IMG/VR virus record: IMGVR_UViG_3300036760_000095
Location: 1 to 24,297 of that record
DNA length: 24,297 bases
Origin: a virus
Direction: 5' to 3' (one strand)
Of the stretch, positions 1 through 24,297 are shown piece by piece. How positions within the stretch are numbered: the first letter of the stretch is position 1; every line of letters starts with the position of its first letter. A program made the position numbers and the translations under genes. The notes beneath the pieces were generated by a model. The model searched no databases, was not told where the DNA came from, and worked only from the letters and a program-made list of their open reading frames with translations.

Positions 1-2
1 CT

Positions 3-104
3 TGTGGCAAAAAAAGGAATAAGAGTAAAGAATATTGTGATGAACACTTAAAAGAAAAATCCCGCAAAAAGTTAGAAAGATATTATAAGAAAAAGCATTC
101 CTAA
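3..104 (+). CDS. C-terminal fragment of a small zinc-binding basic protein
   Basis: The open frame enters from the left edge and ends at TAA 102-104. The visible 33 residues start CGKKRNKSKEYC, a C-x10-C spacing, and are followed by a very basic tail ending in YYKKKHS. This looks like the last part of a small zinc-finger protein, similar in style to the short Cys-rich proteins at 8401 and 11508. The start and any upstream domains lie outside the window, so no function can be assigned. Confidence 0.5.
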   Translation, partial: CGKKRNKSKEYCDEHLKEKSRKKLERYYKKKHS

Positions 105-125
105 CCTTTAATCTTTTAAAAGAAA

Positions 126-446
126 ATGAAAATAGACCATGCAAAACTTAAAATAACACACCCCAACGAAGAAGATACCAGAGAAATGCTTAATCTGCAA
201 GATTATAAGTATCTTGGTTATCAAAATGAATGGCAACACGTTCATTTTGATGAGTTGGGCAATATCACAGAAGATAACCATCGGGCGAGAAGTGTCGGCT
301 ATCTCACAAAAGATTACCCAGAATACGGAAAGTGCAGAGATTTGAAACACAAGATAAGAAATATGCAACACAATAATCGCGGAAGTAATTGCACTTATTG
401 GTGTATTGAATGTAAAATATTTTGGAAAGTAGATATGAGTGATTAA
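126..446 (+). CDS. hypothetical phage protein with C-terminal Cys cluster
   Basis: A 106-residue protein not recognised as a named family. Four cysteines (C70, C89, C93, C96) near the C-terminus could bind zinc; the cluster reads NCTYWCIECKIFW. There is no signal peptide or membrane segment. The start lies in an A-rich leader without Shine-Dalgarno, as for most genes here. A 10-mer TAATCTTTTA (109-118) precedes it and recurs at 461-470 ahead of the next gene, so it may be part of a promoter or leader element. Confidence 0.6.
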   Translation: MKIDHAKLKITHPNEEDTREMLNLQDYKYLGYQNEWQHVHFDELGNITEDNHRARSVGYLTKDYPEYGKCRDLKHKIRNMQHNNRGSNCTYWCIECKIFWKVDMSD

Positions 447-514
447 CTCTATTAAAATCTTAATCTTTTATACGAAACGAAGTAATGCAAATTAACAATT
501 AAGTCTAAAAATAT

Positions 515-736
515 ATGAGCATACTAGGAAAAATGTTTAGAGTTGCCCGAAGAACAGTAGAATTACCAATAGCGGTGGTAAAAGATGTCGCCACTATGGG
601 AATGAGAAAGGCGATGGACGAGAGTTTTTACACGGAAGATAAACTAGACGATATAAAATTCGCTATTGATAATCATTGCAAAAAAATTGCAATGATTATT
701 TATAAAGAAAACGGATTTGAAGATATTAGTAATTAA
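515..736 (+). CDS. small conserved-type phage protein
   Basis: 73 residues beginning MSILGKMFRVARRTVELPIAVVKD, an amphipathic N-terminal helix of a kind often seen in short phage proteins of unknown function. The C-terminal half is charged and helical (TEDKLDDIKFAIDNHCKK). The family resemblance is from memory and the function is unknown. The next gene begins a few bases after its stop, so the two are probably co-transcribed. Confidence 0.6.
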   Translation: MSILGKMFRVARRTVELPIAVVKDVATMGMRKAMDESFYTEDKLDDIKFAIDNHCKKIAMIIYKENGFEDISN

Positions 737-749
737 GGGTATGAATAGT

Positions 750-977
750 ATGGAAAAAGAAATAACACAAAATATAATTGAGGGACTTGCCGAACTTGAA
801 CACGAACAATGGATAGCGTGGAGTAAAAACATTCACAAATTAGAAAACATAAGTCGTGAAAGAGCAGTGCGATGGCGAAAACTTTGGAAACCTTATAAAA
901 AACTCACCGAAAAAGAAAAAGAACAAGACAGAGTTTGGGCTAGAAAAGTATTAGACTTATTAGAAATTGATTACTAA
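750..977 (+). CDS. RyR-domain-like small phage protein
   Basis: 75 residues from the ATG at 750. That start is preferred over the upstream ATG at 741 and TTG at 717 because AAGGGT (736-741) sits about 8 nt before it. The pattern EHEQW..W near residue 20, then RW..LW.PY..L.EKEKEQDR.WA, matches the short RyR-type (ryanodine receptor repeat-like) proteins common in phages. Their role is not known; a ligand- or nucleotide-binding adaptor has been suggested for the fold. Its 3' end overlaps a possible antisense ORF from the minus-strand RNA region (960-1055). Confidence 0.6.
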   Translation: MEKEITQNIIEGLAELEHEQWIAWSKNIHKLENISRERAVRWRKLWKPYKKLTEKEKEQDRVWARKVLDLLEIDY

Positions 978-1055
978 CCCCCCAATGCCTAAACTATCCT
1001 CTCTCCGGCTGATCGTATTAAAGAAGTTAGTGGTAGTGTTTTGGCTTCTTAACAT
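960..1055 (-). CDS. possible 31-residue ORF with consensus Shine-Dalgarno
   Basis: On the minus strand, ATG (1055-1053) follows AGGAGG (1068-1063) with a 7-nt gap, the best ribosome-binding site in the window. The ORF runs 31 codons to TAA and reads MLRSQNTTTNFFNT..., resembling nothing I know. The start codon lies in a predicted 8-bp stem (990-997 with 1054-1061), which could control it. It may instead be just part of a structured RNA, so coding status is doubtful. Confidence 0.25.
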   Translation of the reverse strand: MLRSQNTTTNFFNTISRREDSLGIGGLVINF

Positions 1056-1444
1056 AGTTTATCCTCCTCAACTTATACCGAAAGGGAAGGAAATGTCCCT
1101 AGCCATAGAATTAAGCTAGTAAATATAAAAGGCAAAATCGGTTTTTTCTCCGCACCTTTTCTATTTTTCTGTAATGTTTCTTATAGCTCCACTTTCGTAT
1201 CATCGCTACCCAAAACATCCGACTCCTTAATACTCAAAAATAGTTCTATGTAAAGTATTAAGCGATGGCATTGTGCCGTCAACCGATGAGGGTGAGGTAT
1301 CTGCCCGTCTCACAATTAAGTTGGCTTCCAAAAGAGGCTGTGATTTCGCCCACCATTCTTTCAGCACTAGATACAAACGAAAAGGAGACGGACTATTACA
1401 CTTGGTAGTTAAATAATCGCATCTCCTTTTCGTACCAAGTGTAA
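985..1444 (-). ncRNA. candidate large structured noncoding RNA
   Basis: No convincing gene fills 978-1533, but the stretch is dense with inverted repeats. From the 5' end of the minus transcript: two interlocking stems (1433-1444 with 1396-1407, 12 bp; 1422-1432 with 1378-1388, 11 bp), a long-range stem 1369-1374 with 1297-1302, alternative 1292-1296 with 1309-1313, hairpin 1267-1270/1274-1277, nested 1263-1267/1201-1205 and 1254-1262/1226-1234 (9 bp), 1127-1132/1155-1160 enclosing 1139-1141/1150-1152, 1115-1119/1099-1103, and 990-997/1054-1061 enclosing 1021-1026/1045-1050. The strand is set by the promoter at 1449-1476, whose predicted start falls at about 1442. I could not match it to tmRNA, RNase P, SRP or a group I intron by eye. 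It could be a known large phage RNA (GOLLD or ROOL type) or new. Confidence 0.5.
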
Positions 1445-1448
1445 ACTA

Positions 1449-1482
1449 ATTTTAGCAAATGGTAAAAGTATGTCAAGTGGGG
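1449..1482 (-). promoter_or_regulatory. minus-strand sigma70-type promoter for the structured RNA
   Basis: Read on the minus strand: CCCCAC then TTGACA (1476-1471), a 16-nt spacer and TAAAAT (1454-1449). The expected start, about 7 nt further, is at 1442, inside the first stem of the structured region. The same arrangement, CCCCACTTGACA-N16-TAAAAT, is found in front of the scaffold/capsid genes at 13399-13432. This supports both as real phage promoters. Confidence 0.6.
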
Positions 1483-1491
1483 TGTGGATAA
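1483..1491 (-). promoter_or_regulatory. perfect DnaA-box 9-mer TTATCCACA
   Basis: TGTGGATAA on the plus strand equals the consensus DnaA box TTATCCACA on the minus strand. It lies directly upstream of the minus-strand promoter, and TTATCCCCA occupies the same place at the capsid promoter. It may bind host DnaA or a phage regulator. Confidence 0.4.
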
Positions 1492-1497
1492 AGTAGC

Positions 1498-1526
1498 TTG
1501 CAAAGAAACTTGAAGTGTGATAGATT
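1498..1526 (+). promoter_or_regulatory. weak promoter for the methyltransferase-like gene
   Basis: TTGCAA (1498-1503), a 17-nt spacer and TAGATT (1521-1526) lie just before the ATG at 1534. The match is moderate. It would be divergent from the minus-strand promoter, with the DnaA-box-like site between them. Confidence 0.3.
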
Positions 1527-1533
1527 ATAGGGA

Positions 1534-2160
1534 ATGAAGATATTGAATTTGTATTGTGGTATCGGTGGCAACAGAAAACTTTGGGGAACGGAACATGAAA
1601 TAACAGCAGTTGAAAATGTGCCAGAAATTGCAAAGATTTATCAAGGTTTCTTTCCTAATGATAAAGTAATTATCACAGATGCCCACCAGTATCTTTTAGA
1701 GCATTTTATGGAATATGATTTTATATGGTCTAGTCCACCTTGCCCAACACATTCACAGATAAGATTTATAGCTACCTATGAAAAAGGAACAGACAAAATT
1801 AGGCAAAAGCCAGTATTTCCAAATATGAAACTTTATGAAGAAATAATCTTTTTGAAACATTATTATAGGGGAAAGTGGTGTGTTGAAAATGTAGTTTCAT
1901 TTTATGACCCACTTATAGTCCCTAATGAGTTTGGAGGACACTGGTTTTGGACTAATTTTATTTTAAGAGATTTTGAAACTGGGGCAAGTAGAGAACATTA
2001 TGGTCAAATAGAAGATTTAGAAAAAGTAAAAGGTATAACCTTACCACCAAACATAAAGGGCAAAAGATTACTTTTAAGAAATTGTGTAGAACCTTCACTA
2101 GGAAAACATATTTTAGATTTAGCCATTAACCCAATTAACTTACAAAAAAGTATATTCTAA
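1534..2160 (+). CDS. short DNA cytosine-5 methyltransferase-like protein
   Basis: 208 residues with the order of motifs of C5 cytosine methyltransferases. Motif I is LNLYCGIGG (residues 4-12, SAM binding), an acidic residue follows at E27 (motif II) and at D49 (motif III), motif IV is SSPPCP with the catalytic Cys at residue 70, and motif VI is VENV (117-120). Near the C-terminus SLGKHILDLA resembles motif X. Typical members have 300-400 residues, so the target-recognition part is very small; the protein may need a partner, modify a simple site, or have changed substrate. In phages such enzymes usually protect DNA against host restriction. It overlaps the next small ORF by one base (TAATG). 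Confidence 0.75.
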   Translation: MKILNLYCGIGGNRKLWGTEHEITAVENVPEIAKIYQGFFPNDKVIITDAHQYLLEHFMEYDFIWSSPPCPTHSQIRFIATYEKGTDKIRQKPVFPNMKLYEEIIFLKHYYRGKWCVENVVSFYDPLIVPNEFGGHWFWTNFILRDFETGASREHYGQIEDLEKVKGITLPPNIKGKRLLLRNCVEPSLGKHILDLAINPINLQKSIF

Positions 2161-2318
2161 TGAAAAAACTAACTACAACAGAACGAGCTACTAAGGCAGG
2201 CAAAGCACGCTGGGCTAAAATATCTTCAAAGGAAAGGTCAAAGTATTCAAGTGCCAACGGAAAGAAACTTTGGGAAAAGATACGAAGTGGTGGGCTTGCT
2301 AGCAAACTTGACAAATAA
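2160..2318 (+). CDS. small basic hypothetical protein
   Basis: 52 residues, MKKLTTTERATKAGKARWAK and onward, rich in Lys, Arg and Ser, with a repeated GKxxW pattern (GKARW, GKKLW). It starts in the TAATG overlap with the methyltransferase-like gene, which suggests translational coupling. It could be a small DNA-binding partner, but this is inference only. Confidence 0.5.
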   Translation: MKKLTTTERATKAGKARWAKISSKERSKYSSANGKKLWEKIRSGGLASKLDK

Positions 2319-2556
2319 ATAATTTTGTATGATATTGCGAAACTGGGGATAACTTGCTTGCAAGCTAAAAAGTAGTATGCTATATTTAATTTATGGAAGG
2401 ATAGCGGAGTAACTGGTCTACAAGAAATTGTTTTCTGGAAACCACCCTTAAACTTCCTAGTTAGCCAGCCTTCGGGCAAACGGTTAGCGATAAATTGTTT
2501 TTAATATCTCTCAAGCCCCGTCTTTATAAGGAGCGGGGCGAAAAGAGAAAAAATAT
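2319..2556. other. gene-free stretch with palindrome and hairpins
   Basis: 238 bases without a convincing gene. It holds a TGGGGATAA box (2344-2352, inverse of TTATCCCCA), a perfect 10-bp palindrome GCTTGCAAGC (2356-2365), a UUCG-type hairpin (2468-2470 with 2475-2477) and a strong GC hairpin at 2515-2539. TTGACA at 2308-2313 with GATATT at 2331-2336 (17-nt spacer) is a possible weak promoter. A minus-strand open frame here looks like chance. Confidence 0.4.
2515..2539 (+). other. GC-rich hairpin ahead of small gene
   Basis: GCCCCG (2515-2520) pairs perfectly with CGGGGC (2534-2539) around a 13-nt loop. It ends 17 nt before the ATG at 2557 and has no U-run after it, so it is not a classical terminator. 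It belongs to a recurring type of leader hairpin seen also before 14220, 16171 and 19288. Confidence 0.5.
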
Positions 2557-2715
2557 ATGGATGAAGAAATGATGATTAACGAAGCGATGTCAATAGGATT
2601 AACTAGAGAAGAAGCGGAAGATGCCGTTGATGTGTTTGGAAGCGACCTTGAAGAATTTTCAAGTCGGGGCGAAAGTTTAGAAGATATTTTAAGCAAAGAT
2701 TATCAACCAGCATAA
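2557..2715 (+). CDS. small acidic hypothetical protein
   Basis: 52 residues, acidic and helical (MDEEMMINEAMSIGLTREEA...). The stretch GLTREEAEDAVDVFG looks like a short UBA-like or helix-turn-helix segment, but it is too short to name. A leader hairpin precedes it and an A-rich spacer replaces a Shine-Dalgarno. Confidence 0.5.
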   Translation: MDEEMMINEAMSIGLTREEAEDAVDVFGSDLEEFSSRGESLEDILSKDYQPA

Positions 2716-2727
2716 TATAAAAAGTAT

Positions 2728-2892
2728 ATGGAAAACCAATTTAGTTTTGAGAATACATTAAAAATCTTCGGGCAGATAAATAAAGCATTGTATGGGGTAG
2801 AACTGCCAAACAAACACTATCAAGATAAACTAGATATGGACCGGGCGGGCGATTTAGAAGAACTTAAAAAGGACGAATTTTATGACAGATAA
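2728..2892 (+). CDS. small hypothetical protein
   Basis: 54 residues, MENQFSFENTLKIFGQINKA and onward, with an acidic C-terminal half. The family is not recognised. It follows the previous small gene after 12 bases and overlaps the next by 11 bases, so it belongs to the same transcript. Confidence 0.5.
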   Translation: MENQFSFENTLKIFGQINKALYGVELPNKHYQDKLDMDRAGDLEELKKDEFYDR

Positions 2893-2971
2893 AACAACTA
2901 GAACAAACACAGAATTATTTATAGCAACATTATTATTTATGGTCGGACTTTTAACAGCAATAATTATATAA
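2882..2971 (+). CDS. 29-residue single-span membrane peptide
   Basis: MTDKTTRTNTE followed by a hydrophobic stretch LFIATLLFMVGLLTAIII to the end: a short polar N-terminus and one membrane helix. It overlaps the preceding gene. Function unknown; a similar tiny membrane protein is encoded at 5103. Confidence 0.45.
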   Translation: MTDKTTRTNTELFIATLLFMVGLLTAIII

Positions 2972-3000
2972 ATTAGATTATTAAGTTAATATAAAACAAT

Positions 3001-3420
3001 ATGGCAGGAGTAAAAGGAAAATCAGGTGTTTATAAAAGGACTGATAAAAATTTAATAAATTTGAGAAAAGTTCTTAATATAAGAAATACACTGAACAATC
3101 CTATTAAAAATGGGGAATTGCATCCAAATTGGAAAGGTGGCAATAGTAGGGGGTATAAAACTGGATATTATTCAGTGGAATATAAAATGTGGAGAAGGGC
3201 AGTTTTTACCAGAGATAATCATGTTTGCCAGAAATGTTTTGGGGAAAGAGGTCAGTATATTACAGCTCATCATATTAAATCATTTGCTCATTATCCCGAT
3301 TTAAGATTTGAATTATCAAATGGCAAAACGTTATGTGAAAAATGTCATAGTGAAACAGATAATTATAAGGGTCGTGCGAAAATTAAAATAACGTCAAAAT
3401 CGCACTTGACAGAAATATAA
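3001..3420 (+). CDS. HNH homing-type endonuclease (clade A)
   Basis: 139 residues. The NWKGG motif at 43-47 is typical of phage HNH proteins. The HNH zinc module has C76-x2-C79, the catalytic AHHIK (H90, H91), N108 in NGKTLC, and C112-x2-C115-H116. It shares WRRAVF-RD and the PDLRF/PELRF-NGxTLC pattern with the proteins at 4410 and 12553, so the three are paralogues. It is inserted between tiny genes and the ssDNA-binding-like gene. A possible -10 box TATAAA (2990-2995) lies 5 nt before the ATG. Confidence 0.85.
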   Translation: MAGVKGKSGVYKRTDKNLINLRKVLNIRNTLNNPIKNGELHPNWKGGNSRGYKTGYYSVEYKMWRRAVFTRDNHVCQKCFGERGQYITAHHIKSFAHYPDLRFELSNGKTLCEKCHSETDNYKGRAKIKITSKSHLTEI

Positions 3421-3424
3421 CAAC

Positions 3425-3946
3425 GTGGCATTACCACAAAATGTAAAGATACCAAAGAGTTCACAGTTCGGTAAGTTTCAAGTAGGAGTAAATAGATTTC
3501 GTGTTTTATCAGATGTAATTACGGGCTGGGAGGGTTGGAAAGATAAGAAGCCTTTTCGTCACGAGGGCGATGTTTGTAAGATTAAGCCAGAGCAAGTTGA
3601 TTTGAACCAAAATGGCAGACCAAACATAAATTATTTTTGGGCTACTGTCGTTTGGTCGTACAATGACAAAGCAATTCAAGTGCTTGAAATTACTCAAAAA
3701 ACAATAATGACACCATTATTTGATTATGAGCAAAGTGAGGACTGGGGCGACTTGAAAGGATACGATATTGAAATTGACAAGAAAATAGAAGGTGATAAAA
3801 CTTCTTATGTCGTCCGAGCCATTCCACCAAAAAAGGTGAGTCAAGATATTATCAATGCCTATGCGGAAACAAAAGTGGATTTGCAAGAATTATTCAAAGG
3901 GGGCTACCCAATGGAAATTCCACCAGAGGATGTGCCGTTTGATTAG
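3425..3946 (+). CDS. phage ssDNA-binding-like protein
   Basis: 173 residues from GTG at 3425; there is no ATG alternative near the conserved N-terminus. The sequence NRFRVLSDVITGWEGW (about 23-38), then FWATVVW (about 70-76) and LEITQKTI resemble a common phage protein family described as ssDNA-binding with an OB-like fold; this is recall, not search. The acidic end MEIPPEDVPFD looks like the SSB tail that recruits partner proteins (consensus close to DDDIPF). It sits just ahead of NinB-like and RusA genes, fitting a role in recombination or replication. Confidence 0.6.
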   Translation: MALPQNVKIPKSSQFGKFQVGVNRFRVLSDVITGWEGWKDKKPFRHEGDVCKIKPEQVDLNQNGRPNINYFWATVVWSYNDKAIQVLEITQKTIMTPLFDYEQSEDWGDLKGYDIEIDKKIEGDKTSYVVRAIPPKKVSQDIINAYAETKVDLQELFKGGYPMEIPPEDVPFD

Positions 3947-3982
3947 CCCTGTGAGGGGCAAAACTGCCCTAGAAACGATTTT

Positions 3983-4417
3983 ATGAGCCAAGTCTTCATA
4001 TTCACAGCTAAAGAGGGAAAGATGAGTTGGAATTCTGTTTATAACCACGAACGCTTTAAGCAATGTTTGCAAGAAAATGAAGGAAAGGATTTCAGAATTG
4101 AACCCCTTATTAGCACCCGAAGTATGTCTCAAAATTCTTTATATCATTTATTTCTTGATGTGATATGTAAAGAAACGGGCAATGACCATAATAATTTGCA
4201 CGAATATCTTAAAAGAGAATTATTACCCCCAAAGTTTATTAAAGTGATGATAGGAAAAAAAGAAATAGAGAGAAAAATTCCCGCAAGTACAACAGAATTA
4301 AAACGAGGTGAGTTTTGCGACTACCTTGATAAGATAAGTAGTGAATGTGGAGTTGCTATTCCCAATACAGAGGAGTATAATGTGTTCATTAATGAAGCAC
4401 CATTATTAAATGAATAA
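3983..4417 (+). CDS. NinB-like recombination mediator
   Basis: 144 residues matching the pattern of the NinB/Orf family (lambda Orf-like), which loads recombinases at ssDNA/SSB. Visible signs are STRSMSQNSLYH (44-55), NNLHEYLKRELLPP (70-83), STTELKRGEFCDYLDKI (102-118) and IP at 126-127. The usual length is about 140-150 residues. It lies downstream of the ssDNA-binding-like gene. Its final 26 residues (116-141) recur, diverged, at the C-terminus of the HNH protein that overlaps its end (ATGAATAA overlap at 4410-4417). Confidence 0.7.
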   Translation: MSQVFIFTAKEGKMSWNSVYNHERFKQCLQENEGKDFRIEPLISTRSMSQNSLYHLFLDVICKETGNDHNNLHEYLKRELLPPKFIKVMIGKKEIERKIPASTTELKRGEFCDYLDKISSECGVAIPNTEEYNVFINEAPLLNE

Positions 4418-5087
4418 GAACGGAAAAATTATATTTTGTTTAATCTGTAAAAAGGAATTTTATATTCCAAAATGTTTTCTAAAAATTAGAAAGTATTGTT
4501 CATATAAATGTAAGCATATAGGTCAAAGAAGTATTATTGTATGGAATAAAGGGAAAAAATTAGATAAAGAACACGCTATGAAATGTGGAAGTGCAATGAG
4601 AGGTAAAAAACATACGAAAGCAACTAAATTAAAAATGAGATTAGCACATTTAGGTAAAAAAAATAGTTTAACACATAGTAAAAATATAAGTGAAGCAAAA
4701 AAGAAATTAGTAAAAAATGGATTGCATAATTGGGGAGATGGAACTAAAACTCCACAAAGATTAGCCATTTATAATAGTAGAGAATATATAAATTGGCGAA
4801 CAGCTGTTTTTATTAGGGATAATTTTTCTTGTAGAGAATGTAGTCAAAAAGGTGGAAAACTACAAGCAGACCACATAAAGCCATTTGCCTATTTTCCAGA
4901 ATTACGCTTTGTAGTAGATAACGGCAGAACATTGTGTGAACCTTGTCATTACAAAACTGATACTTATGGCTCAAAGGCATATAAATATAAAAGGAATATG
5001 GATAAAATATCGGCACTTACTCAAATACAAATACCAGATACAGAAAGTTTTAAGGATTGGCGAGACGAAGCTCCATTAAAAGTTTAA
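4410..5087 (+). CDS. HNH endonuclease with NinB-type C-terminal tail (clade A)
   Basis: 225 residues. An N-terminal zinc finger (C10, C13, C30, C34) is followed by NUMOD3-like repeats rich in K, G and S (about 50-105), then the HNH module: C141-x2-C144, D154-H155, N171, C176-x2-C179-H180. Residues 198-223 (DKIS...EAPL) align without gaps to the last part of the NinB-like protein upstream (116-141), 12 of 26 identical. This suggests the endonuclease entered the 3' end of an older ninB and kept the old tail in frame. The gene is more AT-rich than the virion genes. Confidence 0.85.
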   Translation: MNKNGKIIFCLICKKEFYIPKCFLKIRKYCSYKCKHIGQRSIIVWNKGKKLDKEHAMKCGSAMRGKKHTKATKLKMRLAHLGKKNSLTHSKNISEAKKKLVKNGLHNWGDGTKTPQRLAIYNSREYINWRTAVFIRDNFSCRECSQKGGKLQADHIKPFAYFPELRFVVDNGRTLCEPCHYKTDTYGSKAYKYKRNMDKISALTQIQIPDTESFKDWRDEAPLKV

Positions 5088-5102
5088 CTCCCCTAGAATA
5101 AT

Positions 5103-5201
5103 ATGGAAAATTATAAAGGATTATGGATAGTAAATTGGATAGGATTAGGAATTATTATTTGGCTAGTGTTTCTTTTAACTTATTTAGTATTTACAAGTTA
5201 A
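5103..5201 (+). CDS. 32-residue membrane peptide
   Basis: MENYKGLWIVNWIGLGIIIW and onward: a short polar start and one long hydrophobic span to the end, ending FTS. No family is recognised. It is similar in size and layout to 2882-2971. Part of its coding sequence pairs with a repeat just after its stop (5134-5145 with 5206-5217). Confidence 0.4.
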   Translation: MENYKGLWIVNWIGLGIIIWLVFLLTYLVFTS

Positions 5202-5217
5202 TCCTATCCTATCCAAT
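5134..5217. repeat. 12-bp inverted repeat spanning the end of the small membrane gene
   Basis: ATTGGATAGGAT (5134-5145) and ATCCTATCCAAT (5206-5217) are perfect reverse complements separated by 60 bases. The right arm lies between the stop at 5201 and the start at 5234. It may fold in the mRNA, affecting the membrane peptide or the downstream start. Confidence 0.5.
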
Positions 5218-5233
5218 CTAACAATAACTAGCA

Positions 5234-5551
5234 ATGTACGAAGAAATCAAAACTAAATTGCAGAACTTCCCAGACTTTCGTGAACGCCGATTTAGAGTTA
5301 AGTATTTAGCCAAACTTGCATTGAGAAGTTGTGGACTAGAAAACAAAGAAGAAACTAAGAACGCTCTAACCCTTGAAGAACTAGCTGATTTTGCTCAAAG
5401 TTATACTTCCTATGATAGAATTTGGAGAAAGGTATTAAATGAAAACGAAGAATTAAGAGGTAAGGACTGGGAAGACAGGCGAGAATATGAAGAAAAAACA
5501 CAACTAGATTTAGGGTATGACCCGTTGTATAATAAAAAGATATATGCGTAA
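5234..5551 (+). CDS. hypothetical phage protein of the recombination module
   Basis: 105 residues, charged and probably helical. The patterns FRERRFRVKYLAKLALRSCG, SYDRIWRKVL and ELRGKDW suggest a conserved phage family of unknown function, as far as I recall. The end LGYDPLYNKK overlaps the start of the next gene by 8 bases, so it is likely translated together with the HNH-like and RusA genes. Confidence 0.6.
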   Translation: MYEEIKTKLQNFPDFRERRFRVKYLAKLALRSCGLENKEETKNALTLEELADFAQSYTSYDRIWRKVLNENEELRGKDWEDRREYEEKTQLDLGYDPLYNKKIYA

Positions 5552-5885
5552 GATAAGCCAAAAAGTTAAAGAGGCATTAGCAAAAGAACCACAAATTTGT
5601 GCTAGAGGAAAAGATGGAGGATGTGCAGGTAGAATAACTTGGGAACACGCCTTAACTTATGCAGGAAAACAAATAGATGAAGTATGGGCGATAATTTTTT
5701 TATGTGAACGACATCACGCAGTAAATGGTTATCAAGATATGGGGGAGATGAATAAAGAAAAAAATGTTTGGATAGCATTATGTCGAGCAACAGACGAAGA
5801 ACTTAAAAAATACTCAAAAGCAATAGATTTAATTGAGAAGAGAGACTATTTAACACAAATTTATGGATATACACATAGGAATTAG
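5544..5885 (+). CDS. HNH-like zinc protein next to RusA
   Basis: 113 residues from the ATG at 5544, chosen over 5517 because it matches the common N-terminus MRKI. It carries C-x6-C (CARGKDGGC), then GRITWEHA and a later LCERHHAV, a compact HNH-type zinc layout. Proteins of this type are often found beside phage recombination genes; they may cut or bind branched DNA, but the activity is unproven. It overlaps rusA by 23 bases, so a native module gene seems likelier than a mobile homing gene. Confidence 0.6.
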   Translation: MRKISQKVKEALAKEPQICARGKDGGCAGRITWEHALTYAGKQIDEVWAIIFLCERHHAVNGYQDMGEMNKEKNVWIALCRATDEELKKYSKAIDLIEKRDYLTQIYGYTHRN

Positions 5886-6192
5886 ACCTTTAACGATAAA
5901 TAAGGCGTGGGTGGGCAGAAGATTTAAGTCTTCCGAGTACAAACAATATGAAAGTGATGTATCAAAGTTACTACCACGAAGTAAAAATATGATTAAGGGA
6001 GAAGTAGAAATACGCTATTTATTTTACATTAAGAATTATGCAATAACAGATGTAGATAATATGATAAAACCTATACAAGACTTACTCGTTAAAAAGGGAT
6101 ATATAGAAGATGATAGAAAAATAGTCGTCTTGCTTGCCCAGAAATTTAAAAGTGAATTAGAAAAAATGATAATCACAATTAAACCGATATGA
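5863..6192 (+). CDS. rusA: RusA-type Holliday junction resolvase
   Basis: 109 residues, close to the roughly 120 of E. coli RusA. The catalytic acidic cluster is clear: TDVDN (D63, D65, N66), K69, D73 and EDDRKI (D83, D84). The enzyme cuts four-way junctions symmetrically and is used by phages to remove branches before packaging. It sits directly before terminase genes and after NinB-like and ssDNA-binding-like genes, a fitting context. It overlaps the next small gene by four bases (ATGA). Confidence 0.85.
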   Translation: MDIHIGIRPLTINKAWVGRRFKSSEYKQYESDVSKLLPRSKNMIKGEVEIRYLFYIKNYAITDVDNMIKPIQDLLVKKGYIEDDRKIVVLLAQKFKSELEKMIITIKPI

Positions 6193-6392
6193 AAACAAAA
6201 CTTTTGAAATCAAGCGAATATAATGGATTACCTTTCAACCTCCAAGATGTTATACTTAATCAAGTTCGGCGTGAGGAGTTGAAATGGTATCCGTTTGAAA
6301 ATCCCCCTATGCCAAAAGATGAATTTAGGGTATACTTACAAGAGATAGGCAGAAAGTATTTATCAAGAAATAAAACTATGTTACTATGGTAG
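6189..6392 (+). CDS. small hypothetical protein after rusA
   Basis: 67 residues starting in an ATGA overlap with rusA, so coupled to it. The sequence EELKWYPFENPPMPKDEFRV is distinctive but not recognised. It may be an accessory factor of the recombination module. No membrane span or cysteines. Confidence 0.5.
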   Translation: MKTKLLKSSEYNGLPFNLQDVILNQVRREELKWYPFENPPMPKDEFRVYLQEIGRKYLSRNKTMLLW

Positions 6393-6411
6393 CTTTTCTT
6401 AAATAAAAGAG

Positions 6412-6417
6412 TATAAT
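6412..6417 (+). promoter_or_regulatory. -10 box TATAAT six bases before terS
   Basis: Perfect TATAAT with six bases (TAAAGA) to the ATG at 6424, predicting transcription from or next to the start codon and so a leaderless mRNA. No good -35 is seen. Confidence 0.45.
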
Positions 6418-6423
6418 TAAAGA

Positions 6424-6837
6424 ATGGAAACTACTTTATGTGGAAAATGCAATAAACCCAAAGGCAAGGAAGAGGGTTGTTGTAAATGCGGGCGGCCATT
6501 GAAATTTGAATCCTTAAAAGATTTACAAGATAGGATTGATATTTATTTTAATAATACTTCAAAAGATGAATGGACTATAACTGGATTAGCAATGGAGCTT
6601 GACACTTTTAGAAGTGTATTGGTTGATTATGGGACAGGGAAGTATGATGATGTTGATGAGTTTTCCAACGCGATAAAAAAGGCTAAGCAAAAGGTAGAAA
6701 ATGGCTATGAAATAGATTTAAAAAAGTCAGGAAGAAGTGGAACTATATTTGCTTTAAAGAATTTTGATTGGACTGATAAAAATGAAACTAATTTATTAAA
6801 TGCCGGAAAATCTTTTGATTTTGGATGGGAAAAATAA
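6424..6837 (+). CDS. terS: terminase small subunit (gp3-like) with N-terminal zinc ribbon
   Basis: 137 residues. The part from GRPLKF (about 24-29) onward fits small terminase/DNA-packaging gp3-like proteins: a predicted helix-turn-helix around TITGLAMELDTFRSVLVDY, then KKAKQKVENGYE and FALKNFDWTDKNE. It would bind the packaging site and hand DNA to the large subunit. Unusually the N-terminus has a C6-x2-C9 ... C19-x-C20-x2-C22-type cluster, probably a zinc ribbon. It overlaps terL by 13 bases. Confidence 0.75.
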   Translation: METTLCGKCNKPKGKEEGCCKCGRPLKFESLKDLQDRIDIYFNNTSKDEWTITGLAMELDTFRSVLVDYGTGKYDDVDEFSNAIKKAKQKVENGYEIDLKKSGRSGTIFALKNFDWTDKNETNLLNAGKSFDFGWEK

Positions 6838-8168
6838 AAGTTGTAATAAAATATAAACCTAGAAATTGGGCTAACGCTTTACATAATGCGGTAACTCGTT
6901 GGATTGTAATGATATTACATAGAAGAGCTGGAAAAACCACTGCCGCGCTGAACCATTTGCAAAGAGATTGTCTAAAGAAAGGTGGAACACTTTATGCATA
7001 TATTGGACCCACTTACAAACAGACTAAACGAATTGCTTGGGATATAGCCAAGAAAATATCTGAAAATATACCAAACATTGATTATAATGAAGCAGAACTA
7101 ACGATAAAATATCCTAATGACTCAAAACTATTTCTAGCTGGCAGTGATAATATAAATGCTTTGCGAGGATTAGGACTTTGGGGAGTAGGACTAGACGAGT
7201 ACCCTTTGCAGTCTCCGGCTCTATTTACAGAAGTTATCTCAAAGTGCCTAGCAGACCATTTAGGATATTGTATATTTTTTGGAACACCTAAAGGAAAAAA
7301 CCATTTTTACAGAATATACAATACCGCTCTAAAGAACCCGAAAGAATATACAGTTATCTATCACACTATTGACGATAGTTTAGCGAATGAAGAAGGCGAA
7401 ACGATAGATAATTTACGCCAAGCTCTTGAAGACGATAGAAAACTTGTAGCTCAAGGCGAAATGACCCAAGATGAGTTTGATCAGGAATGGTATAATTCCT
7501 TTGAAGCATCGGTTAAGGGAGCTTACTATTCTACACAAATAGCTGAAGCGCGGAAGCAGGGCAGAATTAAGATTGTGCCTTATGACCGGGAACTTTTAGT
7601 GCATACTGTTTGGGATTTAGGAGTTGGGCAAGCTCTTGGTATTGGTTTCTACCAAAGAATAAACAGGGAAATGCGAATGATAGATTTCTGGGAAGGACAA
7701 GGAGCTGAGGGTATTTTAGATGGAATTGTATCTGTGCAAAACAAGCAATATATTTATGGAAAGCATTTTGCTCCGCACGATATTAGAGCTAGAGAAGAGT
7801 CCACCGGCAAGACCAGACTTGAAACAGCTAGAGAAAAAAATATAAACTTTGAAGTAGTGCCTATGATTTCAGTAGATGACGGAATAAATAAAGGAAAGTT
7901 GATGTGGAGTAGATTATGGGTAGATAGTGTAGCTTGTGAAGATTGGCTGGAAAAAGTATCACAATATAAACAAAAATGGAATGAGGATAAGCAAATGTTT
8001 GAAGATAAACCCTCGCACGATTTTACTTCACACGCCGGGGATGTGCATAGATATGCTTCTATTGTAGAAGATTTAATGACTAACGAATTTGATAACAATG
8101 AAAGACAACGAATAGAGCAGAACCGATTTGATAGGGTAAGTGTTGCCCGTGATTACGGGTTGACTTGA
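6825..8168 (+). CDS. terL: terminase large subunit
   Basis: 447 residues, normal for this family. The ATPase domain has a deviant Walker A HRRAGKTT (32-39) and Walker B WGVGLDE (119-125, D124/E125 catalytic). The C-terminal RNase H-like nuclease domain shows acidic residues at D264 (TVWDLG), D319 (PHDIRA) and D406 (AGDVHR). It powers DNA translocation and cuts concatemers at the portal. The start at 6825 overlaps terS. The stop is TGA, inside a promoter for the next gene. Confidence 0.95.
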   Translation: MGKIKVVIKYKPRNWANALHNAVTRWIVMILHRRAGKTTAALNHLQRDCLKKGGTLYAYIGPTYKQTKRIAWDIAKKISENIPNIDYNEAELTIKYPNDSKLFLAGSDNINALRGLGLWGVGLDEYPLQSPALFTEVISKCLADHLGYCIFFGTPKGKNHFYRIYNTALKNPKEYTVIYHTIDDSLANEEGETIDNLRQALEDDRKLVAQGEMTQDEFDQEWYNSFEASVKGAYYSTQIAEARKQGRIKIVPYDRELLVHTVWDLGVGQALGIGFYQRINREMRMIDFWEGQGAEGILDGIVSVQNKQYIYGKHFAPHDIRAREESTGKTRLETAREKNINFEVVPMISVDDGINKGKLMWSRLWVDSVACEDWLEKVSQYKQKWNEDKQMFEDKPSHDFTSHAGDVHRYASIVEDLMTNEFDNNERQRIEQNRFDRVSVARDYGLT

Positions 8169-8187
8169 TTTTACAAAGTTATATAAT
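8160..8187 (+). promoter_or_regulatory. strong promoter at the end of terL
   Basis: TTGACT (8160-8165), 16-nt spacer and perfect TATAAT (8182-8187). The next ATG is at 8195, seven bases after the -10, so transcription would start at about the A of the ATG (leaderless). It overlaps the last codons of terL. Confidence 0.6.
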
Positions 8188-8194
8188 ATATTAA

Positions 8195-8404
8195 ATGCCA
8201 ATTCATTCTTACAAAACTCTCCCAGAAAAATATGATACAATACTTTCATTCGTAGGTTTGTTTATCCCCGTTCCTTCTTCTCAATGCAAATATACTCCAG
8301 ACTTTGTGATTGCGGATTGGGGCTTCGGGGCTAGTATTGGAGTATGTAAAGTTCCGCTCGGAATTATAATGATAATTGTGGCGGTGATAGTAAAGTTAAT
8401 ATGA
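8195..8404 (+). CDS. small membrane protein, probably leaderless
   Basis: 69 residues with a hydrophobic segment in the first half (ILSFVGLFIPVP) and a strong C-terminal span (VPLGIIMIIVAVIVKLI). Two Cys lie near residues 31 and 51. It could be a membrane-active protein, but nothing shows a holin signature beyond hydrophobicity. It has its own promoter and begins a small cassette with the next genes. Confidence 0.5.
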   Translation: MPIHSYKTLPEKYDTILSFVGLFIPVPSSQCKYTPDFVIADWGFGASIGVCKVPLGIIMIIVAVIVKLI

Positions 8405-8496
8405 AAATCTGTGAAGCGTGCGGTAAAAAGACAAAAGTGGTATATTTATTTAAGGGATTAAAACTTTGTGCTAAATGTTATTTTAAGATAAAATGA
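8401..8496 (+). CDS. 31-residue zinc-ribbon peptide
   Basis: MKICEACGKKTKVVYLFKGL followed by KLCAKCYFKIK: two CxxC knuckles (C4/C7, C23/C26) spaced as in a minimal zinc ribbon. It overlaps the upstream gene by four bases (ATGA). It may bind nucleic acid. It resembles small Cys4 proteins often found near phage HNH genes. Confidence 0.5.
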   Translation: MKICEACGKKTKVVYLFKGLKLCAKCYFKIK

Positions 8497-8508
8497 AAAC
8501 AAGACCAG

Positions 8509-8655
8509 ATGCCTTATAAAGACCCATTAAAAAGAATAGAGCAACGTAAACGTTATAGAAAGGATAACTCACAGAAACTAAACGAGTATAAGAGACTTTA
8601 TTTCATAAAAAATCCTGAAAAGTTAAAAGCATACTATCAGAAAAAAAAAAGATAA
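8509..8655 (+). CDS. small basic HNH-associated repeat protein
   Basis: 48 residues, MPYKDPLKRIEQRKRYRKDN and on, with repeating Y-R/K-K pattern. Such basic repeats usually form the N-terminal DNA-binding part of phage HNH proteins. Here it is a separate ORF just before an HNH gene at 8660, so it could be a split-off or degenerate N-terminal domain. Confidence 0.45.
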   Translation: MPYKDPLKRIEQRKRYRKDNSQKLNEYKRLYFIKNPEKLKAYYQKKKR

Positions 8656-8659
8656 AAGA

Positions 8660-9112
8660 GTGAGTAAGGGACTGAAGAGATTTATTCCTAGCCATAAAGG
8701 TATACTTCATACTGAGGAAACTAAAAGAAAGATGAGTTTAGCTCATAAAGGAAGAAAGTATAAACCTATGTCAGAGCAAGGAAAAGAAAATATAAAGAAA
8801 AGTTACGATAAGCGTTATAAAATTTTAGGTATGCCATTCCCAAATTGGAAAGGTGGAAATTGTGTTGCAAATGGGAGGGCAAGAAGAAGAAATGTAAAAG
8901 GGTCGTTTACTAGTGCAGAGTGGGAGTTATTAAAAAAGAGTTATAATTTTACTTGTCCTTGTTGCAAAAGAAAAGAACCTGATATAAAATTGACTAGAGA
9001 CCATATTATTCCGATTATAAAAGGTGGCTCAAATTTTATAGAAAATATTCAGCCTCTCTGTATAAATTGTAATAGTTATAAACATACTAAAACAACTAAA
9101 TATGAATTCTAA
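8660..9112 (+). CDS. HNH homing-type endonuclease (clade B)
   Basis: 150 residues from GTG at 8660. NUMOD3-like motif TEETKRKMSLAHKGRK (about 18-33), NWKGG (62-66), then FTSAEWELLK and the HNH module: C99/C102, D114-H115, KGGSN, N129, C134-x2-C137. It is closely similar over the HNH part to the protein at 15588 (DHIIPI-KGGSN-IENIQPLCINCNS shared), so the two are recent paralogues. It sits between the terminase and portal genes. Confidence 0.85.
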   Translation: MSKGLKRFIPSHKGILHTEETKRKMSLAHKGRKYKPMSEQGKENIKKSYDKRYKILGMPFPNWKGGNCVANGRARRRNVKGSFTSAEWELLKKSYNFTCPCCKRKEPDIKLTRDHIIPIIKGGSNFIENIQPLCINCNSYKHTKTTKYEF

Positions 9113-9119
9113 TAATAAG

Positions 9120-9251
9120 ATGAGTGAAGCAGGTGAGCAGTTCCAAAGTATATATAAAGAACACCACGACCCTGTTTCAAGGGAAAAGAAAAAGATATTA
9201 GAAAATAGGAGAAAGCGAGCGGAGATAATAAAAGAAGACAATGGATTATAA
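9120..9251 (+). CDS. small charged hypothetical protein
   Basis: 43 residues, MSEAGEQFQSIYKEHHDPVS then a KR-rich helix. It overlaps the next gene by 11 bases. It lies where small terminase-portal linker genes are common. Function unknown. Confidence 0.45.
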   Translation: MSEAGEQFQSIYKEHHDPVSREKKKILENRRKRAEIIKEDNGL

Positions 9252-9480
9252 TACAGCAGTGCGTGAAAAATTAGCAAGAAGAAAAGAAGCAGGTATAACT
9301 GCTAGCCTTATTGATACAGAAGTTAAACTAGACCACGAATACAAACGAACTACATACACGCAAACAAACTATGAAGATAGAAAGTTTTTATGGTACAATT
9401 ATAAGAAGAAAATTAGCGAACAAATAATACCAGTTGAATTGTGTCAAGTATGCAAAAAACTGGAAATTGAGCATATATGA
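9241..9480 (+). CDS. hypothetical protein upstream of portal
   Basis: 79 residues, basic and helical. It ends VELCQVCKKLEIEHI, which looks like the first half of an HNH-like zinc finger (CxxC ... EHI) that stops before the second half. It may be a truncated HNH-like protein or an unrelated protein with this end. The stop TGA overlaps the portal start (ATGA at 9477). Confidence 0.5.
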   Translation: MDYNTAVREKLARRKEAGITASLIDTEVKLDHEYKRTTYTQTNYEDRKFLWYNYKKKISEQIIPVELCQVCKKLEIEHI

Positions 9481-11192
9481 TAAAAAAAATCACAGAGGAA
9501 ATAATGAACTATAAGACTAATTCCTACGAAATGATGGAGGGATACAGTTTTTCAGCTTATAAATTATTACGCAGGATTGGTTTGTACAAATCGCAAACAT
9601 TTCCTAAGGGGAAACTAGACAGTCAAGGAGCGTATAAATACTGGTTCGATATAATTACATCCCGTGTCAATAGCGAAGTTAAGAACATAGACTTTGACAC
9701 CAAAGACATCCAGCTCTACTCTGACGCTAAAGAAGACGCTATCCGTGTTTTGTTAGCCAATGTGGCGATGAAAGACTATCTAGCTGAAAGCGGTGAAGCC
9801 GAAAAACTAAACGAAGCGGTGGAGCAAAGCAGTGAATGGGGCAATGTTGTTTGGAAAAAAGTAGATAAAGACTACAAGATACTTGAACTAAATAATGTAA
9901 TGGTGCTGAACCAGACCGCTAAGACACTTGAGGACTCTGATGTAATTGAATATGAATGTATGCTCTCTACCGACCTGCGGAAAAAGAAAGGCACTTGGTA
10001 TGATGATGAAATTGACGAACTGATAAAATCTGCCAAGCCGACTACTAACAAAACTTCTCCTGAATTTTATATCTACGAAAGGAATGGCGAAATAACTGAA
10101 AAAGAATATCTGTTGGCTAAAGATGAAACCGACACTGGCGACGAAGACAAGTTTATCTTAGCCAAAGTTATTGTCGGAGGCATAGAGAAAGAAAAACCTA
10201 CCACAGTGTTGTTCTGCGAAGAAATTAGTGAAAAGCCATATAAGGAACATCATCGCTCTTTTTACTCCGGGCGTTGGCTCCGAATGGGTTTGTATGAAAT
10301 CCTGATGGACATACAGACCCGAGCCAATGAAATTGGCAACCAAATAGCGCGCGGGCTTGAGTATGCTTCTAAAACATTTTTTGCTTCACCTGACAGACTT
10401 ATCGCTCAAAACATCTTGACTGACTTACAGAATGGCGATGTCATCAAAGGCGATATTAAGCAAGTGGAAGTGCGAATGAATGGACTTGACCAGCTTATAG
10501 CCGACTGGAACCGACTGATGACCTTAGCTGACGCTTTGTCCAACTCTTATGAGGTAGTTACAGGCGAAAATTCTCCAGCAGGCACGCCTTTCCGTTTAGC
10601 CGCTCAACAGAACTTAAACGCTAATAAACTCTTTGATTTCATAAGAGAGAAACTAGGCATAGCTTTTCAAGGCGTGATAGAGGACTGGATATTGCCTAAC
10701 CTACTAAAGAACCTAAAAGCAAAAGAAATCTTGCGACTGACTGATGACAGTGGAGCGTTGGGAGAATACTACAAAGCCCTTGTTGATAACTGGTATGTTT
10801 CTAACCTTTTATCCTTCCCGCCACACGATGAACAAGTTGGACAAGAAATAAAACAACAGAAATTGCAGGAAGTAATGAAAAATACTAAAGTGATGGTAGA
10901 ATTGGAAGATGGAATGTGGAAAGACTTTGAGCCAAGAGTGCGAGTTTCGATTACGGGTGAAAACTATGCGATTGCCTCTGAGCTCGACACACTGAATAGT
11001 TTTATTCAACTCGAGCAAGACCCTGTAAGACGAACGGCACTAATTGAAATGGCAATGAAAAAGAAAAATATTGATGTATCAGCTTTACCAAAGAGTCCGC
11101 CTCAACCACCACCTCAACCTCCTCAGCAAAATCAAGGACAAGGTGGAGGACTCGACGAGGCGCTTAAAAATCAATCGATGGCTATGGCATAA
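9477..11192 (+). CDS. portal protein
   Basis: 571 residues, in the usual range for portals of short-tailed phages. It is placed between terminase and scaffold/capsid genes as expected. The mixed alpha-helical core, the segment IQTRANEIGNQIARGLEYAS (about residues 280-300) and the later LADALSNSYEVVTGE fit portal proteins, and the C-terminus is rich in Pro, Gln and Gly (PPPQPPQQNQGQGGG). Twelve copies would form the ring through which DNA enters. Codons are visibly more GC-rich than in neighbouring HNH genes. Confidence 0.8.
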   Translation: MIKKITEEIMNYKTNSYEMMEGYSFSAYKLLRRIGLYKSQTFPKGKLDSQGAYKYWFDIITSRVNSEVKNIDFDTKDIQLYSDAKEDAIRVLLANVAMKDYLAESGEAEKLNEAVEQSSEWGNVVWKKVDKDYKILELNNVMVLNQTAKTLEDSDVIEYECMLSTDLRKKKGTWYDDEIDELIKSAKPTTNKTSPEFYIYERNGEITEKEYLLAKDETDTGDEDKFILAKVIVGGIEKEKPTTVLFCEEISEKPYKEHHRSFYSGRWLRMGLYEILMDIQTRANEIGNQIARGLEYASKTFFASPDRLIAQNILTDLQNGDVIKGDIKQVEVRMNGLDQLIADWNRLMTLADALSNSYEVVTGENSPAGTPFRLAAQQNLNANKLFDFIREKLGIAFQGVIEDWILPNLLKNLKAKEILRLTDDSGALGEYYKALVDNWYVSNLLSFPPHDEQVGQEIKQQKLQEVMKNTKVMVELEDGMWKDFEPRVRVSITGENYAIASELDTLNSFIQLEQDPVRRTALIEMAMKKKNIDVSALPKSPPQPPPQPPQQNQGQGGGLDEALKNQSMAMA

Positions 11193-11193
11193 A

Positions 11194-11511
11194 ATGAAAA
11201 GAATAGAATATACAACTAAAGAAAGTTTAGATAAACTTAGAAAGGTAGATAAACTATATCAACAAAACAAACGATTAAGATTAGTAGGATATAAAACTGA
11301 AGAATATAGAAAGTACCGTAAGAAATATCCTGAAAAAGTAAAGGCTCAGCAAAAGTTAAATAGAGAATTTAGAAAAGGAAATATTAAAAGGTCGCCATGC
11401 TATAAATGTGGAGAAATTTATAAAGTACATGCCCATCATCCAAATTATTGTAAACCTTTAGAAATAATTTGGGTTTGTTCTATTCATCATAAGGAGTTAC
11501 ATAAAAAATGA
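11194..11511 (+). CDS. HNH-like zinc protein after the portal
   Basis: 105 residues from the ATG at 11194, directly after the portal stop; longer in-frame starts inside portal are less likely. A basic helical N-terminus (residues 1-65) is followed by CYKCG, then AHHPNY and VCSIHHKELH, a compact zinc/HNH-like fold common in phages. Whether it cuts DNA is unknown. Its AT-rich codons contrast with the portal, suggesting an inserted cassette together with the next ORF. Confidence 0.6.
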   Translation: MKRIEYTTKESLDKLRKVDKLYQQNKRLRLVGYKTEEYRKYRKKYPEKVKAQQKLNREFRKGNIKRSPCYKCGEIYKVHAHHPNYCKPLEIIWVCSIHHKELHKK

Positions 11512-11639
11512 AAGGAAAATGTGTTGCCTGTGGTAATGAAACAAATAAAAGTGTTGGACAGATATTATACTGGTGTAGTAAAGTATGTAGAAAAAGGGGT
11601 CGAAGATTACGAGCTAAATACTTAAAACAAAATGCCTAA
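11508..11639 (+). CDS. small zinc-finger protein (MYM/FCS-like)
   Basis: 43 residues with CVACG (C5/C8) and YWCSKVC (C23/C27), then an Arg/Lys-rich tail. This resembles a short FCS/MYM-type finger that binds nucleic acid or protein. It overlaps the preceding gene by four bases and is one of the few genes with a Shine-Dalgarno (AAGGAG at 11491-11496). Confidence 0.5.
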   Translation: MKGKCVACGNETNKSVGQILYWCSKVCRKRGRRLRAKYLKQNA

Positions 11640-11654
11640 AGTAGTAAGCAAGAA

Positions 11655-11765
11655 ATGAATGCCGCCAAACAAATGGCTAAAGATACTGATGGAGAAGTGT
11701 TGATGAGTAAAGAGAAAATGTTAAAAATGGCGAAGAAGAATAAAATGAAAATGTCGGTCGTTTAA
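11655..11765 (+). CDS. short Lys/Met-rich protein
   Basis: 36 residues rich in Lys and Met (MNAAKQMAKDTDGEVLMSKE...). It begins in an ATGA overlap with an 8-codon frame at 11632-11658 that itself overlaps the previous gene, so this is a chain of overlapping tiny frames. It may be a remnant of a portal-linked gene interrupted by the zinc-protein cassette. Confidence 0.35.
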   Translation: MNAAKQMAKDTDGEVLMSKEKMLKMAKKNKMKMSVV

Positions 11766-11788
11766 TAATTAATAAAGAATAAACAAAA

Positions 11789-12274
11789 ATGACAAAACAA
11801 GGTGCTTTAGATTTATATATCAATCTAAATAAACTGGGTAATCTAAAAGGAGTCAAGTTTGCTTATGGTGTTAGTAAAAATGTTGGACTGCTAAAAGCGG
11901 AAATAGACTCGCTGGATAAAGCGTCCGCTCCGACAGAAGAGTATCAAAAGTTTGACGCAGAACGCCTAGAAATAGTTAAAAAGTTTGCCAAGAAAGATGA
12001 TAAGGGCGAGCCAATAATCAAAGACAATAACTACGAAATGGCAAGTCAAAAAGAATTTGATACTGCTTTTGATGCCTTAAAAGTAGAACATAAAGAAGTT
12101 TGGGAAGCGAGAGTCAAGCAGTTGGAAGAATATAGCGAACTATTAAAAACTGATTCGGCTGTGGTCTTGTATAAAATTGCTTTGAGTGAGGTGCCAACGG
12201 ATATTACGGTAACGCAGATGTATAGTATCAGTGCTTTGGTGGAAGAGTCCACACCAAGCCCTTACGGAAAATAA
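11789..12274 (+). CDS. hypothetical structural-region protein, DUF1617-like
   Basis: 161 residues, mostly helical and charged. The start GALDLYINLNKLGNLKGVKF and FAYGVSKN, a central EEYQKFDAERLEIVKKFAKKD, and KGEPIIKDNNY recall phage proteins of the DUF1617 type (from memory). It sits between portal and scaffold, where small head-assembly factors are found. The leader is A-rich without Shine-Dalgarno. Confidence 0.55.
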   Translation: MTKQGALDLYINLNKLGNLKGVKFAYGVSKNVGLLKAEIDSLDKASAPTEEYQKFDAERLEIVKKFAKKDDKGEPIIKDNNYEMASQKEFDTAFDALKVEHKEVWEARVKQLEEYSELLKTDSAVVLYKIALSEVPTDITVTQMYSISALVEESTPSPYGK

Positions 12275-12276
12275 AA

Positions 12277-12540
12277 ATGGATAGTATTAAACAATTCTTA
12301 AATAGTGGGGCGGGACTAGAAATGCGAGAGTATCTAACCTTAAAGCTAAACGAACTTAAAAATATAGATTCGGTTAGTGAAAAAGATGTAGCCAGTCAGC
12401 AAGTGTTAGAATTAAAGGCAAGCAAGCGAGCTTACAAGAAATTAAAAGAAATATTATCTGACATAATGACTTTTTCTGAATCAGTTAAACTCAAAGATGC
12501 TAGAGACCGTTTTGACGTAGGGTTAGAAGATGAGGTGTGA
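12277..12540 (+). CDS. helical hypothetical protein
   Basis: 87 residues, predicted all helical (MREYLTLKLNELKNIDS..., ELKASKRAYKKLKEILSD). It follows the previous gene by two bases, likely in the same operon. No family recognised; possibly a small head or packaging factor. Confidence 0.55.
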   Translation: MDSIKQFLNSGAGLEMREYLTLKLNELKNIDSVSEKDVASQQVLELKASKRAYKKLKEILSDIMTFSESVKLKDARDRFDVGLEDEV

Positions 12541-12546
12541 TATAAT
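12538..12546 (+). promoter_or_regulatory. extended -10 promoter of HNH gene
   Basis: TGA-TATAAT (12538-12546) fits the extended -10 pattern TGnTATAAT. Six bases follow before the ATG at 12553, so the HNH mRNA should be leaderless. It overlaps the stop of the upstream gene. Confidence 0.55.
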
Positions 12547-12552
12547 ATAGTT

Positions 12553-12987
12553 ATGCCAAGAGGGATGTATATAAGAAGGGAAGGTTATAAAGGCTATTGG
12601 TTTGGTAAAAAAAGACCTACACCTTCTCAAAAAACTAAAGATAAAATAAGAAAAGCTACTTTAGGAAAACCTAAACTTCTAAATCGTGGAGAACGCTCTA
12701 ATTTATGGAAAGGTGGTGTAACTTCTATAAATGCAAAAATACGAACTTCTTTGGAGTATAAAATTTGGCGTAGAGCAGTCTTTGAGAGAGATAAATATAC
12801 TTGTATTTGGTGTGGAATGAAAAGTGGAAATGGAAAAGCAGCAATACTTAATGCAGATCATATAAAACCTTTCTATGAATATCCCGAACTTCGTTTTGCA
12901 ATAGATAATGGTCGTACTCTTTGCATTGAATGTCATAAAAAAACAGATACTTGGGGGAGACCTAGAAAATTAAAAGATAATAAATAA
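12553..12987 (+). CDS. HNH homing-type endonuclease (clade A)
   Basis: 144 residues. A NUMOD3-like basic segment (FGKKRPTPSQKTKDKIRKAT), the LWKGG motif, then WRRAVFERD, CIWC, ADHIKPF, YPELRF, DNGRTLC and ECHKKTDTWG: the full HNH module. It closely resembles the module at 4410 and that at 3001. It has its own extended -10 promoter and sits between small structural-region genes. Confidence 0.85.
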   Translation: MPRGMYIRREGYKGYWFGKKRPTPSQKTKDKIRKATLGKPKLLNRGERSNLWKGGVTSINAKIRTSLEYKIWRRAVFERDKYTCIWCGMKSGNGKAAILNADHIKPFYEYPELRFAIDNGRTLCIECHKKTDTWGRPRKLKDNK

Positions 12988-12991
12988 ATAT

Positions 12992-13189
12992 ATGGATAAA
13001 AGTTACATACAGGCTTTGAGAATAAAACAGAGGAAGTTAGGAAAATCTGACGAAGAGGTCGAACGAATAGTTAATAGCATAACTGGAAATACACCTATGG
13101 ACGAAGAAAATGTACCAGAAGAACCAACTGCTCCCGCTGAGAATGTAGAGACACCTGAAGTGCCTGAGACACCTGAAGAGGCGGTCTAA
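12992..13189 (+). CDS. small protein with acidic, Pro/Glu-rich tail
   Basis: 65 residues: a helical start (MDKSYIQALRIKQRKLGKSD) and a low-complexity tail of Pro, Glu, Thr and Val. It looks like the end of a head-region operon before the gene-free patch. Function unknown. Confidence 0.5.
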   Translation: MDKSYIQALRIKQRKLGKSDEEVERIVNSITGNTPMDEENVPEEPTAPAENVETPEVPETPEEAV

Positions 13190-13191
13190 AG

Positions 13192-13403
13192 TTATACACA
13201 CCCTATTTATAGTAATAGTATTTATATATAAAGATTATTATTACTATTAGTCCTGTGGATATGTGGAAAAGTATTTTATCTCTTTATTTTGCAAGATAAT
13301 AAAAAACTTTGTGGGTGCGTAATATGTGTATAACTTGGGGATTGGCTATAATAACTTTATTTAACAAGACAGAAATCAACAAGTTATTAACAGGTTATCC
13401 CCA
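13192..13403. other. candidate replication origin or DnaA-box cluster
   Basis: The stretch 13190-13489 has no gene. It holds TTATACACA (13192-13200), inverted copies TGTGGATAT (13254-13262, one mismatch), TGTGGAAAA (13262-13270) and TGTGTATAA (13325-13333), and TTATCCCCA (13395-13403, one mismatch). Three of the five fit TTWTNCACA exactly. Between the first two boxes is an AT-rich inverted repeat (13209-13217 with 13239-13247). This resembles an origin with an unwinding element, but the sites could instead bind a regulator of the late promoter. Confidence 0.45.
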
Positions 13404-13404
13404 C

Positions 13405-13432
13405 TTGACAAGAAGTATGGAAGTAGTAAAAT
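13405..13432 (+). promoter_or_regulatory. late promoter for scaffold and capsid genes
   Basis: TTGACA (13405-13410), 16-nt spacer and TAAAAT (13427-13432), preceded directly by CCCCAC. The 12-mer CCCCACTTGACA is identical to that of the minus-strand promoter at 1449-1482, and spacer length and -10 are the same. It leaves a leader of about 50 bases before ATG 13490, which contains a small hairpin (13471-13482). Confidence 0.65.
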
Positions 13433-13489
13433 TATAAATAATTGAGCAGAGGGTCTCTTAAATCCTCATTGAGCCACAGCTCTTAATCT

Positions 13490-14128
13490 ATGGAAAATAA
13501 TGATGAGAACCTTAACTCTTTAAAAAAGGAAGTAGAAACACTAGATGAAGAACTAAAAACTTTAGATAGTGAAAATGATAAGGAGAAAATCTCCGAAATC
13601 ACCGAGAAAGTCAACTCTTTAAATGACGAAATCAAGACTCTTGAATCTAGCGATGAAGATGATGTGGAAATTCTCAAAGAGAGAAATTCTAAACTCTACG
13701 CCCGAGCTAAAAAAGCTGAAGGATTTACTTTAGAGGATAACAAATGGGTGAAAAAGCCCAAGCCCGAAGTAAAACCCAAAGTAATTGATAAAGTCGTTAC
13801 AGATGAGTCAGTCATCAACAAAGTTTTAGACAAAAGGGAATTGGAATCTCTTGACTTAAGCGACGGGCTTAAAAGAGAGGTTGAAACTTACGCAAAGGTG
13901 CAAGGTATAAGCGTCAAAAAGGCTTTGTCTTCCGATTACATCTCTTTCCTTAAAGAAAAAGAAGAAAAGAAACAGAAAATTGATGATGCTTCACTTGGCT
14001 CCAAGCGTCGAGCAAACACCAAGAAAGATTACAGTGAAATGACAGCATCTGATTTTGATTTAAAAACTCCTGATGGAAAGGCGGAATTCGCCAAGTACGA
14101 GGATTATCTTAGAAAAGAATTAGGTTAA
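13490..14128 (+). CDS. capsid scaffolding protein
   Basis: 212 residues, highly charged. Residues 1-60 form a predicted coiled coil (heptad-like KKEVETLDEELKTL). The C-terminal part is basic with KRRANTKKDY and a short end domain (about 175-212). The position right before the major capsid gene, length and composition fit scaffolding proteins, which bind coat subunits inside the prohead and leave before packaging. No protease is seen nearby. Confidence 0.75.
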   Translation: MENNDENLNSLKKEVETLDEELKTLDSENDKEKISEITEKVNSLNDEIKTLESSDEDDVEILKERNSKLYARAKKAEGFTLEDNKWVKKPKPEVKPKVIDKVVTDESVINKVLDKRELESLDLSDGLKREVETYAKVQGISVKKALSSDYISFLKEKEEKKQKIDDASLGSKRRANTKKDYSEMTASDFDLKTPDGKAEFAKYEDYLRKELG

Positions 14129-14136
14129 CGAACTTT

Positions 14137-14178
14137 GTCTTCCTGTATCTTTCCCTTATAAGATATTTACAGGAAGAC
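14137..14178 (+). other. strong hairpin in the capsid gene leader
   Basis: GTCTTCCTGTA (14137-14147) and TACAGGAAGAC (14168-14178) are perfect 11-bp partners; an inner AAGAT/ATCTT helix can extend it. It lies 41 bases before the capsid ATG and has no U-run after it, so it is better explained as an mRNA stability or processing element than as a terminator. Confidence 0.55.
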
Positions 14179-14219
14179 TTGGTTGATTAACTTATCGCCA
14201 GAACTTTCTAACATAAAAG

Positions 14220-15500
14220 ATGGCAAATTCAATGACTGCTTGGAATCCTGCTTACTGGACTCCGACAATGCAAGAGACTTTCTTAAAAGAAAGTGTTGCG
14301 CTTGGAATCGCTAATACGGAATTACGAGCAGATTTAAAAGACGGTGATACGCTTCATAAGCCTTATGGTTCATATCCTCGTGTTCAGACTTACACAAAAG
14401 GCACTGATATTACGGTCAAAGATATTTCAGCAACAGACGAAACCCTAACAGTAGCGACTGCAAAGGTGGCGTCTTTTTATTTGGATGACATTGATGCTAT
14501 CCAGAATAAATACAACACCATTAAAGAGTTTGCTTCCCTTGCTCAAAGGCAATTAAACAACACTCTTGATCAGGCTGTATTTGCTGAATACTCTAATGCA
14601 GGCACTACTCTTAGTGGTTTAAGTATTGGAGAAGCGGCAGGCGGTATTGTAATGTCAGCGGCTAACACTGCTAACATCTTTACGGCGGCTGGCAGAACGC
14701 TTAACCAAAAGAAAAGGTTGGGTAGTGGAGTAGGAGAGCGTTTTGCTCTTATCGGCCCAAGAATGCTTGAAACTATCCAAAATTATGTGGGTGGCAGAGA
14801 GACAGTCTTTGGCGAGGTAGTTTCTGATAATGGAAAAGTTGCTAATCGTTTCGGCTTTGGCTTGAGACTTTCTAACAACTTGCCTTACTCAGCGACCCTT
14901 ACTCAGTCAACCATTGCGACAGCGGGAGATACTTTCACTATAAACGGTGTTACTTTCACGGCGGCGGCAAATGGCGCGGCTTCAGCGGCTGGTAGTTGGT
15001 CTATTGATGTATCGGCTGCGAACTCTATTACTAATTTGGTGGCTTTGATTAACGGAACAGGAACGCCGGGTGTTACAACCTACGCTGACTTGTCTGCTGA
15101 AAATCGCCAGCTGATTGAGGAATCGGGTATCGTAGCGGTAGCGACAGCAACGACTCTAACTCTAACGGGTTATGGGGACATCGTGGTTACAGAATCCCTT
15201 ACTCCAGCTTCAAGTGTATGGTCTTTGCAGACACAGTATTCTCTTATGGGACAAGTTGGGGCTATCGATTTGGTGGCTCAGCAAGCTCCGACTGTGGTCT
15301 TCCGAGACGCGCAGTTGAGACTAGGCAAGTATGTCCATCCTTGGATTAACAAAATGACAGTCCAAGTAAAATCTTTTCTAATTGGCTTGGAAGCCCAGAA
15401 GTGGGTGACAAGGGCGAAGGATGTAATTACATCCACGCTGAACGACTTAACGAAAGGACTCCAACTATTGGAGATGCGAAAGTCTGGTCTCTACGCATAA
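14220..15500 (+). CDS. major capsid protein, HK97 fold with inserted domain
   Basis: 426 residues. The opening (WNPAYWTPTMQETFLKES) and VKDISATDETLTV, ASFYLDDIDAIQ and LAQRQLNNTLDQ match coat proteins of short-tailed phages. Residues about 235-330 form a Thr/Ala/Gly-rich insert (AGDTFTINGVTFTAAANG, then TTYADLSAENRQ), likely an accessory surface domain as in P22-type coats. The end (LGKYVHPWINKMTVQVKSF) closes the HK97 fold. It follows scaffold and is the highest-expression gene expected here. Confidence 0.9.
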   Translation: MANSMTAWNPAYWTPTMQETFLKESVALGIANTELRADLKDGDTLHKPYGSYPRVQTYTKGTDITVKDISATDETLTVATAKVASFYLDDIDAIQNKYNTIKEFASLAQRQLNNTLDQAVFAEYSNAGTTLSGLSIGEAAGGIVMSAANTANIFTAAGRTLNQKKRLGSGVGERFALIGPRMLETIQNYVGGRETVFGEVVSDNGKVANRFGFGLRLSNNLPYSATLTQSTIATAGDTFTINGVTFTAAANGAASAAGSWSIDVSAANSITNLVALINGTGTPGVTTYADLSAENRQLIEESGIVAVATATTLTLTGYGDIVVTESLTPASSVWSLQTQYSLMGQVGAIDLVAQQAPTVVFRDAQLRLGKYVHPWINKMTVQVKSFLIGLEAQKWVTRAKDVITSTLNDLTKGLQLLEMRKSGLYA

Positions 15501-15507
15501 CAAAAAA

Positions 15508-15543
15508 AGGTAGAGAGAGTTCTCCGAAGAGGGAACTCCACCT
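15508..15543 (+). other. hairpin after the capsid gene
   Basis: AGGT (15508-15511) pairs with ACCT (15540-15543) and GAGTTC (15517-15522) with GAACTC (15533-15538), with an internal loop. No U-run follows, so termination is uncertain. It may protect the 3' end of the capsid mRNA. Confidence 0.45.
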
Positions 15544-15552
15544 GAAAGCTCT

Positions 15553-15581
15553 TTAACAACTACTGCAATAAATGATAAAAT
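15553..15581 (+). promoter_or_regulatory. promoter of HNH gene after capsid
   Basis: TTAACA (15553-15558), 17-nt spacer and TGA-TAAAAT (15573-15581, extended -10). The ATG at 15588 is six bases after the -10, so the message would be leaderless. This supports independent expression of the inserted endonuclease. Confidence 0.6.
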
Positions 15582-15587
15582 ATAGGT

Positions 15588-15998
15588 ATGCCTAAAGGTA
15601 TACATAACAACCATAAACCTAATTCTGGATGTTTCAAAAAAGGACACATTCTTGCTTGGAAAGGTAAAACAAGACCAGAGATAAGTGGAAAAAATCACTG
15701 GAATTGGCAAGGGGGTCTTGAAACTAATAAAGCACATAGAGTTGTAATGCAACAAAATCGTGAAGCCCAGAAAAGAATAAATGGAGGTTATCATACACTT
15801 AGTGAATGGGAATTACTAAAAGCTCAATACAACTGGATTTGCTTAATGTGTAAAAAACAAGAACCAGAAATTAAGTTAAGTGAAGACCATATCATACCTA
15901 TAACCAAAGGAGGTTCTAATAACATAGAAAATATTCAACCACTTTGCATAAATTGTAATAGTTCGAAAAAGACTAAGATAATAAACTTCAGGGAGTAA
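15588..15998 (+). CDS. HNH homing-type endonuclease (clade B)
   Basis: 136 residues. It starts [20 protein letters not shown], like the N-terminus at 21839, then NWQGG, [15 protein letters not shown] and the HNH module ([40 protein letters not shown] with the usual His, Asn and Cys pairs). The HNH half is nearly the same as at 8660. It lies between the capsid gene and the fibre gene, with its own promoter. Confidence 0.85.
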   Translation: [136 protein letters not shown]

Positions 15999-16170
15999 CA
16001 AGAACGGTTATTCGGAAAAAAGACATTCTTCAGGATGAAGGATAGCTTGGTTGCTGTCCAATTTGACGTTTCGTCTTGGGTGTGATGTAACTTTATCAGT
16101 TTAACAACAGGTAAGTATTAAAAATTAATTAATCTCCCCTCTTTTTCGACAGAGGGGACACATAACAAAA
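15999..16170. other. structured leader of the fibre gene
   Basis: 172 bases without a gene. It contains hairpins GGATAGC/GCTGTCC (16040-16046 with 16053-16059, one G-U), GACG/CGTC (16065-16068 with 16072-16075) and TCCCCTCT/AGAGGGGA (16135-16142 with 16151-16158). The last ends 12 bases before the ATG. A weak TTAACA-N17-ATTAAT (16101-16129) may be a promoter. Confidence 0.45.
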
Positions 16171-19100
16171 ATGGCAAAAATATTTAATCGTGGACTTCTC
16201 ATTTCGGGTGAGAAAAAGAAAGTAGGAACACCAATCATCACCATAGTAACTTTAGACGGTGATAACAAAGTTACTAGGGGTTATGGTGCTTCAATTCCTA
16301 CAGATGGTGATGCGGGATACGCAGTTGGTTGTATATTTGCGGTTACTACAGGTGTAGTAGGTTCAACTTTATACATCAATGAGGGTTCAACAAGTTCTTG
16401 TGATTTCAACGCAGTAACTTCAGGAGCGGCAGGCGGTGTTTCAACTTGGAATCAACTATATGCCAATGCTAAAACAATGGCGATTACAGGTACGACTGTA
16501 ACCTTTAACGGACAGCACGCTACCAATAATGTATTCACTCTTACAAGCACAGGAGCGGGTTCAGGCAATGTTCTTCAAATTACTAATGTCGGCACAGGAC
16601 TAGATGTAAATGGCACTTCTGGTCTATGGTCATTTAGTAAATTAGGAGCAATGACAGGACTTTCAGTTGTGCTTGCGGGTACAGCGGCGACAACTTCGTT
16701 CACAATGACACTTGGTAATGCTGTTATTTCAGCAGGTGGTCTTGGTATCACAAAAGCGACTGATACGAATACCTTGACTGTTACAAACAATGCTTCAGTG
16801 GCGACAACGCAAGTAGCTTTCGCTGGTTCAGCCGCTTATACTGGAAATACGACAGCTTCATACTTCACGATTACTCCTTCAGGATTAACTTCAGGAACGG
16901 CAGTGTATCTTCCTTTAGCCGCTCTTACGACTGGAAAAGGACTTCACATTGTAGCCAATGCTTATAGTGATGGTTTGGTAGTAAATATAACTTCAAGTTC
17001 AGTTGCTTCCACCTCAACAGGGCGTTTGTTTAATCTTGCGCACACAGCAACGGCAAATGTCAACCACATCATCGCAGAAATGGCGACTGCGGCTCAAGAC
17101 GAAACAGTACTCTTGAAACTTACCGCTTCGGATATTCTAGCCGCTGGAGCAATACTCCGAGTTGGAGGTGTCGCAATGACAACAGGTACGGCAGTAGATA
17201 TTACCGACTTGGCGGTTCTTACGACAGGTATTGGGGTAGGTTTAGTTTCTTCCGCTACTGCTATCACGGGGGCTGGCAGACTTTTGTTTGTAAATCACAC
17301 AGGCACGACATCTTCCACCGGTACGCTTGTAGAATTCAAAACAGCGGCGGCAGATGCAGCTAACGCCACGACACTTCTAGCTTTGACAATGGCAGCTGCT
17401 ATCGTTGGAGTTGGACTAAATGTTACCAGTACGACAGCAATGACTACAGGTAGCTTGATTAGAGCTTCCAATAGTTCGGCTGGAGCTTACGCCACAAATG
17501 GAGCTATTTCATTCACTTCTACGGGAAACTTTACAAGTACAAGTGCTGTAAATGGTGGCTTTGTTGAGGTAAAAGCAAATACCACTACAGCAGGAACAGT
17601 GGTAAATGTTATTGGTACTTCCCTAACGACTGGTATCGCGCTTCAACTTTCGAATGGAACTTCAGCAATGACGACAGGTTCTCTTTTGAGAGTTACGGCA
17701 AGTGGCACTGGAACAGTAGCAACAAACGGTATTGTTTCAATTACTCACGGAGGCATCTTTGTTTCAACTTCTAATGCTGGTGTTCTTGATGTAAGAGCTT
17801 CAGCTATGGTGGGTACGGCTTCTAACGGCACACTGGTCAACTTTATGACTACGGCTGCCGCCCAAGTTGATACTACTGTTCTTAATATAGAAAATTCAGG
17901 ATTTACAACTGGTTACACGGGTTCAATGTTGAGGATAAAGTCCCCAACAACGACAGGCGCGGGGATTCTTGTATCAGTTATCGCTGACGGTATTACCTCA
18001 GGCGGTACAGCGCAGAAAATATCTACAACTGCTCTAACGACAGGTGTTGGACTTTCTATCACCGCTTCAGGTGGAACTGCCGCTATTACAACTGGCTCAC
18101 TCCTACGAGTGGCTACCGATGGCACAGGGGCTATTGCTACAAATGGTGTAGTTAGTTTCACTCATACTGGTATCTACACTTCCAATTCATCTGTAGATGG
18201 CGGCTTTGTTGAAATAAAAGCTGCTAGTACGACAGCAGGTGTTCTCTTAAATGTAGTTGCCGCAGGACTTATTACAGGTCAAGCGGTATCTATCTCTAAC
18301 GGAACAGCCGCTACAACTACTGGTTCACTCTTGGTAGTTGCCGCAGGTGGAACTGGCGCGGTAGCAACAAACGGTATTGTTAGCTTCACACACACGGGAG
18401 TTTATACTTCTACTTCAGCAGTAAATGGTGGTTTCGTAGAAATAAAAGCCGCTAATACAATTGCTGGAACTATCGTTAATATCGTAGGAGCAGGTCTTAC
18501 TACGGGTATTGCTCTTGAAGTTTCTAACGGCACTGCCGCAACGACAACTGGCTCTCTAATTAGAGGAGCCGCAGGAGGAACAGGAGCGGTGGCAACGAAT
18601 GGTATTTACTCTTTCTTCCACACTGGGGTTTACACTTCTACTGCCGCAAGTCTTGGTATGTTCCACATTTCCGCTTCGGCAACGACAGCAGGAACGGTGG
18701 CTAGTATCTCGGGAGCTGCGGTAATCGGTGGCACAATTCTTTCTCTTAACGCCACAGCCGCTACGCTTACAACAGGTAGATACTTGTCTGTAAATGACTT
18801 GACTGCGGAAGTATTCGGTATTGGAGCAAATGGACACTTGCATTCAACTGTGGGTGCTGTTGCTCCAACTATTGTGGTAACTACTCAAAATGGTATTACA
18901 GCCGCCGCTATTACAGCAGGAGGTAGTGATACTTGTGGAGTTATTACTACGACTGGAACGAACAACAATGGAGGTTCAACTGTTTTGACAGTTACCTTCA
19001 ACAAGACTTACACGACTGCTCCAAAAGCAGTGTTTGTAACAGGTGCTAACCAAGCAGGACAAAAAGCTTCGTCAACTGCGGGCGCAACATTATATGGTGG

Positions 19101-19203
19101 CGCTTATGTTAGTAGTACAACCGCTACGACATTTGTACTTACTATTCCTGCTGACTCTGCGGCTAGCGCGACTCCTTCATTCTACTACTTCGTGATTGCC
19201 TAA
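16171..19203 (+). CDS. large repeat-containing virion fibre or head-fibre protein
   Basis: 1010 residues, Thr/Ala/Gly/Ser-rich and without cysteine clusters. Residues 1-85 form an attachment-like domain (FNRGLLISGEKKKVG, GYAVGCIF, LYINEGSTSSCDF) of a kind found beside capsid genes. Residues about 90-865 consist of beta-rich repeats with TTGS-type turns, probably a beta-solenoid. Residues about 905-1010 (VLTVTFNKTYTTAPKAVFVT, then FVLTIPADSA, FYYFVIA) look like a C-terminal jelly-roll tip. It could be a capsid or tail fibre binding host surface sugars. Codons are GC-richer than in the HNH genes. Confidence 0.7.
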   Translation: MAKIFNRGLLISGEKKKVGTPIITIVTLDGDNKVTRGYGASIPTDGDAGYAVGCIFAVTTGVVGSTLYINEGSTSSCDFNAVTSGAAGGVSTWNQLYANAKTMAITGTTVTFNGQHATNNVFTLTSTGAGSGNVLQITNVGTGLDVNGTSGLWSFSKLGAMTGLSVVLAGTAATTSFTMTLGNAVISAGGLGITKATDTNTLTVTNNASVATTQVAFAGSAAYTGNTTASYFTITPSGLTSGTAVYLPLAALTTGKGLHIVANAYSDGLVVNITSSSVASTSTGRLFNLAHTATANVNHIIAEMATAAQDETVLLKLTASDILAAGAILRVGGVAMTTGTAVDITDLAVLTTGIGVGLVSSATAITGAGRLLFVNHTGTTSSTGTLVEFKTAAADAANATTLLALTMAAAIVGVGLNVTSTTAMTTGSLIRASNSSAGAYATNGAISFTSTGNFTSTSAVNGGFVEVKANTTTAGTVVNVIGTSLTTGIALQLSNGTSAMTTGSLLRVTASGTGTVATNGIVSITHGGIFVSTSNAGVLDVRASAMVGTASNGTLVNFMTTAAAQVDTTVLNIENSGFTTGYTGSMLRIKSPTTTGAGILVSVIADGITSGGTAQKISTTALTTGVGLSITASGGTAAITTGSLLRVATDGTGAIATNGVVSFTHTGIYTSNSSVDGGFVEIKAASTTAGVLLNVVAAGLITGQAVSISNGTAATTTGSLLVVAAGGTGAVATNGIVSFTHTGVYTSTSAVNGGFVEIKAANTIAGTIVNIVGAGLTTGIALEVSNGTAATTTGSLIRGAAGGTGAVATNGIYSFFHTGVYTSTAASLGMFHISASATTAGTVASISGAAVIGGTILSLNATAATLTTGRYLSVNDLTAEVFGIGANGHLHSTVGAVAPTIVVTTQNGITAAAITAGGSDTCGVITTTGTNNNGGSTVLTVTFNKTYTTAPKAVFVTGANQAGQKASSTAGATLYGGAYVSSTTATTFVLTIPADSAASATPSFYYFVIA
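17440..18765 (+). repeat. 228-bp (76-residue) tandem repeats in the fibre gene
   Basis: Units start with (A/T)TTGSLL/I and contain GTGAxATNG, then HTGVYTSTSAVNGGFVEIKA and SNGTAA. Unit starts are 17440, 17668, 18085, 18313 and 18541, exactly 228 bp apart except for a degenerate 417-bp stretch (17668-18084); the last unit is 225 bp. The likeness of units 3-5 at DNA level suggests recent duplication. Confidence 0.8.
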
Positions 19204-19225
19204 GATTATTAACTAACTTTCGGTT

Positions 19226-19272
19226 TATCACTTTGCCCCGTCTTGTTTATTCTTTTCGGGGCAAGGATGATA
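19226..19272 (+). other. long GC hairpin before the small decoration-like gene
   Basis: TATCA-CTTTGCCCCG (19226-19240) pairs with CGGGGCAAGG-a-TGATA (19257-19272) around a 16-nt U-rich loop: 15 bp with one G-U and one bulge. No U-run follows. It stands 15 bases before the TTG start at 19288 and may end or protect the fibre mRNA or shield the next start. Confidence 0.55.
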
Positions 19273-19287
19273 GACTGAACAAATAAA

Positions 19288-19563
19288 TTGAACAACACAT
19301 ACACATACATCTCAACAGCCGCAACAACTATTGTTAGAAGTGTCAAGGGCAGACTTCATACACTCATAGTGCAAGGTGGAACGGCAGGCACAATTATCGG
19401 ATATGATTCGGCTTCCGCCGCTTCGGGGAACATTGTCTTTTCTTTTGACTCCACAAATGCAATAGCGACTTATGTCTTTGACTGCGATTTGGCTAATGGA
19501 TTGGTAATCGTAACTTCTCAAGCGACAAAAGTAACAGCAATGACAAGTCCACAGGTATTTTAA
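19288..19563 (+). CDS. small beta-rich virion protein (decoration-like)
   Basis: 91 residues from TTG at 19288; no in-frame ATG precedes the conserved start NNTYTYISTAATT. The sequence is all beta-like (GRLHTLIVQGGTAGTIIGYD, SFDSTNAIATYVFD) and ends SPQVF. Similar short proteins occur among phage virion genes; the role is probably capsid decoration or fibre support. It is preceded by a strong hairpin. Confidence 0.55.
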   Translation: MNNTYTYISTAATTIVRSVKGRLHTLIVQGGTAGTIIGYDSASAASGNIVFSFDSTNAIATYVFDCDLANGLVIVTSQATKVTAMTSPQVF

Positions 19564-19585
19564 AAGTTAATTAAAAATTAAATAA

Positions 19586-20335
19586 ATGACAATAGACCAA
19601 ATCAGAAGTGATATATATTTTTTAACTAACACAAGTATTACATCTTACCCAGATGCAAATCTTATTTTAAATGTAAATAGACGCTTAGATGATGTAGTTT
19701 CTCTTATCCTTGAGAGTTCAGGAAAATGGAAGTGGGATGACGACAACCAAACCGCTCAACCAACCACTGCAATAAATATGGTAGACCAAACTACAGCAGT
19801 TGCTATACCAAGCAGCAGTTACCTCACAATTAACCGCGTAGAAGTCCTTGATGTAAATGGCAACTGGTATAAAATACTTCCTTTTAATGAAAGAGAAATA
19901 CCCTATCAGGGGATGACGGAATTTCTAAAGACACCGGGCAGACCTTTGATGTATGAAAAAGTAGGTGGATTTCTTAACTTATATCCTAAACCTTCTTCCG
20001 CCAATGTAACCCTATCCGCAGGACTTAAAATATACTTTACTCGCAATGCTTCATACTTTTTAGTTTCCGATACAACCAAAGTGCCGGGCTTTGCCGCTCC
20101 TTTTCATAGAATACTCTCTCTCGGGGCGGCACTGGACTATTGCCTAGCCAATACCCTACTTCTTAAAAGTGAATTTCTAACTCCCCTCTTGCAGAAAATG
20201 GAACAGGATTTGCAACTATTCTACGCTTCAAGAGAAAGGGACTCACAATTAAGTCTAAAACTCCGCAGAGAAAATTACGGAGCCGATGACTCAAGTTACA
20301 ACAATTATAATAACGACAAAGTCGCCTTCTGGTAG
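19586..20335 (+). CDS. head-to-tail adaptor/connector protein
   Basis: 249 residues. The helical start (TIDQIRSDIYFLTNTSITSY, NLILNVNRRLDDVVSLIL) and later GAALDYCLANTL, EFLTPLLQKMEQDLQLFYASR fit adaptor proteins of SU10/P22 gp4 type that bind below the portal and extend the DNA channel. The middle is beta-rich (NRVEVLDVNGNWYKILPF). It is followed after two bases by the nozzle-like gene. Confidence 0.65.
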   Translation: MTIDQIRSDIYFLTNTSITSYPDANLILNVNRRLDDVVSLILESSGKWKWDDDNQTAQPTTAINMVDQTTAVAIPSSSYLTINRVEVLDVNGNWYKILPFNEREIPYQGMTEFLKTPGRPLMYEKVGGFLNLYPKPSSANVTLSAGLKIYFTRNASYFLVSDTTKVPGFAAPFHRILSLGAALDYCLANTLLLKSEFLTPLLQKMEQDLQLFYASRERDSQLSLKLRRENYGADDSSYNNYNNDKVAFW

Positions 20336-20337
20336 TT

Positions 20338-21834
20338 ATGCCACCAAAATCACCACAATTAGTCCCGAAAATTCCATTATCTTTTACCAGGCGTAATGCT
20401 TGGTCTTTATCTTTGGGAAAATTTTATGTCGGTTTTGCTCACCTAGCTTTTGCCAATTCTCTAACAGAAGACGGCAGTCCGGGATCAGCTTCGGCTATGA
20501 CCAATATGGACTGTATCACCGACTTGCTGACACAGGGGCCCGGACTAGCCAACTTAACCAATGGAACGCAGGCAGGGGCTGTTACAGAGCTTATAAACCA
20601 CATCCTAGACCAAGCGGTAGCCAATGATGTGGCGTATGGCATAGGCACGACTAAACTATTTCAAATCAGCTCAACGGCGGTAACTAACGCTGGTAACTGG
20701 CCGCACACTATTTCAGGTTGCACCAGAGGCGAAAGTGTAGAACTCTTAAAAGGAAATTTATACTATTTTTACAACACTTCAGGTTCAGCAGGCGACATAG
20801 GCAAATATGATTTAACCGCAGGAACTTTCTCGGACACTTGGGGTTCAAGTTCTCCAACGGGAAAAGCTGCACTACAAAACGCTATTCACCCGTCTGATAA
20901 AAAAGAGGATATTTTACTTTTCGGTAATGGCAGATATGTGGGAGTATATTTTAACGACTCCAATACTCTCACGGTAAATAAATTGGACTTTGGTAATGAT
21001 GCAGTTGTGGCAGATGTGTTATTTAATTCAGGGCAATGGTATTTAGCTGTGAACTCTGGGATTACAGGAACGAATAGAACTGAAGGAAGTATTTTTGTCT
21101 ATGACGGGGGAGCTATAACAAATACTTTAGCTGATGAGGCGGGAGTTGGAATGGCGAGAATTGGATTTCTCTACCGAGTTAATGGCGTAGTCTATATTGC
21201 TTATCAAGATATTTCTTCAACTGGATTTATTATCGGATATATTTCAGGCAAAACTATAAAACCCCTTGCTCACTTCACAGGCACACTCCCGAATTATCAA
21301 AAAAAGACATTATTCAAAAATACAATTTTACTTTTATCTGATAATTTAGCCTATTCAGCAGGTGCGTATGTTCCCGAATTACCCCATCAACTTTCTCAAC
21401 ACGCAAGCAGTAGATACGCTACTACAGGAGCAATAGCCGCGCCTTTTGGGACTCCCTTAATTTCAAGCACAGACGGTGGCAGCAATTTTTCTTTAGATAA
21501 ATTTTCTGGTTATACAACTAACGCTTCGTGGAAAAGTTTAGTTTTTGATTTAGCGAAAGGAACATCAAATTGTTATATTGACTCCATTGTAGTAAAAACC
21601 AATTCACTTGGAGCGGGAGCTTCCTGTTCTCTTACAATAGAGGCAAATCAAAATACATCAACAAGCACAGCACAAGTTATAACTACCACAGGAAAAAGAA
21701 AACATATTTTTAGAAATTTTGGATTAAATAACATTGACGATTTCCGCATAGCGTTAGATTTTTCAGGAGGTAGTTCTCAAAATAATGTATCAATTCGTAG
21801 TATAGTAATTATGGGTCATTATATAGAAAATTAA
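20338..21834 (+). CDS. tail nozzle-like beta-propeller protein
   Basis: 498 residues, mostly beta strands with repeated blades that end in aromatic or glycine turns (NLYYFYNTSGSAG, DILLFGNGRYVGVYF, GQWYLAVNSG, VNGVVYIAYQD). A C-terminal beta sandwich (about 400-498) follows. The position right after the adaptor suggests the hub or nozzle that plugs the short tail, as in P22 gp10/SU10. This is inference from fold pattern and order. Confidence 0.6.
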   Translation: MPPKSPQLVPKIPLSFTRRNAWSLSLGKFYVGFAHLAFANSLTEDGSPGSASAMTNMDCITDLLTQGPGLANLTNGTQAGAVTELINHILDQAVANDVAYGIGTTKLFQISSTAVTNAGNWPHTISGCTRGESVELLKGNLYYFYNTSGSAGDIGKYDLTAGTFSDTWGSSSPTGKAALQNAIHPSDKKEDILLFGNGRYVGVYFNDSNTLTVNKLDFGNDAVVADVLFNSGQWYLAVNSGITGTNRTEGSIFVYDGGAITNTLADEAGVGMARIGFLYRVNGVVYIAYQDISSTGFIIGYISGKTIKPLAHFTGTLPNYQKKTLFKNTILLLSDNLAYSAGAYVPELPHQLSQHASSRYATTGAIAAPFGTPLISSTDGGSNFSLDKFSGYTTNASWKSLVFDLAKGTSNCYIDSIVVKTNSLGAGASCSLTIEANQNTSTSTAQVITTTGKRKHIFRNFGLNNIDDFRIALDFSGGSSQNNVSIRSIVIMGHYIEN

Positions 21835-21838
21835 TTAT

Positions 21839-22537
21839 ATGCCAGTAGGAATTTACAAACATAAACCAAATCAGGGTTTTCAAAAAGGACATAAGATAGG
21901 TGTAGGAAATAAAAATACTACAGGTTTTATTTTTTCTGATATTTCTAAAAAGAAAATAAGTGATAGATTAAAAGGAAAAAAGAAATCGGAAACACATAAA
22001 GAAAATATAAGAAAAGCTAAAATTGGAAGTAAAAATCCTATGTATAAAGTAGGACAAAATAAATGTCTTAACTGCAATAAACAATTAAATGGTTATCAAG
22101 CAAAAAGATGCAAATCTTGCGCAAATAAAGGAAAAAATAATCCTCAATACTGTAAAGGAAAACCAGTTTGTATAGATTGCAATAAATTACTATCAAATTA
22201 TGGTTCCAAAAGATGTAATAGTTGTCGTAGAATGTTTGAGGTTGGTGAAAATAGCCCCCATTGGATAGATGGTTTGTCTCGTAACGGTTACCCAAAAGAA
22301 TTTAATCCAACCCTTAAACTAAAAATCCGAACTAGAGATAACTTCACTTGTTGCTTATGTGGTAAAACAGAGCGAGAAGAACTTGAAGAACTAAATCAGG
22401 TATTGTGCGTAAATCATATTGACTTTGATAAAAATAATTGTTCTGAAAAAAACTTAAATGCACTTTGCTTGAGGTGTAATGTAAAAATAAACAGAGAACG
22501 AGATTATTGGACTAATTATTTTAATAAAAATGGATAA
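21839..22537 (+). CDS. HNH endonuclease with two zinc ribbons (clade C)
   Basis: 232 residues. NUMOD3-like motif (about 34-64), then two zinc ribbons (C76/C79/C91/C94 and C111/C114/C126/C129), a SPHWIDG motif, and a C-terminal HNH module: C171/C174, VNHIDF (H193), N206, C210/C213. This HNH differs from the other clades. It lies between the nozzle-like and fibre genes and overlaps the latter by eight bases. Confidence 0.8.
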   Translation: MPVGIYKHKPNQGFQKGHKIGVGNKNTTGFIFSDISKKKISDRLKGKKKSETHKENIRKAKIGSKNPMYKVGQNKCLNCNKQLNGYQAKRCKSCANKGKNNPQYCKGKPVCIDCNKLLSNYGSKRCNSCRRMFEVGENSPHWIDGLSRNGYPKEFNPTLKLKIRTRDNFTCCLCGKTEREELEELNQVLCVNHIDFDKNNCSEKNLNALCLRCNVKINRERDYWTNYFNKNG

Positions 22538-24297
22538 TAACATTCAACCAATTCAAGACTTCTCTACTCCGCAAGATGAATCACAAGCGACTGATGTGAC
22601 GCCTGTCGTTCCAATTTTCGCCTTCAGAGACATCTTAAACATTCCCGATACTTCTGTTCCTCTCGCAAACTATGTAGCAGGACTTCAACAAAACGCTACC
22701 ACTACTCAAGCAGGTCAAGGCAACAATGTTTTTATGATAGACCCGCAACAGGGTATATGGCTCGGGGCGGCACTTTTCGCTAATGCTCCGTTTTCAGTAA
22801 CTATGGCGGGAGCGGTAACCGCTTCGTCTTTAACTACAACTCATTTGGATATACCAGACACCACAACCGCTAATTCTTTTCATGTTGATGTCAATGGCAA
22901 CGCTTGGTGGGGTTCTACCGCTCTTGCTACCGCAGTCGCTTCGGTAACAAAAGCAGGTGTAGCAACTTTTACTTCGGTCGTTCTTTCAGGTTCAGTCGCC
23001 ATTTCTGGTATAGCAAACAATAGTGCAACCGATATTTCTTTAATGGAAAAAACTCATAACTTAGTATTTTCCGTGACTGATGCAGACACTATCGCTTGGA
23101 CTTCAGGCACAATAGTTATGTCTAACGGCAGAACTTTCGCTATTTCCGCAGGCAACACAGGAAATATGGCGGCGCTCACTTATATCTACCTAGACACCGC
23201 CGTTTCTTCCACAGTCTTGCAGACTACCACAACCTATTCTACGGCAATGGGAGCAAACAAGACTTTACTTGGCACAGCACAGAATAATACAGTTACTGCT
23301 AACTTTATCCCTTATGGGGCAGGTCAAATTCTTGTAGACGGAGCGAATATCGGAGCACTGTCTATCGTAGCGGGGAATATCGCGGCTTCTTCAATCACTT
23401 CCACAAAAATATCCGTCTCTCAACTTTCAGCTATCTCTGCCGATTTGGGAGCAGTAACGGCAGGCACAATAGTTTTAGGAGCTAGTGGTTATCTTCGTTC
23501 GGGTCAAACAGACTTTGACACAGGCACAGGATTTTTCGTTGGCATAAGCGGAGGCACGGCAAAGTTTTCTTTCGGCAATTCGGCAAGCAATAAAATAACT
23601 TGGGACGGTTCTACTTTAACTATCGTAGGCACAGTCCCCGATACTCAAGTGTTCACTTCTAGTGGAACTTGGACTAAACCTGCAGGGGCTAAATTTGTGC
23701 GTGTGCAATGCTGGGGTGGTGGCGGTGGAGGAGGAGGTTCTGCAACTCTTTTTGGTGATGGTAGTGGAGGAGGAGGTGGTGGTTATACAGAAACAATTTT
23801 TAATGCAAGTGATTTAAGTGCTACTGTAACAATAACTATTGGTGCTGGTGGTGCAGGAGGAGTCGCAGGCGATAATCCTGGAACAGTAGGAGGTAATTCA
23901 ACTTTTGGTTCTTATGCAACTGCTTATGGTGGTGGTGGAGGTTCAAAAGGTAGTCAAAATGGTGGTGGTGGTGGTGGTGGAGCATTAGGAGTTGGTGCTG
24001 TTGGAGTTGCAACAGGTGGTGCTGGAGGAAGACCTATTGCAGGTGCTGGAGGAAATGGAGCTACTGCTGCTACCGATTCGGCATTTGGCGGTGGCGGGGG
24101 TGGAAATGCAGGGTCAAATGTTAGTGGAGGATATTCTGGTCAAGGAGGTGGTGGAGGTGGAACAGTTAAAGGAAGTGATACTACTCTTGGTCTTGCAGGT
24201 GGTAATTCTGTTTATGGCGGTGGTGGCGGTGGTGGTTCAGGAAGTGCAACTGGAGGAGCAGGAGGAACTTCAGTTTATGGAGGAGCAAATAAAACAG
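22530..24297 (+). CDS. tail fibre protein with glycine-rich domain (partial)
   Basis: Starts at ATG 22530 (MDNNIQPIQDFSTPQD) and is open to the right edge, 589 codons. Residues 1-370 look like a fibre stem: short beta repeats, Ala/Thr-rich, with SNGRTFAISAGNT. From about residue 373 (FTSSGTWTKP, VRVQCWGGGGG) it is a glycine-rich domain with many GGGGG runs, resembling the Gly-rich receptor-binding domains of phage adhesins. Glycine codons become almost only GGT/GGA in this part, unlike the stem. It probably recognises the host surface. Confidence 0.8.
   Translation, partial: MDNNIQPIQDFSTPQDESQATDVTPVVPIFAFRDILNIPDTSVPLANYVAGLQQNATTTQAGQGNNVFMIDPQQGIWLGAALFANAPFSVTMAGAVTASSLTTTHLDIPDTTTANSFHVDVNGNAWWGSTALATAVASVTKAGVATFTSVVLSGSVAISGIANNSATDISLMEKTHNLVFSVTDADTIAWTSGTIVMSNGRTFAISAGNTGNMAALTYIYLDTAVSSTVLQTTTTYSTAMGANKTLLGTAQNNTVTANFIPYGAGQILVDGANIGALSIVAGNIAASSITSTKISVSQLSAISADLGAVTAGTIVLGASGYLRSGQTDFDTGTGFFVGISGGTAKFSFGNSASNKITWDGSTLTIVGTVPDTQVFTSSGTWTKPAGAKFVRVQCWGGGGGGGGSATLFGDGSGGGGGGYTETIFNASDLSATVTITIGAGGAGGVAGDNPGTVGGNSTFGSYATAYGGGGGSKGSQNGGGGGGGALGVGAVGVATGGAGGRPIAGAGGNGATAATDSAFGGGGGGNAGSNVSGGYSGQGGGGGGTVKGSDTTLGLAGGNSVYGGGGGGGSGSATGGAGGTSVYGGANKT

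Follow-up and report, generated by a model that had tools for sequence, protein, structure and literature searches.

A short RNA element was found on the minus strand of a gene-free gap in the window, which is the whole 24,297-bp IMG/VR virus record and may itself be a fragment of a phage genome. It consists of two interlocked helices at the predicted 5' end of a transcript, preceded by a promoter and a DnaA-box-like site. The P-Q-P'-Q' layout of the helix strands was recovered, with different sequences, from eight other IMG/VR contigs, and in six of these the start codon directly after it belongs to a replication gene, which is prim-pol in five contigs and a D5-type helicase in one. Conservation of the architecture across phages is well supported. 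The feature, promoter included, is read here as the 5'-terminal attenuator-like leader of an early replication operon, to which we give about an even chance; the element would then probably serve as an on/off switch for expression of the replication gene.

All long ORFs of the window are oriented on the plus strand, as had been claimed for the genes surrounding the gap; they include the landmark genes of Table 1, and several HNH endonucleases are also present in the window. The gene-free stretch of about 550 bp described in the initial annotation was likewise confirmed: no ORF of at least 60 aa lies inside the gap under table 11, TAG=Q or table 4, and the longer ORFs touching it are only those overlapping neighbouring genes. 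A recoded or hidden gene, which would have spoken against an RNA, was ruled out by this check. Downstream of the element, about 400 nt follow on the minus strand in which the largest ORF has 31 codons; this ORF is possibly a small gene of the minus-strand transcript, and no homologue of it was found. No tRNA was detected near the element, and a host search with the terminase in genome contigs gave no match. In two contigs with the same methyltransferase (L003 and L004), the preceding gene abuts the methyltransferase and the syntenic gap is absent, and the syntenic gap of L081 was rejected as a homologue because it contains small ORFs.

Table 1. Coordinates of the module and of neighbouring features in the window.
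Feature	Position	Strand	Remark
Gene-free gap with module	978..1533 (556 bp)	none	
31-codon ORF	960..1055	minus	GAGGAGG SD (1063-1069) 7 nt before AUG
GUAUCUAGUG, imperfect second partner of P	1365..1374	minus	in predicted minimum-energy fold
Tail UUGUAUC after Q'	1370..1376	minus	compare UUUUUGUAU in G038 and L100
Q', 3' strand of helix 2, CGUCUCCUUUUCGU	1377..1390	minus	
P', 3' strand of helix 1, UACCAAGUGUAA	1396..1407	minus	in apical loop of Q hairpin
Q, 5' strand of helix 2, ACGAAAAGGAGAUG	1420..1433	minus	base 1433 common with P
P, 5'-terminal strand of helix 1, UUACACUUGGUA	1433..1444	minus	perfect 12-bp complement of 1396-1407
Sigma70-type promoter, TTGACA-16-TAAAAT, TGn extension	1449..1476	minus	predicted start ~1443-1441
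DnaA-box-like 9-mer TTATCCACA	1483..1491	minus	47 nt upstream of P
C5-methyltransferase-like gene	1534-2160	plus	
Terminase	6825-8168	plus	
Major capsid protein	14220-15500	plus	

Other parts of the window were also inspected. The apparently ORF-free end at 22531-24297 was rejected as a second gene-free region, since, read by eye, it is one Gly-rich, tail-fibre-like ORF running off the contig. A gap at 13190-13489 showed a minus-strand fold with z -3.1, two TTATACACA sites (13192 on the plus and 13325 on the minus strand) and an 11/12 plus-strand promoter at 13405. At 601-750, a local minus-strand fold (z -4.85) was observed over the palindrome AATCATTGCAAAAAAATTGCAATGATT, within a 73-aa gene.

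The promoter of the module is an 11/12 match and the sole such site with a TG extension in the 24 kb, where shuffled sequences lead one to expect 0.03. With P at the predicted 5' end, the earlier claim of a minus-strand promoter starting transcription at the first stem is supported. The 9-mer upstream is the sole exact copy in the window (0.27 expected). Counted over all copies, the DnaA-box-like motif TTATNCACA stands 47-64 nt upstream in seven of the nine elements, window included; among the eight related loci it is found at -53 to -64 in six (G039, G041, G042, L165, L193 and G016), and G038 and G040 have near matches only. When 1.9 Mb were scanned for TTATNCACA sites, an element score of at least 19 was reached downstream of 7 of 103 sites and of 0 of 60 reversed-motif controls, the window giving the highest score of the scan. 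As judged from the consensus, DnaA would bind the site. The site is not sufficient to predict the element, since in the complete phage MW202577 a TTATGCACA is located in the gap between the divergent early and late genes, where no such element occurs. A TTGACA-17-TACAAT promoter accompanies the element in G040, and in most copies P begins near the predicted transcription start.

In the window copy, two perfect 12-bp inverted repeats (1377-1388/1422-1433 and 1396-1407/1433-1444) interleave in the order P-Q-P'-Q', with P at the predicted RNA 5' end. Among 20,000 shuffles of the gap, 47 held even one such 12-bp repeat and 1 held an interleaved pair with arms of at least 10. The Q helix comprises 12 perfect bp, or 14 bp with one G-U pair present on the minus strand only, and its stem extends further in the minimum-energy fold. 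Since the G-U pairs of helix 2 exist on the minus strand alone, the RNA exceeds its complement in stability (-34.3 vs -21.5 kcal/mol). Prefix folding predicted that P:P' is formed first (-13.9 kcal/mol at ~50-53 nt) and is then replaced by Q:Q', with about -30 kcal/mol at ~69 nt (-30 to -34 kcal/mol). The tail after Q' is weak as a terminator U-run and is not called by the terminator scan. The L3 of 5-7 nt would have to cross ~23 bp, which makes full coexistence of both helices unlikely and their alternation more likely in this copy.

The related copies were reached by scanning phages with a window-type capsid protein (G038, G039 and G040) for interleaved perfect repeats. With both arms of at least 11 and a span of at most 110, two places were found in 818 kb of phage DNA, namely the window and G040. 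With arms of at least 9, one of them at least 11, there were six: one each in the window, G038, G040 and a GC-rich phage, and two in G039, one of which lies in TATAGTA repeats. The copies in G038 and G039 immediately precede a Prim-Pol gene (PF09250 with PriCT_1), the full-length G038 protein having a VapE-like part too. A search with the Prim-Pol protein led to G041 (L098) and G042 (L100), where a leader of this layout precedes prim-pol, and a search with the portal protein led to L165 (Prim-Pol) and L193 (D5-type helicase without Prim-Pol). Up to the start codon, the leaders at L165:4239 and L193:2810 are identical except for one base, and the proteins diverge right after that codon, the N-terminus of the replication protein being exchanged between the contig with Prim-Pol and the one lacking it; the leader is thus a unit maintained independently of the coding sequence. 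A further copy precedes a zinc-ribbon gene in G016 (L051).

In the six contigs with a replication gene (G038, G039, G041, G042, L165 and L193), the distance from Q' to the start codon is no more than about 10-70 nt. A U-run follows Q' in most copies, the T-rich tails of the eight relatives contain at least 4 consecutive T, and G040 has T8. P:P' has only 6 bp in G042. L1 measures 20-31 nt in G038, G039, G041 and L165, which would be long enough, so that a full pseudoknot with both helices at once looks possible in these four. A descriptor requiring P of at least 7, Q of at least 9 and a T-rich tail matched 13 times in 275 kb of related phages, compared with four shuffled sets that yielded 0, 0, 1 and 1 matches; 559 kb of other phages contained 6. 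These enrichment figures are optimistic, as the descriptor was drawn up with the window and the first relatives already known. In G040, the element is followed by a gene-free stretch (L095:14560-14966) with repeated TTATATTATTAGC inverted motifs.

Covariation was assessed in the alignment of G038 and G039. Over 22 pairs, 97.7% of cells were paired, compared with 25-50% for slid partners, and four double compensatory changes were counted, one in P and three in Q. Changes of this kind, whose absence from homologues would have counted against the initial annotation, are therefore present. Because only two sequences are involved and 30 of 500 shuffles reach the same counts, the sliding control and the independent copies weigh more. 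The other copies have diverged too far for alignment, yet each keeps both helices.

The sense RNA was more stable than the antisense RNA in six of the nine copies (window, G039, G040, G041, G042 and G016), and no such preference was seen in G038, L165 and L193. The element lies on the strand opposite the late genes in the window, G038, G039 and G040. The minus strand is indicated for the window by its promoter, by P coinciding with the predicted start, and by G-U pairs that lengthen Q on this strand only. A plus-strand reading was considered, as P' and Q' are adjacent in G038 and G039; it was rejected on account of the promoter, the G-U pairs, the side of the DnaA box and the strand relative to the late genes in G038-G040.

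Attenuation is suggested by the predicted hand-over from P:P' to Q:Q' together with the U-run after Q' in most copies, and from this we infer the switching mechanism as follows. An early-direction transcript would start on the strand opposite the late genes, with P at its 5' end, and P:P' would form first as the RNA emerges. The competing Q:Q' hairpin would form later and, with the U-run, would constitute an intrinsic terminator, which P:P' would delay or block, allowing read-through into the replication gene. Termination would be favoured if the RNA 5' end were captured, for instance by a protein or by an RNA complementary to it. The complementarity of P:P' is kept, with one compensatory change, and this helix is predicted to form before Q:Q'. 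Against an attenuator stand the poor U-tail of the window copy and the lack of a minus-strand replication gene within its contig, the three copies without sense-strand preference, the short P:P' of G042, and MW202577, whose early/late gap has the DnaA-box-like motif and lacks the element.

As far as the contig reaches, no replication gene is recognisable on the minus strand after the window element; for this reason, and given the weak U-run, the window copy is probably an orphan or a rearranged or variant leader. It would give a short RNA or be read into short ORFs, and it may be an orphan, the leader of small genes or the source of a short trans-acting RNA. A bolder version, which we regard as speculative and rather unlikely, is that of an undescribed phage RNA switch in which a DnaA-responsive promoter would be combined with capture of the RNA 5' end by the loop of the downstream terminator hairpin, so that prim-pol is expressed; orphan copies such as that of the window would then give only the short RNA, which could silence replication by pairing with the leader in trans (superinfection immunity).

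The initial annotation had proposed instead a large structured RNA that stands by itself, an ncRNA of about 460 nt and perhaps of a new class, which is the least probable of the explanations considered. It has in its favour the promoter of its own, a long ORF-poor stretch and a whole-RNA z of -3.3 (plus strand, -1.4). This signal is concentrated at the 5' end: the first ~75 nt (1444-1365) gave a z of about -7.5 and 1364-1447 alone -7.6, whereas the remaining ~400 nt (960-1376, minus strand) folded no better than shuffles (z -0.46), and sliding 150-nt windows across the gap gave a strong signal only where 1377-1450 was included. The gap had also been described as filled with inverted repeats. 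This was borne out for the two perfect 12-bp repeats and, to a modest degree, for seven-base repeats in 978-1375 (15 vs 5.7 +/- 2.9), but the latter added no folding stability and the stability excess is confined to the first ~75 nt. No intrinsic terminator was called on the minus strand in 1-3000, which leaves the 3' end of the proposed RNA undefined; the part 3' of 1377 had no homologue in any collection searched, and the related phages mostly carry the element as the 5' leader of an mRNA for a replication gene.

Nor could a large RNA of the GOLLD or ROOL kind be upheld, as there was no Rfam match and no tRNA nearby, and no excess structure was seen after the first ~75 nt. Rfam, a search that had been called for, returned no family at gathering score and nothing relevant for the window, the gap or the relatives, in line with the earlier remark that no match was recognisable; relaxing the threshold to E<=10 brought up nothing beyond implausible models, which were eukaryotic or of short sRNAs. 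Since the element keeps structure and not sequence, no match to the region was found by blastn in phages, in plasmids or in the complete records of relatives; pseudo-protein seeds derived from the RNA matched nothing in viral and genome collections. A separate structured region was noted on the plus strand of L047:6895-7195 (G002, IMGVR_UViG_3300009537_000070), upstream of terminase genes, with z about -5, a 20-nt closing stem (90% complementary) across 164 nt and no Rfam match. A TGACGGCNCNATGCC hairpin common to this contig and the window was judged likely to be chance. The terminase Walker A of G002 reads GARG-TGA-GKT, which suggests TGA as a sense codon in that phage.

Translational control is a further explanation, in which the prim-pol itself, the single-strand binding protein or some other protein of the phage would bind the 5'-terminal pseudoknot and repress translation of the replication gene. 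It would agree with the place of the pseudoknot in a phage replication-gene leader, as in T4 gene 32 (PMC3014915), with the short distance from Q' to the start codon in six relatives and with an L1 that would accommodate both helices in four. The U-run in most copies argues against it, the window L3 looks too short to span both full helices, and protein contacts would have to co-evolve with a sequence that varies between phages; we consider it unlikely. Somewhat more doubtful is a DNA-level element, with DnaA box, promoter and inverted repeats forming an origin and the RNA, if made, priming or activating replication. Such an origin would suit TTATNCACA upstream of seven of nine elements and the six elements beside a replication gene, but not the strand asymmetry in stability of the window copy, which stems from minus-only G-U pairs, or the position of P near the predicted start in most copies. 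More origin-like in appearance are separate gene-free, AT-rich regions before the terminase small subunit in G038 (L091:19189-20000) and G039 (L094:4840-5620), which contain many TATAGTA repeats, a common inverted repeat around CACAATACATATTGTG, and TGTGGATAA. Processive antitermination of the HK022 put kind, in which a folded 5' RNA binds RNA polymerase so that later terminators are ignored, is very unlikely: size and place fit, put being ~70 nt and putL lying just after the early promoter (PMC9378689), but put is built of two successive stem-loops sharing sequence and here the helices interleave, the sequences are not conserved, a U-run follows and Rfam gave no match.

With the attenuator-like leader as the preferred reading, the vague notion of a structured RNA gives way to a defined, repeatable module of DnaA-box-like site, promoter, 5'-terminal interlocked helices and replication gene, found in uncultivated phages without described leader regulation. 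It combines a preserved topology with a changing sequence, a kind of conservation that escapes sequence search and Rfam-style discovery. Should the proposed switch prove correct, the onset of phage replication would be coupled both to host DnaA and to the 5' terminus of the RNA itself, a link open to testing with short synthetic leaders.

When compared with known systems, the element would, on the preferred reading, resemble transcription attenuators as a 5' leader with competing helices and, in most copies, a hairpin with U-run before the gene. Classical attenuators have one strand common to both competing helices, whereas here the arms are separate and would be incompatible mainly through interleaving; the regulated gene lies directly downstream in six relatives and not in the window. 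GOLLD and ROOL, also phage-encoded structured RNAs with pseudoknots, are much larger, sequence-conserved and often located near tRNA islands (PMC12286853), in contrast to a window element of ~75 nt with no Rfam match, no tRNA and no structure over several hundred nt. The HK022 put RNA, again a structured RNA of ~70 nt at an early phage promoter (putL just downstream of it; PMC9378689), has two tandem conserved stem-loops that bind the zinc-binding domain of RNAP beta', unlike the interleaved helices and U-run described here. The T4 gene 32 mRNA carries a pseudoknot near the 5' end of its leader (PMC3014915) and is similar in this respect as a phage replication-gene leader; in the present case, a U-run follows helix 2 in most copies, the arms are longer, the sequences are unrelated, the gene encodes a prim-pol or helicase, and protein binding of the leader is putative. 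In the P4 immunity system, with its CI RNA and seqA/seqC (PMC4825925), CI is a separate processed RNA, while the complementarity of the present element lies within one leader; on the reading preferred here, both would combine RNA-RNA pairing with termination in a phage replication-operon leader.

Follow-up and report, generated by a model that had tools for sequence, protein, structure and literature searches.

In the DNA of an uncultured phage (IMG/VR record IMGVR_UViG_3300036760_000095; the whole analysed stretch of 24.3 kb is called the window), two long perfect pairings cross each other directly behind a strong promoter of the minus strand. Both pairings are confirmed, and their crossing goes far beyond what chance would give. 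The predicted RNA begins with the exact complement of the loop of a terminator-like hairpin that follows at once. We tentatively read the element as a promoter-proximal attenuator.

Crossed pairings and the promoter of the minus strand

A repeat search found that positions 1377-1388 are complementary to 1422-1433 (arms A/A', 12 nt, 100%) and positions 1396-1407 to 1433-1444 (arms B/B', 12 nt, 100%). Base 1433 is common to both repeats, so 11 and 12 pairs can be counted together. These are the two stems of 11 and 12 perfect pairs within 67 bases that an earlier sequence-only reading had described, and their crossed order on the plus strand, A-B-A'-B' with 0 nt between A' and B', was also given correctly. 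On the minus-strand RNA the order is B-A-B'-A'. That such an arrangement is unlikely by chance, as had been claimed, is borne out by two counts. Of the Markov-shuffled windows, 0.5% contained crossings of at least 10 and at least 10 perfect pairs within about 120 nt. Among 237 sequences (2.24 Mb, window included) there were 27 crossings of at least 9 and at least 9 pairs, and that of the window was the only one in which both stems reached 12. The features of the element, in the order of the minus-strand RNA, are:

1483-1491, minus: TTATCCACA, a perfect DnaA-box-like site right before the promoter, of uncertain relevance; the window has three exact copies of TTATNCACA, this one included, where chance would give 1.35
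1449-1476, minus: sigma-70-type promoter TTGACA-16-TAAAAT with a TG extended -10, in CACTTGACA context (promoter scan against shuffles)
1433-1444, minus: arm B, TTACACTTGGTA, 5' tail of the RNA (repeat search)
1442, minus: the A at which transcription is predicted to start, 7 nt beyond the -10 (from promoter spacing)
1377-1433, minus: hairpin A:A', 57 nt, 21 bp and an apical 3 bp, -29.8 kcal/mol, z -10.5 (folding)
1422-1432, minus: arm A, CGAAAAGGAGA, forming the 5' side of the terminator-like hairpin (repeat search)
1412-1418, minus: 5' strand of the inner stem, GATTATT, partner 1391-1397 (folding)
1396-1407, minus: arm B', TACCAAGTGTAA, which contributes 10 nt to the apical loop of hairpin A (repeat search and folding)
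1378-1388, minus: arm A', TCTCCTTTTCG, forming the 3' side of the same hairpin (repeat search)
1369-1383, minus: U-rich tract UUUUCGUUUGUAUCU, predicted RNA 3' end at about 1370-1376 (terminator score)

The promoter, at 1476-1449 of the minus strand, has 11 of 12 consensus matches plus the TG and reads into arm B. Its -35 and -10 hexamers stand at a spacing within the 16-18 of sigma-70-type promoters, and the match exceeds chance: a shuffled window contains on average 0.08 sites with at least 11 of 12 matches and a TG. The window has two copies of the signature CACTTGACA-N16-TAAAAT, the second at 13402-13432 on the plus strand; the expected number is 0.00, and it never appeared in the shuffles. 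Promoters of the CCCACTTGACA-TANAAT type are common in viral contigs, where some precede tRNA-like sequences and gene starts. The predicted start, A1442, falls inside arm B at its outer edge. The sequence-only reading had placed the feature at the 5' end of an RNA, and this agrees with a strong minus-strand promoter that ends 7 nt before 1442. It gave no transcribed strand, and it missed both the strand of the promoter and the terminator-like nature of A:A'. All convincing genes of the record lie on the plus strand, and the crossed feature lies behind a minus-strand promoter.

The second copy of the signature has a neighbourhood of its own. The 212 bp of non-coding DNA just before this CACTTGACA promoter (13190-13403) contain six sites resembling the DnaA box TTATNCACA, two of them exact and the others with one mismatch. 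Judged by these sites, the region is possibly a replication origin or a DnaA-regulated promoter.

The terminator-like hairpin and the competing folds

From the predicted start, the RNA consists of tail B (ACACUUGGUA), arm A, 14 nt, B', 7 nt, A' and UUUGUAU. The inner stem 1412-1418/1391-1397 prolongs A:A' to a 21-bp hairpin with one bulge and an apical loop of 14 nt; ten bases of this loop exactly complement the first 10 nt of the RNA. The hairpin differs between the strands: pairs 1421-1389 and 1416-1393 are U.G wobbles in minus-strand RNA and would be A.C mismatches in plus-strand RNA, and the folding energy is -29.8 kcal/mol on the minus strand against about -21 on the plus strand. The terminator score, our own implementation of a d'Aubenton-Carafa-type formula, gave d = -5.6 for the minus strand and -36.2 for the plus strand; the minus value is borderline, below the cut-off of 0, and the U-tract after the hairpin is interrupted. 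Among all distinct sites of the window the hairpin ranks third, and second outside genes, behind 15508 minus (first) and 14474 plus (second, inside the head protein gene). The first of these, the best-scoring intrinsic terminator of the window, lies just after the major head protein gene and against the direction of the genes. From the promoter, the wobble pairs and the terminator score, we infer that the minus strand is likely the functional one.

To follow the growing chain, nested folds were calculated for RNAs of increasing length. The best nested fold of short chains is B:B' (-11.6 kcal/mol for an RNA beginning at the predicted start, -13.7 if two bases are added). The optimum switches to A:A' when about 57 nt are free and about five bases of A' are out, and at full length it reaches -30.3 kcal/mol. 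The direct nested path between B:B' and A:A' has a barrier of 16 kcal/mol. Thus the earlier suggestion that the two stems exclude each other stands thermodynamically, with B:B' best only before A' emerges; it is not strict, because the partner of B is the loop of the terminator-like hairpin and not its stem, and pairing of the loop leaves A:A' able to form in principle. By geometry, the loop of the complete hairpin should lie beyond the tail in cis, as there is no base between tail B and arm A. With this linker missing, one molecule would hardly accommodate the full hairpin together with B:B'.

A pseudoknot with an A stem of 11-13 bp beside B:B' was estimated crudely at -22 to -26 kcal/mol, with Dirks and Pierce parameters and no steric term. 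These energies favour the nested fold, but the crude pseudoknot is only about 4-8 kcal/mol worse, so that a strained pseudoknot may occur as an intermediate. The sequence-only reading had called an H-type pseudoknot strained, and we agree: the inner stem holds the loop about 20 bp from the tail, and the linker has zero length.

A proposed promoter-proximal attenuator and its alternatives

A switch is plausible. Since B' emerges before A', B:B' can form first, and an early B:B' followed by the full hairpin makes a promoter-proximal attenuator the most likely form of the element; we give this reading, in which A:A' terminates and B:B' delays or prevents termination, somewhat less than an even chance. 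Transcription would start at about 1442 from the strong promoter and at once enter the terminator-like hairpin with its U-rich tract, so that the first ten bases of the RNA (B) would be the exact complement of the hairpin loop (B'). B' would leave the polymerase before A', and the B:B' hairpin could form first. It would have to be displaced or bypassed before the complete terminator hairpin forms. If A:A' formed, transcription would end with an RNA of about 70 nt; if B:B' were kept, termination would be delayed or prevented, and the polymerase would enter an untranslated region of 400 nt. The sequence, its pairings, the likeness to a promoter and to a terminator and the fold energies are shown directly; from them we infer that transcription, termination and this folding order take place in the cell, and that some signal may shift the balance.

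This reading is favoured by the promoter, which leads into B, starts inside it and has its signature repeated in the window, by the hairpin (z -10.5) with its wobble pairs and terminator score on the minus strand only, and by the folding of growing chains with B:B' first, A:A' later and a barrier between them. A topologically similar arrangement speaks for it by analogy. In two phage loci, at L078:2687-2774 and L098:3901-3988 (minus), the loop of a canonical terminator, GCCAGCGAGC...GCTCGCTGGC-TTTTTTT, is complementary to a 12-nt upstream segment. This terminator belongs to the leader of a gene judged by eye to be of the replication type, and the leader looks like an attenuator. The two loci, near-identical among themselves, have no sequence relationship with the window, and so they serve only as an analogy and offer no covariation of their own. 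Against the attenuator stand the borderline terminator score and the interrupted U-tract. B pairs with a loop, and a strained pseudoknot could therefore let A:A' form. There is no downstream gene with a coding signal to control, and no covariation, as no homologue was found.

Known leaders of the intrinsic terminator/attenuator type share with the element a promoter, an early competing fold and a hairpin with an A-tract before it and a U-rich tract after it. They differ in that here the hairpin scores as a borderline terminator, its loop and not its stem is taken up by the early fold, and no regulated gene is recognised downstream; for this last reason we call the element attenuator-like and do not count it as a member of the class. 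That an early pairing can be disrupted by a later terminator hairpin is a real regulatory principle in the fluoride (crcB) riboswitch (PMC11077080). The likeness lies in this early co-transcriptional pairing, which the later terminator hairpin must disrupt (PMC11077080). The ligand-binding pseudoknotted aptamer of that riboswitch overlaps the terminator, whereas here no aptamer is recognised and there is no Rfam match.

It is unlikely, though it deserves serious weight, that the element instead encodes a stable small RNA of about 70 nt. The hairpin would then be its terminator, the tail would pair with the loop of a second molecule (a dimer) or with a host target, and B' would be an internal decoy. 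The 21-bp hairpin does leave the 10-nt tail free, with its complement in a loop beyond reach in cis, and a promoter with a terminator-like end would yield a discrete short RNA. However, the phage holds no second exact complement of B (one site with one mismatch, antisense, lies at 16706), and the sequence matches no known sRNA family in Rfam.

We consider improbable a true pseudoknot at the RNA 5' end, with A:A' (11-13 bp) beside B:B' (10 bp) as a structural element or a protein-binding site. Both pairings are perfect, loops of 14 and 7 nt permit side-by-side helices, and the crude estimate is the -22 to -26 kcal/mol given above; the order B-A-B'-A' with two long perfect stems is that of the H-type. 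But the linker between B and A is missing, the stacked stems are too long for a 0-nt loop, and the inner stem, incompatible with B:B' in cis, stabilises the nested hairpin, which is the more stable fold. An HDV-like double pseudoknot was rejected, with no nested P3/P4, stems that are too long and no Rfam match.

The neighbouring DnaA-box-like site and the methyltransferase start at 1534 on the other strand would suit an element acting as DNA (a palindrome by the promoter and the DnaA box, for instance a site of replication or of protein binding) or an antisense regulator of the mRNA from the divergent methyltransferase gene. The asymmetry of wobble pairs and terminator score fits a minus-strand RNA instead, and a simple palindrome would not be crossed, so this explanation is very unlikely.

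It is very unlikely indeed that a long ornate non-coding RNA of the ROOL/GOLLD kind begins here and runs from 1442 to about 980. Like these phage RNAs (PMC12286853), the element lies in a non-coding stretch of a phage genome: about 550 nt are without convincing genes, and the minus strand of 1110-1442 has a fold z of -4.06. This value is mainly due to the 5' hairpin, however, as 960-1376 minus alone has an ordinary structure (z -0.46) and its subpieces are ordinary too. Unlike ROOL and GOLLD, the element has no covariance match, no tRNA island (no tRNA or tmRNA was found near it) and ordinary structure past the first 70 nt. Scarcely credible, finally, is an ordinary terminator hairpin that complements its own 5' flank by chance: crossings of 9-10 bp do arise in this way, even in coding sequence (L121), but the shuffles and the survey of 2.24 Mb set the longer ones apart.

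Surroundings, relatives and meaning

Upstream of the element and divergent from it lies a C5-cytosine-methyltransferase-like gene, read on the plus strand from 1534. Downstream on the minus strand, the small ORFs (31, 35 and 49 aa) have no coding signal and no family match; their coding scores do not exceed the 5th percentile for real genes and fall where antisense ORFs also score. Two of them follow Shine-Dalgarno-like sequences. The ORF of 31 codons (1055-960 minus), likewise without coding signal, follows an AGGAGG-ATG arrangement that occurs nowhere else in the window, whose plus-strand genes mostly do without such sites. A further non-coding stretch of about 220 nt (2337-2556) also lies behind promoter-like sites. 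Numerous small HNH-like genes are scattered among the structural genes (3001-3420, 4410-5087, 8660-9112, 11071-11511, 12553-12987, 15588-15998 and 21839-22537); one was confirmed by Pfam, and the others are alike by tblastn or by eye only.

The search for relatives covered several sources, from which very near records may be absent. Rfam at gathering and relaxed thresholds gave no credible match to riboswitches, ribozymes, ROOL, GOLLD or sRNA families, and a nucleotide search of annotated phages and plasmids gave no homologue. Scanning IMG/VR for four segments of the RNA as patterns returned nothing or unrelated matches. The loci of terminase and methyltransferase relatives (terminase identity up to 61%) contained no related non-coding stretch. 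The promoter signature retrieved at least 120 promoters, and among the matches listed none had crossed stems in its first 90 nt. A 32-nt similarity in L027, inside an HNH-like gene, was put down to chance. Relatives of the terminase (6825-8168) include two contigs of Patescibacteria metagenome assemblies (L113 and L116), which is a hint of the host only.

The importance of the element is limited while it is one orphan sequence. In a bolder form, which we regard as quite improbable, it would be a kinetic switch free of proteins and ligands, or a self-dimerising RNA: the first ten bases exactly complement the RNA's own terminator loop, and the speed of transcription or the concentration of the RNA would set termination against read-through. 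If this is true, the phage would have a regulator of about 70 nt built from folding order alone, with its first bases aimed at its own terminator loop.
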